This document shows, piece after piece, positions 1 through 64,000 of a DNA stretch of 64,000 nucleotides (position 1 is its first letter; each line of letters opens with the position of its first letter). A model generated the notes under the pieces. It did not search any database, was not told where the DNA came from, and worked only from the letters and a program-made list of their open reading frames with translations. The stretch covers positions 3,844,001-3,908,000 of the forward strand of contig NZ_CP025624.1 in assembly GCF_002874965.1 (NCBI RefSeq), read 5' to 3'. Both the position numbers and the translations under genes were made by a program. The DNA comes from Pseudomonas sp. NC02 (lineage in GTDB: Bacteria; Pseudomonadota; Gammaproteobacteria; Pseudomonadales; Pseudomonadaceae).

Positions 1-3000
1 CCGATTCCGCAAACGCCGCACTATGGCCTTTACGCCAGCCAGGGCGATGGGGCTGTCACACCGCTGGGCGGCCTGGACATAGCGCAAGCCAACGCGGCGC
101 TCGATGCCGCACTGGTCAAGTTTCATCACTCCAACATTGCCGATATTCCCCGCGAATACCTGGAACAGCTCAAGGCGCCGATGGCCCATGCCATGGCGGT
201 GGCGATCCAGGGCGAAGCCAGGCTCAGGCGCCTCAACAACAGCCTGGACGCGCGTGATGAGGCGATCGTGCAAACGGTGTTTGATCTTCAACACCCTGAT
301 CGCCGCCGGCGCCAGGGCCTGGGTGGATTCATCCCGGATGCCTATGCGTTGACCGTCGAACCTGAGGGCCTGACGCAACGGGTGCCCCTGGCGCATTGCT
401 TGATGCTCACCGAACGCGGCGGCCTGGCCCCGTCCCACTCAGGCCGGGCCGTGCTGTGGACGCCGGCGCGCGGCCTGGAGAGTTTCGCCAACGTCAGCCA
501 ATTGCAGACAGAACTGCAACGACGACTGGCCGCCCCGGACCTTCGCAGGCAGCTACTGGCCAATCTCGACCCGCGCTATCTCAAACCGCACCAGGCCTGC
601 GCACTCGGTCAGTTCATGCTGATCAACGGCGCAGTCGCACAGCACTGCCAGCAGTCCTGGATTGATCATTACAGGGCACAACGGGCTCACTGCCTCACCC
701 TGACGCTCTCAGGGGACGCCTTGCTGAAGCGTCTCGGGGGGCTGGAAAAGGCCTTGCCGGCCAACGACCTGAGCCATGCCTCACAAATCGCCCAGACCTT
801 CATGGCACAACAATCACTGCCCGCCTGGCTGGGGATGGCGTCTGTCAGCCAACAGCGTCGCCATGTCGAAATCCTTGAGCAATACCGCCACAGCCTCACG
901 GACGACAAGGACTACCTTGACGATTTCCTGCCGCTGCCAGCGTATCTCGGCAGCAAGCTCATCGACTTGTTGCAGCCCTATGACGTGCGCCCGCAAGACG
1001 TCTACATCCTGCCCAAGCTGGTATTGGCCGGCCAGCGGCAGAACCTGGTGGACTACGCCCTCAATCACGTCAGCCAGCAAGCTGCTGCATTCGATGTCGA
1101 GTCCACAGCCGCCGGCCTGACACCTGCTGTGGTGCGCCAGATCCTCGCGCGCCTGCCCCTCAAGCAGGACCACCAGGCTTGCCTAGTCGAAAAACTCACC
1201 CCGGGCAAGCCGGGCGCAGACGTGCGGGAGCGCCGGTTTATTCGGCAACTGCCCTGGCAACTGTTGCAAAATGCCCACGCGCTGAGGCTGCAGGAACTGT
1301 TATCACCCGCGGGCCTGAGCCTGGTCGAACAGGTCCTCGACATGCCGGACGCGCTCGCCCGCGCAGCGGTCGAGGGCGCGACCTCGACAGTGCGTCCGCT
1401 GGAGTTGATCGCCACGGCGGGGGCCCGGTCCATCAAGGCCCTTGGGGTCTACTTGATCAGTGCCGTCGAAAGCACTCCGCTGGTGATGTATGCGCCCTAT
1501 GGGCCGCAACAGGCGTTCCAGGAGTTCGACAACGAGGCCGATTTGATTCGCCGGCTCAACCTGCCCGGCCCCTTGCAGGACTGGGTGATCGGTCGCCTGC
1601 CAGAGGCTGAGCAAGCCACGTATAGACACCTCTGGGCCAGCACGGTCGGGGGAACCTCGGAAATCACCCTGGGGGCCAATCCGATCAAGGGCCACGCGCT
1701 CAAGCAGTTGTACCGCGACAACATCGGATTGATCTCGAACCTGTTTGAACAGCAATCCCAGGCCAACGGCCGGTCAGCCTGGGACACCCTCAAAGCCTTG
1801 TTCAGCAGCGGACTGCAGCACGCGCAGGCGTTGCTGCCGGGCAAACTGATGGTGCCGCTGGTGATCTGGCAAAGCTACAAACTGTTCCAGGCCTCTGCCG
1901 AAGACTTGCAGCAACACCGCTGGCGCGAGGCGCTGCAAACCTTCATCGGCGGTGTCGCGCAAATGGCTTCGATCCGCGCATTGATGGATGAACCCTCGAC
2001 ACCAGGCCCCGCCCCCGCGCAACCCGCGCCGACGCAAACGGCCAGTGCCTGGCACGACATCGACGTCACCGCCCGGGCCCGAACCCGGCTGCAAGCGTAC
2101 GAAACCTGCGACATCAGCCTGGAGGGCCTGACGGCAGGCAACACGGGCGTCTACACAGCGACGGACAACCGGCATTACCTGCCGTGCGCAGGCAAGGTCT
2201 ACCGCGCCAGGCAGGTCGAAGGCCATTGGCGGCTTTTCAGTGCACGGTCCAAAGGACCGTTTGTGCGCCTGGATGCCAACCGCAAATGGACCCTGGACCC
2301 GGGCGCATCGGTTCGCCGCCACGGCCCCGGATGGAGTGCAATGATGGACCGCCGTGAGGTGCGGACAGCCGTGGACCAGGTGATGAACGTCGAGGCCCGC
2401 GGCCTGGCCGAGATTCGGCGTGTGTCGCCCTCCAGGGCCCAGGCGATCGTCGAGGCACTGGACCTGGCAACCTTCTACCTGCACAACTGCCAGCAGAACC
2501 TGAAGCTGCTCGACCACCAGTATCCGCCCGTGACCCGGGTGCATCGCTTCATCAACCGCTTCTTCGGCATCCCGATAGACGCCGACACCGGCCCGGCCAA
2601 ATTTCCGCCAATCCTCGCGCAAAAACTCATGGACACGGTGACCGCCCTCCTCGATGAGGCGCTGGAGCCGACACTCTACTCGCTCAATTCCCGGCGTTTC
2701 GTCTCCGGTGCGCATATTGCCGAACCCGAACGGCACTGGGCGTTTACCATCGACGGCGACCCGGATCGACGCATCTACCTCACTGAAAACTTCTTCAACC
2801 CGCCTACGGCCGATTTCGAAGGGCGCCTGATCAATCACTTCGACCAAAGAGCCCATGCCCGCGCGACCACCTTGATTCATGAGTTGACTCATATCGTGAG
2901 CAATACCGCCGACGTCGCCTACCTCAATTCCACATCACCTTTTTCCGACCTGATTGAAGTACAGACCCAAGCCGGTCGCGATCTTCAGGACTGGCTGCGC

Positions 3001-3300
3001 AACGTGCAGGAGAATGCGTACTCGATCAACACGCCAGTGGGGCAGTTGTTCAAATCATCGGACGCGTGGGGGGCTACCGGGTCTGATCTGGGGACCGACC
3101 CGGAAGATGACTACATCAAGCAGCAGATTCTTGCCACGACCGGAGGCGTGGACTTGAGCAATGCGCGGGGAATTTTCAAAACCAACCTGACGCGGCGGTT
3201 CAACACACAGATGGATAACGCCGACTCACTGACCTTGCTGATCACCACCCTGGGGCGCCAGTTGGACCCCGTGCCTTCGATTGCCGAAGCCACACCGTAA
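1..3300 (+). CDS. Giant dermonecrotic-toxin-like protein (DUF6543 type) with C-terminal HExxH metallopeptidase motif, 5' truncated by window
   Basis: The reading frame is open from the first base to the stop at 3298-3300, so the true start lies outside the window and about 1,100 codons are visible. The composition and layout match the very large Pseudomonas proteins annotated as DUF6543/dermonecrotic toxin domain, and the style resembles the two giant genes at 52234-64000. Near the C-terminus HELTH (2878-2892) is a zinc-metallopeptidase HExxH motif, followed by a Thr-Ala-Asp-Val-Ala-Tyr stretch that recalls the second metal site of M35-like toxin peptidases. A proline-rich linker (about 2000-2035) separates the long N-terminal part from the peptidase part. 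Host-cell or competitor targeting is inferred from the family. No secretion signal can be judged because the N-terminus is missing. An internal ATG at 181 exists but is not a credible start, since homologous-looking coding continues upstream of it. Confidence 0.75.
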   Translation, partial: PIPQTPHYGLYASQGDGAVTPLGGLDIAQANAALDAALVKFHHSNIADIPREYLEQLKAPMAHAMAVAIQGEARLRRLNNSLDARDEAIVQTVFDLQHPDRRRRQGLGGFIPDAYALTVEPEGLTQRVPLAHCLMLTERGGLAPSHSGRAVLWTPARGLESFANVSQLQTELQRRLAAPDLRRQLLANLDPRYLKPHQACALGQFMLINGAVAQHCQQSWIDHYRAQRAHCLTLTLSGDALLKRLGGLEKALPANDLSHASQIAQTFMAQQSLPAWLGMASVSQQRRHVEILEQYRHSLTDDKDYLDDFLPLPAYLGSKLIDLLQPYDVRPQDVYILPKLVLAGQRQNLVDYALNHVSQQAAAFDVESTAAGLTPAVVRQILARLPLKQDHQACLVEKLTPGKPGADVRERRFIRQLPWQLLQNAHALRLQELLSPAGLSLVEQVLDMPDALARAAVEGATSTVRPLELIATAGARSIKALGVYLISAVESTPLVMYAPYGPQQAFQEFDNEADLIRRLNLPGPLQDWVIGRLPEAEQATYRHLWASTVGGTSEITLGANPIKGHALKQLYRDNIGLISNLFEQQSQANGRSAWDTLKALFSSGLQHAQALLPGKLMVPLVIWQSYKLFQASAEDLQQHRWREALQTFIGGVAQMASIRALMDEPSTPGPAPAQPAPTQTASAWHDIDVTARARTRLQAYETCDISLEGLTAGNTGVYTATDNRHYLPCAGKVYRARQVEGHWRLFSARSKGPFVRLDANRKWTLDPGASVRRHGPGWSAMMDRREVRTAVDQVMNVEARGLAEIRRVSPSRAQAIVEALDLATFYLHNCQQNLKLLDHQYPPVTRVHRFINRFFGIPIDADTGPAKFPPILAQKLMDTVTALLDEALEPTLYSLNSRRFVSGAHIAEPERHWAFTIDGDPDRRIYLTENFFNPPTADFEGRLINHFDQRAHARATTLIHELTHIVSNTADVAYLNSTSPFSDLIEVQTQAGRDLQDWLRNVQENAYSINTPVGQLFKSSDAWGATGSDLGTDPEDDYIKQQILATTGGVDLSNARGIFKTNLTRRFNTQMDNADSLTLLITTLGRQLDPVPSIAEATP

Positions 3301-3306
3301 CAGACA

Positions 3307-3331
3307 GGGTGCGGACCGAACGCCCGCACCC
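3307..3331. terminator. Hairpin between convergent toxin and PepSY genes
   Basis: Arms GGGTGCGG (3307-3314) and CCGCACCC (3324-3331) pair perfectly around a 9-base loop, just after the toxin stop and before the convergent PepSY stop. There is no strong T-run, so efficiency as an intrinsic terminator is uncertain. Confidence 0.45.
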
Positions 3332-3341
3332 GTCAGTTCAT

Positions 3342-3611
3342 TCAGTCTTTCTGATCGCGCAACACATTGCCCGACTCACCGTCGATGCGGAACTCATAGA
3401 CCACGCCATCGGCCTTGCGCCCCTCACCTTCCCAGTAGCCATCGTTATCTGCTTCGATCTTGTAGATCTCGACGTAGCCGGCCTTGCCCTTGGCGGTCTC
3501 GATGGCTTTCTCAATGGTGATCCAGCCTGCGCCCGGTTTGTCCGCCAGGGCGGCTCCAGCACTGAGCAAGGCGGTGGTTGCGACAACGGCGGCTAAGGTT
3601 TTCTTAAGCAT
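3342..3611 (-). CDS. Small exported PepSY-domain protein
   Basis: This 89-residue protein has a Sec-type signal peptide (Lys-Lys, then a hydrophobic stretch to about residue 23, cleavage after ALA). A single PepSY-like domain follows: amphipathic helix, then strands with the pattern YKIEAD, VYEFRID and a final GNVL. PepSY proteins of this size are periplasmic and are thought to modulate peptidases or sensors; the substrate here is unknown. An ATG start at 3611 has a GGAG-like site upstream. The gene is divergent from the FecR-like gene, with 152 bases between them. Confidence 0.85.
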   Translation of the reverse strand: MLKKTLAAVVATTALLSAGAALADKPGAGWITIEKAIETAKGKAGYVEIYKIEADNDGYWEGEGRKADGVVYEFRIDGESGNVLRDQKD

Positions 3612-3763
3612 TTTCGTGCTCCATTAGGGAATGAGTGTTACCTGTCCTGAATTTTTTAGGGCCCTGCAGACGAGAATTAGTTCCAATTGATGTGCATTCG
3701 CCATGATGGCTGTTCTCGCCGTCCTGCTGTGGAGGTTAGAATGTCGGAAATCAGGATGAGTTA

Positions 3764-4759
3764 ATGACAGATAAGTCCCTATCAGAAGCCGAATACGACG
3801 CCATCACCGATGCCGCTGCGCACTGGTGCATGCGTCTGCACGCTGGCGATTGCACGACGGCGGAGCGTCAGGCCTTCGAGCAGTGGCACGATGCGCATCC
3901 ACTGCATGCCTTCGAATACGCCGCGATGCTGGAAATCTGGGACGTTGCCGATCACTTGCCCCGCAGCGAGCCGGCCCCCGTCGTGGCGCGACGACAACCT
4001 CGCAGCCGTTTGAGGAACTACGCGGTAGCGGCGGCGATATGCCTGGTGGCCTTGCCACTGGCGGCCTTTACCGGCTGGGAAGCGGGCTGGCTGCCCAGTT
4101 CGTACAACCATTACGAAGCTGAAAACAGCTTGCGCCAGGTCACCCTTGACGACGGCAGCCAGGTTGAACTGAACCTGGGCACCGAACTGGTCTACAGCAA
4201 TTTCAAGGATCAGCGTCGGGTTACCCTGAAAAAAGGCGAGGCGTTTTTCAAGGTCAGCCATGACGCGCAACATCCGTTTATCGTCCACGCCGGGGACGGC
4301 CAGGTTCGAGTGACCGGCACTCAGTTCAATGTCTGGAAATACGAAGACCATGTGCGGGTCATGCTGCTGCAAGGCTCGGTGCTGGTGAGCAGCGACGACG
4401 CCCACAGCGGCCTGCGCCTGTCACCCGGGATGCAGGCCAGCTACAACCGTGGCGATGCCAGCCCCCAGGCCCAGCCAATTGCCCCGGGCGACACGGCCCT
4501 GGCCTGGCGTGAAGGCAAGCTGATCCTCGACAACCTGGCCCTGGCCGACGCATTGCCGTTGATCAACCGCTACCTGAGCAAACCGGTGATGCTGGCCGAC
4601 GCCGGCACCGGCGCGATCCGCATTGGTGGCATCTACAACATCAACGAGGTGTCCAACCTCGTCCCCTCCCTGCCCAAGGTCCTGCCGGTCTACCTGACCC
4701 AGAACCAGGACGGCAACCCTGTACTCAATTCGATTCCGCGCAAGACCCCAAAGAGCTGA
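3764..4759 (+). CDS. FecR-family anti-sigma factor / signal transducer (orphan)
   Basis: The 331-residue protein has the FecR layout. A cytoplasmic DUF4880-like N-terminus (about 10-60) carries the characteristic WHDAHPLHAFEYAAM stretch. A membrane segment lies at about 86-105. A periplasmic FecR domain (about 120-225) contains VTLDDGSQVELN and RRVTLKKGEAFF. The C-terminal part (about 250-320) looks like the short STN-like fold that contacts TonB transducers. FecR proteins normally pair with an ECF sigma factor immediately upstream and a TonB receptor with a signalling domain. Neither is present here. The gene stands alone, 317 bases before fapA and in the same direction, so its partner sigma factor must be elsewhere, or it has been re-purposed. 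Confidence 0.85.
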   Translation: MTDKSLSEAEYDAITDAAAHWCMRLHAGDCTTAERQAFEQWHDAHPLHAFEYAAMLEIWDVADHLPRSEPAPVVARRQPRSRLRNYAVAAAICLVALPLAAFTGWEAGWLPSSYNHYEAENSLRQVTLDDGSQVELNLGTELVYSNFKDQRRVTLKKGEAFFKVSHDAQHPFIVHAGDGQVRVTGTQFNVWKYEDHVRVMLLQGSVLVSSDDAHSGLRLSPGMQASYNRGDASPQAQPIAPGDTALAWREGKLILDNLALADALPLINRYLSKPVMLADAGTGAIRIGGIYNINEVSNLVPSLPKVLPVYLTQNQDGNPVLNSIPRKTPKS

Positions 4760-4880
4760 GCCAGGGTCATGGGCTGCGCCCTCCTCCCGGATCCCGCCTG
4801 CGTCAAATCGTCCATTTTTGAAACACTTGCACCGGCTGAGCTGACAGCCGGCTGCGGAGTGCCGGGTTTACGGCGCGCAG

Positions 4881-4898
4881 TGTTTCATCCCTGAGACA
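4881..4898. promoter_or_regulatory. Palindromic site I upstream of fapA (TGTTTCA-N4-TGAGACA)
   Basis: Half-sites TGTTTCA (4881-4887) and TGAGACA (4892-4898) are separated by 4 bases and are inverted with one mismatch. It lies about 120 bp upstream of the sigma-54-type promoter, a normal place for an enhancer-binding-protein site. Protein identity is inferred, not shown. Confidence 0.55.
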
Positions 4899-4927
4899 CC
4901 TGCCAGGCGGGCTGGACAGGGGCCTGT

Positions 4928-4945
4928 CGTCTCACAATTGAAACA
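4928..4945. promoter_or_regulatory. Palindromic site II upstream of fapA (CGTCTCA-N4-TGAAACA)
   Basis: This has the same architecture as site I: half-sites 4928-4934 and 4939-4945 with a 4-base spacer. The two site centres are 47 bp apart. A further single half-site TGAAACA is at 4819-4825 with a degenerate partner. The shared consensus TGTYTCA-N4-TGARACA suggests a dimeric activator. The sigma-54 activator encoded at 9815-11143 is the obvious candidate. Confidence 0.55.
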
Positions 4946-5008
4946 CATCCCCTGCGCGTTCTTTCTCCCGCGCTCATAACCCCATGAATGTCATCACAAA
5001 TTCAAAAG

Positions 5009-5024
5009 CGGCACAGCTCCTGCT
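5009..5024 (+). promoter_or_regulatory. Sigma-54 (-24/-12) promoter of the fap operon
   Basis: CGGCACAGCTCCTGCT fits the -24/-12 consensus (TGGCAC-N5-TTGCW). It has GG and GC at the required spacing. Transcription would begin near 5035, leaving a leader of about 40 bases that contains AAGGA before the GTG start of fapA. The two palindromes upstream and an enhancer-binding protein gene at the end of the operon support this reading. Confidence 0.6.
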
Positions 5025-5076
5025 CTCTTCCTGACAGCGCTGTTTAGGGTCAGCGCCAAGAATAAGGAATGCCGTC

Positions 5077-5523
5077 GTGAAGACACTTAATCCAGGCTCA
5101 TTGAGCCTTCTGCTGATCAGCTGTGTACTGAGTACCAGCGTGAGCCTCCCGGTGCTCGCGGCAGGCGACGGTGTGATCGTGATTCAGCGCACCGTCCAGG
5201 GCCACATGGCTGGCCGCACCGCTGGCGTCGATCCCAACCCGGTCACCGTCAATGCCAATTCTTCTCCACAGATCCTGCGGGCCACCAGCGAGCTGAGCGA
5301 CAACGACTACGCCAACATCAGCAGCGGCTCCAGCATCACTCGCGCCATCCTGCCTGGCGGCAACCTTCCCGGCTTGACCAACAACGGGGGTGGCGTAGGC
5401 CTTGGTGGCGGCGCAGCGGCCGGCCATGGTGGCGGCTCCAGCCTCTCGGGGCAGATCAACGGCTCAATCTCCCGCGGCATGGCGCCTTTGAACAATATCG
5501 GCAGCCTGATGGGAGGCCAGTGA
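5077..5523 (+). CDS. fapA: Functional amyloid chaperone FapA
   Basis: This 148-residue exported protein is the first gene of the operon, starting with GTG at 5077 behind AAGGA. A signal peptide is evident, with a hydrophobic stretch ending at LPVLAAG. The mature part is short and hydrophilic, turning Gly-rich ([17 protein letters not shown]) towards a C-terminus with [11 protein letters not shown]. Length, order and export signal match FapA of the Pseudomonas Fap system. There it acts in the periplasm, influences the balance of FapB and FapC in the fibre and probably keeps subunits unfolded. Its stop is one base from the fapB start, so the two are transcriptionally and probably translationally linked. 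Identification rests mainly on synteny and composition. Confidence 0.88.
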
Positions 5524-5524
5524 G

Positions 5525-6082
5525 ATGAACCATTCCTGGTTGTTCCTGGCGATCCTGGGCTGCTCGGCGGCCATGGCTGACAACAGCGCAGTGATCGACA
5601 ACTCCGGCAAGCAATACAACGGCATCGTCTCGATCAACCAGGCGGCCGGCAGTCAGCAACAACAGCTCAACAGCCGCGCGATTTCGGCGGGCAGCAACTC
5701 CCAGGCGGGCGGCGCCCTCAGCCAGACCATCGGCGGCGCACCGGCCGATCGCTCCCAGAACGCCAGGGTGGCGATCCAGGGCAGCTCTTTCAGCAATGGC
5801 AGCGGTGTACTGGGCGTCAACCAGTCGGCCGGGGCCAGCAACCAGATGATCAATGCGGTGCGGATCAGCGTGAATGCTGGCCCGCAAAGCATCGACGACA
5901 GCGTCATGTCGCAACAGAACGTGGCGCTGTCACCAAACTCAGGGTTCACCTCTACCACTGGCAGCCGCCAGGTCGTCACAAGCGACCAGGCCTTCACCGG
6001 CAGCCGTGGAGTGGTACAGGTGAATCAGAGTGCCGGGGTGGGGAACCGCATGGCTAACGCCCTGAACGTACAGATCCAATGA
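5525..6082 (+). CDS. fapB: Minor amyloid subunit / nucleator FapB
   Basis: The 185-residue product has a short signal peptide ending around AAMADN and a mature region built of imperfect repeats rich in Asn, Gln, Ser and Gly. The repeat core is recognisable as VSINQAAGSQQQ (about residues 38-50), LGVNQSAGASNQM (about 98-110) and VQVNQSAGVGNRM (about 164-176). This VNQ-AG-NQM signature is typical of FapB, the minor fibre component thought to nucleate FapC polymerisation. It has no cysteine after the signal peptide and few charged residues, as expected for an amyloid. It lies tightly behind fapA, with a 67-base gap and a strong AGGGGA site before fapC. Confidence 0.9.
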   Translation: MNHSWLFLAILGCSAAMADNSAVIDNSGKQYNGIVSINQAAGSQQQQLNSRAISAGSNSQAGGALSQTIGGAPADRSQNARVAIQGSSFSNGSGVLGVNQSAGASNQMINAVRISVNAGPQSIDDSVMSQQNVALSPNSGFTSTTGSRQVVTSDQAFTGSRGVVQVNQSAGVGNRMANALNVQIQ

Positions 6083-6149
6083 TTCATTGGAGCTCGAAGC
6101 TGGACCGTACCAACACTTAACCAACTAATTAGAAGCAAGGGGAAATACC

Positions 6150-6857
6150 ATGAAAACTACAATGGCTCTTAAACCACTGGCCTTCGCTCTCGCTGCAATC
6201 ATGGCTGCCGCCGCACATGCCAACCCACCTACTCATCAGCCTACCGCTGCAGTAGCCGCCGTTTCCGATGCGCAATCGAGCAACCACAATGGCGTGCTCA
6301 ACCTGGGCACCCAGAACAACGCGTCGGCCAACAACTCGTTGAACGGCAGCAGCGGCAACGCCCAGGCCAACATCGCAGCCGGTGATGGCAACCAACAAGA
6401 CAACCAGACCGCCATTGCGGCCGGTGATGCAGATGCCGTGTTTGCCCAAGCTACCATTACCCAAGACAACCGCAACAACGTCTCGGTGCAAGTGGCTACC
6501 CACAACAACGCTTCGCTCAACAACTCGGCCAACGGCAGCTCCGGCAACCTGGGTGTGAGCGTTGCCGCGGGTAACTTCAACCAACAGAAAAACCAACTGG
6601 CAATTGCTTCTGCCAGTGGTGCCGCCGCCGCTGCCTCGAGCAACACCACTCAAACCAGCGTCGACAACACCTTCCTCAATACCGTGGCCACTCAGTCTGG
6701 CCCATGGGGCAGCCACACTTACCTGCCTGTCGTGAACAACGCCAGCGCCAACAACTCGCTTAATGGCTCTTCGGGCAACCTGGGCGCCAACATTGCTGCA
6801 GGCGTGGGCAATCAGCAGGGCAACACCACTGTGATTTCCTCCGGCGTACGTTTCTGA
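6150..6857 (+). CDS. fapC: Major amyloid fibre subunit FapC
   Basis: The 235-residue product has a signal peptide (to about residue 24, AHAN) and three copies of an amyloid repeat, at about residues 45-90, 109-155 and 173-231. Each copy contains NNASxNNSxNGSSGN, then an (I/V)AAG turn and NQQ. Two linkers of roughly 18 residues separate them. The third repeat is interrupted by about 13 residues including Pro, Trp, His and Tyr (183-195), which the other two lack. There is no cysteine, so a CxxC motif described for some FapC proteins is absent. FapC is the bulk component of the extracellular fibre and biofilm matrix. A strong ribosome site (AGGGGA) precedes it and a hairpin terminator follows, consistent with high expression. 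Confidence 0.93.
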   Translation: MKTTMALKPLAFALAAIMAAAAHANPPTHQPTAAVAAVSDAQSSNHNGVLNLGTQNNASANNSLNGSSGNAQANIAAGDGNQQDNQTAIAAGDADAVFAQATITQDNRNNVSVQVATHNNASLNNSANGSSGNLGVSVAAGNFNQQKNQLAIASASGAAAAASSNTTQTSVDNTFLNTVATQSGPWGSHTYLPVVNNASANNSLNGSSGNLGANIAAGVGNQQGNTTVISSGVRF

Positions 6858-6864
6858 TGCAACA

Positions 6865-6890
6865 GGGCCTTGGCGACAAGGCCCCTTTTT
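6865..6890 (+). terminator. Intra-operon terminator between fapC and fapD
   Basis: GGGCCTT (6865-6871) and AAGGCCC (6878-6884) form a perfect 7-bp stem with a 6-base loop, followed by C and a run of five T. fapD starts only 29 bases later with no obvious promoter, so this is likely a partial terminator. It would make fibre-subunit mRNA more abundant than mRNA for the export machinery. Confidence 0.7.
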
Positions 6891-6918
6891 ATTCCAGTGT
6901 CCTCCAGGCCATTCGATC

Positions 6919-7599
6919 ATGCGGATCATCGCCCTCACCCTCCTGTTATTGCTCACCGGCCCGACTTGGGCGGGGCAAATGGCGATTGCTGCCATGCCCG
7001 GCGGTGGCGTGATCTTCAAGAAGGTCGAGAGCATCCGTGAACGCAAGTTCGCCAACCTGGTGGAACAGAAAACCGATTTCAGCTGCGGTGCCGCCGCCCT
7101 GGCCACCATCCTGCGCCAGGCCTACTGGATGGATGTGGATGAAGACCACATCATCAAGGGCATGCTGGTCAACGCCGATCAGGACCTGGTGCGTACCCAG
7201 GGCTTTTCGATGTTGGACATGAAGCGCTACCTGGAAAGCATCGGGATGCGCGCCCGGGGTTACCGGATCAATGCAGACACCCTGCTCACGGTGAAGATCC
7301 CGGTGGTGGTGTTGCTGGAGATTCGCGGCTACAAGCACTTCGTGGTGATGCAGCGCGCCGACAAGGACTGGGTGTACATCGGCGACCCGGTACTGGGCCA
7401 TAAACGCTATGCCCGCGACGACTTCGTCAAAGGCTGGAATGGCATCGTCTTCGCGGTATTGGGCGAAGGTTATGACAAGACCAACGTGCTGCTCGACCCG
7501 CCCACCCCACTGACGGCGAAAAACAGAATCAATGAGTTCAGTCCGGTGCGGGACAGTGAATTGATGGACTTCGGTTTTATCCAGAGCGACTTCTTCTAG
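6919..7599 (+). CDS. fapD: FapD, periplasmic C39-type cysteine peptidase
   Basis: The 226-residue protein begins with a signal peptide (residues 1-18) and contains a C39 peptidase fold. The catalytic cysteine is Cys56 in DFSCGAAALATIL, the histidine His140 in GYKHFVVM, and the aspartate Asp156 in YIGDPVLGHKRY. Unlike bacteriocin-export C39 domains it is not fused to an ABC transporter. FapD proteins are needed for Fap secretion and are proposed to process FapF or other Fap proteins. The gene begins at ATG 6919, just downstream of the internal terminator, and leads to fapE after 37 bases. Confidence 0.92.
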   Translation: MRIIALTLLLLLTGPTWAGQMAIAAMPGGGVIFKKVESIRERKFANLVEQKTDFSCGAAALATILRQAYWMDVDEDHIIKGMLVNADQDLVRTQGFSMLDMKRYLESIGMRARGYRINADTLLTVKIPVVVLLEIRGYKHFVVMQRADKDWVYIGDPVLGHKRYARDDFVKGWNGIVFAVLGEGYDKTNVLLDPPTPLTAKNRINEFSPVRDSELMDFGFIQSDFF

Positions 7600-7636
7600 A
7601 AGCGCAATAAGGGGCAGGACGCTCCAGGAGCAAACG

Positions 7637-8386
7637 ATGAACACTTACCGTTGGCTGACGGTCATGTGCCTGGCAGCCTCAATGCCCGCTTATGCGTCAT
7701 CGGTGTTCAAACCGATTGAAATAAAGGACTCGGAACTGGCTGACCTGCGTGGTCGCTACGTGATGCCGGGGCGGATCATCAGTTTTGGCATCGTGATGAG
7801 CAGTACCTGGACCAATGCCGCCGGCGACAGCGTGACCGGCTCGGCCAGCATGAACGTCAACGCGTCGACCGTCACCCCGCAGTTTTATGTGCAGGTAACC
7901 GACAGCCCCACCAAAGTCTCGCCCAACCAGCCGAATGGCACCGGCACGGTGGTCGGTGGTGCCGGCCTGGGCAGCGGCCAGGGCGTGACCCAAAGCGTGC
8001 GCGCCGCCGGCGATGGCAACACCGCCAGCAATAACGTGAATATCAATGTGAACCAGAATGGCTTGTCGCCGGCCAATGTCGTCCAGTCCGGACAAGCCCT
8101 GGTGGCTGGCCAGTCGGTCACCGGCAGCACGGGTGCCGGCCAGGTCACGGTGTCGGCCGCCAATGGCGGGCTGCAAATGGCGATCCTGGCCAACAACAAT
8201 CAGGGCAATTCGTTGCAGCAGATCGGCGCCGGGAATGTCCTGCAAGGCACGGTTTTGCAGGGTAACAGCAACTTCGTCAGCAACATGACCCAACTCAATG
8301 TGGTGCTGGGCAACAACGGTTTGAACAATTTGGGGCAGAACCTCAACCTGAATCAGCTCAGGGGCCTACGCCCTAACGGTTATTGA
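7637..8386 (+). CDS. fapE: FapE, amyloid-associated exported protein
   Basis: The 249-residue product has a signal peptide (cleavage near AYASS). The N-terminal mature segment FKPIEIKDSELADLRGRYVMPGR is typical of FapE, and a long Asn/Gly/Gln-rich region with NINVNQNG and NNNQGNSLQQIGAGN follows, resembling fibre-subunit repeats. FapE is a minor, partly extracellular component of the Fap system, possibly a cap or an export adaptor. A GGGGCAGGA region precedes the start. Position between fapD and fapF is the canonical order. Confidence 0.9.
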   Translation: MNTYRWLTVMCLAASMPAYASSVFKPIEIKDSELADLRGRYVMPGRIISFGIVMSSTWTNAAGDSVTGSASMNVNASTVTPQFYVQVTDSPTKVSPNQPNGTGTVVGGAGLGSGQGVTQSVRAAGDGNTASNNVNINVNQNGLSPANVVQSGQALVAGQSVTGSTGAGQVTVSAANGGLQMAILANNNQGNSLQQIGAGNVLQGTVLQGNSNFVSNMTQLNVVLGNNGLNNLGQNLNLNQLRGLRPNGY

Positions 8387-8435
8387 ACTACGCTGTGCCT
8401 CGACACTTGCGCATTAGAAAGGGACGGCTTATTCC

Positions 8436-9749
8436 ATGCATCGATCGCTATCGTTACGTGCCGTAATTTGTTTAAGCACGCTCCTGCCCGCATCCATGTT
8501 GTATGCCGCGCCGGACACCGACATAGACACATTGAAAAAGGAATTGCTGGAGCTCAAGCAACGCTACGAAGTGCAGCAAAAAGCACTGGCAGTGCTGGAG
8601 CAACGGGTACGCCAGGTGGAAGAACAACCGGTGGCGCCGCCGCCCAAACGCCTGGCCAAATCCCCGGCAGACTTCCAGAAAGGCGGCACCACGGTGGCCG
8701 GCAACACGCCGGGAGTCGGCGCGGCTGCGGCCTCGGGCGGTGCAGCCGGTGGCGCGTCCTACGGCCAGTCCCTCAAGGATGATTCGGCCCCGGCGCAGAG
8801 CGTGAGCAACTTGTATAACGAGGCCAGCGGGTTCTTTGGCAACGGCAAGTTCAGCTTTGAAACCGGCGTCACCTATTCCCGCTACGATGCCCGCCAGTTG
8901 ACCCTCAACGGCTTCCTGGCGCTGGACTCGATCTTCCTCGGCAACATCAACCTGGACCGGATCAAGTCGGATAACTGGACCGTCGACCTCACGGGCCGCT
9001 ACAACCTCGACAACCGCTGGCAGTTCGATATAAACGTGCCGGTGGTGTACCGCGAGTCGACCTATCAGTCCGGTGGTGCCAACGGTGGCAGCGGCACCGC
9101 GACCTCGGAACAATCGGTCACGCGTGACCCGACTATCGGCGACGTCAACTTCGGGATTGCCTACAAATTCCTCGACGAGAGCGTCAACCTGCCGGATGCC
9201 GTGGTGTCGGTGCGGGTCAAGGCGCCCACCGGCGAAGATCCGTTTGGGATCAAGCTGGTCCAGTCATCCAGCAACACCAACCTCTTCGTGCCGGAAAGCC
9301 TGCCCACCGGCAACGGTGTGTGGTCGATCACGCCGGGTATCTCGCTGGTCAAGACCTTCGACCCGGCGGTATTGTTTGGCTCGCTGTCGTACACCCACAA
9401 CTTCGAAGACTCGTTCAGCGATATCAGCTCCCAGGTCGGCCAGAAGACCCCGGGGAAAGTGCAGTTGGGCGACAGCTTCCAGATCGGCGCTGGCGTGGCG
9501 TTTGCGCTGAACGAGAAGATGAGTATGTCGTTCTCGGTGTCCGACCTGGTGCAACGCAAGAGCAAGCTCAAGCCGGATGGCGGCGACTGGCAGTCGGTGG
9601 TTTCCAGCGATGCCAACGCGGGTTACTTCAACGTGGGCATGACGATTGCGGCAAGCGACAACCTGACCATCGTGCCGAACCTGGCCATCGGGATCACGCC
9701 GGATGCGCCTTCGTTCAGCTTCAGCCTGAAGTTCCCGTACTACTTTTAA
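8436..9749 (+). CDS. fapF: FapF, outer-membrane amyloid export porin
   Basis: The 437-residue product has a signal peptide (to about residue 25) and a heptad-patterned coiled coil (about 28-65, [14 protein letters not shown] onward). A Pro/Ala/Gly-rich linker follows, then a C-terminal beta-barrel ending in FSLKFPYYF, whose terminal Phe is the usual outer-membrane insertion signal. This matches FapF, a trimeric barrel gated by its coiled-coil plug, through which FapB and FapC reach the surface. It is the last gene of the operon. A bidirectional terminator follows the stop. Confidence 0.93.
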
Positions 9750-9763
9750 GGCGTGACAACGGG

Positions 9764-9801
9764 AAAAGCCCCGCAACGATAAGGGTCGTTGCGGGGCTTT
9801 T
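9764..9801. terminator. Bidirectional terminator between fapF and the convergent regulator
   Basis: Sixteen-base arms (9764-9779 and 9786-9801) form a perfect stem beginning AAAAGCCCCGC and ending GGGGCTTTT, with a 6-base loop. The A-run on one side and T-run on the other allow termination in both directions. Confidence 0.9.
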
Positions 9802-9814
9802 CGGTTTACCCGCC

Positions 9815-11143
9815 CTAGCGGATCTGGTGTTTGTGCAGCAACCGGTAGAACGTCGGCCGGGAAACCCCCAGCACACGCGCCGCGACACTCAGGTTGTCGC
9901 TGTGCCGGTTGAGCACATCGCACAGTGCCTGGCGTTCGGCACGGTGCTTGTAATCCTCCAGTGTAGCCATCGGCAGCGCGATTGCCTGCTGGCTCTGCAA
10001 TCCCAGATCAACGGCTTCGATTTGCCGCCCTTCCGCCAGTACCAGGCCTCGCCGCACGCGGTTGGCCAACTCGCGCACATTGCCCGGCCAACCGTGCTCG
10101 CCCATGGCCACCAGTGCGTCTTCACTGAAGCTGCGGGGACGGCGGCCGGTTTCCTGGCTGTAGAAGTGTGAAAAATGGTTGGCCAGCATCGCCACGTCAC
10201 CGTGGCGCTCGCGCAACGGCGCGGTGACCACTTGCAGGACGTTGAGCCGGTAATACAAGTCTTCGCGAAAAGTACCCTTTGCCACCGCGGCTTCCAGGTC
10301 GACGTGGGTGGCCGCCAACACGCGTACATCCACCGCAATCGGCTGGCTGCCGCCGACTCGCTCGATCTGTTTTTCCTGGAGAAAACGCAGCAGGTTGGCT
10401 TGCAGCTCCATGGGCAAGTCGCCGATTTCATCGAGAAACAAGGTGCCGCCGTGCGCCGCCTCGATCCGCCCCACCTTGCGCTGATGGGCGCCGGTGAAGG
10501 CGCCCTTCTCATGGCCGAACAGTTCGGACTGGATCAGGTGTTCGGGAATCGCCCCGCAATTGATCGCCACAAACGGCTTGGCATGGCGCTGGGATTGGCG
10601 ATGCAAGGTACGCGCGACCAATTCCTTGCCGGTGCCGCTGTCGCCACGGATCAACACCGGGGACTCAGTGGGCGCCAGCTTGGCGAGCAGCTTGCGCAGT
10701 TCCCGGATGGGACGGCTGTCCCCCAGCAACTCGTGTTCCGGCTGGCCCGCAGGCGCGTTGTTGCCCTTGCCCCGCAGGCGCGCCATGCCGAAGGCGCGGC
10801 CCAGGGTGACCTGCACCCGTGACACATCAAACGGCAAGGTATGGAAGTCGAAGAACCACTCACAGACAAAATCGCCGACATTCTGCAGGCGCAGCACTTC
10901 CTGGTTAAGCACCGCAATCCACTCGGTGCCGCTGCGGCTGATCAGTTCCTTGACCGCTTCGGGTCGCTCCAGGTGAAACGGCTGCAGGCGCAACAAACCC
11001 ACGTCACAGGAGCGCTCACCCACCGACTCGAGGGCGCAGCTGTCCACGTCCCACCCCGCTGCGCGCAAACCGGGCAATAGCCGGTGGCAGTCATCACAGG
11101 GATCGACCACAAGCAGGCGGCGCGGGGCAGGTGTAACAACCAT
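9815..11143 (-). CDS. Sigma-54-dependent enhancer-binding regulator (VpsR-like), candidate fap activator
   Basis: The 442-residue protein has three parts. The N-terminal receiver-like domain (about 1-120) starts LLVVDPCDDCH but is degenerate and has no convincing phospho-acceptor site. The AAA+ sigma-54 interaction domain has Walker A GDSGTGKE (167-174), the GAFTGA loop (214-219) and Walker B GGTLFLDEI (233-241). The Fis-type helix-turn-helix is at the C-terminus (NLSVAARVLGVSRPTFYRLL). The overall shape is that of VpsR/FleQ-like activators, which often sense c-di-GMP and control matrix genes; sensing here is inference. It is convergent with fapF and shares a terminator with it. The sigma-54-type promoter with palindromic sites before fapA is the likely target. 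Confidence 0.85.
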   Translation of the reverse strand: MVVTPAPRRLLVVDPCDDCHRLLPGLRAAGWDVDSCALESVGERSCDVGLLRLQPFHLERPEAVKELISRSGTEWIAVLNQEVLRLQNVGDFVCEWFFDFHTLPFDVSRVQVTLGRAFGMARLRGKGNNAPAGQPEHELLGDSRPIRELRKLLAKLAPTESPVLIRGDSGTGKELVARTLHRQSQRHAKPFVAINCGAIPEHLIQSELFGHEKGAFTGAHQRKVGRIEAAHGGTLFLDEIGDLPMELQANLLRFLQEKQIERVGGSQPIAVDVRVLAATHVDLEAAVAKGTFREDLYYRLNVLQVVTAPLRERHGDVAMLANHFSHFYSQETGRRPRSFSEDALVAMGEHGWPGNVRELANRVRRGLVLAEGRQIEAVDLGLQSQQAIALPMATLEDYKHRAERQALCDVLNRHSDNLSVAARVLGVSRPTFYRLLHKHQIR

Positions 11144-11486
11144 GACTATTCCTTGGCGTCAAAATCGTTAAAGTTATTTAAAAACAGCCATTTGCAAAGT
11201 CTGTTGGTAACCCTAGCAAGATCTTGACGCGGCCTTTGTACCGATTCGCTATAAGTTGCGAACGAACCGGGTCTTTTGCGTCAGTCGGGTGCGGTCAATT
11301 GCCGCGGCGTAACTTTCATGAGGCTTTCAAAATAGCCCCTTACATGACTTTAATCAGGGAAAGTTAAAAAATCTTCTTCTAACATGTGACCCGCACCCGG
11401 TGATCGTGCATCAGTACAAGTAACCAGTCGTTAGGCACGCCCAACCAACGGCTTCCACTTGAATGGGCATTTAGAGAGAAGACCCC
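11144..11486. other. Intergenic region without a gene (343 bases)
   Basis: This is a divergent, AT-richer region between the sigma-54 activator and the 86-residue gene. It must hold both promoters. No copy of the TGTYTCA-N4-TGARACA palindrome was found, so the activator does not look autoregulated through that site. Nothing else was recognised. Confidence 0.5.
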
Positions 11487-11747
11487 ATGAACGCCCCGCT
11501 CCGCATCAACGAAGCTCTTTTGATCGCAGACCGCGCCTTCCAGCCCTTTCAATGTGTGGCCTGGCACGACGGCAACGGCGCCCTGAGCCTGAGCGTCATC
11601 GACCGCACCAATACCCGCATCGGTAGCAAGCAGCTGTCTTCCAGCACTTATACCGACCCGGCACAGCTTGAGAACTTGCTGTTGCAGGCCCGTGCCGAAC
11701 TCGACAAAGATGGCTACCAGTTGCAATCCTGGGCAATGCCCAAGTAA
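11487..11747 (+). CDS. Conserved hypothetical small protein
   Basis: The 86-residue soluble protein has no signal peptide or membrane segment. A GAGAGAAGA stretch upstream supports the ATG at 11487. The sequence is compact with mixed alpha/beta character (QCVAWHDGNGALSLSVIDRT in the middle, then a helix LENLLLQARAELDKDGYQL). No domain was recognised. It stands alone between the fap regulator and the convergent gnd-zwf operon. Codon use is normal for the replicon, so it is very likely a real gene, but no function can be assigned. Confidence 0.75.
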   Translation: MNAPLRINEALLIADRAFQPFQCVAWHDGNGALSLSVIDRTNTRIGSKQLSSSTYTDPAQLENLLLQARAELDKDGYQLQSWAMPK

Positions 11748-11826
11748 CTGAAGCGTGCGTGAGACGGCACCCGAAAGTGTGCCGCCCGGCTGCGCAATAT
11801 ATTGACCCGCACTAACTCAAGTGGAC

Positions 11827-11863
11827 AGTCAGCCATGCAAGTTGCAACTTTGCATAGCTGACT
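11827..11863. repeat. Inverted repeat between convergent genes
   Basis: AGTCAGCCATGCAA (11827-11840) pairs with TTGCATAGCTGACT (11850-11863) with one mismatch. The loop itself contains the palindrome GTTGCAAC. It lies between the small gene and the end of the HAD hydrolase. It may be a terminator without a T-run or a protein-binding site. Confidence 0.5.
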
Positions 11864-11884
11864 ACTTATTAGTGTGGTTACCGA

Positions 11885-12705
11885 TCAATAGGCCGAGAGA
11901 ATAAACCGCTCGATGGCTTCCGCCGCACCGTCATCGACATTGCTGCCGGTCACGACGCTGGCCTGGCGCTTGACCACCTCTTCTGCCTGGCCCATGGCAA
12001 TCGACAACCCCGCCACATGAAACATCGCCGGGTCATTGCCGCCATCACCGATGGCGGCTGTCTGTTGCAGTGGCACACCGAGGTGCGCCGCAAGGGTTCT
12101 CAACGCTTCACCCTTGTTGGCCTTCATGGCGGTGACATCCAGGAACACCGGCTGCGAACGCGACACCTGGGCCAATCCCTCGACCCTGGGCTGCAACTGC
12201 GCCTCAAGCTCCATCAGCAGCTGGGTATTGGTACTGGCCGCAACAATCTTGTCGACCCGATCCAGATACGGCTCGAAGCTCTCCACCACGATCGCCCCAT
12301 AGCCCAGGCCGTGCTCCTCGCGAACCGCCATCGGTCCGCCGGGATCGCGACGCAGCCAGTCGCCGTCGGCAAACAGCCAGACTTCAACGTCCGGCTGCGG
12401 CGTAAACAAGGCCAACGCCACCAGCGCCGCTTCTGCCGGCAAGTGATGCGCCACCAGAATACTGCCGTCGGGATTGACCAGCGTGCCGCCGTTGAAGCCG
12501 GCAATCGGCACATCGATGCCCAGCGCTTCGACCTGCTGACGCATGGCCTTGGGCGGTCGCCCGCTGGCCAGGCTGAAAAACACCCCGGCCGCGCGCAAGG
12601 CGCGAACCGTATCAATGGTGCGCTGGCTGAGGCTGTGATCCGGATGCAGCAACGTGCCATCCATATCACTCAACACAAAACGGATGGGTTGACTCGGCAA
12701 GTCAC

Positions 12706-12709
<4 letters not shown>
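11885..12709 (-). CDS. Cof-type HAD-family phosphatase
   Basis: The 274-residue product has the HAD motif I DMDGTLLHPDH near the N-terminus (about 15-25), motif II with SGRPPKAM (about 50), a C2-type cap, and motif III/IV with KGEAL and GDGGNDPAMF (about 222-231). Cof/YidA-like enzymes dephosphorylate sugar phosphates and other small metabolites, so a role next to the oxidative pentose-phosphate genes is plausible. Its ATG overlaps the zwf stop by 4 bases, indicating translational coupling as the last gene of the gnd-zwf operon. The exact substrate is not predictable. Confidence 0.9.
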
Positions 12710-15209
<2,500 letters not shown>

Positions 15210-15477
15210 GTGCTGATGCTCCTTACTACGAATAAATGTGTGTCACAGTTTATAGCGCAATGAGGCTAATGAGGGTTAGTCCAGAGCGGATTGGCATAGT
15301 TTCATGACAAAAAGTGGCCATCCTTTCGCCTTCAGTGGGCTAAAAGTCACAACGACCATCAAAAATAAAAAAGTTCCCTTCGTTAAAAAAAGAATTCAGA
15401 ATTGCCCCGACTGTTGCCGAGAGCCTCGATTCAAGCGCTCTGGCACCGCGATAGACCGGCTATTTGCGAGGTAAGCA

Positions 15478-15654
15478 ATGAGCACTGCACACATGACCCG
15501 TCCGCCACAGACCCTCTACGTCACCATTCGCCGCGATGAATTGCGCCAGTTGAAAAACGAGCGCGACCAACTGCAGCAGGAAGTCATGCGTCTGCGCTCG
15601 CACCTGCAGGGCCAGCTCAATCAGCCGTCCGGCACCCAGCCCGTACTTTGCTGA
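15478..15654 (+). CDS. Small coiled-coil protein, 58 residues
   Basis: An ATG at 15478 behind GAGGTAAGC opens a 58-codon frame ending TGA at 15652-15654. The product is MSTAHMTRPPQTLYVT followed by a strongly helical, charged stretch (residues 19-46) with leucine heptads, RDELRQLKNERDQLQQE, that looks like a short coiled coil or bZIP-like segment. It has no signal peptide or membrane segment. Codon use is typical of the neighbourhood and the ribosome site is well placed, so it is probably real. It lies divergent from gnd and 154 bases before cptA. Function is unknown; a small dimerising partner or regulator would fit. Confidence 0.65.
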   Translation: MSTAHMTRPPQTLYVTIRRDELRQLKNERDQLQQEVMRLRSHLQGQLNQPSGTQPVLC

Positions 15655-15661
15655 ACGTGGG

Positions 15662-15678
15662 CTGAACGAACCGTTCAG
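15662..15678. repeat. Short palindrome CTGAACG-AAC-CGTTCAG
   Basis: This is a perfect 7-bp inverted repeat with a 3-base centre, 8 bases after the stop of the small coiled-coil gene and upstream of cptA. It may be an operator or a weak hairpin. There is no T-run. Confidence 0.4.
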
Positions 15679-15684
15679 GAATAA

Positions 15685-15700
15685 CTCACGAAGTTTTCAC
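15685..15700 (+). promoter_or_regulatory. ColR-box-like sequence upstream of cptA
   Basis: CTCACGAAGTTTTCAC matches most informative positions of the Pseudomonas ColR motif as I recall it (YYNASNNYTTTTTSAC), with two mismatches. ColRS regulates envelope genes including phosphoethanolamine transferases in related bacteria. Tentative. Confidence 0.3.
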
Positions 15701-15808
15701 ATCCCCCTCCCGATACTCCCGCCGAATAGGGCCGCGCTACGTGCGCAGGCCCTCTGTTTGCGTGCATCCCTGCGCGTTGACACTGAAATTATCGGGTTGG
15801 AGCGCTGG

Positions 15809-17548
15809 ATGGCGATGTTCAAACGCAGCACTACGTCTGCGAAAGGTTTTGATTGGGCCGGCCTCGGCTGGATGTTTCTGTTCTTCTGGTATTTCTCGGG
15901 CATTACCCAACTGCTGATCCAACTGACCGGCACCTCCGGCTTCAGTGGTTTCCGCCAGGCATTCTTCATGAGCGCCCTGTGGCTGGCGCCGATGCTGTTG
16001 TTCCCGCGTCGCGCGCGCCTGGTGGCGGGGTTGATTGGCGTGGTGCTGTGGGCCTGTTCCATGGCCAGCCTGGGTTATTTCTTCATCTACCAGCAGGAAT
16101 TCTCTCAAAGCGTCATCTTCATCATGTTCGAGTCGAACATCTCTGAAGCCGGCGAATACGCCACCCAATACTTTGCCTGGTGGATCGTGCTGGCGTTCAT
16201 TGCCCACACCGCCATGGCCGTTTTCCTGTGGACCCGCGTACGCCCGGTTTACCTGCCACGTGGCCAGGCCATGCTGGCGGCTGCCGCAATCGTGATTGCC
16301 ATCGTCGGCTACCCGCTGGTCAAGCAGATCGCCAAGAGCGAGACCATGGAACTGGCCATCGACCGCTTCGAAACCCGTATCGAGCCGGCAGTGCCATGGC
16401 AGATGATCGTCGCCTACCGCCGCTACACCGAACAACTGGATAACATGCAAGGCATGCTGACCAGCGCCAGCAAGATCCCGCCCCTGACCAACCTCAAGGA
16501 CAGCATGGCCGGCCAGCCGTCGACCCTGGTGCTGGTGATCGGTGAGTCCACCAACCGCCAGCGCATGAGCCTGTATGGCTACCCGCGCAACACCACGCCG
16601 GAACTGGACAAGCTGCGGGACCAACTGGCGGTGTTCGACAACGTCATTACCCCGCGCCCGTACACCATCGAGGCGCTGCAACAGGTGCTGACCTTCGCCG
16701 ACGAAGAAAACCCGGACCTGTACCTCAAGACCCCCTCCATCGTCAGCGTGATGAAGCAGGCCGGCTACAAGACCTTCTGGATCACCAACCAGCAGACCAT
16801 GACCAAGCGCAACACCATGCTCACGACCTTCTCCGAACAGGCCGACGAGCAGGTGTACCTGAACAACAACCGCAACCAGAATGCGCGCCAGTATGACGGC
16901 GACGTGCTGGAGCCTTTTGCCAAGGCCATGTCCGACACCGCCGAACGCAAATTCATCGTGGTGCACCTGCTGGGTACCCACATGAGCTACCAGTACCGCT
17001 ACCCGCCGACCTTCGACAAGTTCACCGACCGCCAGGGCGTGCCTGAGGGGGTCAGCGACGCACAGTTGCCGACCTACAACAGCTACGACAATGCGGTGCT
17101 TTACAACGATTTCGTGGTGTCGAGCCTGATCAAGGACTACGCCAAGACCGATCCGAACGGTTTCCTGCTGTACCTTTCCGACCACGGCGAAGACGTGTTC
17201 GATTCGGCCGGCCACAACACCCTGGGCCGCAACGAAGGCAAGCCGACAGCACCGATGTACACCATTCCGTTCATGGCCTACGCATCACCCAAGTGGCGTG
17301 AAAGCCATGACTGGAGTTTTGCCGGTGACTTGCAGCGCCCTTACACCAGCTCGCAGCTGATCCATACCTGGGCCGACATGGCCGGGTTGAGCTTCGACGA
17401 ACTGGACCACAGCAAGAGCCTGGTCAGTGACAGCTTCAAGCCTCGGCCACGGCTGATTGGCGACCCGTATGCACGCCAGCAAAAACCGCTGATTGATTTC
17501 AGCCTGATCAAGCCCAAGCCAGACGCCGCCAGCGTGGTCGTCAAGTAG
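15809..17548 (+). CDS. cptA: Phosphoethanolamine transferase CptA (lipopolysaccharide core/lipid A type)
   Basis: An integral inner-membrane enzyme of about 579 residues that transfers phosphoethanolamine from phosphatidylethanolamine to LPS. Five hydrophobic segments occupy the first 180 residues. A periplasmic sulfatase-like domain follows, with the metal/nucleophile motif VIGESTNRQRMSLYGYPR, then FWITNQQTM, HLLGTHMSY and LSDHGEDVFD. The sequence strongly resembles enteric CptA along its length. I chose ATG 15809 because a GGAG lies about 7 bases upstream and the next residues (MAMFKRS) precede the first membrane segment. An in-frame ATG at 15758 would add 17 residues without family support. 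It may be envelope-stress controlled (see the ColR-like site). Confidence 0.92.
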   Translation: MAMFKRSTTSAKGFDWAGLGWMFLFFWYFSGITQLLIQLTGTSGFSGFRQAFFMSALWLAPMLLFPRRARLVAGLIGVVLWACSMASLGYFFIYQQEFSQSVIFIMFESNISEAGEYATQYFAWWIVLAFIAHTAMAVFLWTRVRPVYLPRGQAMLAAAAIVIAIVGYPLVKQIAKSETMELAIDRFETRIEPAVPWQMIVAYRRYTEQLDNMQGMLTSASKIPPLTNLKDSMAGQPSTLVLVIGESTNRQRMSLYGYPRNTTPELDKLRDQLAVFDNVITPRPYTIEALQQVLTFADEENPDLYLKTPSIVSVMKQAGYKTFWITNQQTMTKRNTMLTTFSEQADEQVYLNNNRNQNARQYDGDVLEPFAKAMSDTAERKFIVVHLLGTHMSYQYRYPPTFDKFTDRQGVPEGVSDAQLPTYNSYDNAVLYNDFVVSSLIKDYAKTDPNGFLLYLSDHGEDVFDSAGHNTLGRNEGKPTAPMYTIPFMAYASPKWRESHDWSFAGDLQRPYTSSQLIHTWADMAGLSFDELDHSKSLVSDSFKPRPRLIGDPYARQQKPLIDFSLIKPKPDAASVVVK

Positions 17549-17560
17549 CTTGAATCGCCC

Positions 17561-17590
17561 GGGTTTCATCCGCGCAATGCGGTGAAACCC
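17561..17590. terminator. Hairpin after cptA
   Basis: GGGTTTCATCCGC (17561-17573) pairs with GCGGTGAAACCC (17579-17590), with one bulged base and a 5-base loop. Few T follow, so it is a probable but not strong terminator. Confidence 0.55.
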
Positions 17591-17608
17591 GATTTGGCTG
17601 CAACGTTA

Positions 17609-17623
17609 AGATAATAATTATTC
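17609..17623. promoter_or_regulatory. Fur box before the TonB receptor
   Basis: AGATAATAATTATTC fits the 7-1-7 Fur consensus TGATAATNATTATCA with three mismatches. It lies about 80 bases before the receptor start, a typical operator position. Iron-dependent repression is the natural inference for a siderophore receptor. Confidence 0.65.
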
Positions 17624-17703
17624 TCGTTTAGCGCTAAAGTTCCCCGCCTCCTTTCGTCTTTGAGCCAATGGCATTTTTCATAGACGACAAGGAGTTCGCC
17701 GCG

Positions 17704-19953
17704 ATGTTCGCGCCTATTACCCGTTACATGACCTTGACCCTGGGCCTCTTCAGCGTGGTGCTGAGCCCGGACCTGCTGGCCGAAAACGACCCCGACCAGG
17801 AATCCCAAGCGCCGGCCAAAGCCCTGGAACTGGGCAGCACCAGCATCACCGCCGAAGGCCTTGGCGCCAACACCGAACACACCGGTGCCTACACCACAGG
17901 CTCAATGGGCACCGCCACCCGGCTGAACCTGTCCATCAAGGAAACCCCGCAGTCGGTCTCGGTGATCACCCGCCAGCAGATGGACGACTTCAACCTCAAC
18001 ACCCTGACCGAAGTGATGCGCCAGACCACCGGCGTGGTGGTGCAGCACCTGGACTCCGACCGGGTCGGCTATTCATCGCGCGGCTACGGCATCACCAACT
18101 TCCAGATTGACGGCATGCTCAACACCTTCGGCCGCATGAAGTCCGATGCCGACACCATCATCTACGACCGGGTCGAAGTGGTCCGCGGCGCCACCGGCCT
18201 GACCACCGGCGCCGGCGACCCCTCGGCCACGGTCAACATGGTGCGCAAACGCCCGACCGCACAGTGGCAGGCCAAGACAGGCGTCAGTGGCGGCTCCCAC
18301 GACAATTACTACAGCTACCTGGACGTTGGCGGCCCCCTGGCATTTGACGGGCGCCTGCGCGGCCGTACGGTGCTTGCCTACCGGGACAGCCAGTCCTACC
18401 GCGACAACTACGCGCTGCAACGGGAAGTCGGCTACGGCATCCTCGAAGGCGACCTGACCGACGACACGGTGCTGGCGGTGGGCTTCGATTACCAGAACAA
18501 GCATGTGCAGGGCACCGCGTGGGGCACCTTGCCCTACTGGAACAGCGACGGCAGCAAAGCCAGGCTGCCCCGCTCCGCCAACATCGCGGCCCACTGGAGT
18601 TCCTGGCCGCTGAAAGATGAAACCACCTTCGCTACCCTCGACCACCGCCTGGCGGGTGACTGGCACCTGAAGGCCGCCTATACCCACCGTGAAAGCGACA
18701 CCGACGGCAAGGTCTATTACGGCGGCTCAGGCTTCCCGAATGCCGACCGCAGCGGCATGACCGCCTGGACCAGCCACATGCTCGGCACCTCGAAAATGGA
18801 CGTGGTCGACTTGAACCTGTCCGGGTCCTATGCCCTGCTGGGTCGTGAGCACGAATTGATGGTGGGTTACGGCGAGTCCGAGCAGCGTGACGCTTCGCCA
18901 CACCTGCGCAGCGGTGCGGTGCCGAAGGACTACACCAGCATCGACGATTGGAAACACATGGGCGGGATCGGCAAATTCCCCGACACCAACACCGGCCTCA
19001 AGGGCGAACAAGGCAGCACCCGCCAAAAGGCCGGCTACCTGGCCACCCGCCTGAGCCTGACCGATCGCCTGCATGCGGTATTGGGCAGCCGCTACGGCAG
19101 CTGGGAGATCGAGAGCACCACCTACAACTACAACAGGGACACTGACCAGTTCCTCGGTACGTCAAAATCCAGCCAGACCCACAACGACATGTGGACACCC
19201 TACGCCGGCCTGCTCTACGACCTGACCCCGGAGTACACCGTCTACGCCAGCTACACCGATATCTTCAACCCGCAGGAAGAACGCACCGCCGGCAAGCAAT
19301 ACCTGGAGCCGGTGGTAGGCAGCAACTATGAAGTGGGCATCAAGGGCAGCCTGCTGGAAGAGCGCCTGAACCTGGCGGCCGCGTACTTCTGGAGCAAACA
19401 GGACAACGTCGCGGAACTGGACAGTTTGACCCCACCGGATCCGGAGACCGGTGAGCAGTTCTTCACATCCGGCGGCAAAGGCAACAAGGTTCAGGGTTTC
19501 GAGGTAGAGGTGTCCGGAGAGGTGCGCCCCGACTGGAACCTGACCGCCGGATACACCTACACCCACTCCCTGAACGGGGACAAGCAGCGCAATAACACCC
19601 ACCTGCCGCTGAACCTGCTGCGCGTGTCCACGGCCTACCGCCTGCCCGGCGAATGGCACGCGCTGACGGTCGGCGGCGCGGTGAATTGGCAAAGCGACTT
19701 CTACGACTTCGCCTATCGCCCGGTTGGCCGGGACACCAATGGAGCCCTGATCAGGGAGCGCACCCGGATCACCCAGCAGGCCTATACCGTGGTCAACCTG
19801 ATGTCGCGCTATGAGTTCGATGACCACTTGTCGGCGTCACTTAATATCAACAACCTATTTGATAAAAAATATTACGAGCGCGTCGGCTTCTATAACGGCG
19901 TGTATTGGGGAGACCCGCGCTCTATCAGCGTTGCACTGGACTGGAAGCTCTGA
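17704..19953 (+). CDS. TonB-dependent siderophore receptor (FhuE-like, no signalling domain)
   Basis: The 749-residue outer-membrane receptor has a signal peptide (to about residue 27, LLAEN) and a short TonB-box region. The plug domain starts near SIKETPQSVSVITRQQMDD and runs through RGYGITNFQIDG and VEVVRGATGLTTGAGDPSATVN. A C-terminal 22-strand barrel ends in the insertion signal SVALDWKL. It lacks the N-terminal STN domain of FpvA/FecA-type receptors, so it should transport but not signal. Overall style resembles FhuE, a coprogen/hydroxamate receptor, but substrate cannot be fixed from sequence alone. Start 17704 (MFAPITRY) is preferred over 17668 because AAGGA lies at the right distance and the signal peptide begins there. 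A Fur box is upstream. Confidence 0.9.
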   Translation: MFAPITRYMTLTLGLFSVVLSPDLLAENDPDQESQAPAKALELGSTSITAEGLGANTEHTGAYTTGSMGTATRLNLSIKETPQSVSVITRQQMDDFNLNTLTEVMRQTTGVVVQHLDSDRVGYSSRGYGITNFQIDGMLNTFGRMKSDADTIIYDRVEVVRGATGLTTGAGDPSATVNMVRKRPTAQWQAKTGVSGGSHDNYYSYLDVGGPLAFDGRLRGRTVLAYRDSQSYRDNYALQREVGYGILEGDLTDDTVLAVGFDYQNKHVQGTAWGTLPYWNSDGSKARLPRSANIAAHWSSWPLKDETTFATLDHRLAGDWHLKAAYTHRESDTDGKVYYGGSGFPNADRSGMTAWTSHMLGTSKMDVVDLNLSGSYALLGREHELMVGYGESEQRDASPHLRSGAVPKDYTSIDDWKHMGGIGKFPDTNTGLKGEQGSTRQKAGYLATRLSLTDRLHAVLGSRYGSWEIESTTYNYNRDTDQFLGTSKSSQTHNDMWTPYAGLLYDLTPEYTVYASYTDIFNPQEERTAGKQYLEPVVGSNYEVGIKGSLLEERLNLAAAYFWSKQDNVAELDSLTPPDPETGEQFFTSGGKGNKVQGFEVEVSGEVRPDWNLTAGYTYTHSLNGDKQRNNTHLPLNLLRVSTAYRLPGEWHALTVGGAVNWQSDFYDFAYRPVGRDTNGALIRERTRITQQAYTVVNLMSRYEFDDHLSASLNINNLFDKKYYERVGFYNGVYWGDPRSISVALDWKL

Positions 19954-19975
19954 ATTCATCGCTGCTAAAGATTGG

Positions 19976-19997
19976 AAGTTAACGAAATCGTTAACTT
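19976..19997. promoter_or_regulatory. Perfect AT-rich palindrome AAGTTAACGA-AA-TCGTTAACTT
   Basis: Two 10-base arms match perfectly around AA, and a third GTTAAC lies at 20012-20017. It is between the receptor stop and the small exported-protein gene. Low GC and lack of a T-run argue for an operator rather than a terminator. Confidence 0.4.
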
Positions 19998-20103
19998 TCG
20001 GTCAGCGCGAGGTTAACCCTTACTTAATATCATTGGCCCACAGTCTCCCCATCCCGCCGCTGATGACAACGCGCGGACCCAACACACTTACTGAGACACT
20101 GCC

Positions 20104-20319
20104 ATGAAATTTTCGACTGTTATCCTTGCCGGCCTGATGACCATGACTTCCGTAGCCGCCTTTGCAGAAGGCGGCTCAGAGCGTTCGAAGGAGTTCTACA
20201 ACAACTTCACCTTCGTTCAGGAACAGACTCACGGTGCTGCCCAGCAAACCGCAATGGCTGACGGCAAGACCGAAAAGCCGGCAACGGCCGACCAAACTAC
20301 CAACACACCGAACAGCTGA
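20104..20319 (+). CDS. Small exported protein of unknown function
   Basis: The 71-residue product has a clear Sec signal peptide (residues 1-22, cleavage after AFA). A short hydrophilic mature part begins EGGSERSKEFYNNFTF and ends in a low-complexity Thr/Asn/Lys tail. The EGG-x-(E/D)-R start resembles small periplasmic proteins of the PtrA-like group in Pseudomonas, but the match is weak. It is monocistronic, with a palindrome upstream and a good intrinsic terminator downstream. Function is unknown. Confidence 0.7.
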   Translation: MKFSTVILAGLMTMTSVAAFAEGGSERSKEFYNNFTFVQEQTHGAAQQTAMADGKTEKPATADQTTNTPNS

Positions 20320-20368
20320 TTTACCCGCAATACCTGTGCTATTCCGCTCTGATAGCCAAGGTCAATTT

Positions 20369-20394
20369 GGCGCCACTTGCTGGCGCCTTTTTTT
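20369..20394 (+). terminator. Intrinsic terminator of the small exported-protein gene
   Basis: GGCGCC (20369-20374) and GGCGCC (20382-20387) pair around a 7-base loop and are followed by seven T. This is a textbook Rho-independent terminator. Confidence 0.88.
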
Positions 20395-20417
20395 GCCTTT
20401 AATTAAATAAACATTAA

Positions 20418-20909
20418 TTAAAGCGGCTTGCTCCAGAACAACATCCGGCCATGTTGCGGATCAAATACCGAATCATCAAACCCAAACTTTCGATACGCCG
20501 ACTGCGCCACGGCGTTGCCTTCAAGCACCTCGAGGGTGATCTTGCAGCAACCGCGCTGGCGAGCAATTTCCTCGACCTTTTGCAGCATCTTCTGACTCAG
20601 CCCCAGGCCACGGAATTGATCCATCACCACCACGTCGTGCACGTTGACCAGCGGGCGGCAGGCAAAGGTGGAAAACCCTTCAAAGCAGTTCACCAGGCCG
20701 GCGGGCGTACCGCCGACAAAGGCCAGCACACTGAACGCGTGGGCACGCTTGGCCAGCTCTGCCGGCAGTTGCTGCAAGCGGTCGGCCGGCAGGCTGTGGC
20801 CACCGCCCATGGGGTCTTCGGCGTAATGATTGAGCACCAGGCCAATGGCCTCGGCGTGTACCGGATTGGTGTAGCTGGCTTGCAGCACCAGGATGTCTGC
20901 GCTGTCCAT
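20418..20909 (-). CDS. GNAT-family N-acetyltransferase
   Basis: The 163-residue single-domain protein has the GNAT fold. It has a central strand-helix with VHDVVVMDQFRGLGLSQKML, where Q/R-x-x-G-x-G/L is the acetyl-CoA pyrophosphate loop (about 97-108). ITLEVLEGNAVAQSAYRKFGF (about 125-145) is the typical motif B. The acceptor substrate cannot be predicted; an amino acid or small amine is usual for this size. It ends near, and on the opposite strand to, the small exported-protein gene, and it is not obviously in an operon with zapE. Confidence 0.88.
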   Translation of the reverse strand: MDSADILVLQASYTNPVHAEAIGLVLNHYAEDPMGGGHSLPADRLQQLPAELAKRAHAFSVLAFVGGTPAGLVNCFEGFSTFACRPLVNVHDVVVMDQFRGLGLSQKMLQKVEEIARQRGCCKITLEVLEGNAVAQSAYRKFGFDDSVFDPQHGRMLFWSKPL

Positions 20910-21000
20910 TTCCTTCCTCGTTGACGGTGCGACAGGGACTCGGTCCCCATAAAAGGGCTCGATTGTAAGCGTGGTGCAGGCATTAGATGAAGGAGATTAA

Positions 21001-22134
21001 CTACATTTGCCCGCGTGAAAGCGCGCCAGGCTCGCCAAACCGTGCCAGTTGCATCTCCTGCAGGCGGCTCAGGGTGCGGCGAAATGGAAACTCCAGGTAA
21101 CCCTCGGTGTAGAGGCTTTCCAGCGGCACCCGGGCCTCGATGTACAGCGGCACCTTGCGGTCGTAGCACTCGTCCACCAGCGCGATGAAACGCCGGACGC
21201 TGTCGTCATGCACCGACAGTTCCGGCAGTTCCCGGTCCCCGGCGTCCACCCGTTCGGCAGCGTCTTCGGTGCCACGGGCGATTCGTCCCGGGCGCTTTTG
21301 CGCGCTGAGGTTGGGCACCTCGCCGAGCAAAATGGCCTTGAACCGATCACACAGCAGCATGAAATCCATCGCCGCCAACGGCTGTTCACACAGATCGGCG
21401 TAGCGACACCACAGCACGGTTTCACCGGACTGCACTGCCACGATGGAACGGTAGCCGACCGCAACCGGGTCGCTGCTCACTGCCTGTCCGGCGCTCAACT
21501 GGCGAAACACCTCGGCCAACGCGTCGTGCTGGTCGACCCAGTAACGCTGCAGTGCGGTGCCCGGGTGCAGACGATGATCCTCCCCGCCATCGACTGCCAC
21601 CACTCGCATATGCTGTTTGATCGCTTCGATTCCCGGCAGGAAACGATCCCGGTTGAAACCGTCGGCGTACAGCTGGTCCGGTGGCTGGTTGGACGTGCAG
21701 ACCATCACCACGCCTTCCTCGAACATCACCTGGAACAGCCGTCCGAGGATAATGGCGTCACCAATGTCGTTGACGAACAACTCATCGAAACACAGCACCC
21801 GCACTTCCCGGCTCAGTTCGCGGGCCAGGGCCTGCAAGGGATCGTGGGTGCCCGTGAGCTGGAATGAACGCTGGTGCACCCAGCCCATGAAGTGATGAAA
21901 ATGCTGGCGCCGCGCTGGCACTCCCAGGCTTTGGTAGAACTGGTCCATCAGCCAGGTCTTGCCCCGGCCGACCGGGCCCCACAGGTACACCCCGGTGATG
22001 GGCCCATGGCCGTGGTGCAAGGCCTGATGGCAGTCCTGCAGGGCTTGCACCGCCTCGCGCTGGGCGTCGTCGGGGACAAAACCCTGTTCGGTGATGGCGT
22101 GCTGATAGGCGGCAAGTGGCGAGTCGAAAGTCAT
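21001..22134 (-). CDS. zapE: Cell-division ATPase ZapE (AFG1-like)
   Basis: The 377-residue P-loop ATPase has Walker A GPVGRGKTWL (53-62) and Walker B VLCFDELFVND. The family stretches RQHFHHFMGWVHQR and CTSNQPPDQLYADG (sensor region) are present, as is a C-terminal segment ending in a basic tail. ZapE associates with the Z-ring and is needed for division under heat or low-oxygen stress in enterics. I chose ATG 22134 (MTFDSPL). A longer in-frame start at 22197 would overlap the upstream NTF2-like gene and adds residues unlike the family. The two genes are 22 bases apart and probably co-transcribed. Confidence 0.92.
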   Translation of the reverse strand: MTFDSPLAAYQHAITEQGFVPDDAQREAVQALQDCHQALHHGHGPITGVYLWGPVGRGKTWLMDQFYQSLGVPARRQHFHHFMGWVHQRSFQLTGTHDPLQALARELSREVRVLCFDELFVNDIGDAIILGRLFQVMFEEGVVMVCTSNQPPDQLYADGFNRDRFLPGIEAIKQHMRVVAVDGGEDHRLHPGTALQRYWVDQHDALAEVFRQLSAGQAVSSDPVAVGYRSIVAVQSGETVLWCRYADLCEQPLAAMDFMLLCDRFKAILLGEVPNLSAQKRPGRIARGTEDAAERVDAGDRELPELSVHDDSVRRFIALVDECYDRKVPLYIEARVPLESLYTEGYLEFPFRRTLSRLQEMQLARFGEPGALSRGQM

Positions 22135-22156
22135 GCCCGGCAGTATGCCATGACGG

Positions 22157-22498
22157 CTACAGGGAAATATCCAATCGGGCAATCTTGCCGTGTTCATTGA
22201 GGCGGAAGGTATAGCGCAGCTCCAGCGGGCTGCCGGGAAAGCTGCCGGTGATCAGGTTGCTGACCAGCACCTTGCCCGTGCGGTGCTGCACATTCAGCAC
22301 CTGGACCCTGGGCTGGTAACGGCGCCCGGTGTCTTCCATCCAGCGGGCGATGGCGGCTGTACCTACCCGGTGCTCGCCTTCGTCGAACACGTTGGCATCT
22401 TCGGCGAAACAGTCGGCCACCAGCGAGGTGTCGCCGGCATTCGCCGCAGCAATGTAGGTTGCAATAGCCGGGGCCAGTTCAGGGGTGGGTTGGGACAT
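22157..22498 (-). CDS. NTF2-like / SnoaL-type small protein
   Basis: The 113-residue protein has the cone-shaped NTF2/SnoaL-like fold pattern: an N-terminal helix pair with YIAAANAGDTSLVADCFAED, a short AIARWMEDTG helix, and four strands (VQVLNVQHRTGKVLV, then LELRYTFRLNE and IARLDIS). Such proteins bind small hydrophobic ligands or act as isomerase/dehydratase-like enzymes; no catalytic set is certain here. It is encoded just before zapE in the same direction and 52 bases after the WYL regulator gene. Confidence 0.85.
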   Translation of the reverse strand: MSQPTPELAPAIATYIAAANAGDTSLVADCFAEDANVFDEGEHRVGTAAIARWMEDTGRRYQPRVQVLNVQHRTGKVLVSNLITGSFPGSPLELRYTFRLNEHGKIARLDISL

Positions 22499-22550
22499 GG
22501 TGACAGCTCCTTTTTAGTGATTTATGGAGCCATGCTAAAGCAGCGTTGTG

Positions 22551-23276
22551 TCAGTTCTTGTCAGGAGTGAACGGCCCGGATTCGTTCTGTTCCATCAGCT
22601 TGCGCCAGCCCCGCAGCCAGTCGCTGCGGCGCCCCGGATAACGTTCTCCTTGCAGGCGCGCGGCGGCCACTCGGTCGGTGCGGAAGGTGCGATAGGCCCC
22701 ACGCAATTCACACCACGCGACGATCACCCGCACTTCGTTGAGAAAACCCAGGGCCAGGGGCCAGATCAGGCGCTGGCTGGCGGTCTGGCTGGCATCGGCG
22801 TAGTCGATGTGCAGCTTGGCCTGGCCGCGAATGGCCTCGCGGAACACATTCAACGGCACGCGGTTTTCCGGGTAGCCGAAGCCTGGCGGGCCCGGCAGCA
22901 CCGTCGGATTGCGCAAGGCTTCCTGGGCAGCCGGGTCAAGCACGTCGGCGATCTTTGCAAGCGCATTGGCCGCCGCCTGGCTCAGTACGTCATCACCGCG
23001 CTGGTCGACATACCGCAAGCCCAGCACGATGGCTTCGGTCTCGTCGGCATTGAGCATCAGCGGCGGCAGAAACAGGCCCGCACGCAGCACATAGCCCACG
23101 CCCGCCTCGCCGTAGATCGGTGCGCCCAACGCGGTCAGTTCGGCGATATCGCGGTACAGCGTGCGCTCGGAAATCTCCAGTTCTGCCGCCAGCACGGCGG
23201 CCGTCACCGGGCGCTTTTTGCCCCGCAGGACTTGCAACAAGGTCAACAAACGACTGGTACGCGACACGTTGATCAT
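22551..23276 (-). CDS. YafY-type transcriptional regulator (HTH plus WYL domain)
   Basis: The 241-residue protein has an N-terminal HTH_11 motif (about 5-55, SRLLTLLQVL then ELEISERTLYRDI) and a WYL-type ligand-binding domain (about 140-205, with the equivalent segment reading LIWPLALGF and VIVAWCELRGAYRTFRTDRV). WYL regulators sense small ligands or nucleic acid pieces. The gene is divergent from the aldo-keto reductase with a 173-base shared promoter region, so it is a good candidate for that gene's regulator. It may also be first in a leftward run with the NTF2-like gene and zapE. Confidence 0.9.
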   Translation of the reverse strand: MINVSRTSRLLTLLQVLRGKKRPVTAAVLAAELEISERTLYRDIAELTALGAPIYGEAGVGYVLRAGLFLPPLMLNADETEAIVLGLRYVDQRGDDVLSQAAANALAKIADVLDPAAQEALRNPTVLPGPPGFGYPENRVPLNVFREAIRGQAKLHIDYADASQTASQRLIWPLALGFLNEVRVIVAWCELRGAYRTFRTDRVAAARLQGERYPGRRSDWLRGWRKLMEQNESGPFTPDKN

Positions 23277-23449
23277 GCTCGAAAAAGAAAGGTGGTGCAG
23301 CTTAGCAGAGGCCTCCGTCAGAAAGTGTCAGGAGCAGGCCCCCTTCCCTTCAGCCGCCAAAAAAGCCCCTTGACGAAATATATGACTAGCATCATATTTA
23401 ATAGATGTTGCGAAACATTTAAACCAACCACAGCGTCAGGAGTTTCGGT

Positions 23450-24505
23450 ATGCGCAATAAAGTCTTTGGCCGTCGCAGCGGCCTGCGGGTTTCAGAGCTG
23501 GCCCTGGGTACCGCCAATTTCGGCACAGGCTGGGGCCACGGCGCCGAGCGCGAAGAGTCCAAGCGAATCTACGACGGCTATCTGGAGGCCGGCGGAAACT
23601 TCCTCGATACCGCCAACGGCTACCAGTTCGGCCAATCGGAAGTACTGCTCGGCGAGTTCATTGCCTCGGAACGCGACCGCCTGGTGATCGCCAGCAAATA
23701 CACCCTGCGCACCCAGCCTCAAGACGAAGGCACCCTCAAGCTTGGCAACAACCGCAAGAACATGGTGCGCGCCGTCGAAGAAAGCCTGAAACGCTTGAAC
23801 ACCGACCACATCGACCTGTTCTGGGCGCATATCAGCGACAACGTCACGCCGATGGAAGAGATCCTGCGGGGTTTTGATGACCTGGTGCGTGCCGGCAAGA
23901 TCCACTACGCCGGGCTGTCCAACTTCCCCGCCTGGCGCATTGCCCGCGCCGACCTGCTCGCTGAAGTGCGCGGCTTTGCACCCCTGGTAGCGATCCAGAC
24001 CGAATACAGCCTGGCCGAACGCACCGCTGACCGCGAGCTGCTGCCCATGGCCGAGGCCCTGGGCCTGGCCGCGACTTTATGGTCACCGCTGGGGGGTGGT
24101 TTTCTGACCGGGAAGTACCGCAACAGCCAGGACGATACCCGCGCCAGCAAGCTGGGGATTTTGGTCCACGCTGAAAAAAGCGCACGGGAAACCGCAGTGC
24201 TCGACACCCTGCTGGCGGTTGCCGGTGAACTGGACGCCACGCCGACTCACATCGCCATCGCCTGGCTGCGGGAAAAGGCCCGTCGTTCTACCACCGCGCT
24301 GATCCCGATCCTGGGGCCGCGTACCCGCGAACAACTGGACGGCACCCTGGGTGCGTTGAGTGTGCAACTCTCGGCTGAGCAAGTGGCCCGCCTGGATGCT
24401 GCCAGCGCGATACCGCTGGGCGTGCCCCACGAGATGATCGCGGAGCGCTTCCCACGTTATACGGACGATGATGCACAAGACCTGCGCTGGCCGCCGGTTA
24501 TCTAA
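23450..24505 (+). CDS. Aldo/keto reductase
   Basis: The 351-residue enzyme has the (beta/alpha)8 AKR fold. The catalytic tetrad is visible: Asp and Tyr in GNFLDTANGYQFGQSE, Lys in LVIASKYTL, and His in DLFWAHISD. The C-terminal NADPH-binding segment (ALIPILGPRTREQL) is present. It belongs to the YajO/Tas-like group that reduces aldehydes and ketones. An AGGAG-type site precedes ATG 23450. It is divergent from the YafY-type regulator and followed by a REP pair. Confidence 0.92.
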   Translation: MRNKVFGRRSGLRVSELALGTANFGTGWGHGAEREESKRIYDGYLEAGGNFLDTANGYQFGQSEVLLGEFIASERDRLVIASKYTLRTQPQDEGTLKLGNNRKNMVRAVEESLKRLNTDHIDLFWAHISDNVTPMEEILRGFDDLVRAGKIHYAGLSNFPAWRIARADLLAEVRGFAPLVAIQTEYSLAERTADRELLPMAEALGLAATLWSPLGGGFLTGKYRNSQDDTRASKLGILVHAEKSARETAVLDTLLAVAGELDATPTHIAIAWLREKARRSTTALIPILGPRTREQLDGTLGALSVQLSAEQVARLDAASAIPLGVPHEMIAERFPRYTDDDAQDLRWPPVI

Positions 24506-24512
24506 GACCCGT

Positions 24513-24606
24513 TGTGGCGAGGGAGCTTGCTCCCGCTGGGCTGCGTAGCGGCCCCAAAATCTTGGGAGCGCTGCGCACTCCAGCGGGAGCAAGCTCCCTC
24601 GCCACA
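24513..24606. repeat. Inverted REP pair
   Basis: TGTGGCGAGGGAGCTTGCTC near 24513 is repeated in inverse orientation ending GCCACA at 24606. This is the typical Pseudomonas REP-doublet arrangement (two palindromic REPs head-to-head). It sits between the convergent aldo-keto reductase and pepN, where it may also stop transcription. Confidence 0.85.
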
Positions 24607-24626
24607 GATGCAGTACTCAGCCTCAG

Positions 24627-27284
24627 TTAAGCGAGGCTTTTGCTCACCACTTCAAACACATCGCTGGACAGCTCGCCCGAAGCGCGAATCCGCTCCAGCT
24701 CGCCTTTCATCAGCGCCTGCCGCGCGCTGTCGTACTTGCGCCAGCGGGTCAACGGCGCCAATTGCCGCGAAGCAATCTGGGGGTTGAAGCCATTCAACTG
24801 GATCACCAGGTCCGCCAGGAACCGATAGCCCGAACCATCCGCCGCGTGGAAGTTGATCAGGTTCTGCCCGGCAAACGCGCCCACCAGTGCCCGCACCTTG
24901 TTCGGGTTCTTGATGTTGAACGCAGGGTGCTGCATCAACGTCTTGACCCGCTCCAGCGCGCCCGGCAAACCATTGCCCGCCTGCACGCTGAACCACTGGT
25001 CCATGACCAGCGGGTTGTCCTTGAAGTTCTCGGCAAACACCGCCAGCGCCTTGGCTTTCTCTTCTTCGAACGGCGAGTTGACCAGCACCGCCAGGGCCGT
25101 CAGGCGCTCGGTCATGTTGTCGCACGCGTCGAACTGTTCAAGGGTCGCCGCCAGCACTTCCGGCTTGCCGCTGAGCATCAGGTACGACAGCGCAATGTTC
25201 TGCAAGGCGCGACGGGCAAAGTGTTCCGCCTCGGCCACGTACGGGGTTTTCTTCGACAGGTCGCGATTGGCCTGGTAACGCAGCCACAGGCCCTCGAACA
25301 GGTTGTCGGCCAACTGCTTGCGAGCAAACTCGCGGGCCGCGTGGATGGCGTCGACATCCGCCACGTCGCTGATTTCGGTCAGGTAGGCTTCGCTCGGCAG
25401 CGAGAGCATCTCGGCGACCATCGCCTGGTCCAGGCTTTCGTCGCTCAATACGCTGCGCAGTGCAGTGATCAGGCGTTGATCCAGCACCAGCGCCTTGCCC
25501 TGCTGATGTTGGGCGATCAGCTCCTGCAACACCTGCACCGACAGCTGCTGGCCGGCGTCCCAGCGATTGAAGCCATCGCTGTCGTGCTGCATCAGGAACA
25601 TCAGTTGGTCGCGGTTATACGGGAAGCTCAGCTTCACCGGCGCCGAGAAGCCGCGCAGCAGCGACGGCAGCGGGTGCTCGGCGATGTCGACAAAGGTGAA
25701 GGTCTGTTCGGCTTCGGTCACCGAGATCACGCGGGACGTGGCGCCGGCAGCGGTTTCACCGGCCAGGCGCAAGGCGATGCCCGCGCCCTTCCCGTCCAGC
25801 AGGCCCAGCTCAACCGGAATCACGAACGGCAGTTTTTCCACCTTGTCCGGGGTTTCCGGGCAGCTTTGACGGAAGGTCAGGCTGTAGGTTTTAGCCACCG
25901 GGTCGTAGGACTCGCTCACCGCCAGGCGTGGCGTACCGGCCTGGCTGTACCAGCGCTTGAACTGGGTCAGGTCAGCGCCGTTGGCGTCTTCCATGGCCTT
26001 GATGAAGTCATCGCAGGTCACAGCCTGGCCGTCGTGGCGTTCGAAGTACAGGTCGCTGCCTTTGCGGAACCCTTCGGCGCCGAGCAAGGTTTGGATCATA
26101 CGGACGACTTCCGAGCCCTTTTCGTACACGGTCAGGGTGTAGAAGTTGGAGATCTCGATAAAGCCGTCCGGACGTACCGCGTGGGCCATGGGACCGGCAT
26201 CTTCGGCGAACTGGTGAGTGCGCAGATAAGCCACGTCCTGGATGCGCTTGACGGTGGCCGAATTCATGTCGGCAGAGAACTGCGAATCACGGAACACCGT
26301 GAAGCCTTCCTTCAGCGACAGCTGGAACCAGTCGCGGCAAGTCACGCGGTTGCCCGACCAGTTGTGGAAGTATTCGTGGGCAACGATCGCCTCGACTCGC
26401 TGGTGCGCGGCGTCGGTGGCGGTTTCGGCACGGGCCAGCACGGCGCTGGAGTTGAAGATGTTGAGGCCCTTGTTTTCCATGGCGCCCATGTTGAAGTCGT
26501 TGACCGCGACGATCATGAAGATGTCGAGATCGTACTCACGGCCATAGACTTCCTCGTCCCAGCGCATGGATTTCTTCAGGCTGTTCATGGCGTGCTGGCA
26601 CTTGTCGATGTTTTCCGGCTCGACATAGATACGCAGCGCCACGGTGCGCTCGGTCATGGTGGTGAAGGTGTCTTCGACACACCACAAATCACCGGCCACC
26701 AGTGCAAACAGGTACGCCGGCTTCTTGAACGGATCTTCCCAGGTCGCCCAGTGCCGGCCGTCTTCGCCAGGGCCGGAAGCAATCGGGTTGCCGTTGGACA
26801 GCAACACCGGGTAGCTGTGTTGCTCGGCGATCACCGTGGTGGTGAACACGCTCATCACGTCCGGACGGTCGAGGTAATAGGTGATCTTGCGGAAACCCTC
26901 GGCCTCGCACTGGGTGCAGAACATGCCGCCGGATTTGTACAGGCCTTCCAGGGCGGTATTGGTTTCCGGGTGGATCTTCACCGTGGTGTCGAGGGTGAAG
27001 GTCGCGCTGGTGGGGTGCACGGTCAGGTGGCTGTCGCTCAACTGGTAGTCGGCGTCGGTCAGTTCCTGGTCGGCCAGGTTCACCGACAGCAGCTCCAGCT
27101 GCTGCCCGTCCAGCACCAGCGGCGGCAAGCCGGCGCCGCGCTCGGGGTTGCGGCGCATCACCAGCTGCGCGTGGACCAGGCTATGGTCCTCGAACAACTC
27201 GAAGGTCAGGTGCGTCTCGTCGATCAGGTAGTCCGGCGCCTGATAGTCCTTCAGGTAAATCATCTTCGGCTGTTCGGTGCGCAT
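24627..27284 (-). CDS. pepN: Aminopeptidase N (M1 zinc metallopeptidase)
   Basis: The 885-residue enzyme removes N-terminal residues from peptides in the cytoplasm. The exopeptidase motif GAMEN is present in FNMGAMENKGLN, with the zinc motif HEYFHNW starting at His303 and its distal Glu in LSLKEG. The N-terminal beta domain (QCEAEGFRKITYYLDRPDV) and the helical C-terminal domain match the enteric PepN across the full length. It is the last gene of the leftward run from nadK, 13 bases after the DUF2797 gene. Confidence 0.96.
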   Translation of the reverse strand: MRTEQPKMIYLKDYQAPDYLIDETHLTFELFEDHSLVHAQLVMRRNPERGAGLPPLVLDGQQLELLSVNLADQELTDADYQLSDSHLTVHPTSATFTLDTTVKIHPETNTALEGLYKSGGMFCTQCEAEGFRKITYYLDRPDVMSVFTTTVIAEQHSYPVLLSNGNPIASGPGEDGRHWATWEDPFKKPAYLFALVAGDLWCVEDTFTTMTERTVALRIYVEPENIDKCQHAMNSLKKSMRWDEEVYGREYDLDIFMIVAVNDFNMGAMENKGLNIFNSSAVLARAETATDAAHQRVEAIVAHEYFHNWSGNRVTCRDWFQLSLKEGFTVFRDSQFSADMNSATVKRIQDVAYLRTHQFAEDAGPMAHAVRPDGFIEISNFYTLTVYEKGSEVVRMIQTLLGAEGFRKGSDLYFERHDGQAVTCDDFIKAMEDANGADLTQFKRWYSQAGTPRLAVSESYDPVAKTYSLTFRQSCPETPDKVEKLPFVIPVELGLLDGKGAGIALRLAGETAAGATSRVISVTEAEQTFTFVDIAEHPLPSLLRGFSAPVKLSFPYNRDQLMFLMQHDSDGFNRWDAGQQLSVQVLQELIAQHQQGKALVLDQRLITALRSVLSDESLDQAMVAEMLSLPSEAYLTEISDVADVDAIHAAREFARKQLADNLFEGLWLRYQANRDLSKKTPYVAEAEHFARRALQNIALSYLMLSGKPEVLAATLEQFDACDNMTERLTALAVLVNSPFEEEKAKALAVFAENFKDNPLVMDQWFSVQAGNGLPGALERVKTLMQHPAFNIKNPNKVRALVGAFAGQNLINFHAADGSGYRFLADLVIQLNGFNPQIASRQLAPLTRWRKYDSARQALMKGELERIRASGELSSDVFEVVSKSLA

Positions 27285-27297
27285 GTCTGTCGTCCTT

Positions 27298-28095
27298 CTA
27301 CTGATGCACGGCGAGCTGGTAGGCCGTGTATTTACGAATATTGATCACGCCGGTATCGAAGATCAGGTATTGGCCCTTGATCCCCATCAGCGTGCCTTCG
27401 GCAATCGGGTTCTTGTCCAGGTTGAAGCTGACGATCTTGGTCGGATACTGCTCGATCGGGTAGCGGATTTCGATCGGTTCGATGTCGGTCACCGGTTGGA
27501 TGGCCTGCAGGCCAAAGCGTTCCTGCAAACCGAGCATGCCTTCGGCACAGCTGGCGAACAGTTCGTCACGCACCTGCGCAAGGTCGACGGCCTGCGCGTC
27601 GCCCTTGAGCAGCGCGCGCCAGTTGGTCTTGTCGGCCACCTGGCTGCGGAACAGGTCCTCGACGAAGCCCGACTGCTGGCGCGTGGCAACGCGCATGATC
27701 GGCAGCGCCTGGCTGGCGCCCTGGTCGAGCCAGCGGGTCGGCAGCTGGCTGGCGCGGGTGATGCCGACCTTGATCCCCGACGAGTTCGCCAGGTACACCA
27801 CGTGGTCGGTCATGCAGAATTTTTCACCCCAGGCCGGATCGCGGCAGGTGCCGGCGTCGTAATGGCAGCGCTCGGGGCTCATGATGCACAGGTCGCACTG
27901 GGCCAGTTTGGTCATGCACGGGTAGCAGTAACCCTGGCTGAAACTGGTCTTGGTCTTGCGACCGCAATGGGTGCAATGGATCGCACCGAGGTATTCCAGG
28001 CGCACGGTAGTGCCGATCAATGGATTGACCGGCACCTCGGTGTCGCCCAGGCGAAACGCGTATTGAACGGTCGGCTCACCCAGCTGCGCCGACAT
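27298..28095 (-). CDS. DUF2797 family protein (zinc-finger-like)
   Basis: The 265-residue product has an N-terminal region with several Cys pairs, CTHCGRKTKTSFSQGYCYPC and CDLCIMSPERCHY, that look like zinc-binding knuckles. A GIY-YIG-like core with VYLANSSGIKVGITR follows. This matches the DUF2797 family, whose role is not established. The ATG at 28095 is the only start that does not run into the preceding yeaC-like gene (stop at 28125). It is co-directional with yeaC and pepN. Confidence 0.88.
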   Translation of the reverse strand: MSAQLGEPTVQYAFRLGDTEVPVNPLIGTTVRLEYLGAIHCTHCGRKTKTSFSQGYCYPCMTKLAQCDLCIMSPERCHYDAGTCRDPAWGEKFCMTDHVVYLANSSGIKVGITRASQLPTRWLDQGASQALPIMRVATRQQSGFVEDLFRSQVADKTNWRALLKGDAQAVDLAQVRDELFASCAEGMLGLQERFGLQAIQPVTDIEPIEIRYPIEQYPTKIVSFNLDKNPIAEGTLMGIKGQYLIFDTGVINIRKYTAYQLAVHQ

Positions 28096-28124
28096 CTTGC
28101 TGACTGCACCACGGCCAATCTCAA

Positions 28125-28385
28125 TCAATGGATGGCATCCGACTTGAACAGGATGTTCGGCACCGGCGCCGACTTGGAGGCGCATTCCTGCGGGCCCATG
28201 TAGCCGGTGCGCTGGTCTTCCGGCAGGTTCTGCAGCTCCCAGGCGATCACCGCCTGCAACGACAATTCACGCTGCTCGGCGGTGAGCTTGCGGCCATCGG
28301 ACCATTTGCCGATTTCCACGGCGAGCTTGAGGCTCTCGTAGATGTCCGGGGTGATGTTTTCGATCATTTCGACAAAAGAGGACAT
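28125..28385 (-). CDS. yeaC: YeaC-like protein (DUF1315)
   Basis: The 86-residue cytoplasmic protein starts MSSFVEMIENITPDIYESLK and has the conserved middle segment GRKLTAEQRELSLQAVIAWE. It ends with the acidic/Pro segment DQRTGYMG, as in DUF1315/YeaC of enterics. Function is unknown. It sits tightly between the rhomboid gene (15 bases) and the DUF2797 gene. Confidence 0.88.
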   Translation of the reverse strand: MSSFVEMIENITPDIYESLKLAVEIGKWSDGRKLTAEQRELSLQAVIAWELQNLPEDQRTGYMGPQECASKSAPVPNILFKSDAIH

Positions 28386-28400
28386 AAGACTCTTCCTTAA

Positions 28401-29276
28401 CTAAATAGGAGACATTTTGCGGCGGCTGTACAAGCCACCCAACAAACCGGTCAGGCAACCCATCACCAGGCCACCCACGTGGGCCGCGTTGGCGATTTCG
28501 CCGAAGCCGATCATCGAGACCAGGCCCGACAGGCACAGCACCAGCCACACCAGCATCATCACCAACACCCCGCGAGGCAGGCGATACACCGGATTCGGCG
28601 ACACCCACTGATAGATCCAGCAATGCCCGAGCAAGCCATACAGCACGCCGGACAACCCGCCAAACAGGCCGGGACCACCAAAATAGTATTGAGCGTAGTT
28701 CGACACCAGGCTGAACAGCAGGGTCAGGCCCAGCAGGTTGATACTGCCCTGGCGCAACTCGATGCGTCGCCCCAGTTCCCAGTACCACATGCCATTCATG
28801 GCCAGGTGCAGGATGCCGAAGTGGATCAACATCGGCGTGACGAGGCGCCACCACTGTCCCGACGCCAGGCTGTCGGTCAATGGCGTGAAACGGATGTACT
28901 CGCCTGCCACGCTGAACGGCAGGAACGTCAGCCAGCTCATGGCTTGCAGGTTATCCCCCAGCAACGTAACGGCGCCGACGATGATGCTCAGCAGCAACAC
29001 CAACGCGGTCACCGGGCTGTGGCGAAGCTGCTGGGCAAACCCGGGACGCCTGGTCGACGTCGCCTGCTCGGGAATGTCCAGTTGCTGGTCCGGGTCACCG
29101 GCCGGAAAGCGCTGGTACAGGACCTTCACGTCTTCACTGATGGAGTCAGGCACCCACAGCACCTGCTCCCCGGCTTCTTCGCTGACGCGATGGGGCACTT
29201 GCATGCGTTGCAGAAGCTTGACGAAACCACTCAAATCCACCGCCAGCGGCAGGCGTAATACAGCAACGGTACTCAT
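28401..29276 (-). CDS. GlpG-like rhomboid intramembrane serine protease
   Basis: The 291-residue protein has a cytoplasmic N-terminal domain (1-85) and six to seven transmembrane helices. The catalytic serine is Ser209 in FGGLSGVLYG and the histidine His266 in ANAAHVGGL. The supporting His-x-x-x-N motif is in HLAMNGMWYWELG (157-169). It cleaves single-pass membrane proteins; the substrate is unknown. Its ATG overlaps the stop of the upstream phosphoesterase gene by four bases. Confidence 0.93.
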   Translation of the reverse strand: MSTVAVLRLPLAVDLSGFVKLLQRMQVPHRVSEEAGEQVLWVPDSISEDVKVLYQRFPAGDPDQQLDIPEQATSTRRPGFAQQLRHSPVTALVLLLSIIVGAVTLLGDNLQAMSWLTFLPFSVAGEYIRFTPLTDSLASGQWWRLVTPMLIHFGILHLAMNGMWYWELGRRIELRQGSINLLGLTLLFSLVSNYAQYYFGGPGLFGGLSGVLYGLLGHCWIYQWVSPNPVYRLPRGVLVMMLVWLVLCLSGLVSMIGFGEIANAAHVGGLVMGCLTGLLGGLYSRRKMSPI

Positions 29277-30244
29277 GAAATAACCTCAGGGCGCTCGACA
29301 TCGACCCAAACAAATTTACGCGGGTCCAGGCGGGTTTCCTGATCCAGCCGGTACGCCACCAGCTTGCCGTACAGCACCGCGCTGTAGTCCAGGCAGGCCA
29401 GGTTCGGGCGGATCGGCGCCGGTTTGCCGCTGCGCCAGTAGTGGCCGACGAACAGCAATGGCTCGTCGACGCCGTAGCGCAGCAGGGAATTCTTTTCAGT
29501 GGACGACAGCGGCGTGGCGGCCACAGGTTCCGGCAGCGCATCGGGCTGGAACACGATATCGCCGTAGGTCTTCGGGTCGTCTTCCCAGAACTTGGTACGG
29601 AAGAACGAGCGCGTCAGGCCGTCGCCGCCGGTCAGGGTCAAGCCGTCCGGCAGGCGCATGTCGGTACCGCGCAACAGGCGGTCGAAGGCATTGCTGGCGA
29701 AACTGCCGGGCACGGCGGCGGCTTGCAGGAAGTGTTCGTCGATGCAGCCATCCGGGAAATGCGCGCGCAGGGGCTCGATAAAGCCGTTGTCCCAGCAAGC
29801 GTGCACTACGCGGAATCGCCCGGCGTCGACAAACAGCGGCATGTCATAGAACCAGCCGAGGAAATCGTGCCAGTCTGCCGGGTGCTGTTCGAACTGGGTC
29901 AGGGTCTCGTGGATCAACCGCGCGTGGCGTGGCGTGTGCTCGCGCACAAACTGCTTGCCGCTGCCTGGGGCGGCGGGCGTGCTCCAGCCCAGCGCGTTGA
30001 ACTCATGGTTGCCCATGATGCACAGTGCCTGGCCGGCCTCGGTCATGTCGTGGACGATATGCAGCGCCTCGCGAATGCGCGGGCCACGGTCGATGATATC
30101 GCCGAGGAACACGGCCATTCGCGACGGATGCCGCCAGGTACCGCCCTGCTTGTGGTAACCCAATCGGTCGAGCAAGTGCTCAAGGGTATGAGCGCAACCG
30201 TGCACGTCACCAATCAGGTCGTAGCTACGCGCGGGATCGAGCAT
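29273..30244 (-). CDS. Metallophosphoesterase (calcineurin-like)
   Basis: The 323-residue protein has the calcineurin-type metal motifs: DLIGDVHGCAHTLE near the N-terminus, FLGDIIDRGPRI, and IMGNHEFNALG. It resembles ApaH/serine-threonine phosphatase-like enzymes but is longer, with FVGHYWRSG supplying the late His motif. The substrate is unknown. The start ATG at 30244 overlaps the nadK stop by one base (TGATG). A longer in-frame start at 30295 would lie inside nadK and is rejected. It is translationally coupled to nadK upstream and the rhomboid gene downstream. Confidence 0.9.
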   Translation of the reverse strand: MLDPARSYDLIGDVHGCAHTLEHLLDRLGYHKQGGTWRHPSRMAVFLGDIIDRGPRIREALHIVHDMTEAGQALCIMGNHEFNALGWSTPAAPGSGKQFVREHTPRHARLIHETLTQFEQHPADWHDFLGWFYDMPLFVDAGRFRVVHACWDNGFIEPLRAHFPDGCIDEHFLQAAAVPGSFASNAFDRLLRGTDMRLPDGLTLTGGDGLTRSFFRTKFWEDDPKTYGDIVFQPDALPEPVAATPLSSTEKNSLLRYGVDEPLLFVGHYWRSGKPAPIRPNLACLDYSAVLYGKLVAYRLDQETRLDPRKFVWVDVERPEVIS

Positions 30245-31134
30245 CAGTCGCCTCCACCCCCCAAGCGGCTGCCCCAGCCCAGCTTGGTCCGGCACACTTC
30301 GTAGTAGTTGTGGTCCAGCGGGTGGATCAACCGCAACTTCTGTGCCTTTTTGCTCACGGTGATGGTGTCACCGGGGGCGCAGGTGAAATGGTTCTGCCCG
30401 TCGCAGGAGACTTGCGGGTAGATCTGCATGTCTTTTGACACCACGATTTTCAGCTCACTGTTGCCATCGACCACGATAGGCCTGCTGGACAACATATGGG
30501 GATACATCGGCACGATCACAATGGCATCCAGCTTGGGATGCATGATCGGCCCACCGGCCGACAGCGCGTAGGCCGTGGACCCGGTCGGCGTGGCGACGAT
30601 CAGGCCGTCGGCCTTCTGGCTGCACACGAACTGGCCGTCGATGTACAACTCGAACTCGATCATCCGCGTCGACTTGCCGGGGTGCAGCACCACATCGTTG
30701 AGGGCGTCGCCCTGGCCGATGGCTTCGCCGTGGCGGCGCACTTCGGCTTGCAGCAGGAAGCGGTTTTCCACCAGGTAATGGCCGTCCAGCACCTTGGCCA
30801 CTTCGACTTCCAGCTCGTCGGGGCGAATATCGGTGAGGAACCCCAGGCTTCCACGGTTGATCCCCAGCACCGGCACGTTATGCCGCGCCAGCGCCCGGGC
30901 GGCGCCCAGCAGGCTGCCGTCGCCGCCCACCACGATCACCATGTCGCAGACTTCACCGAGCATCTTGCGCGACGAGGTCTGCAGGCCATGGCCCGGGAGG
31001 ATTTCAGCGATGGTGTCTTCGAGGATCACGTGCAGGTGGCGCTCGAGCAGAAACTTTTTCAGTCGGCGGACGGTGTCCAGCACCTGGGTACTGCCCAGGC
31101 GACCGATAATGCCGATATTGCGAAATTGCTCCAT
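30244..31134 (-). CDS. nadK: NAD kinase
   Basis: The 296-residue enzyme phosphorylates NAD+ to NADP+. The diagnostic [11 protein letters not shown] motif (about 72-82) is present, with [14 protein letters not shown] and the second conserved [13 protein letters not shown] (about 180-192). Length is normal. It is the first gene of a leftward run through a phosphoesterase, rhomboid, YeaC, DUF2797 and PepN, and is divergent from the DUF1853 gene. Its promoter must lie in 31135-31277. Confidence 0.96.
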
Positions 31135-31277
31135 GGGGCTCCTGCGGGGTTCGGGTTCTGCAAAAAAGAACGATTATGGGCGAAAGCCGGCGTTACACAA
31201 AATCCTTTGTCGCCGCAAACCCCAGACGACAACGGTTCTCAGCCCCCTTCCCGGCTGTAAAAGGCTATGCTCGGACC

Positions 31278-32264
31278 ATGACCCTGTTCCCTGATTTGCA
31301 GCACCTGCCCCGCCAACTGCGTCACCCCGAGGTGCGCGATCTCGCGTGGGTGATGCTCGCCCCGCCGATGCTCGCGCAAACGCCGTGGCCACAACGCCAC
31401 CCGCTGACCGGCAGCGACTGGGTGCAGGCCCCGCATTTGCTGGAGCAGTGGCTGCGCCAGCTGGACCAGGACAGCAGTGCCTTGCTGCATTGGCTGAGCC
31501 AGGCACGCACCCGCCGGCTGGGGTTGTATTACGAACGGCTGTGGCAATTCGCCGTGCAGCATGCGCCGGGCGTGGAGCTGCTGGCGGCCAACCTGCCGAT
31601 CCGCCAGGCCGGGCATACCCTGGGCGAGCTGGACATGCTGCTGCGCGACCGTGACGGTGTGCATCATCTGGAACTGGCGATCAAACTCTACCTCGGGCCC
31701 CAGGACGGTAATGGCCGGGACACCGCGCAATGGCTCGGCCCCGGCTGTCATGACCGGCTCGACCGCAAGCTGGCGCACCTGGCCCAGCACCAACTGCCGA
31801 TTTCCGCCCGGCCGGAGAGCCGCGAAGTCCTGGCCGCGCTCGATATCCAGGCTTTTGATGCCCATCTGTGGCTGGGCGGGTATCTGCTCTACCCATGGCC
31901 GGGCATGGCGCAGGCCCCCCAGGGCGCGCATCCCCAACACCTGAATGGCCGCTGGCTGCATCAGCGCGATTGGTCGAGGTTTATCGAGCAAAGCCCGGCA
32001 GGACGCTGGCAACCGCTGCCCCGCCACGCATGGCTGGCGCCGGCGCACTACCCGGCAGACGAAGCCTGGGACGCGGCCCGGATGCAGCACTGGCTAACCG
32101 AACTGGACCCCATGGCGCCCGCGCAGTTGCTGGTGCGCCTGGTGGAAAACAGCGAAGGCGAATGGGAAGAAGCCGAACGGTTGTTTCTGGTGGCGGATCT
32201 TTGGCCGAACGTGCCGGCGCTTACAGGTTATCGATATGCCGATAGTCAATCTGTAACCCCATAG
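31278..32264 (+). CDS. DUF1853 family protein
   Basis: The 328-residue soluble protein starts [26 protein letters not shown] and contains [13 protein letters not shown] followed by [11 protein letters not shown]. That arrangement recalls restriction-endonuclease-like (PD-ExK) cores, consistent with the DUF1853 family, whose function is unknown. I chose ATG 31278 because homology-like sequence starts there and the preceding in-frame stretch from 31176 is compositionally odd. Its 3' end overlaps the convergent chelatase VWA gene by 44 bases. Confidence 0.85.
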
Positions 32265-32883
32265 CCAGCTGCTTTGAACGGCCCAACCGAATCGGGCCGC
32301 GCTCGATGTCCACCAGCAAACCCGGGCAGTCCAGCGGCGGCAAACCCGCCACATCCTTCAGCCGCCCATCGGTGATCACCAGCAACCGCTGCTGCTCCAC
32401 CGGGTAACGCTTGCGACGAGCCGCCAACCAGTGCCCCGCTTCGTTCAGCGCTGCCAACAATGGCGTGCCACCGCCTGCACCGAGGCCATCAAGCCAATGA
32501 CCAAGCCCTTTTGCCGCCTTTAATCCCTGCACCTGCCACTTTGGCGATTGCCCGCTCGCGGTGAGCAACGCCATGCGCGCCCGCTGTCGATAGGCATCGT
32601 CGAACAGTTGGGCCAGTAATCCCTTGGCATCGCTAAGCGCCTGATGCCGCCGGGTGGAGGCCGAAGCATCGACAATCACCAGCCACAGCTCATGGGGCGT
32701 ACGGCTACGCAGTTGATACAGCAAATCTTCGCGGCGTTGCGGCCGCCCGCCGAGCAAGGTACCCGGCCAGTTGATCGAACCTTCGGCCGCGCTGCGCGCC
32801 TGGCCTCGCCGGCCCTTGTTCAGTCGACCCGCCTTGGGCCGTGCATCCGCCCCCGCGTCAGGTTTGGGGCGGATGCCTAGGGC
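32221..32883 (-). CDS. chlD: VWA-domain (ChlD/CobT-like) part of the cobalt chelatase, reached by -1 frameshift from chlI
   Basis: This frame encodes 220 codons after a -1 shift at 32883. It begins with a basic, Pro/Ala-rich linker ([17 protein letters not shown]) with a [10 protein letters not shown] segment, then a von Willebrand A domain with the MIDAS motif VDASAS and [10 protein letters not shown]. No ATG, GTG or TTG occurs in this frame from the upstream stop (about 32901) down to TTG 32757. Starting at that TTG would drop the basic linker typical of D-subunits, and no ribosome site is visible. Read through the frameshift, the product is a fused AAA+-linker-VWA protein of about 551 residues, the usual layout of chelatase D subunits. 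It partners with CobN and the shorter ChlI form. Confidence 0.8.
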
Positions 32884-32889
32884 TTTTTT
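32843..32889 (-). promoter_or_regulatory. Programmed -1 ribosomal frameshift signal (slippery heptamer plus stem-loop)
   Basis: On the minus strand, in the chlI frame, CCA AAA AAG CCC TAG contains the heptamer A AAA AAG (32889-32883), the slippery sequence of dnaX. After six bases, which include the in-frame stop TAG, a perfect 11-bp GC-rich stem follows (GCATCCGCCCC at 32876-32866 with GGGGCGGATGC at 32853-32843, 12-base loop). A -1 slip enters exactly the VWA frame. Both elements and the spacing are canonical. Confidence 0.8.
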
Positions 32890-33875
32890 GGCCAGGTGGG
32901 CACATCACGGCGAGCACCTATCGGCAAGGCGGGTGCGGGCATGTCGCCCCATTGGCCCTGGCCTTCAGGTGCATCATTGGGCTTGGGTGATTGACCGCCA
33001 GCGGGCGGCGTTGCAGGCGGGGATTGCTCCTGACGACGATGGCGCAGGGCAAATTCCGCGACCGCTTCGATATCTTCTTCGCTGATAGCCGTCGCGCCCC
33101 GCCAGGCCGTATGGGCACGTGCGCCACGCAGCCAGACCAGGTCGGCGCGCAAGCCATCGACGCCGGCGGCAAAGCAGCGCTCGGTAATCTGCGCCAGCGC
33201 CTGGTCATCCAACGGGATGCTATCCAGCAATGCGCGGGCCCGGGTGCAACGCTCACGCAACGCGGCCTGCCGGTCGGCCCATTGCCCGCAGAAACCCTGA
33301 GGGTCGCTGTCGAAATCCAGGCGGCGACGGATGATCTGCCCGCGTTCGGCCGGCTGGGTGTGCCCGCTCAGCGCCACGTTGAAACCAAACCGGTCGAGCA
33401 ATTGCGGGCGCAGCTCGCCCTCTTCCGGGTTCATGGTGCCGATCAGTACAAAACGCGCCGAATGCCGGTGGGAAATCCCGTCGCGCTCGATCAGGTTGGT
33501 GCCGCTGGCGGCCACGTCCAGCAGCAGGTCCACCAGGTGGTCGGGCAGCAGGTTGACTTCATCGACATAGAGCACGCCGCCGTCGGCCTTGGCCAGCACG
33601 CCGGGGGAAAACTGTGCGCGGCCCTCACTGAGTGCCGCGTCCAGATCGAGTGTGCCCACCAGCCGCTCCTCGGTGGCGCCCAACGGCAGCGTGACGAACT
33701 GGCCGCTGGCGAGCAGGTCCGCCAGGCCACGGGCCAGGGTGGACTTGGCCATGCCGCGCGGGCCTTCGATCAGCACACCGCCGATTTTCGGGTCGATGGC
33801 GGTCAGGCACAGGGCCAGTTTCAAGTCGTCGGCGCCGACCACGGCGGACAGCGGGAAATGTGGAATGTCGGTCAT
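32877..33875 (-). CDS. chlI: AAA+ chelatase subunit ChlI-like (zero-frame product)
   Basis: The 332-residue AAA+ ATPase has Walker A GPRGMAKST (38-46), Walker B GGVLYVDEVNLL and the chelatase-type insert with GTMNPEEGELRPQLLDRFGF. It drives metal insertion by CobN together with a VWA subunit. The C-terminal 50 residues form a Pro/Gly/Gln linker (QSPPATPPAGGQ) ending in DVPTWPKKP, where translation stops unless the ribosome slips. A short ending in a D-type linker is what is expected if this product is the small subunit and the frameshift product is the medium one. The ATG 33875 overlaps the cobN stop (TGATG); a start at 33944 inside cobN is rejected. Confidence 0.92.
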   Translation of the reverse strand: MTDIPHFPLSAVVGADDLKLALCLTAIDPKIGGVLIEGPRGMAKSTLARGLADLLASGQFVTLPLGATEERLVGTLDLDAALSEGRAQFSPGVLAKADGGVLYVDEVNLLPDHLVDLLLDVAASGTNLIERDGISHRHSARFVLIGTMNPEEGELRPQLLDRFGFNVALSGHTQPAERGQIIRRRLDFDSDPQGFCGQWADRQAALRERCTRARALLDSIPLDDQALAQITERCFAAGVDGLRADLVWLRGARAHTAWRGATAISEEDIEAVAEFALRHRRQEQSPPATPPAGGQSPKPNDAPEGQGQWGDMPAPALPIGARRDVPTWPKKP

Positions 33876-36800
33876 CAACTGCCTTCTTCTATATCCAACA
33901 ACAGGTTTTCCAACGCCTCGCGGTACGCCCCAGGCTCCTGCCACATGCCGCGTTGCTGGGCTTCGAGCATGCGTTCGGTCATGTCCCGCAGGGCATCCGG
34001 GTTGTGCTGCTGCACAAAGGCGCGGGTGTCCGGGTCCAGCAAGTAGGCATCCGCCAGCAACGCGTATTGATGATCGTCGATCAACGCCGTCGTAGCGTCG
34101 AACGCGAACAGATTATCCACGGTGGCCGCCATCTCGAACGCGCCTTTATAGCCGTGGCGCTTCACCCCTTCGATCCACTTCGGGTTGGCCGCCCGGGCAC
34201 GAATCACCCGGTTCAACTCTTCCTTCAACGTGCGGATCTTCGGCAGGTCCGGCTGACTGTGGTCACCATGATAGCTGGCAGCCTTGTCGCCGCTCAGGGT
34301 TTCCACGGCGGCGAGCATGCCGCCCTGGAATTGGTAGTAATCATTGGAGTCCAGCAGGTCATGCTCGCGGTTGTCCTGGTTTTGCAACACCGCCTGCACC
34401 TGGCTCAAACGCTGGGCAAACTGTTCGCGGGCGGCGGTGCCTTCGTCGGAGCCGCCATAGGCGTAGCCGCCCCAGTTCAGGTAAACCTCCGCCAGGTCTT
34501 CGCGGCTCTGCCACAAGCGCCCATCAATCGCGCCCTGCACGCCGGCACCATAGGCACCGGGCTTGGCACCGAAGATCCGCCAACCAGCCTGCTTCGCCGC
34601 CGCGTCCTCGTCCAGGCCCGACAGGCGCAAGGCCTCGCGCTCACTGCGCACCTTGGCCGCCAGAGGGTTCAGGTCGTCGGGTTCGTCCAGCGCCGCCACG
34701 GCTTGCACCGCCGCATCGAACAGGCGGATCAGGTTGGCGAATGCATCGCGGAAGAATCCCGACACGCGCAAGGTCACATCCACCCGTGGCCGGTCCAGCA
34801 GGCTGATGGGCAGGATTTCAAAGTCATCCACCCGCTGGCTGCCCGTGGCCCACACCGGGCGCACGCCCATCAGCGCCATGGCCTGGGCAATGTCGTCGCC
34901 GCCGGTGCGCATGGTGGCAGTGCCCCACACCGACAGGCCGAGTTGGCGCAAGTGGTCGCCATGGTCTTGCAGGTGACGCTCAAGGATCAGGTTCGCCGAC
35001 TGGAAGCCGATGCGCCAGGCAGTGGTGGTGGGCAGGTTGCGCACATCCACCGAGAAAAAGTTGCGACCGGTGGGCAACACGTCCAGGCGGCCCCGGCTCG
35101 GCGCGCCGCTGGGCCCGGCCGGGACGAAGCGCCCGTTCAAGGCATCCAGCAACCCGCGCATTTCCGCCGGGCCGCAGGCATCCAGGCGTGGCGCGACGAC
35201 GATGCGCAAGCTCTCGATCACCGCCTTGACGTCTTCCCAGCCGGGCTCTTCAAGCTGCTCCACGGCACCTTCCAGCGCCTGCTCGATCAAGCGCGCGGCA
35301 TACAGCTCCAGGCGTTCACGGGTGTCGCCGGCGGTGCGCCACAACTGCGCGTCGATCTTCTGCAACACCACTGGCCGGCGCCCCGTCCACGGCTCGGCCA
35401 GGGCGCAGTCCAGCGGATCGAAGCCCAGGTCGAAGGCCTTGGCCAATACCCGCAGCAGGCTCGATTGCGGCCCGCGCCCATCGCCACGCGGAATACGCAA
35501 CAACGCCAGCAAGGTGTCGATGCGCAAGCGGCCCTCGGGTGACTCGCCGAAAATGTGCAGGCCATCGCGAATCTGCGACTCCTTCAAGTCACACAGGTAG
35601 GTGTCCAGGCGCGGCAGCCAGATCGCCGCATCGGCGTCGCTGTCGAGGTTTTCGTCCAGGGCCAGTTCCTGGTCGATGCGGGTTTCGCGCACCAGCTTGA
35701 GGATGTCCTTTTGCAGCTCGCGGGCACGCCGTGGGTCGAGCAGTTGTGCCTCGTAATACTCGTCGGCCAGCAACTCCAGGTCGCGCAGCGGCCCATAGGT
35801 TTCGGCGCGGGTCAGCGGCGGCATCAGGTGGTCGATGATCACGGCCTGGGTGCGGCGCTTGGCCTGGGCGCCCTCGCCCGGGTCATTGACGATAAACGGG
35901 TAGATATTCGGCAGCGGCCCCAGTAGTGCGTCGGGCCAGCAGTTCTCGGAAAGCCCGACGCCCTTGCCCGGCAGCCATTCCAGGTTGCCGTGCTTGCCAA
36001 CGTGGATCACGCCGTGGGCGCCGTAGGTGTGGCGCAACCAGAAGTAGAACGCCAGGTAACCGTGGGGCGGCACCAGGTCCGGGTCGTGATAGACCGCACT
36101 CGCGTCCACCTGGTAACCCCGGGCCGGCTGGATGCCGACGAAGGTCAGGCTCAAACGCAGGCCCGCGATCATCATGCGCCCGTCGCGGAACATCGGATCG
36201 CTATGAGGTGTACCCCAGCGTGCCAACACGGCCTGGCGATTGGACTCGGGCAAGCGGTTGAACATAGCCTCGTAGTCATCCAGCGCCAGGCTCTGATGAC
36301 ACGGACGCAAGTCGAGGCTGTCCAGGTCGTTGCTGACGCCGCCCAAGAGCGCCTGGATCAGTGCCGTTCCGCTTTCCGGCAGCTCGTCCGGCAGCGGATA
36401 ACCTTGGATTTTGAGTGCCCGCAGGATATTCAGCGCGGCGGCTGGGGTGTCTAGACCCACGCCGTTGCCGATACGTCCGTCCCGGGTCGGGTAGTTGGCG
36501 AGGATCAGCGCGATACGCTTTTCGCCATTCGGCACGCGCGCCAGTTCGACCCAGCGCCGCGCCAGTTCGGCGACAAAGTCCATGCGCTCCGGCTGTGCGC
36601 GATAGCACACCACATCCGACTGGCTGCGCTCACTGCGCCAGGCCAGGTCCTTGAAGCTGATGGGCCGGCTGATGATGCGCCCGTCCAGTTCCGGCAACGC
36701 GATGTGCATCGCCAGGTCACGTGGGCCGAGGCCTTGCTCGCTGGCCTGCCAGCCGGGCTCGTTGTCCTGGGCGCAAATCGCCTGGATCACCGGAATATTG

Positions 36801-37648
36801 CGGCGAAACGGCCGCAGGTGCGGCGCTTCGGGGCTGGACTGGGCAAAACCGGTGGTGTTCAGAATCACCGAGGCGTGCACCTCGTCCAGCAAATCCTCGA
36901 CCACGGTCAGGCAGCCGGGCTCTTTCAAACTGGCCACCGCCATCGGCAGCGGGTTGAGACCCGCGGCCTGCAAGCGCTGGCAAAAAACATCGATAAAGCC
37001 GGTGTTGGCCGCCTGCAAATGGGAGCGGTAGAACAGCACCGCCGCCACGGGAAAATCAGCTTGCCAGTCAGCCTGCCAATCGTTGAGGCGGGCATTGGCT
37101 TTATGCGGGTGATAAATCGCCGTGCGTGGCAGGGTTTGCGGCTCGCTCCAGGCGTAATCGCGGCCAAGGTAGCCGGCGGCCAGGCAACGATAGAAATCCA
37201 GCGCATTCCCCAAACCACCCTGGCGCAGGAAGTGCCAGAGCCGGTCACGCTCCTCGGCGCCCACGGTGCTGAGGCCACTGAGTTCCGGGTCCGGGCGATC
37301 ATCCCCCGGCACCAGGATCAGCTGCACGCCGCGCTCGGCCAACTCCACCAGGCGCTCGATACCGTAGCGCCAATAACCGATGCCGCCGTGCAGCGAAATC
37401 AGGATGACCTTGGCGTGGCGCAGCACCTCATCCACATACAGGTCGACCGAAGCATGGTTCTGCACCTGCATCGGGTTGGCCAGGCGCAGGCTCGGGTAAT
37501 CCTCGGGCAACTGCTGGGCCGCTTCGGCCAGCAGCGCCAGGCTGGAATCACCGCTGCACAGGATCACCAGCTCGGCGGGGGTTTGCCCAAGGTCGGCGAT
37601 GTTGTCATCCGAAACGAAACCGCCGGGCTGGGTCCTGAGCAGATGCAT
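33875..37648 (-). CDS. cobN: Cobaltochelatase large subunit CobN
   Basis: The 1,257-residue catalytic subunit inserts Co2+ into hydrogenobyrinate diamide in aerobic B12 synthesis. Typical CobN/BchH stretches are present: YWRYGIERLVELAERG near residue 70, LANYPTRDGRIGNGVGLDTP in the middle, GNLEWLPGKGVGLSENCWPD, and a C-terminal VDNLFAFDATTALI. Length is normal. It begins 3 bases after the cobW stop and overlaps chlI by one base. The order cobW-cobN-chlI-chlD behind a cobalamin riboswitch makes a self-contained chelatase operon. Confidence 0.96.
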   Translation of the reverse strand: MHLLRTQPGGFVSDDNIADLGQTPAELVILCSGDSSLALLAEAAQQLPEDYPSLRLANPMQVQNHASVDLYVDEVLRHAKVILISLHGGIGYWRYGIERLVELAERGVQLILVPGDDRPDPELSGLSTVGAEERDRLWHFLRQGGLGNALDFYRCLAAGYLGRDYAWSEPQTLPRTAIYHPHKANARLNDWQADWQADFPVAAVLFYRSHLQAANTGFIDVFCQRLQAAGLNPLPMAVASLKEPGCLTVVEDLLDEVHASVILNTTGFAQSSPEAPHLRPFRRNIPVIQAICAQDNEPGWQASEQGLGPRDLAMHIALPELDGRIISRPISFKDLAWRSERSQSDVVCYRAQPERMDFVAELARRWVELARVPNGEKRIALILANYPTRDGRIGNGVGLDTPAAALNILRALKIQGYPLPDELPESGTALIQALLGGVSNDLDSLDLRPCHQSLALDDYEAMFNRLPESNRQAVLARWGTPHSDPMFRDGRMMIAGLRLSLTFVGIQPARGYQVDASAVYHDPDLVPPHGYLAFYFWLRHTYGAHGVIHVGKHGNLEWLPGKGVGLSENCWPDALLGPLPNIYPFIVNDPGEGAQAKRRTQAVIIDHLMPPLTRAETYGPLRDLELLADEYYEAQLLDPRRARELQKDILKLVRETRIDQELALDENLDSDADAAIWLPRLDTYLCDLKESQIRDGLHIFGESPEGRLRIDTLLALLRIPRGDGRGPQSSLLRVLAKAFDLGFDPLDCALAEPWTGRRPVVLQKIDAQLWRTAGDTRERLELYAARLIEQALEGAVEQLEEPGWEDVKAVIESLRIVVAPRLDACGPAEMRGLLDALNGRFVPAGPSGAPSRGRLDVLPTGRNFFSVDVRNLPTTTAWRIGFQSANLILERHLQDHGDHLRQLGLSVWGTATMRTGGDDIAQAMALMGVRPVWATGSQRVDDFEILPISLLDRPRVDVTLRVSGFFRDAFANLIRLFDAAVQAVAALDEPDDLNPLAAKVRSEREALRLSGLDEDAAAKQAGWRIFGAKPGAYGAGVQGAIDGRLWQSREDLAEVYLNWGGYAYGGSDEGTAAREQFAQRLSQVQAVLQNQDNREHDLLDSNDYYQFQGGMLAAVETLSGDKAASYHGDHSQPDLPKIRTLKEELNRVIRARAANPKWIEGVKRHGYKGAFEMAATVDNLFAFDATTALIDDHQYALLADAYLLDPDTRAFVQQHNPDALRDMTERMLEAQQRGMWQEPGAYREALENLLLDIEEGS

Positions 37649-37651
37649 GGT

Positions 37652-38713
37652 TTAAACGCTGAGGGCAGCGCGCAGTTGCGCTTCGAGCAAGGCGGCGTCG
37701 AGTTCCTGGCCGATCAGCACCAGGTGCGTGGCGCGCGGCTCATCGGCGCGCCAGGCGCGGTCGAAGTGCTTGTCGAAACGCGTGCCCACGCCCTGGATCA
37801 GCAGGCGCATCGGTTTGTTCGGGATCGCCGCGAAGCCCTTGACCCGCAGGATGCCGTGCTTGACCACCAGTTGGGTCAGGGCGTCCAGCAGCAGGCTTTC
37901 GTCGGCCTGGGGCAGTTCGATGGAGATGGAGTCGAAGGCATCGTGGTCGTGGTCGTCTTCACCTTCGTGGTGATGATCGTGATGGCTGTGGCGGCCATCG
38001 ATGTGTTCTTCCGAGCCCGCGCCCAGGCCGATCAATACGTCCAGCGGCAGGCGACCGCTGCTGGCTTCGATGATTTTTACCGCCGGCGGCAGTTCTTCTG
38101 CCACTTCCAGGCGCACACGGGCCAGGTCTTCAGGGCTGATCAGGTCGGACTTGTTGAGGATCACCAGGTCGGCGCTGGCCAGTTGGTCAGCGAACAGCTC
38201 GTGCAGGGGGGATTCGTGGTCCAGGTTCGGGTCGAGCTTGCGCTGGGCGTCAACCTGGTCCGGGAAGGCGGCGAACGTGCCGGCGGCCACGGCCGGGCTG
38301 TCGACCACGGTGATCACGGCGTCAACGGTGCAGGCGCTGCGGATTTCCGGCCACTGGAACGCCTGGACCAAGGGTTTTGGCAGGGCCAGGCCCGAGGTTT
38401 CGATGAGGATATGGTCGAGGTCGCCGCGACGGGCCACCAGTTCGCGCATCACCGGGAAGAACTCTTCCTGGACCGTGCAGCACAGGCAGCCATTGGCCAA
38501 TTCGTAGACGCGGCCGTTCGCCTCTTCTTCGGTACAGCCGATGGAGCATTGCTTGAGGATTTCACCGTCAATGCCCAGCTCGCCGAACTCGTTGACGATC
38601 ACCGCGATGCGGCGCCCCTGGGCGTTATCCAGCATGTGGCGCAGCAAGGTGGTCTTGCCCGAGCCGAGGAAGCCGGTAACGATGGTGACGGGGAGTTTGG
38701 CCAGTGTTTTCAT
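37652..38713 (-). CDS. cobW: CobW-type GTP-dependent metal chaperone
   Basis: The 353-residue G3E GTPase has the P-loop GFLGSGKTTLL (14-24), the metal-binding CLCC motif in LANGCLCCTVQEEF, and SGLALPKPL. A histidine-rich loop (around residue 245, RHSHHDHHHEGEDDHDHD) and a C-terminal CobW_C domain follow. It likely delivers cobalt to CobN. ATG 38713 is chosen because the P-loop is then at the usual distance, AAGGG lies upstream, and the region further upstream belongs to the riboswitch leader. Riboswitch control is expected. Confidence 0.94.
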   Translation of the reverse strand: MKTLAKLPVTIVTGFLGSGKTTLLRHMLDNAQGRRIAVIVNEFGELGIDGEILKQCSIGCTEEEANGRVYELANGCLCCTVQEEFFPVMRELVARRGDLDHILIETSGLALPKPLVQAFQWPEIRSACTVDAVITVVDSPAVAAGTFAAFPDQVDAQRKLDPNLDHESPLHELFADQLASADLVILNKSDLISPEDLARVRLEVAEELPPAVKIIEASSGRLPLDVLIGLGAGSEEHIDGRHSHHDHHHEGEDDHDHDAFDSISIELPQADESLLLDALTQLVVKHGILRVKGFAAIPNKPMRLLIQGVGTRFDKHFDRAWRADEPRATHLVLIGQELDAALLEAQLRAALSV

Positions 38714-38716
38714 CGG

Positions 38717-38736
38717 ATGCCCTTTGGGGCGGGCAT
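38717..38736 (-). promoter_or_regulatory. Hairpin sequestering the cobW ribosome-binding site
   Basis: On the minus strand ATGCCC and GGGCAT pair, with AAGGG of the Shine-Dalgarno lying in and next to the 3' arm, a few bases before ATG 38713. It could be the expression platform of the upstream riboswitch by blocking initiation. Confidence 0.45.
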
Positions 38737-38821
38737 ACGGGACGAGTGGCCCTGCGCGGGTGCGCAGGAGCAGAATTCGCCACCGGATCACCCCGCCCGG
38801 TTGAAGTAGAAAATCGGTTGC

Positions 38822-38998
38822 GAGGCAGGTCTCCTGGCTTGGGGCTTGCCGGCGGTGATGCCGGCGCTGGCTGCGCCTTCCCGCCTTGTTCAGGCAGTGG
38901 CGTGGCAGTCAGATAAACCCTTTACAGTTGCGGGGGCAGCCGCGGCATTGACCGCGTTCCCTTCTTAGCTTCGGCCTGGGCCGAAGAACCTCGAAGGT
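38822..38998 (-). ncRNA. Cobalamin riboswitch upstream of cobW
   Basis: Read on the minus strand, the element has AAGGGAACGCGGT, then the hallmark GCTGCCCCCGCAACTGTAA (B12 box region) and a 3' part with AGCCAGGAGACCTGCC. These are the conserved blocks of the cobalamin aptamer, in order. It sits between the HxlR gene and cobW and should turn off cobW-cobN-chlI/D when adenosylcobalamin is abundant. Confidence 0.93.
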
Positions 38999-39004
38999 GC
39001 AAGG

Positions 39005-39523
39005 CTACGCAGTGCGCGGGGACGGGTCAATGTCCGAGCGTTTGGCGCGAAGCAGCGCCAGGCGCTCCAGCATGCCTTCGCTCGCCGCCGGCCCGGCCTG
39101 GACGCTGCATTGCTCGACGGACACGCGTGCACCGTCGGCGTCCACCACCGCCACTTCCACCGGGCGCCGGGTTTTCCGGTCGACCAATTGCAGGCTTTCA
39201 CCTTCGTTGGCGAAATGGCGGTTGCCCCAGCCGATGAACGCCATGATCACCACCCGGAAATCCTCGCCAACCGGCGTCGGTACGTACTCGAAACGGGGCG
39301 GCCGCTCGCTGTATTGCCGGCGCTCCAGCAGCCCCGCCTCGACCAGGCTGTTGAGCCGGCGGGTGAGCATATTCGGAGCGATTCCCAGGCTCTGGGAAAA
39401 CTCGTCAAAACGCCGCAAACCTTGCAGCGCGTCGCGCATGATCAGGATGCTCCACCACTCGCCTACCCGTTCCACTCCACGGGCTACCGGGCATTCGGCA
39501 TTCACCAGCGACTTACGTTGCAT
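39005..39523 (-). CDS. HxlR-family winged-helix regulator
   Basis: The 172-residue protein begins with the HxlR pattern: ECPVARGVERVGEWWSILIMRDAL with the usual N-terminal cysteine (Cys11), then RRFDEFSQSLGIAPNMLTRRLNSLVEAGLLERRQYSERPPRFEYVPT. HxlR proteins often sense electrophiles or oxidants through that cysteine. The gene is divergent from the fabF-like gene, with a palindrome in the shared 113-base promoter region. It ends just before the cobW riboswitch but is in the same direction, so read-through into the cob leader is possible. Confidence 0.9.
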   Translation of the reverse strand: MQRKSLVNAECPVARGVERVGEWWSILIMRDALQGLRRFDEFSQSLGIAPNMLTRRLNSLVEAGLLERRQYSERPPRFEYVPTPVGEDFRVVIMAFIGWGNRHFANEGESLQLVDRKTRRPVEVAVVDADGARVSVEQCSVQAGPAASEGMLERLALLRAKRSDIDPSPRTA

Positions 39524-39571
39524 TGCAGTTCCTCTGTGGGGCGGCTACGGAAATTTCAGCTATCGGATGTT

Positions 39572-39588
39572 ACTTTCATAATGATAGT
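39572..39588. promoter_or_regulatory. Candidate HxlR operator (ACTTTCATAATGATAGT)
   Basis: This 17-base imperfect palindrome has one mismatched pair and is centred midway between the divergent HxlR and fabF-like genes. The ACT...AGT ends resemble known HxlR-type operators. Confidence 0.45.
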
Positions 39589-39636
39589 TTCGTCCATGCA
39601 TTGCTACCAACCTGAAATTTGCGGAGCTAAGCGATC

Positions 39637-40905
39637 ATGAGTAAGCGAATTGTTGTGACCGGCATGGGTGCAGTGACACCGCTGGCAACCGGCGTGGAAC
39701 AGACCTGGAAGCGCCTGCTGGCCGGTGAATCCGGGATTCGCAGGCTACCCGAGGCATTGATCGGCGACCTGGCAATCAGCATCGGCGGCCAAGTGTTGGA
39801 CCGCATCCAGGACCCTGAAGCCGGCTTTGACCCGGACACTGTCATCCCGGCCAAGGAACAACGCAAGATGGACCGGTTCATCGTGTTTGCCCTGGCCGCC
39901 GCGCAAGAGGCCCTGGCCCAGGCAGGCTGGAGTCCGCAGACGCCATCGCAGCAGGAACGTACGGCGACAATCATCGCCTCCGGCGTGGGTGGTTTTCCCG
40001 CGATTGCCGAGGCCGTTCGTACGGCTGACAGCAAAGGGCCTCGCCGCCTGTCGCCGTTCACGATCCCGTCATTCCTCGGCAACATGGCGGCCGGGCACGT
40101 GTCGATCCAGCATCAACTGAAAGGTCCGCTGGGCTCCCCCGTCACTGCCTGCGCCGCCGGCGTACAGGCGATTGGTGATGCTGCGCGAATGATCCGTGCC
40201 GGCGAAATCGACATCGCCGTGTGTGGCGGCGCCGAAGCCTGTATCCACCGAGTCAGCCTCGGCGGTTTTGCTGCGGCGCGTGCGCTGTCCAGCGATTACA
40301 ACGACACGCCGGCATTGGCTTCCCGCCCGTTTGATCAAGGCCGCGACGGGTTTGTGATGGGCGAAGGTGCCGGGCTGTTGGTGATCGAGGAACTGGAGCA
40401 TGCATTGGCTCGTGGGGCGACGCCTATCGCAGAGCTGGTGGGCTACGGCACCAGCGCCGACGCCTATCACATGACCTCGGGCCCGGAAGATGGCTCGGGT
40501 GCACGCAGGGCAATGGAACTGGCGATCGCGCAGGCAGGGATCAGCGCCGCACAGATCCAGCATTTGAACGCCCATGCCACGTCGACCCCCGTAGGCGACA
40601 ACGGCGAACTGGCAGCGATCAATACGCTGTTCGGTGCAAATGCCAGCGTCGCGATCAGCGCCACCAAGTCGGCGACCGGCCATCTGTTGGGCGCCGCGGG
40701 CGGGATCGAGGCGATCTTCACCGTGCTCGCCCTGCGCGACCAGATTGCCCCGGCGACCCTCAACCTGGATAACCCGGACCCCGCCGCCGATGGGCTGGAT
40801 ATGGTCCGGGGCCAAGCTCGGTCGTTGCCGATTGAATACGCGATTTCCAATGGGTTTGGATTCGGCGGCGTGAATGCCAGCGTGCTGTTCAAACGCTGGC
40901 AATAA
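39637..40905 (+). CDS. 3-oxoacyl-[acyl-carrier-protein] synthase II-like (FabF family)
   Basis: The 422-residue condensing enzyme carries the complete KAS II triad: Cys172 in PVTACAAGVQ, His313 in NAHATSTPVGD, and His349 with Lys344 in SATKSATGHLLG. It would extend acyl-ACP chains. No other fatty-acid gene or acyl carrier protein is adjacent, so this is a stand-alone fabF paralogue and not the housekeeping fab cluster copy. It is controlled, by inference, by the divergent HxlR regulator. A conditional role in altering membrane or secondary-metabolite acyl chains is possible. Confidence 0.92.
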   Translation: MSKRIVVTGMGAVTPLATGVEQTWKRLLAGESGIRRLPEALIGDLAISIGGQVLDRIQDPEAGFDPDTVIPAKEQRKMDRFIVFALAAAQEALAQAGWSPQTPSQQERTATIIASGVGGFPAIAEAVRTADSKGPRRLSPFTIPSFLGNMAAGHVSIQHQLKGPLGSPVTACAAGVQAIGDAARMIRAGEIDIAVCGGAEACIHRVSLGGFAAARALSSDYNDTPALASRPFDQGRDGFVMGEGAGLLVIEELEHALARGATPIAELVGYGTSADAYHMTSGPEDGSGARRAMELAIAQAGISAAQIQHLNAHATSTPVGDNGELAAINTLFGANASVAISATKSATGHLLGAAGGIEAIFTVLALRDQIAPATLNLDNPDPAADGLDMVRGQARSLPIEYAISNGFGFGGVNASVLFKRWQ

Positions 40906-40952
40906 CCCGGCGATTTGACGCCCATCGCCCGCCCATGCTCTCCTACACATCT

Positions 40953-41141
40953 TGTTTCGGGTGCCCTTCACAGGGTGAAACGGGAAACCGGTGAGTCATG
41001 TTCCTTTACTCAAGGGCGTGACGAGTCCGGTGCTGCCCCCGCAACGGTAAGCGAGTGAAGCATCAAAACCACTGTGCCTCTACGGCATGGGAAGGTGATG
41101 CTTTCAAGGCCCAGGCCCCTCGCAAGCCCGGAGACCGGCCC
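40953..41141 (+). ncRNA. Cobalamin riboswitch upstream of cbtB
   Basis: The region runs from a GTTTCGGGTGCCC start, through GAAACGGGAAACCGGTGAG and the hallmark GGTGCTGCCCCCGCAACGGTAA, to GCAAGCCCGGAGACCGGCC. These are the conserved aptamer blocks in the right order. It lies directly before the cobalt transporter genes, so B12 should repress cobalt import. Confidence 0.95.
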
Positions 41142-41160
41142 GAAAAAATCAGATAACAAA

Positions 41161-41214
41161 CCCGCGGTGGGCGGGCGCTGTTCAGAACCCTGCGTGCCTG
41201 GCTCGCGGGGTTTT
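41161..41214 (+). terminator. Riboswitch-associated terminator-like hairpin
   Basis: CCCGCG (41161-41166) pairs with CGCGGG (41204-41209), enclosing a further folded loop and followed by GTTTT. It lies between the aptamer and cbtB and may be the transcriptional expression platform. Confidence 0.5.
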
Positions 41215-41254
41215 CATGCGCTCGTGTCACCCTGAAACCCTGAAGGGACGCGCC

Positions 41255-41443
41255 ATGTCGATCATCAGCAGCACCGCCTCTACCGCCAGCACCACCGCCA
41301 CCCTTAGCCAACGCCTGACTGCCGCCATCGGCGCGTCGATCCTCGGCGCGTGCCTGGTGTATTTCGCCGGTTTCTCGCACATCGAAGCGGTGCACAACGC
41401 CGCCCACGATACCCGCCACAGCGCTGCGTTCCCGTGCCACTGA
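41255..41443 (+). CDS. cbtB: Cobalt transporter subunit CbtB
   Basis: The 62-residue protein has one transmembrane helix (about 20-42, AAIGASILGACLVYFAGF) and a C-terminal His-rich tail with HNAAHDTRH and a final CH, as is typical for CbtB. ATG 41255 follows GAAGGGA. CbtA and CbtB form a B12-regulated cobalt importer found in proteobacteria. cbtA starts 11 bases downstream. Confidence 0.93.
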   Translation: MSIISSTASTASTTATLSQRLTAAIGASILGACLVYFAGFSHIEAVHNAAHDTRHSAAFPCH

Positions 41444-41454
41444 GACCTGCCGAC

Positions 41455-42153
41455 ATGATCAAGCGTATTGCCCAAACCGCAGGTTTCACCGGCCTCCTGG
41501 CCGCCTTGCTGCTGACCTTGCTGCAAAGCTTCTGGGTTGCCCCGCTGATCCTGCAGGCGGAAACCTTCGAAAACGCCCCGGCCGCGACCGAAGTGCATGA
41601 ACATGCCGAAGCCACGGCCCACACCCACGACGCTGAAGCCTGGGAGCCGGAAGATGGCTGGCAGCGTGTGCTGTCGACTACGGGCGGTAACCTGGTGGTC
41701 GCCGTAGGTTTTGCCCTGATGCTTGCCGGCCTGTACACCCTGCGTGCACCGACCCGTACGGCCCAAGGCCTGCTATGGGGCCTGGCCGGTTACGCCACCT
41801 TTGTGTTGGCGCCGACCCTGGGCTTGCCGCCTGAATTGCCGGGGACTGCGGCGGCAGACCTGGCGCAACGGCAAATCTGGTGGATCGGCACTGCCGCCTC
41901 TACCGCTGCCGGTATCGCGCTGATCGTGTTCGGTCGTAACTGGCTGCTGAAAATCCTGGGCGTGGCGATCCTGGCTGTGCCCCATGTGATTGGCGCACCA
42001 CAGCCGGAAGTCCACTCGATGCTGGCGCCGGAGGCTCTGGAAGCTCAATTCAAGATCGCCTCGCAGTTGACCAACGTTGCCTTCTGGCTGGCGCTGGGCT
42101 TGATCAGTGCCTGGCTGTTTCGCCGTAACCGTGATGGTCAGTATTCGGCATGA
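41455..42153 (+). CDS. cbtA: Cobalt transporter subunit CbtA
   Basis: The 232-residue membrane protein has five to six hydrophobic segments. The first starts QTAGFTGLLAALLLTLLQSFWV. A His/Glu-rich loop (about residues 44-62, VHEHAEATAHTHDAEAWE) probably collects Co2+. ATG 41455 is chosen because it follows the cbtB stop by 11 bases; in-frame starts further upstream lie inside cbtB. The stop overlaps the cobE start (ATGA). Confidence 0.93.
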   Translation: MIKRIAQTAGFTGLLAALLLTLLQSFWVAPLILQAETFENAPAATEVHEHAEATAHTHDAEAWEPEDGWQRVLSTTGGNLVVAVGFALMLAGLYTLRAPTRTAQGLLWGLAGYATFVLAPTLGLPPELPGTAAADLAQRQIWWIGTAASTAAGIALIVFGRNWLLKILGVAILAVPHVIGAPQPEVHSMLAPEALEAQFKIASQLTNVAFWLALGLISAWLFRRNRDGQYSA

Positions 42154-42542
42154 TCCTGGCGGTTGGCCTGGGGTGTCAGCGGGGTTGTTCTGTCGACATC
42201 CTGCGTGAACTGTTCAACGCCGCCCTCGCCGAGGGTGGCATTGAGCGTCAGCGCATCACTGCGTTGGCCAGTCTTGATCGCAAGCGGGATGAGCCGGGGT
42301 TGCTGGCACTGGCTCAGGTTCTGGATTTGCCGTTGGTATTTTTCAGTGCGGAGCAATTGGCGCCCTATGAAGATCGACTGAGCCATAAGTCCGAGACGGT
42401 TTTTGCTCATACCGGCTGCTACGGCATTGCTGAAAGTGCCGCCCTGGCCCTGGCAGAACAGCTGTCTCAAAGCCCTGCCACCCTGCTGATCACCCGCAAA
42501 AAAACCGCCCAGGCCACCTTTGCATTGGCTTGCGCCGGCTGA
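42150..42542 (+). CDS. cobE: CobE/CbiG C-terminal-like cobalamin biosynthesis protein
   Basis: The 130-residue protein starts MILAVGLGCQRGCSVDIL and contains a central FSAEQLAPYEDRLSHKSE, matching the CobE/GbiG_C fold found in aerobic B12 pathways. Its role in ring contraction chemistry is only partly understood. The start overlaps the cbtA stop by 4 bases, so cobalt import and corrin synthesis are translationally linked here. Confidence 0.9.
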   Translation: MILAVGLGCQRGCSVDILRELFNAALAEGGIERQRITALASLDRKRDEPGLLALAQVLDLPLVFFSAEQLAPYEDRLSHKSETVFAHTGCYGIAESAALALAEQLSQSPATLLITRKKTAQATFALACAG

Positions 42543-42625
42543 ATTCCCGATAATCGTCAGCTTTGATCATGAGCAATCTTCATCTGGAGGGCTGCTCGCG
42601 TGCTTTTTTTCACAGGAATGAATCC

Positions 42626-43372
42626 ATGACTGTCTTTTTCATCGGCGCAGGCCCAGGCGATCCGGAATTGATCACGGTCAAGGGGCAGCGGCTGATTCGC
42701 AGTTGCCCGGTGATCATCTATGCCGGTTCGCTGGTGCCGGCGGCGGTGCTTGAGGGGCATCAGGCGGAGTTGGTGGTCAACAGTGCGGAGCTGCATCTGG
42801 AGCAGATCATTGGGCTGATCAAGACGGCCCATGAGAAAGGCCAGGATGTGGCGCGGGTGCATTCCGGGGATCCGAGTTTGTACGGGGCGATTGGGGAGCA
42901 GATTCGGCTTTTGCGGGAGCTTGGGATTGGGTTTCAGATCATTCCCGGAGTGACGGCGGTGGCGGCGTGTGCGGCGTTGTTGGAGGCTGAGCTGACGTTG
43001 CCGGACATTGCGCAGAGTGTGATTTTGACGCGGTATGCGGATAAGACGGCGATGCCTGAGGGTGAGGTGTTCAGTAGCCTGGCGCAGCATGGGACGACCA
43101 TGGCGATTCACCTGGGGGTGAATCATCTGGAGAAGATCGTGGCTGAGTTGGTGCCTCACTATGGGGAGGATTGTCCGATTGCGGTGGTGCATCGGGCGAC
43201 CTGGCCGGATCAGGATTGGGCCATTGGTACGCTGGCGGATATTGCCGGGAAGGTGGCAGCCAAGGGGTTTCGGCGTACGGCGTTGATTCTGGTGGGTCGG
43301 GTTTTGGCCAGTGACAGTTTTGGTGAGTCGTCGTTGTATCGCGCGGGGCACGCGCATTTGTATCGGCCCTGA
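42626..43372 (+). CDS. cobM: Precorrin-4 C(11)-methyltransferase CobM
   Basis: The 248-residue SAM-dependent enzyme methylates C-11 of precorrin-4. It has the tetrapyrrole methylase motif FFIGAGPGDPELITVKG at the N-terminus, VHSGDPSLYGAIGE in the middle, and IIPGVTAVAACAA. ATG 42626 follows CACAGGA. From about 42700 the codon use shifts towards GGG, TTG and GCG, unlike the C-ending codons of neighbouring genes, which may mean low expression or different ancestry. It is the last gene of the cbt-cob operon and is followed by a large repeat element. Confidence 0.95.
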   Translation: MTVFFIGAGPGDPELITVKGQRLIRSCPVIIYAGSLVPAAVLEGHQAELVVNSAELHLEQIIGLIKTAHEKGQDVARVHSGDPSLYGAIGEQIRLLRELGIGFQIIPGVTAVAACAALLEAELTLPDIAQSVILTRYADKTAMPEGEVFSSLAQHGTTMAIHLGVNHLEKIVAELVPHYGEDCPIAVVHRATWPDQDWAIGTLADIAGKVAAKGFRRTALILVGRVLASDSFGESSLYRAGHAHLYRP

Positions 43373-43383
43373 GGGGGGATGGG

Positions 43384-44198
43384 GTACATATCCGTTATTT
43401 AGGTAACGGCGGCTTATGGTTCCGCTCTTACAGCGGCTCACTTTTGAACAGCGCAAAAGTAAGCAAAACGCTCTTGCCCCACCACTCGGCACCTCGCCTA
43501 GGCTCGGTGTGCCCTCACTCCGGCTTTGGACCGTGGGCCGCCGTCATGGGCCATCCTTGGCCCAGGACGGCTAACCTGGCGTCCTGCCAGGTTACCCACG
43601 CTCCAAAGCCTGCGTTCGGCCAGCGTGGTTTAACGGGGCGCCCAAGATCAAGATCAAAAGCAGATCAAGAGCACAGCGGCCTACCGGCCGGCTTGAGTGT
43701 TGAAGAGCAAAAGCCAAATCAAAAGCTAAAGCGGGCACGGTCCAAATGTGGGAGCGGGCTTGCTCGCGAAGGTCGTTAACGATGACGCGGGCATTCTGAA
43801 TGAACGCGGCGCTCTCAGGTTTTTCGCGAGCAAGCCCGCTCCCACAGAAAAGCAGATCTGCTTTCGCTCTGGTCTTTGCTTTTAACACTCAAGCCGGCCG
43901 GTAGGCCGCTGTGTTCTTGCTTTTGATTTTGATCTGCGGGCCCCGTCAACCACGATGGCCGCAAGTAGGCACGGTGGAGCGGGTAAATCGGCAGGGATGC
44001 CGATTTAGCCGCGCCGGGCCATGGATGGCCCGTCGCGGCGGCCCGCGGAGCCGGGCCGGAGTGCGGGCATGCCGAGCCTAGGCGAGGCACCGAGTGGTGG
44101 GGCAAAGACCTTTTGGTTACTTTTGGGGCGTTTGCCAAAAGTGACCCGCTGTAAGAGCGGAACCATAAGCGGCCGTTACCGCAGCAACGGATATGTAC
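43384..44198. repeat. Large nested inverted-repeat element (about 320-bp arms)
   Basis: The left arm (43384-43702) and right arm (43883-44198) are inverted copies. Examples are GTACATATCCGTT matched by ATATGTAC, CTTATGGTTCCGCTCTTACAGCGG matched in reverse near 44140-44172, CACCACTCGG / CCGAGTGGTG, and CTACCGGCCGGCTTGAGTGT / ACACTCAAGCCGGCCGGTAG. The central part holds a REP doublet. No gene is credible inside. It fills the whole gap between cobM and nfuA. It looks like a Pseudomonas-specific non-coding repeat that may fold into a very large hairpin. Confidence 0.75.
43747..43846. repeat. REP doublet in the centre of the inverted-repeat element
   Basis: TGTGGGAGCGGGCTTGCTCG (from 43747) and its inverse ending GCTCCCACA (43846) are two head-to-head REP palindromes of a widespread Pseudomonas type. 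They differ in sequence from the REP pair at 24513. Confidence 0.85.
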
Positions 44199-44221
44199 AC
44201 AACATACCTAACCCAAACCAT

Positions 44222-44248
44222 AAAAAAACGGCGCTCACGGGGCGCCGT
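44222..44248 (-). terminator. Intrinsic terminator of nfuA
   Basis: On the minus strand a stem ACGGCGC/GCGCCGT (44229-44235 and 44242-44248) is followed by seven T (44228-44222), 25 bases after the nfuA stop. Confidence 0.88.
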
Positions 44249-44273
44249 TTTTCACATCCGCAGCGAACACCTT

Positions 44274-45940
<1,667 letters not shown>

Positions 45941-46021
45941 CGTCGACCCACTCTCCCAACCCTCGACACCGGTTATTCAGGTGCCTATGGCTTGGGACAG
46001 CCGTCGACGGTCAAAGGTCGA

Positions 46022-48313
46022 TCAAAGATTCTCGTAGCGGTTCATGTCCAGCACGCCCTCTTCCACCGGCGTGGTTTCGCGGATGTACTGCGACAGGTCG
46101 TGGAAGTACTGCCAGAACTGCGGGTGACTGCGGCGGATGCCCCAGCGATCGACAATCTTCTCGAAGCGATTGGCGTCCTTGGCATTCTCCATGGCAGCGA
46201 CAAACTCCGGCACTTGCTGCGCCGGAATGTTGAACATGAAGTTCGGGTAGCTGCTCAGCACCCCGGGATAGATGGTCACGGTGTCCAGGCCCGGCTGATA
46301 GCGATAAGCCTCACCGAGCATAAAGGCCACGTTGCTGTGGGCGCGGTTGCGCAACAGGCTGTACATCTCACGTTTGCCGCTGCGGGTTTCGATGCGCAGC
46401 ATGGTCGCTTCCGGCAACAGGTCGATCACCTTGAGCCCCGCCGCCGGGCGGTTGGTCAGGCGGCTCAGGGCCTGTTCGGCGTCCTGCAACGCAGGGTCAA
46501 TGCCCGGACGCGAGCAATAGGCGCTGACGCAACGGTTGATCGGGTCCGGGCTGGCGTTCAGGTCGCCGTAGCGGGCCAGCAACTGGTTGGCGAAGTCGCG
46601 CTTGGGGTCCTTTTCATCGAGCTTGAGGCCCGTGGGCTTGTCATCGTCGATGGCTTCATAGTCCAGCCACAGCTTGACCTTGCCGCTGTTCTGGTACCAA
46701 TCGTCAAGGAAGTCATCCCGCGAGTCCGCCGGCATCAGGCGCAGGAAGTTCTGCTCGGCACCGTTGCGGATCAGGTCGAAATACAGGCGCGTCTGGGCCT
46801 GATGGGAAACGTTGCCGAACACATCGAAATTCACCGCCAACTGGTAGTAGGTGCGCTCCAGCAGCGGATAGTCGAACAGCCACAGGGTTTGCGGCACTTC
46901 GCCAATCAAGCCCTTGGTCACCGAGGCGCTGTCGAAGTGACGGAAGATGCTCAACAAGGCGTTGTCGTTGCCCGCCCACAGGCTCGACCAGCTCGGCGGC
47001 GGCAGGTCGGCATAGCTGTCCCGGCGCAACGCTTCGTACTCGTTGCGCTTGTCGCGGTATTTGAGCCAGAGGCTGAGCACGCTGCCCACATCGTCAATCT
47101 GCCCCGGCATCGCCAGCAACGGCGTGGCCTGGCCGCGGTAGCGGGCATCGGTGATATACAGGTCGTGGTCGGGGTCCTGGAACAGGGTCCAGAAGTTGTC
47201 GCGGATCACGTCCGTGGCGATCTGGCCCCGGCATACCGGCCCGCGAATAAAGGTGCGCACGAAGTATTCGGCGTTATCCAGCATGAACTGGTAGCGCGCC
47301 TTGGCCGGAATCGCCTCGAAGGTCTCGAACGGGTTTGCGCGCCGGCCCGGCCCGTAGCCCGGCAAGGCTTGCACCTGCCAGTCATCGGTATAGAACAGCG
47401 ACTTGATCCAGGCCATCTTCTCGGCGCTGAACGGATAGGTGATGTGAGTCTTGTGCACGATCACCCCCTGCACCGGCCACAGGCGGTAGTACACCTGGGT
47501 GCCCGGGTCGTCGTTGGGGCGGCGGGTGTTGATCAGGTCGATCGGCTGCCCGCTCGGGGTGCGCGAGCGTACCCACTGGAAGAAATGCCCCGGCTCGCCG
47601 CCTTCAAAGTAGATGTGGGCAAGGAACAGGTGCTCGAACAACCAGCGCGCCACCAGGCTTTCCCGGGCCCCGGGCTGGTTGAACAGGTTTTCCCATTGCT
47701 GCACTTGCAAGGCTTCCTTGGCACTCGGGGCCAGGCCTTGTTCGTCGATCGGTGCGCCGGAGGCCAGCCAGCGTTGCAGGGTCTGGTACTGCTGGTCGGT
47801 CAGGCCGGTGACGGCCAGGGGCATGCCTTCCTTCGGGTGGTTACCTGCGTAGGCGTTGAACTCCCCCGGCATCGGGCAGGTGTTTTCGCGGCTCAGGCCC
47901 AGCACGATGTCGTCGGGCAGCTTGGCGTTGGGCGCAAGCGGCGCGTTATGCCCCAGCTCCAGCATGCGGGCCATCAGTGCGGCCTGGCTGCCCTGGGCGT
48001 CGAGTACCGAGTAGAAATCCTTTTGCTGCCAGGCGGCTTTGCCGAAGGCGTCATAGAACAAACGGGTGGGCTGGCTGGCCTGGCTGCGCTCGCCGTCGTA
48101 CACCGGCACCTTGGTCGCGCCACGTGCGGCGCCTTCGGCACTGCCCAGGTTGAGCTGGCAGGCCGAGTCGTAGCAGGCGTGGCAGGCCACGCATTTCTCG
48201 GTGAAGATCGGCTGGATGTCACGGGTATAAGAGATCGCCGGGGCGGGACCTTCTGCCTGTGCGGTAAGGGCGAACAGCGCAAACGCGGCGCTGACGATGA
48301 GGCGAAGTGACAT
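46022..48313 (-). CDS. cti: Fatty acid cis/trans isomerase Cti
   Basis: The 763-residue periplasmic enzyme has a signal peptide (1-20, TAQA) followed by a c-type haem motif CVACH (Cys41-His45). Cti converts cis to trans unsaturated fatty acids in phospholipids during solvent or heat stress, a Pseudomonas/Vibrio adaptation. Length and the haem site match the family. It is divergent from metH with 164 bases between them and appears monocistronic. Confidence 0.95.
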   Translation of the reverse strand: MSLRLIVSAAFALFALTAQAEGPAPAISYTRDIQPIFTEKCVACHACYDSACQLNLGSAEGAARGATKVPVYDGERSQASQPTRLFYDAFGKAAWQQKDFYSVLDAQGSQAALMARMLELGHNAPLAPNAKLPDDIVLGLSRENTCPMPGEFNAYAGNHPKEGMPLAVTGLTDQQYQTLQRWLASGAPIDEQGLAPSAKEALQVQQWENLFNQPGARESLVARWLFEHLFLAHIYFEGGEPGHFFQWVRSRTPSGQPIDLINTRRPNDDPGTQVYYRLWPVQGVIVHKTHITYPFSAEKMAWIKSLFYTDDWQVQALPGYGPGRRANPFETFEAIPAKARYQFMLDNAEYFVRTFIRGPVCRGQIATDVIRDNFWTLFQDPDHDLYITDARYRGQATPLLAMPGQIDDVGSVLSLWLKYRDKRNEYEALRRDSYADLPPPSWSSLWAGNDNALLSIFRHFDSASVTKGLIGEVPQTLWLFDYPLLERTYYQLAVNFDVFGNVSHQAQTRLYFDLIRNGAEQNFLRLMPADSRDDFLDDWYQNSGKVKLWLDYEAIDDDKPTGLKLDEKDPKRDFANQLLARYGDLNASPDPINRCVSAYCSRPGIDPALQDAEQALSRLTNRPAAGLKVIDLLPEATMLRIETRSGKREMYSLLRNRAHSNVAFMLGEAYRYQPGLDTVTIYPGVLSSYPNFMFNIPAQQVPEFVAAMENAKDANRFEKIVDRWGIRRSHPQFWQYFHDLSQYIRETTPVEEGVLDMNRYENL

Positions 48314-48477
48314 GTTTCCGGTCCCGATTCAATGCGTGCAGTGAAAAACCCGTCGATTCTACCGATGTAACGCCCCCGCCAACATGAGCGATATTCATGC
48401 AAACCCAGCACATGCTCTAAAAGCGCACAGGTTTGTTATGATCTTCGCCCTCCGTAATACCTGACCAGAGTAGTCCC

Positions 48478-52188
<3,711 letters not shown>

Positions 52189-52200
52189 GTCGTGATGCGC

Positions 52201-52236
52201 TGACCCGGGCGTCCAGCCGGCTGGGCGCCCGGGTCA
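52201..52236. terminator. Long stem-loop between convergent metH and NEL toxin
   Basis: TGACCCGGGCG... (52201-52216) and ...CGCCCGGGTCA (52221-52236) pair over 16 bases with one G-T pair and a CCGG loop. It includes the stop codon of the toxin gene and lies 12 bases after metH. There is no T-run, but the stability is high. Confidence 0.6.
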
Positions 52237-55200
52237 GATCCCCAGGTCCCTCCTCGCCCGCCCCGAAAGCCTGAGCGCCAGTGCCTGTTGCTCGGCAAGG
52301 TTTTCGGTGTCCAAGGCTGCGACTTCGCTCAAGTATTGGGCGCTGAGGTCCGGGTGAAGCTCCTCGAGGGCATCTACCTTGACCTGATGCGCCTGGGCCA
52401 ACACCGAAAACTCTTCCGGGTACAGCTTCTGCAAGTAGCTGACCCAGTACGGGCGTTTGACCAGCTCTTGCATAAACACCGGGGTGCTCTCTCTGGCCAT
52501 AATGGCGGTATACGCCTGATCGATATTGGCCTGGGTGACCCGGGACAGGTTGCGGTACAGCATGGTGGACGGTTGGTGAGGCAGATCCAGGCGCTCGGCC
52601 AGGCCGATGCGGTAGGCCAGGCGAATTTCCGCCGGGTCGATGCCAGGGCTGCGGTTGATCGCTTCGCCAGCAATGCGCTCCGCTTCATCGAGACGGATCA
52701 TGCGCCGGGCCAGGTTGAACAGCGTGGTGCCTTCCTGCCCGGGCGCAAGGGCCCTCAGGGCCTTGAACTCATACACGCTGACTTCAAGATCACTGAACAG
52801 GAGGATCCAGCCGTCACCACAGGTAGCCCTTACCCGCATCGCCTGGGCCTGGCCAAATAGTTGTTCGCGCAAGTGCGGGTATTGCTCCGCCGCCTCAAGC
52901 ACCGCCCACACCCGGCGAGTCAGGTCGGCGCGGTCGTGCAAGAAATCCTGGGCGTTCTTCAACTGGGAAATGATGTAGAAAAAATCCTCGCTGTTTTCGG
53001 CCTGCTTGAGCACGCTCCATACCCGGTGGCGGGCCGAATCGGCGGCAATACCCGAGAACCATTGGGCCTTTTGTTGTTCCGGGGTCAAGAGTTCAGGGTG
53101 GATGTCCGACCCGGAGCTGCTATCGGTACTGTGGTACCCCTCCAGTGCGTCTTCCAGTTCCTCGGCGGAAAATCCCAGGCCACAATCGGTCTGCTGCTGG
53201 TAGACGCGCAAGCGTGCAAGATCTTCCTCAAACAGCAGGTTATCGGACAGGTCCGTGCCCCACATCAGAGCGCTGTGCTGGGGCAGCAACGCGTCTTCAG
53301 GGATGGTTTCGATACGGTTGCTGCGCAGGTCCAGGTGGCGCAACTGCGCAGCCTGGAGGACACCCTGCGGCCACGCCAGAAGGTTATTGCCACGCAGTTC
53401 CAATGACTGCAATTGAGGCAGGCTGCTGATGTCCAAAGAATCGAGGACGTTCTCACTCAGGTCCAGGCGCTCCAGCGCGGTCAGCCGATTGAGCTGGCCC
53501 TGCAGCTCGCTGCGATAGCGCAGTTCGTTATGGCTCAGGCGCAGCTCGGTGAGTATCGAGCATTCGCCGACGGCGTCGGGCAGGCTCATCAGGCCATTAT
53601 TGTTGAGAGTCAGGGTACGCAGCTTGGGAAACGCCCGCAGGAACGCATTGGAGCCCTGCTCAGTAAGCTTGACTGCGTTGAGGTTCAACACCCTCACATG
53701 GGCCAACGGCTCGGGTAACGCCGGCAGGTCACCCAGATACAGGTCGTTCAATTGAAGGACCTCGCGCCCGTCGCCCGGCGCAACCTCGGGGTGCGCCCGC
53801 AACGTATGGCGCCAGCTGTCGATGAGCCTGTCGGCCGCGCGACGACGGTCCACCGCGCTGACCCAGCCGCCCCCCTGGCGATAACCGCGAATATCGATCC
53901 AGTCGTTTAACACCCGCACCATACCCCGGTAGCCCGTGCGCCACCGAACCAGGCATGCCTCGACCTCCAGTGCACCCAGGCCACTGGCAAGCAGTTCGTC
54001 AATGCGCCGTACTGCATCGCGCGTGGACAACGCCGGGTCTATTTGTTGCAGACGCTGCGCAGGTGTCTGCCGAACTTCACTGTTGGGCACCTCTACCTCC
54101 AGCGCGAGGAGCAGATCGGGACTGTCCGTGACCTCCAGGGGAAAGTATTCCGGATCGCCCCCCGTTCTGCCCTCCGCCAGCCCTTCGCGGGGAATGCCCA
54201 AGGGTTTATCCAGGTAAAAGCTCGGGCCAAAAACCGGCAGCATGGCCGGTGCGACGTTCAACGGATTGTCCTGGTAGGTACGCAGGGCAAAACGCTGTAT
54301 GTCGGCACAAGCCGGCAAGGTCAGGCGACAGCCACGCACGTTGCTGCTGAGCATCAGCAGGTCATGGCCGGTCAGTGCAGCCTGGGGGATCGTGGTAATA
54401 GCGCTGTAGCTCAGATCCACTTGACGCAGTTCGGGCAATGCCAGCCAACCTGTCGGCCAGCCGGTGGTCGCGGTGTGGCTCAGGTTCAGGCTGCGCAGCT
54501 GGTTGAGCCCGCTGACATCCAGGGTACCCACACGGTTGTAATCCAGGTTCAACCCTCGAAGCGTGACCAGGGCGCTGAGGCGCTGCTGTATCGCCTCAGT
54601 GATCGTCAACTGGTTGTGCGCCAGGTCCAGCTGTTTGAGAGACCTCAACTGCGTCAGGGACGCCGGCAGGTCCATCAGGTTGCTGCGGCTCAGGTCCAGG
54701 CCGTGGATTTGGGTGAACTGGGGGAGGAAATCGTTCAATGCCGCCACTGAAACCCGGGTGCCTGCGAGGTTCAAGCGCTGCACGTGGGCAAAAGCTGCGG
54801 CCGGCATCAGCGGCAAATCCCCCAGTACCGTACCCGACAGGTCCAGCATGACCCCCTCGGAGGCGGCTGGCGAAGAAGGCCCGGCCACCTCACGGGGGGA
54901 GGCAAAACGTCGGTCGAGGCCATCGCGCCAGTAAGCCATGAGCTTGTCTGCCGCACGTTGACGATTGAGCGGGTCCACCGGTCGCCGGTCGACCTCCACT
55001 TCCCTGCCCTGCCACTCTTCCAGCGCCTGCTGCAAGGTTGCATGTTCATCCAGCAAGGCGTGCACACGGGTCAACTTGGCGTCACTGGTCAACCGATGGC
55101 GCCGCAGGTACGCCAAGGCACTGGGCGCAAACGCCGGGTCGCTGTCTTTCAGGCGTCGCAACGCGCCTTCACAATAAGCGTCCACCATCAGCACTTCATC

Positions 55201-58200
55201 CACCAAATGCCCCGGGTGGTTTTTCACGTGCTGATACACCGGCATGAACGCACGCCGCTCAAACGCTGCCCAGTTGAGGGTAAGGCCACGCCACAGGCGC
55301 TCGTGGCCCTCAAGCATTGCCGCCGGCATGGTATTTATCCCGGTCGCCAACAGGTCGAGCGTCTCCAGTTTGTCCAACGTCAGAACACCTACCGGCCACT
55401 CTTTCAGGGCGCCCGCCACCCGCAAGGCAAGCAGCTGTTTCAAGCCGCTGACATCCAATGCCTCCAGCGCGCCCGTCAGGGCCAACCGGCGCAACTGGCT
55501 TAACGTGTTAAGGCGTTGCAAAAAGACCGGCGAGTAGGTCAGGCCCCAGCCGTCGATCGACAACTCTTCAAGCTTGGGAAACAGCCCAAGGCCCGTGGCA
55601 ATCGCTTCGACATGGGCGGGCTCGGTGAACACATTCAGGACTTCGGCGTTGGGGAACTGCTGCGCAAGCCTGACGCCCTGCGTGTCCGCCAAGGTTTCAC
55701 CGCTTACACCCAACCCTCGCACATGGGAAAAATCAGCATCCAGCGCCGGCAAGTTACCGGCCTTGCCCAGTGACAGATAGGCATGGGGTTTCAAGCCCCG
55801 GTACGCGCCTTCGCGCCAGCAATTGATCAGGGTGTCGGCCGTATGTTGTGCCCCCGCCTGAGCACTGTTTTGCGTCACCCACTGATCCAGGGTCATGCGT
55901 AACCGGGTCAGTTCGCGCTCGCGGTTGCCTATCAACTCATAGATCTGTGGAGGACGCTGGCCGGCCTGCAACAGGCTTTGCACAAACAGCTGGGCCGCCT
56001 CATCGCTGAGGTTGGGGTAAACATCGCGAACCCTGGCCGCCAGGGCGGCATTGGGTGCCTGGGCCGTACCCCGGCCGCTCAGGGCATAACCTAATGACCC
56101 GCTCGCCTGACGCAACGCCGGGCGAGCCATGGGCGCGCGTATCTTCAGCACGGCGGCCATTTCGAGGCGGTGTGCCGTGGCATACCGCGCCAGGGCTTGC
56201 TGCAAATCGACATCCGCGCTGGCCAGCGGCAAACCCAGTGACTGGCGCAGGGTTACGGGCAAGGCATGGACGATTGATGGGTAGAAATTACGACTCCCGG
56301 GGACCGGACTGTTAAGAGGAGCCCCCTGCAGGTCGCACGCCAGGAATGTCTCGCCTTTTTTGACCAGGTAACGGCGCACTGCCGCGTCTTCAGGCCCAAC
56401 CTCAGCCAGCAAGCGCCCACTGGGGTTGTCGGCGCGCAGTTCCAGGCGCAGCGTGGGAGACCAGCCCGGCAGTTGCTGCAAGCAATGCAACGCCAGCCGG
56501 TCACTGTCCAGGCTGGCGAGCGCCGGCAGGTACAAGCCGGTCAACGCACTGCTCAGGCGACGTTGCTGTAGCGCACGCCGCGCCAGGTTATCCAGGCGCG
56601 GCGCAACACCGGTTCGGCCGAGTATCTGCAGGCGTTCCTTATCGCTGGCCGTACTGATAATTTCGTTGATCGCGCCTCGGGACAAAGAAGCAAAGCGGCG
56701 CTGCAACACTGCGCCCTCGGGGGACAGGAGTACAGCCTGTGGCGGCGCGCCGCGAAACAACTGCAACGTATCGGCCAGCACGGCAGGCATCGGCAAACCA
56801 TCTATGTGGACCTTGCGCAACAGGTCATCACTGATGCCGCTGATGTCGCCAAGGGCGCTCAACGTTGCATCGCTGATTCCCTGGGTTTCATGACCCAGGC
56901 GCCTCAGCAAGGTCAGGCGGTCCCATTCCAGTGGGCGTTCATGGGTATGGCGCCAGGCACCCGCCTGGTTGTGTTCAAGGATCGGCTGGTACGCGGCGGG
57001 ATTGTTCGGATGCTGGATCCGCCATTTTCGAGTCCGCGCATCAAAAGCCTTTTCATAAAGGCTTTCACCCAGGCGCACATACATTTTGCCGTCCTGCGCG
57101 TACTGACCCTGGGCATTGGGCTTGAGTGATGCATCCAGAACGGTATGACTGCGGTAGGCCGCAAGGTCAGGTTTCCACAGGCGCCTTTCGCCGTTCGGCA
57201 ACTTCACCGGCACCAGCCCATCGACCCATTTCGACACCTGGATAGCGGGCGCCCGGCCAGCGAGGGCTGCCGCCCCGCCCAGGGTGGCCATGAACCCGAG
57301 ATTCAGCGCCACCGACTCCAGGTGCTCCCACGCCGCATCCATATCGCCCTCCTGCCAGGATTCGATGCCGTGATAGACCTCCAGGCCCAACTGAATCGCC
57401 GTGACCGCCAACAACAGCTCCCCCAGGCCGGGCACCATGAATGCGGCCACATTCAATGTGTTCAAGCCCATGCTCAACCAGTGTGCATGGCGTGCCTGTG
57501 CGGCCTTTCGGTCAGCCTCCGCAGTGGGCACCGCCAGGGTTCTGGCATTGTCCTTGAGGCGCTGTACATGGCTCTCGTAGAGCGCGCCGAACAACTCCCC
57601 CTCGATCAACCGTTCTCGCCGGTTCAAGTTGATTTGCTCGTCGTAGACCTGCTCCTTGTAGCCTCGCGGGTTCCAGGTGAAGGTGTAGAGTTTTTCCTTG
57701 AGGCGCTCAAGGAACTGCGGCGCCTGTTGCTGAGGTACCAGGCTGGCAAACAACTGCTGATAGGCAGGTGAGCGCAGGTTCACCGCCAGTTCCTTGTCGA
57801 ACGCCTGCATAGACGGGTATTCCTTGAGCGGGCACTGCGGCGCGCCCGGAATCCAGGCCACCACCCGCGTATCAGGCGCCACGGGAAGCAGCCCGCTCAC
57901 ACCTGCCCCAGGAAACAAGGGCGGGATCACGGACCGGGTCGGTGCGACACCCGGCCCGATCAGCAGCACCTCCCCCAGCTCGCAGCCCAGGATCGACAGT
58001 TGACCGAAACGTACGACCTCGCCATCCAGCAGCGGTCGCGAAGTACCTGCCAGCACTTCACGCAACATGAGAAACACCGCCGGACCGATGTCGCCCTGCG
58101 CCCATGCGGCATACAGGCGTACCGTCAGCAGGTCTTTTTGCGCGCGAATCATCTGCTCCCGCACCACGGCCCGAGTGGCAGCGGCATCGAACACCTGCGC

Positions 58201-58818
58201 CAGATGGGCCTGGTATTGCTGCCCCAGGTCCAGGGTGCGGCACAGGGTGGAAAAGGTTTGTGGAGTCATCGACAGGGTTTCGCTGTAGCGATAACGCGCC
58301 GCACGCGAGCCATCCGCCCGCGCCTCGCCGTAGTACTCGGTCAGCAGCGCACCTTCCGGCGCCAGGGCGCTGGTCTGTTCGAGGGCGATATCGGTGAAGT
58401 CTTCATCGCCCTCGAAGTTCAGCAGCGCTGCCTGCAACAACGAATGCTGCTGCGGGGCCTGGCGATACCGCAGGTAATGCAGCTGGTTTTTGTTGACGTC
58501 CGGGGCCTCGCCCATCGCCTCGCGCAACGCCGCTTCCAGCTTGGGCTGGGCGAATTCGACAATGCCTTGCAGCGCGCCAAGGCCCTTGGCCAAGGCTTCG
58601 CGGGACTGACGGCTGGCCTTGCGACTGTCATCGAGTGCCTTGTTCAATGCGGGCGAGAGCGGAACCTTGGTGGCAGGCCGCTCCCTGCCGGGCAACAGTC
58701 CATGTTTGAGCCGGCGCACATCGACGGCGGCCATGTGGGCGACCCACGCGGGCAGGCGTTCCGTGATCAGGGCGGTGTGCAAGCTTTCGTCCGCGAGGGC
58801 GTTAGGTGGAGTAGACAT
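52234..58818 (-). CDS. Giant toxin with DUF6543-like N-terminus, leucine-rich repeats and NEL-type E3 ubiquitin ligase domain (copy A)
   Basis: The 2,194-residue protein has an N-terminal dermonecrotic/DUF6543-type region (about 1-440) and a hydrophobic hairpin (about 445-525, NVAAFMVPGLGELLLAVTAI). A long middle region follows, then LRR blocks at about 1020-1170, 1340-1490 and 1700-1860, with repeats such as LRSLNLSHTATTGWP. A C-terminal NEL domain (about 1905-2194) has the catalytic Cys2000 in ATCGDGWIL, a CxD motif as in IpaH/SlrP. NEL proteins ubiquitinate host proteins, so eukaryotic targets (amoebae, insects, plants) are likely. There is no classical signal peptide. ATG 58818 has no strong ribosome site. 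It is paralogous to the next gene. Confidence 0.88.
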   Translation of the reverse strand: MSTPPNALADESLHTALITERLPAWVAHMAAVDVRRLKHGLLPGRERPATKVPLSPALNKALDDSRKASRQSREALAKGLGALQGIVEFAQPKLEAALREAMGEAPDVNKNQLHYLRYRQAPQQHSLLQAALLNFEGDEDFTDIALEQTSALAPEGALLTEYYGEARADGSRAARYRYSETLSMTPQTFSTLCRTLDLGQQYQAHLAQVFDAAATRAVVREQMIRAQKDLLTVRLYAAWAQGDIGPAVFLMLREVLAGTSRPLLDGEVVRFGQLSILGCELGEVLLIGPGVAPTRSVIPPLFPGAGVSGLLPVAPDTRVVAWIPGAPQCPLKEYPSMQAFDKELAVNLRSPAYQQLFASLVPQQQAPQFLERLKEKLYTFTWNPRGYKEQVYDEQINLNRRERLIEGELFGALYESHVQRLKDNARTLAVPTAEADRKAAQARHAHWLSMGLNTLNVAAFMVPGLGELLLAVTAIQLGLEVYHGIESWQEGDMDAAWEHLESVALNLGFMATLGGAAALAGRAPAIQVSKWVDGLVPVKLPNGERRLWKPDLAAYRSHTVLDASLKPNAQGQYAQDGKMYVRLGESLYEKAFDARTRKWRIQHPNNPAAYQPILEHNQAGAWRHTHERPLEWDRLTLLRRLGHETQGISDATLSALGDISGISDDLLRKVHIDGLPMPAVLADTLQLFRGAPPQAVLLSPEGAVLQRRFASLSRGAINEIISTASDKERLQILGRTGVAPRLDNLARRALQQRRLSSALTGLYLPALASLDSDRLALHCLQQLPGWSPTLRLELRADNPSGRLLAEVGPEDAAVRRYLVKKGETFLACDLQGAPLNSPVPGSRNFYPSIVHALPVTLRQSLGLPLASADVDLQQALARYATAHRLEMAAVLKIRAPMARPALRQASGSLGYALSGRGTAQAPNAALAARVRDVYPNLSDEAAQLFVQSLLQAGQRPPQIYELIGNRERELTRLRMTLDQWVTQNSAQAGAQHTADTLINCWREGAYRGLKPHAYLSLGKAGNLPALDADFSHVRGLGVSGETLADTQGVRLAQQFPNAEVLNVFTEPAHVEAIATGLGLFPKLEELSIDGWGLTYSPVFLQRLNTLSQLRRLALTGALEALDVSGLKQLLALRVAGALKEWPVGVLTLDKLETLDLLATGINTMPAAMLEGHERLWRGLTLNWAAFERRAFMPVYQHVKNHPGHLVDEVLMVDAYCEGALRRLKDSDPAFAPSALAYLRRHRLTSDAKLTRVHALLDEHATLQQALEEWQGREVEVDRRPVDPLNRQRAADKLMAYWRDGLDRRFASPREVAGPSSPAASEGVMLDLSGTVLGDLPLMPAAAFAHVQRLNLAGTRVSVAALNDFLPQFTQIHGLDLSRSNLMDLPASLTQLRSLKQLDLAHNQLTITEAIQQRLSALVTLRGLNLDYNRVGTLDVSGLNQLRSLNLSHTATTGWPTGWLALPELRQVDLSYSAITTIPQAALTGHDLLMLSSNVRGCRLTLPACADIQRFALRTYQDNPLNVAPAMLPVFGPSFYLDKPLGIPREGLAEGRTGGDPEYFPLEVTDSPDLLLALEVEVPNSEVRQTPAQRLQQIDPALSTRDAVRRIDELLASGLGALEVEACLVRWRTGYRGMVRVLNDWIDIRGYRQGGGWVSAVDRRRAADRLIDSWRHTLRAHPEVAPGDGREVLQLNDLYLGDLPALPEPLAHVRVLNLNAVKLTEQGSNAFLRAFPKLRTLTLNNNGLMSLPDAVGECSILTELRLSHNELRYRSELQGQLNRLTALERLDLSENVLDSLDISSLPQLQSLELRGNNLLAWPQGVLQAAQLRHLDLRSNRIETIPEDALLPQHSALMWGTDLSDNLLFEEDLARLRVYQQQTDCGLGFSAEELEDALEGYHSTDSSSGSDIHPELLTPEQQKAQWFSGIAADSARHRVWSVLKQAENSEDFFYIISQLKNAQDFLHDRADLTRRVWAVLEAAEQYPHLREQLFGQAQAMRVRATCGDGWILLFSDLEVSVYEFKALRALAPGQEGTTLFNLARRMIRLDEAERIAGEAINRSPGIDPAEIRLAYRIGLAERLDLPHQPSTMLYRNLSRVTQANIDQAYTAIMARESTPVFMQELVKRPYWVSYLQKLYPEEFSVLAQAHQVKVDALEELHPDLSAQYLSEVAALDTENLAEQQALALRLSGRARRDLGI

Positions 58819-58905
58819 GTGCGGCTTCCTGAGAACGCTTTAGGGAGGCCCAGTACAGCGAACAGGCGAGCGCCTTCGCAGGTAGATAATTGTTTTTGTG
58901 CACCT

Positions 58906-58935
58906 TGGCGCCGAACCTGGGTTACGACCACTGAG
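58906..58935 (+). pseudogene. Relic of the metH 3' end between the two toxin genes
   Basis: The 23 bases at 58906-58928 are identical to 52160-52182 of metH, and the following bases are nearly so (CACTGAG versus AACTAAG). Translated in the metH frame they give [13 protein letters not shown], against [13 protein letters not shown] in metH. No other part of metH is visible upstream. This is too long and too precisely placed to be chance. Confidence 0.8.
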
Positions 58936-58937
58936 GC

Positions 58938-58965
58938 GCGGCAGGCCCGTTTCCGGACCTGCCGC
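58938..58965. terminator. Stem-loop after the metH relic, before toxin copy B stop
   Basis: GCGGCAGGCCCG (58938-58949) and CGGACCTGCCGC (58954-58965) pair with one mismatch. The position relative to the metH relic and the toxin B stop mirrors that of the 52201-52236 hairpin relative to metH and toxin A. Confidence 0.55.
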
Positions 58966-58979
58966 CGGGGCACAGGCTG

Positions 58980-61900
58980 TTATAGCCTCAGTGCTGCTCT
59001 CTCCCGCCCGGACAGGCGAATCAGCAGGGCCTGGCGTTGCTCAGTCCTTTGCTTGGCCAATACCACGGCTTCTGCCTCGTACTGCGCGCCAAACGCCGGA
59101 TAGCGATCCTCCAGGGCTTCAGCCTCGCGGGCCTGGGTCTGGGCCAGCGTCGTAAAGTCAGCTGCGTATTGCTTCTGCACGTAGTCGACCCAGTACTGGC
59201 GCGTGACCAGATCGGCCGTGAACGCCTCGGTCGCCTCCCGGGCGATGATGCTGGCGTAGGCCTGGTCGATATCGGCCTGTTTCACTTGGGAAAGGTTGCG
59301 GTACAGCATGCCGGACGGCTGGCGCGGCAACTCCAGGCGTTGGGCCAGGCCGATGCGGTAGGCCAGGCGAATTTCCGCCGGGTCAACACTGGGCTTTAGG
59401 CTGACCACGCGGCTGGCGGTGGCTTCAGTCTGTTCCAGGCGGATCATGCTTCTGGCCAGCTTGAACAGCGCCGCGCCTTCTTTTCCGGGTTCCACGGTTT
59501 CCAGGGCCTTGAACTCATAGACACTGACTTCAAGGTCGCTGAACAGCAGGATCCAACCGTCACCGCAAGTCGCGTTGATCCGCATGCCGCGAGCCTTGCC
59601 GAACAGTTGCTCGCGCAACGCCGGACGTTGCTCGGCGGCCTCCAGCACCTCCCATACCCGGCGCGTCAACTCAGGGCGGTCGGTGATGAAGTCCTGGGCG
59701 TTTTTCAGCTGGGAAATGATGTAGAAGAAATCCTCACTGTCGTCAGCGCTCTTGAGCGACTCCCAGACTGCGTGTTTGCTGGAGTCGGCCGCCACGCCAG
59801 CAAACCACTGGGCCTTCTGTGCTGCGGGCGTCAGCAGCTCCGGATGCAGCTCACCGCTCAGATCCGCTTCCTCGTGACTGGTACTGAGGAGGAAGCCATC
59901 GAGCTCGCGATCAATTTGCTCCCGGGTATAGCCCAGGCCGAACCCCGTTTCCTCGAGGAAGTCGCTCAGGCGCTCGAACACGCGTTCTTCCAGCCCGTTG
60001 TCCGTCAGGTTGGTGTTGCTCATCAGGAGGTTGTGGCGAGGTAACAGGGCATCGTCCGGGATGGTCTCGATCTGGTTATTGCTGAGGTCGAGGGTGCGCA
60101 GTCGCGGCAGTTCCAATGCCCCGGCCGGCCATTCCTCCAGGACGTTGTTGTGCAGGTCCAGGTTTGTCAGCCCGCGCAGGCCGCTGACATCCAGGCTGGC
60201 CAGGGTGTTTTCGCCAAGGTCGAGCCATTCCAGCGCACTTAACGGGCCGAGCAGTGCCTGTAGCTCCACAGCGTCGCGCAAATCATTGTAGGTGGCTTCG
60301 AGATGAGTCAGCGCCGTGTATTGGTTGATCACCTCGGGCAGGTGCGCCAGGCCATTCTTGTTGAGCACAAGCCGGCGCAGGTGGGGGAAACTGCCCAGGA
60401 ACCCATTGGACCCCTGCTCCGTCAGCTTCACCTCGGTGAGGTCGAGCACGCTGACGTGGCTCATTGAAGCCGGCAACGTCGGCAGGTCGCCCAGATACAA
60501 CCCGGACAGGTCCAGTACCTCGCGCCCGTCCACCGGCGGCACCTCGGGCCGGGCACGCAGGTTGTGGCGCCAGCTTTCAAGGAGCCGGCCGGCGGCACGA
60601 CGACGGTCGAGGGCACTGACCCAGCCGCCCCCCTCGCGATAACCCTCGATGTCGATCCAACTGTTCAACACCCGGCTCAAGCGTTGATGCTCGGCGCGCA
60701 ACTGCACCAGGCGTGTGTCGACGCCGGTGGCGCCCAGGCCGGCGGCCAGCCATTCATCAATGCGCGCCACCGCCTGGGCACTGCTCAAGGCAGGATCCAG
60801 TTGTTGCAGGCGCGCCGCCGGAGTGAGGCGTGCTTGCGCGTCGACGTTCTCGACGTGCAGGGGCAACAGCAACTGGCCGGGGTCGTCGGTGACCCTGACC
60901 GGGAAATACTCCGGATCGCCGCCGGTCCGGCCGATGCGCAGCTGTTCCTGGGGAATGCCCAGCGGCTTGTGCAGGTAGATTTCCGGCCCCACCAACGGCA
61001 GTAATTCCACATCAAGGCCCAATGGATTTTCCCGCAGGGTGCGTTGCGCAAAGGCCAGGATGTCGGCGCAGGCCCGGGCAGTCAGTCGGCAACCCCGCAG
61101 GTTGCTCTTGAGCATCAGCGTGTCGTGGCCGGTGAGCGCCTGGGCGGGCACCCGGGTGATAGCGCTGTGGCTCAGGTCCAGGCTTTCCAGGACTGGCAAG
61201 TCCAGGACACCCTCAGGCCATTCGGTGATTCCAGTGCGGCTGAGGTTCAAGTGGCGCAAGGCGTTGAGGCCACGCAGATCCAGGCTCGCGACACGGTTGT
61301 ATTGCAAGTCCAGGGTTTCAAGAGCCGTCAGGCGGCTCAAGCGTTGCTGGATGGACGGGATGATGCTCAGTTGGTTGTGGGAAAGATCCAACTGGCGCAG
61401 GGCGGTGAAGTTGTCCAGGGCCGACGGCAGCTGTGCCAGGTTGCTGGCACTGAGGTTCAAGTCTTCAATGGCGTTGAATGCGCCGAGAAAGTCATTCAGC
61501 GCCTCAATCGAAACCCGGGTGCCGCTCAGGTTGACCTGTTTGACATGGGCGAACGCGGCCGCCGGCAACCCGGGCAAGTCGCCCAGCACGCCCCCCGACA
61601 GGTTCAGTGTGGCGGTCGGCAGGTTGGAGCGCGCCGACATGCCCGACGGCGCAAGCCGCGGCCCCAGGCCTTCACGCCAACTGTCCAGGAGCCGCTCGGC
61701 GGCGCGCTGGCGGTAAAAGACATCCACCTGCCGGCGGTCAACCCGCAACTCCCTGGCCGCCCACTCCTCCAGGTCCCGGCTCAGGGCGAGCTGTTCGTCG
61801 AGTACCTGGTGAGTGCGAGCCAGTATCTGTTCAGTGGTCAGACCCTGCTGCCGGAACTGAGAGACAACGTCTATGCCAAACCCCCAGTGCACATTTTTCA

Positions 61901-64000
61901 AGCGGTCCATCACGCCTTCACAGTAACCCTGCACCAGGGCTTGCTCATTGAGCAGGTGAGCCGGATTGCCCCGCACATGTTCATACACCGCCATGAATTC
62001 CCGGCGGTCAAACGCGGCCCACCGCAGGTTCAGGCCGCGCCACAATCGTTCATGCCCGATGAGCATCGACGGGGGTACCGAACGGATGTTTGTTCGCCAC
62101 AGGTCGAGCCTCTCAAGGTGCTCAAGTGACGTCACCCCCTGTGGCCACTCCTGCACCGAGCCCTCCATGCGCAACGAGCGCAGGTGCGTGAGGGGGCTGA
62201 CGTCCAGGTTTTGCGAAAGCCCCGCGACGGACAGGTTGCGCAAGCGCTCCATTGCCCCCAGGCGTTGAATGAAGGGGACCGAATAGGCCACGTCCCGACC
62301 ATTCAACGTCAGTTGGTTGAGATCGACGAAGCGGTTCAGCCCGTCGACCAGTCCGGTGCCCGGCGTTGCGTCAAAAAACACCTCAAGGTGTCGCACCCGG
62401 GAAAACTGATCGGCCAGGCGCACGCCCTGATCACCCAACAAAAGCTCGGCATGTGCGCTCAGCGCCTGCACATGGGAAAAGTCTGCACTCAGGCGCGGAA
62501 GGTCCGTCACGCTGCCCAACGACAGAATGCTCTGGGGCGGCCGCTCGCGGTAAATGCCCTGGCGCCAGCAACCGATGATGTCAGCCGCTACCCGTTGTTG
62601 CTGGCTGGCCCCGCCCGCCTGCCCGGCAGCAGCGGCGGTCCATTGATCAAGTTCTGCCTGCAACAGGTCGAACTCACGCTGGCGGTTTCCCAATAGGGTG
62701 AAGATCTGTTGGACGCTTTCACCGGCCTGCAATCGGCTCAGGACAAAATCGCTGGCCTGCCCGGCGTTGAGGTTCGGATAGAGCGCCTGCACCCTCGCCG
62801 TCAGCGATACATCCACTCCAAAGCCTTTGCCCCGACCGCTCAACGGGTAACCCAGGACGCCCCCCGCCCCCGTCAACACGGGTCGCGAACGCGGTGCGCG
62901 CAGGCCGAGCACATTGGACATTTGGCTACGGCGGCGGGTGGCATAACTGGCCACCGCCTGTTGCAGTTCCCGGTCCAGGGTCGCCACGGGCATGTCCAGG
63001 CCAGGTCGGGCCGCAGCGGGGATCGCATGCACGACGGACTGGAAGAAATTACGCCGCCCGGTGGTCCGGCTGTTCAGCGCGACACCGCGCTCGTCGTAGG
63101 CCTGGAAGGCTTCGCCCTGCTTGACCAGGTATCTGCGCAGCGGCGCATCTTGCGGGCCAATGCTGTTCAGTAACGGTCCTTCGACAGCCTGAAAGCGCAC
63201 TTCCAGGCGCAGATTGGTGGGCCAGCCCGGCAAGTGTTGCAGGCAATGCAGGGCCAGGCGGTCAGTGTCGGCACCGGCGTCGGCCTGACGATGCAGCCCC
63301 GCCAGGGCACGGCTCAGGCGGCCTTGTTGGACTGCGCGGCGAGCGGCATTGTCCAGGCGCGCCGAGGCTCCACGCTGACTGCGCAGTTGCAAGCGCTCCT
63401 GTTCGCTGGCGGTATCAAGAATTTCCTGGATGGCTCGCCTCGACAATCCAGGGAAGCGCCGTTGCAGCACCGCCTCTTCGCCAGCCAGCGGCGCCGTATC
63501 CGCCACTGGCTGGCTGCGGAACTGCTCCAGGGTATCGGCCAGCACGGCGGGCAGCGGCCTGCCTTCGATATACGCCTTGCGCAACACGTCATCCTGGACC
63601 CCACTGATATCCCCAATAATGCCCAGTGTCGTATCAGAGAATTCTTCAGTGGCGGGCCCCAGTCGTCGCAACAGGGTCAGGCGGTCCCATTTGAAGGGCT
63701 GCTCATGCACATGCCGCCAGGCACCGGCGTTGTTGTGTTCAAGGATCGGTTGGTAAGCCTCGGGATTTTCCGGGTGTTTGATCCGCCACTTGCGGATTCG
63801 GCTGTCGAAGACCTTTTCATGCAGGTTTTCGCCGATACGCACATAAATCTTGCCGCCTGTCTCGTACTGGCCCCGGGCATTGGGCTTGACAGCCGGGGCC
63901 AGCACCACCTCGCTGCGGTACGGCGCCAGGTCCGGTTTCCACAGCCGAGCCTCACCACTGGGCAGTTTGACCGGTACCAGGCCATCCACCCAGCGGGACA
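58980..64000 (-). CDS. Giant LRR/NEL-type E3 ubiquitin ligase toxin (copy B), 5' truncated by window
   Basis: About 1,673 codons are visible and the frame stays open to the window edge, so the N-terminal third is missing. The visible part aligns along its whole length with copy A, with the shared VDGLVPVKLP and KWRI...HPxNPxAYQPILEHN at its start. The same three LRR blocks follow, then a NEL domain with the CGDGW motif (cysteine codon at 59565-59567). The sequence has diverged from copy A in the middle region but the NEL active-site segment is almost unchanged, suggesting both are functional. The stop at 58980 lies 161 bases from the copy A start. Confidence 0.88.
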   Translation of the reverse strand, partial: SRWVDGLVPVKLPSGEARLWKPDLAPYRSEVVLAPAVKPNARGQYETGGKIYVRIGENLHEKVFDSRIRKWRIKHPENPEAYQPILEHNNAGAWRHVHEQPFKWDRLTLLRRLGPATEEFSDTTLGIIGDISGVQDDVLRKAYIEGRPLPAVLADTLEQFRSQPVADTAPLAGEEAVLQRRFPGLSRRAIQEILDTASEQERLQLRSQRGASARLDNAARRAVQQGRLSRALAGLHRQADAGADTDRLALHCLQHLPGWPTNLRLEVRFQAVEGPLLNSIGPQDAPLRRYLVKQGEAFQAYDERGVALNSRTTGRRNFFQSVVHAIPAAARPGLDMPVATLDRELQQAVASYATRRRSQMSNVLGLRAPRSRPVLTGAGGVLGYPLSGRGKGFGVDVSLTARVQALYPNLNAGQASDFVLSRLQAGESVQQIFTLLGNRQREFDLLQAELDQWTAAAAGQAGGASQQQRVAADIIGCWRQGIYRERPPQSILSLGSVTDLPRLSADFSHVQALSAHAELLLGDQGVRLADQFSRVRHLEVFFDATPGTGLVDGLNRFVDLNQLTLNGRDVAYSVPFIQRLGAMERLRNLSVAGLSQNLDVSPLTHLRSLRMEGSVQEWPQGVTSLEHLERLDLWRTNIRSVPPSMLIGHERLWRGLNLRWAAFDRREFMAVYEHVRGNPAHLLNEQALVQGYCEGVMDRLKNVHWGFGIDVVSQFRQQGLTTEQILARTHQVLDEQLALSRDLEEWAARELRVDRRQVDVFYRQRAAERLLDSWREGLGPRLAPSGMSARSNLPTATLNLSGGVLGDLPGLPAAAFAHVKQVNLSGTRVSIEALNDFLGAFNAIEDLNLSASNLAQLPSALDNFTALRQLDLSHNQLSIIPSIQQRLSRLTALETLDLQYNRVASLDLRGLNALRHLNLSRTGITEWPEGVLDLPVLESLDLSHSAITRVPAQALTGHDTLMLKSNLRGCRLTARACADILAFAQRTLRENPLGLDVELLPLVGPEIYLHKPLGIPQEQLRIGRTGGDPEYFPVRVTDDPGQLLLPLHVENVDAQARLTPAARLQQLDPALSSAQAVARIDEWLAAGLGATGVDTRLVQLRAEHQRLSRVLNSWIDIEGYREGGGWVSALDRRRAAGRLLESWRHNLRARPEVPPVDGREVLDLSGLYLGDLPTLPASMSHVSVLDLTEVKLTEQGSNGFLGSFPHLRRLVLNKNGLAHLPEVINQYTALTHLEATYNDLRDAVELQALLGPLSALEWLDLGENTLASLDVSGLRGLTNLDLHNNVLEEWPAGALELPRLRTLDLSNNQIETIPDDALLPRHNLLMSNTNLTDNGLEERVFERLSDFLEETGFGLGYTREQIDRELDGFLLSTSHEEADLSGELHPELLTPAAQKAQWFAGVAADSSKHAVWESLKSADDSEDFFYIISQLKNAQDFITDRPELTRRVWEVLEAAEQRPALREQLFGKARGMRINATCGDGWILLFSDLEVSVYEFKALETVEPGKEGAALFKLARSMIRLEQTEATASRVVSLKPSVDPAEIRLAYRIGLAQRLELPRQPSGMLYRNLSQVKQADIDQAYASIIAREATEAFTADLVTRQYWVDYVQKQYAADFTTLAQTQAREAEALEDRYPAFGAQYEAEAVVLAKQRTEQRQALLIRLSGRERAALRL

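Follow-up and report, generated by a model that had tools for sequence, protein, structure and literature searches.

The closest described relatives of the locus considered here are the fs-chlD genes of cobaltochelatase, reportedly also the subject of Antonov et al. in 2020 (Mol Biol Evol). Another parallel is offered by dnaX of Escherichia coli, in which an A-rich heptamer followed by a downstream stem lets a single gene make an AAA+ protein in two forms, the frameshift product being the shorter one. With respect to chlD, a 2013 study describes a cluster of 23 genes with -1 frameshifts and names Pseudomonas as one of the six genera represented in it (PMC3711429). Three members of the family with 11, 9 and 7 A residues were found in that study to shift frame in E. 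coli with efficiencies of 63, 40 and 10%, respectively (PMC3711429), whereas the 65 junctions discussed below have six A and a G. A 2016 review, in the text devoted to the Pseudomonas genes of the fs-chlD kind, gives A_AAA_AAR as their shift site and prints the stem of P. protegens (PMC5009743), and a 2022 paper cites P. aeruginosa as an example in which chlD frameshifting allows both cobaltochelatase subunits to be produced (PMC9227772). The preliminary description of the present DNA was right in stating that chlD frameshifting had been reported, and this applies to Pseudomonas itself according to all three sources (PMC3711429, PMC5009743, PMC9227772). A programmed frameshift in Pseudomonas chlD is already known, and the gene described here is a conserved member of this group; the literature searched contained nothing on the gene of this particular species and no measurement of a Pseudomonas cassette with six A and a G. 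The elements added here consist of a covariation count, the constant A preceding the heptamer and a small comparison of CobN occurrence.

The gene occupies the minus strand of a window of 64,000 nucleotides from Pseudomonas sp. NC02 (contig NZ_CP025624.1, positions 3,844,001 to 3,908,000), all coordinates given below being those of the window. The chlI-like open reading frame of the 0 frame (32877..33875) starts with an ATG at 33875, comprises 332 codons encoding a putative AAA+ small subunit, and ends with CCA AAA AAG CCC TAG, read as P K K P and stop after a W. As previously claimed, this 3' end contains the slippery heptamer A_AAA_AAG (32889-32883, minus strand; 32883..32889), in phase for a -1 slippage (A AAA AAG), and the UAG stop (32877..32879) occurs one codon (CCC) beyond it. 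From 32883, the -1 frame remains open for 220 codons, through a basic linker and a VWA region, up to a stop codon which ends at 32221 (32221..32883), whereas upstream it is closed by a UGA located seven codons before the shift site. The earliest ATG, GTG or TTG of this frame is the TTG at 32757, its codon 43, again in agreement with the preliminary description. Joined at the heptamer, the two frames give a product of 551 residues with the junction PTWPKK-ALGIR. The heptamer alone is not rare, since AAAAAAG occurs 10 times on both strands of the window; among the 10, the chlI copy alone combines a position one codon before the end of a long 0 frame (408 codons from stop to site) with a long -1 frame (220 codons) beyond the site. 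A search of Rfam over 31500-34500 gave a sole match, located away from the shift site and below threshold (21.6 bits for a threshold of 37). At its 3' end, the chelatase gene (32221-33875, minus strand) is overlapped over 44 bases by a convergent DUF1853 gene (31176-32264, plus strand; 353.1 bits).

Six bases after the heptamer, the spacer being CCCUAG, begins the 5' arm (32866..32876) of a perfect predicted stem of 11 Watson-Crick pairs, the 3' arm of which (32843..32853) is separated from it by a loop of 12 nt (32854-32865); the stem announced earlier was accordingly recovered, 32876-32866 pairing with 32853-32843. The locus thus combines an AAA+ domain in frame 0 with a VWA domain in frame -1, an A-rich site in phase before the 0-frame stop, a downstream RNA structure seen both as a predicted fold and through covariation, and a CobN unaccompanied by a separate small-subunit gene, all of them features by which fs-chlD genes are recognized. 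It shares with these genes the genus, the direction of the frameshift, the A_AAA_AAR site, the downstream stem, the order of the AAA+ and VWA domains and the CobN partner, without any difference of substance, and represents one more species; its stem region coincides with the printed P. protegens sequence at 33 of 42 positions (PMC5009743). By comparison with the E. coli dnaX gene, no Shine-Dalgarno-like stimulator is discernible by eye in the 30 bases preceding the site. The frameshift product predicted here would be the longer form, unlike that of dnaX.

The assignment of the two halves rests on profile matches. The 0-frame product matches the Pfam families AAA_lid_2 (E 9.8e-17) and AAA_5 (E 7.8e-14), and contains the segments GPRGMAKST and VLYVDEVN, which we take to be the Walker A and Walker B motifs. 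The VWA domain (32365..32682, minus strand) corresponds to residues 68-173 of the -1 part and matches PF13519 (VWA_2) with 33.8 bits for a cut-off of 27; the segments DASAS, GGGTPL and ITDGR of this part presumably form the metal-site motif. Among the NCBIfam models, the joined protein is best matched by TIGR02442, a putative cobaltochelatase (471.6 bits, under the cut-off of 779.45), ahead of the magnesium chelatase models I and D, TIGR02030 and TIGR02031 (331.0 and 278.0 bits, with cut-offs of 466.95 and 499.55, respectively). The 0-frame product taken separately scores 408.8 bits with TIGR02442 and 333.7 bits with TIGR02030, both below the cut-offs, and the -1 part matches the C-terminal part of TIGR02442 with an E-value of 1.1e-18. 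Since TIGR02442 is the best match for both parts and for their join but remains under its cut-off, the predicted gene is a divergent relative of this model.

The gene of the large cobaltochelatase subunit, cobN (33875..37648, minus strand; TIGR02257 1736.5 bits, cut-off 822.05), directly precedes chlI, its UGA stop sharing one base with the chlI ATG (TGATG; the A of 33875), and is itself preceded by cobW (37652..38791, minus strand; TIGR02475 530.9 bits, cut-off 332.1). In the whole genome, a single CobN and a single strong ChlI match were found, the runner-up of the latter reaching only an E-value of 6.3e-7, and neither the CobS nor the CobT model gave any match. When this genome was searched for VWA domains, the VWA part of the gene itself was not recovered, so that searches of this kind can miss. 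At the level of the genus, ChlI is matched at E <= 1e-40 in 189 of 199 Pseudomonas genomes. Six of the ten ChlI-negative genomes also gave no CobN match, and the four others (G060, G082, G180, G185) possess a divergent CobN-like protein, scoring below the cut-off, encoded by open frames of 1445-1491 codons. CobN was found in all six ChlI-positive Pseudomonas genomes that were checked (G000, G034, G176, G411-G413), in three pieces in G034, and a co-occurrence of CobN and ChlI in Pseudomonas is suggested by these six genomes rather than by a genus-wide count.

To follow the junction among relatives, a first set was built from the best 80 loci of one scan of public genomes, a choice biased to close relatives. 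Nine in-frame fusions and three contigs ending before the junction (L049, L062, L066) were left out, and the remaining 68 loci together with the window provided 69 junctions. All 69 are in phase for a -1 shift. The heptamer reads AAAAAAG in 65 of them and contains seven A in the four others, which belong to Caballeronia. The 65 AAAAAAG junctions come from records titled Pseudomonas, from one record each of Paucimonas, Pantoea and Pseudomonadaceae, and from the window. In all 65, the Lys-Lys pair is encoded by AAA-AAG, for an AAA:AAG ratio of 108:180 elsewhere in their ChlI frames. The preceding codon is CCA in 58 junctions, GCA in five, ACA in one and CTA in one, and hence ends in A throughout, for a share of CCA among the Pro codons elsewhere in these ChlI frames of 158/1485. 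Because this codon changes its amino acid yet keeps its final A next to a constant AAA-AAG, the constraint at the candidate shift site acts on nucleotides and not only on protein. The 19-mer AAAAAAGCCCTAGGCATCC is present in 49 of 398 Pseudomonas genomes, a count of the exact string only, which understates the distribution of the shift site. Beyond the junction, the VWA part shows 54-90% protein identity in those Pseudomonas loci that yielded it, apart from L075 with 33%. Some of the record titles deserve a comment: the Paucimonas bin (L048) and Pantoea Cy-639 (L058) possess ChlI genes with 77% and 76% identity to that of the window and look like Pseudomonas, and the species label of P. viridiflava p1.F2 (L007) is doubtful, its identity being 90% for 79% in another P. 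viridiflava (L044).

The downstream structure was evaluated by folding and by base-pair covariation. Depending on the stretch folded, the z-score of the window sequence is -5.3 (62 nt starting at the stem; none of 200 shuffles as good), -3.5 (141 nt around the shift site; 1 of 200 shuffles as good) or -2.1 (55 nt after the heptamer). On this last stretch, the 69 junctions of the first set give a mean of -2.8, with values below -2 in 50 of them and no such value in 19. Covariation was counted over 44 of the 65 AAAAAAG junctions, picked for possessing the stem type of the window (with a TAG stop, or TAA in L027). Of the 616 cells of this count, 603 are paired, and a displacement of the 3' arm by 1-3 bases leaves 213-323. 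One stem pair reads C-G in 13 of these junctions, U-G in 12 and U-A in 19, and never C-A; its 3' side changed three times by parsimony on a ChlI tree, with a G/A exchange that converts GAT (Asp) into AAT (Asn) in the linker. The other 21 AAAAAAG junctions, 18 of them with a TGA together with L050, L054 and L068 (cut by a contig end shortly past the junction), were counted in the same register, where 186 of 294 cells pair, for 76-154 when slid. They retain between 3 and 11 of the 14 window-type pairs per sequence, in shorter, bulged or altered stems. These 186 paired cells indicate that a predicted stem exists widely across the junctions, its upper part having been remade. The remark of the 2016 review, in its treatment of these genes, that the sequence of the downstream structure is not strongly conserved agrees with these counts (PMC5009743). 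A second hairpin following the stem varied between the folds of the 69 junctions and is not claimed.

Taken together, the anatomy of the junction, the conservation of heptamer, phase and stem, the base-pair covariation and the gene content make it highly probable that a programmed -1 frameshift allows a single fs-chlD gene to produce aerobic cobaltochelatase subunits of 332 and 551 residues, and the comparison of heptamer and stem across Pseudomonas excludes chance. The proposal that one gene encodes both a 332-residue ChlI and a 551-residue ChlD finds support, at the sequence level, in this conservation, in the CobN neighbour and in the gene content. Ribosomes translating the cobN-chlI message would reach A_AAA_AAG, and those keeping their frame would meet the UAG two codons further on and release the AAA+ small subunit. 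A fraction of the ribosomes, held by the GC-rich stem six bases downstream, would slip back by one base while reading the Lys-Lys pair of codons and proceed in the -1 frame, to produce a medium subunit made of the same AAA+ part extended by the linker and the VWA domain. Small and medium subunits would finally join CobN for the insertion of cobalt during B12 synthesis. By analogy with the published work on the family, we infer slippage at the window site, as well as its rate and the action of both products with CobN, and the ratio of the subunits in the cell would presumably be set by this slippage. The counts and the covariation collected across Pseudomonas support the published case in which programmed frameshifting provides a B12 enzyme with two subunits from one gene, and this mode of expression would explain the absence of a good separate start codon in the VWA half. 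It also matters for annotation, since mechanical ORF calling splits the medium subunit in two, a point which the 2013 study also makes about RefSeq (PMC3711429).

A further role may be considered for the stem, which retains its pairing even at the cost of a changed linker residue: its stability would respond to the level of a divalent metal or a corrinoid and turn the shift rate into a sensor. The 2016 review raises triplex formation and the binding of divalent cations as a possibility (PMC5009743). Such a sensor, which we regard as unlikely, would tune the ratio of small to medium subunit to the cobalt supply.

A distinct and decidedly improbable explanation involves a slippage of RNA polymerase on the A-run, which would produce some mRNAs with both frames joined. 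Six A are short for a transcriptional slippage, and a tandem tRNA slippage, unlike that of a polymerase, needs a heptamer placed in phase and ending in G as well as the covarying stem. The shift site is nevertheless an A-run, and the efficiency rose with the length of the A-run in the tests of the 2013 study (PMC3711429).

Even less probable is an expression of the VWA part as a separate gene, translated by re-initiation after the ChlI stop. An ATG, GTG or TTG occurs among the 36 initial codons of the -1 part in 26 of the 65 junctions, and a Shine-Dalgarno-like stretch precedes such a VWA start in four of them (L030, L046, L064, L075); but 39 of the 65 lack any of these codons there, 45 lack ATG and GTG, and the window itself offers nothing before its late TTG. 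Re-initiation also leaves unexplained both the covarying stem and the in-phase heptamer, which is present as well in the four junctions with a Shine-Dalgarno-like stretch. An error of sequencing, or the decay of a gene split between its two domains, has a negligible probability and is already refuted at the family level, as judged from the identical arrangement of the frames in 65 of 65 Pseudomonas-like junctions and from the conserved protein sequence of the VWA part, the only points in its favour being two broken-looking relatives (G080 and G034), with nothing specific to the window.

Both relatives came from a second set, composed of 16 of the 189 ChlI-positive genomes picked for their weak scores, or for a long open frame in the case of G176; since G076 ends before the junction, 15 junctions were read, and this set may overlap the first one in species, so that the counts were not summed. 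AAAAAAG occurs in 13 of these 15 junctions. In G080 and G034 the exact heptamer is missing, and the other broken frames within each locus make assembly error or decay a likely cause of both exceptions. The comparison of Pseudomonas orthologues suggested in the preliminary description is in keeping with a programmed frameshift: among the junctions read other than G080 and G034, no orthologue lacking heptamer and stem and provided with a normal VWA start was encountered, and none of the junctions read was an in-frame ChlI-VWA fusion from Pseudomonas. In G176 (L143, G176:C1:2217545-2222287), cobN and chlI lie in one open frame of 1582 codons, followed by a preserved frameshift site, and the predicted product may be a fusion of CobN with the small subunit.

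In other proteobacteria, ChlD-type genes fused in frame account for nine of the best 80 loci (Motiliproteus, Neptuniibacter, Psychromonas, Marinomonas and three metagenome bins). Like the window gene, they encode the AAA+ and then the VWA domain in one protein, but within one open frame instead of a frame 0 and a frame -1. Five of their genomes (G399-G402, G404; loci L072, L073, L074, L077, L081), some of which are drafts or metagenome bins, match CobN, in two pieces in G401, and gave no CobT match and no second strong ChlI; CobS reaches at best an E-value of 1.1e-4 in G399 and 1.2e-8 in G404, and has no match in G400-G402. CobS and CobT are both matched in the four other fused-gene genomes (G398, G403, G405, G406), and also in the four genomes of Caballeronia that carry a frameshift gene (G407-G410), strongly in three of them and distantly in one. 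The tie between the frameshift and missing CobS and CobT consequently fails in Caballeronia, where these subunits have candidate sources other than the frameshift gene. The four genomes, in which the frameshift chlD contains seven A (L076, L078, L079, L083), may thus possess two sets of chelatase subunits. A reverse arrangement similar to that of dnaX, with a short product made by slippage, was looked for in the nine fused loci and rejected, as no XXXYYYZ heptamer in the -1 phase is common to them. Runs of six A occur in another phase in L071, L073, L077, L080 and L084, and the last of these also contains nine consecutive A, after which the -1 frame soon meets a stop.
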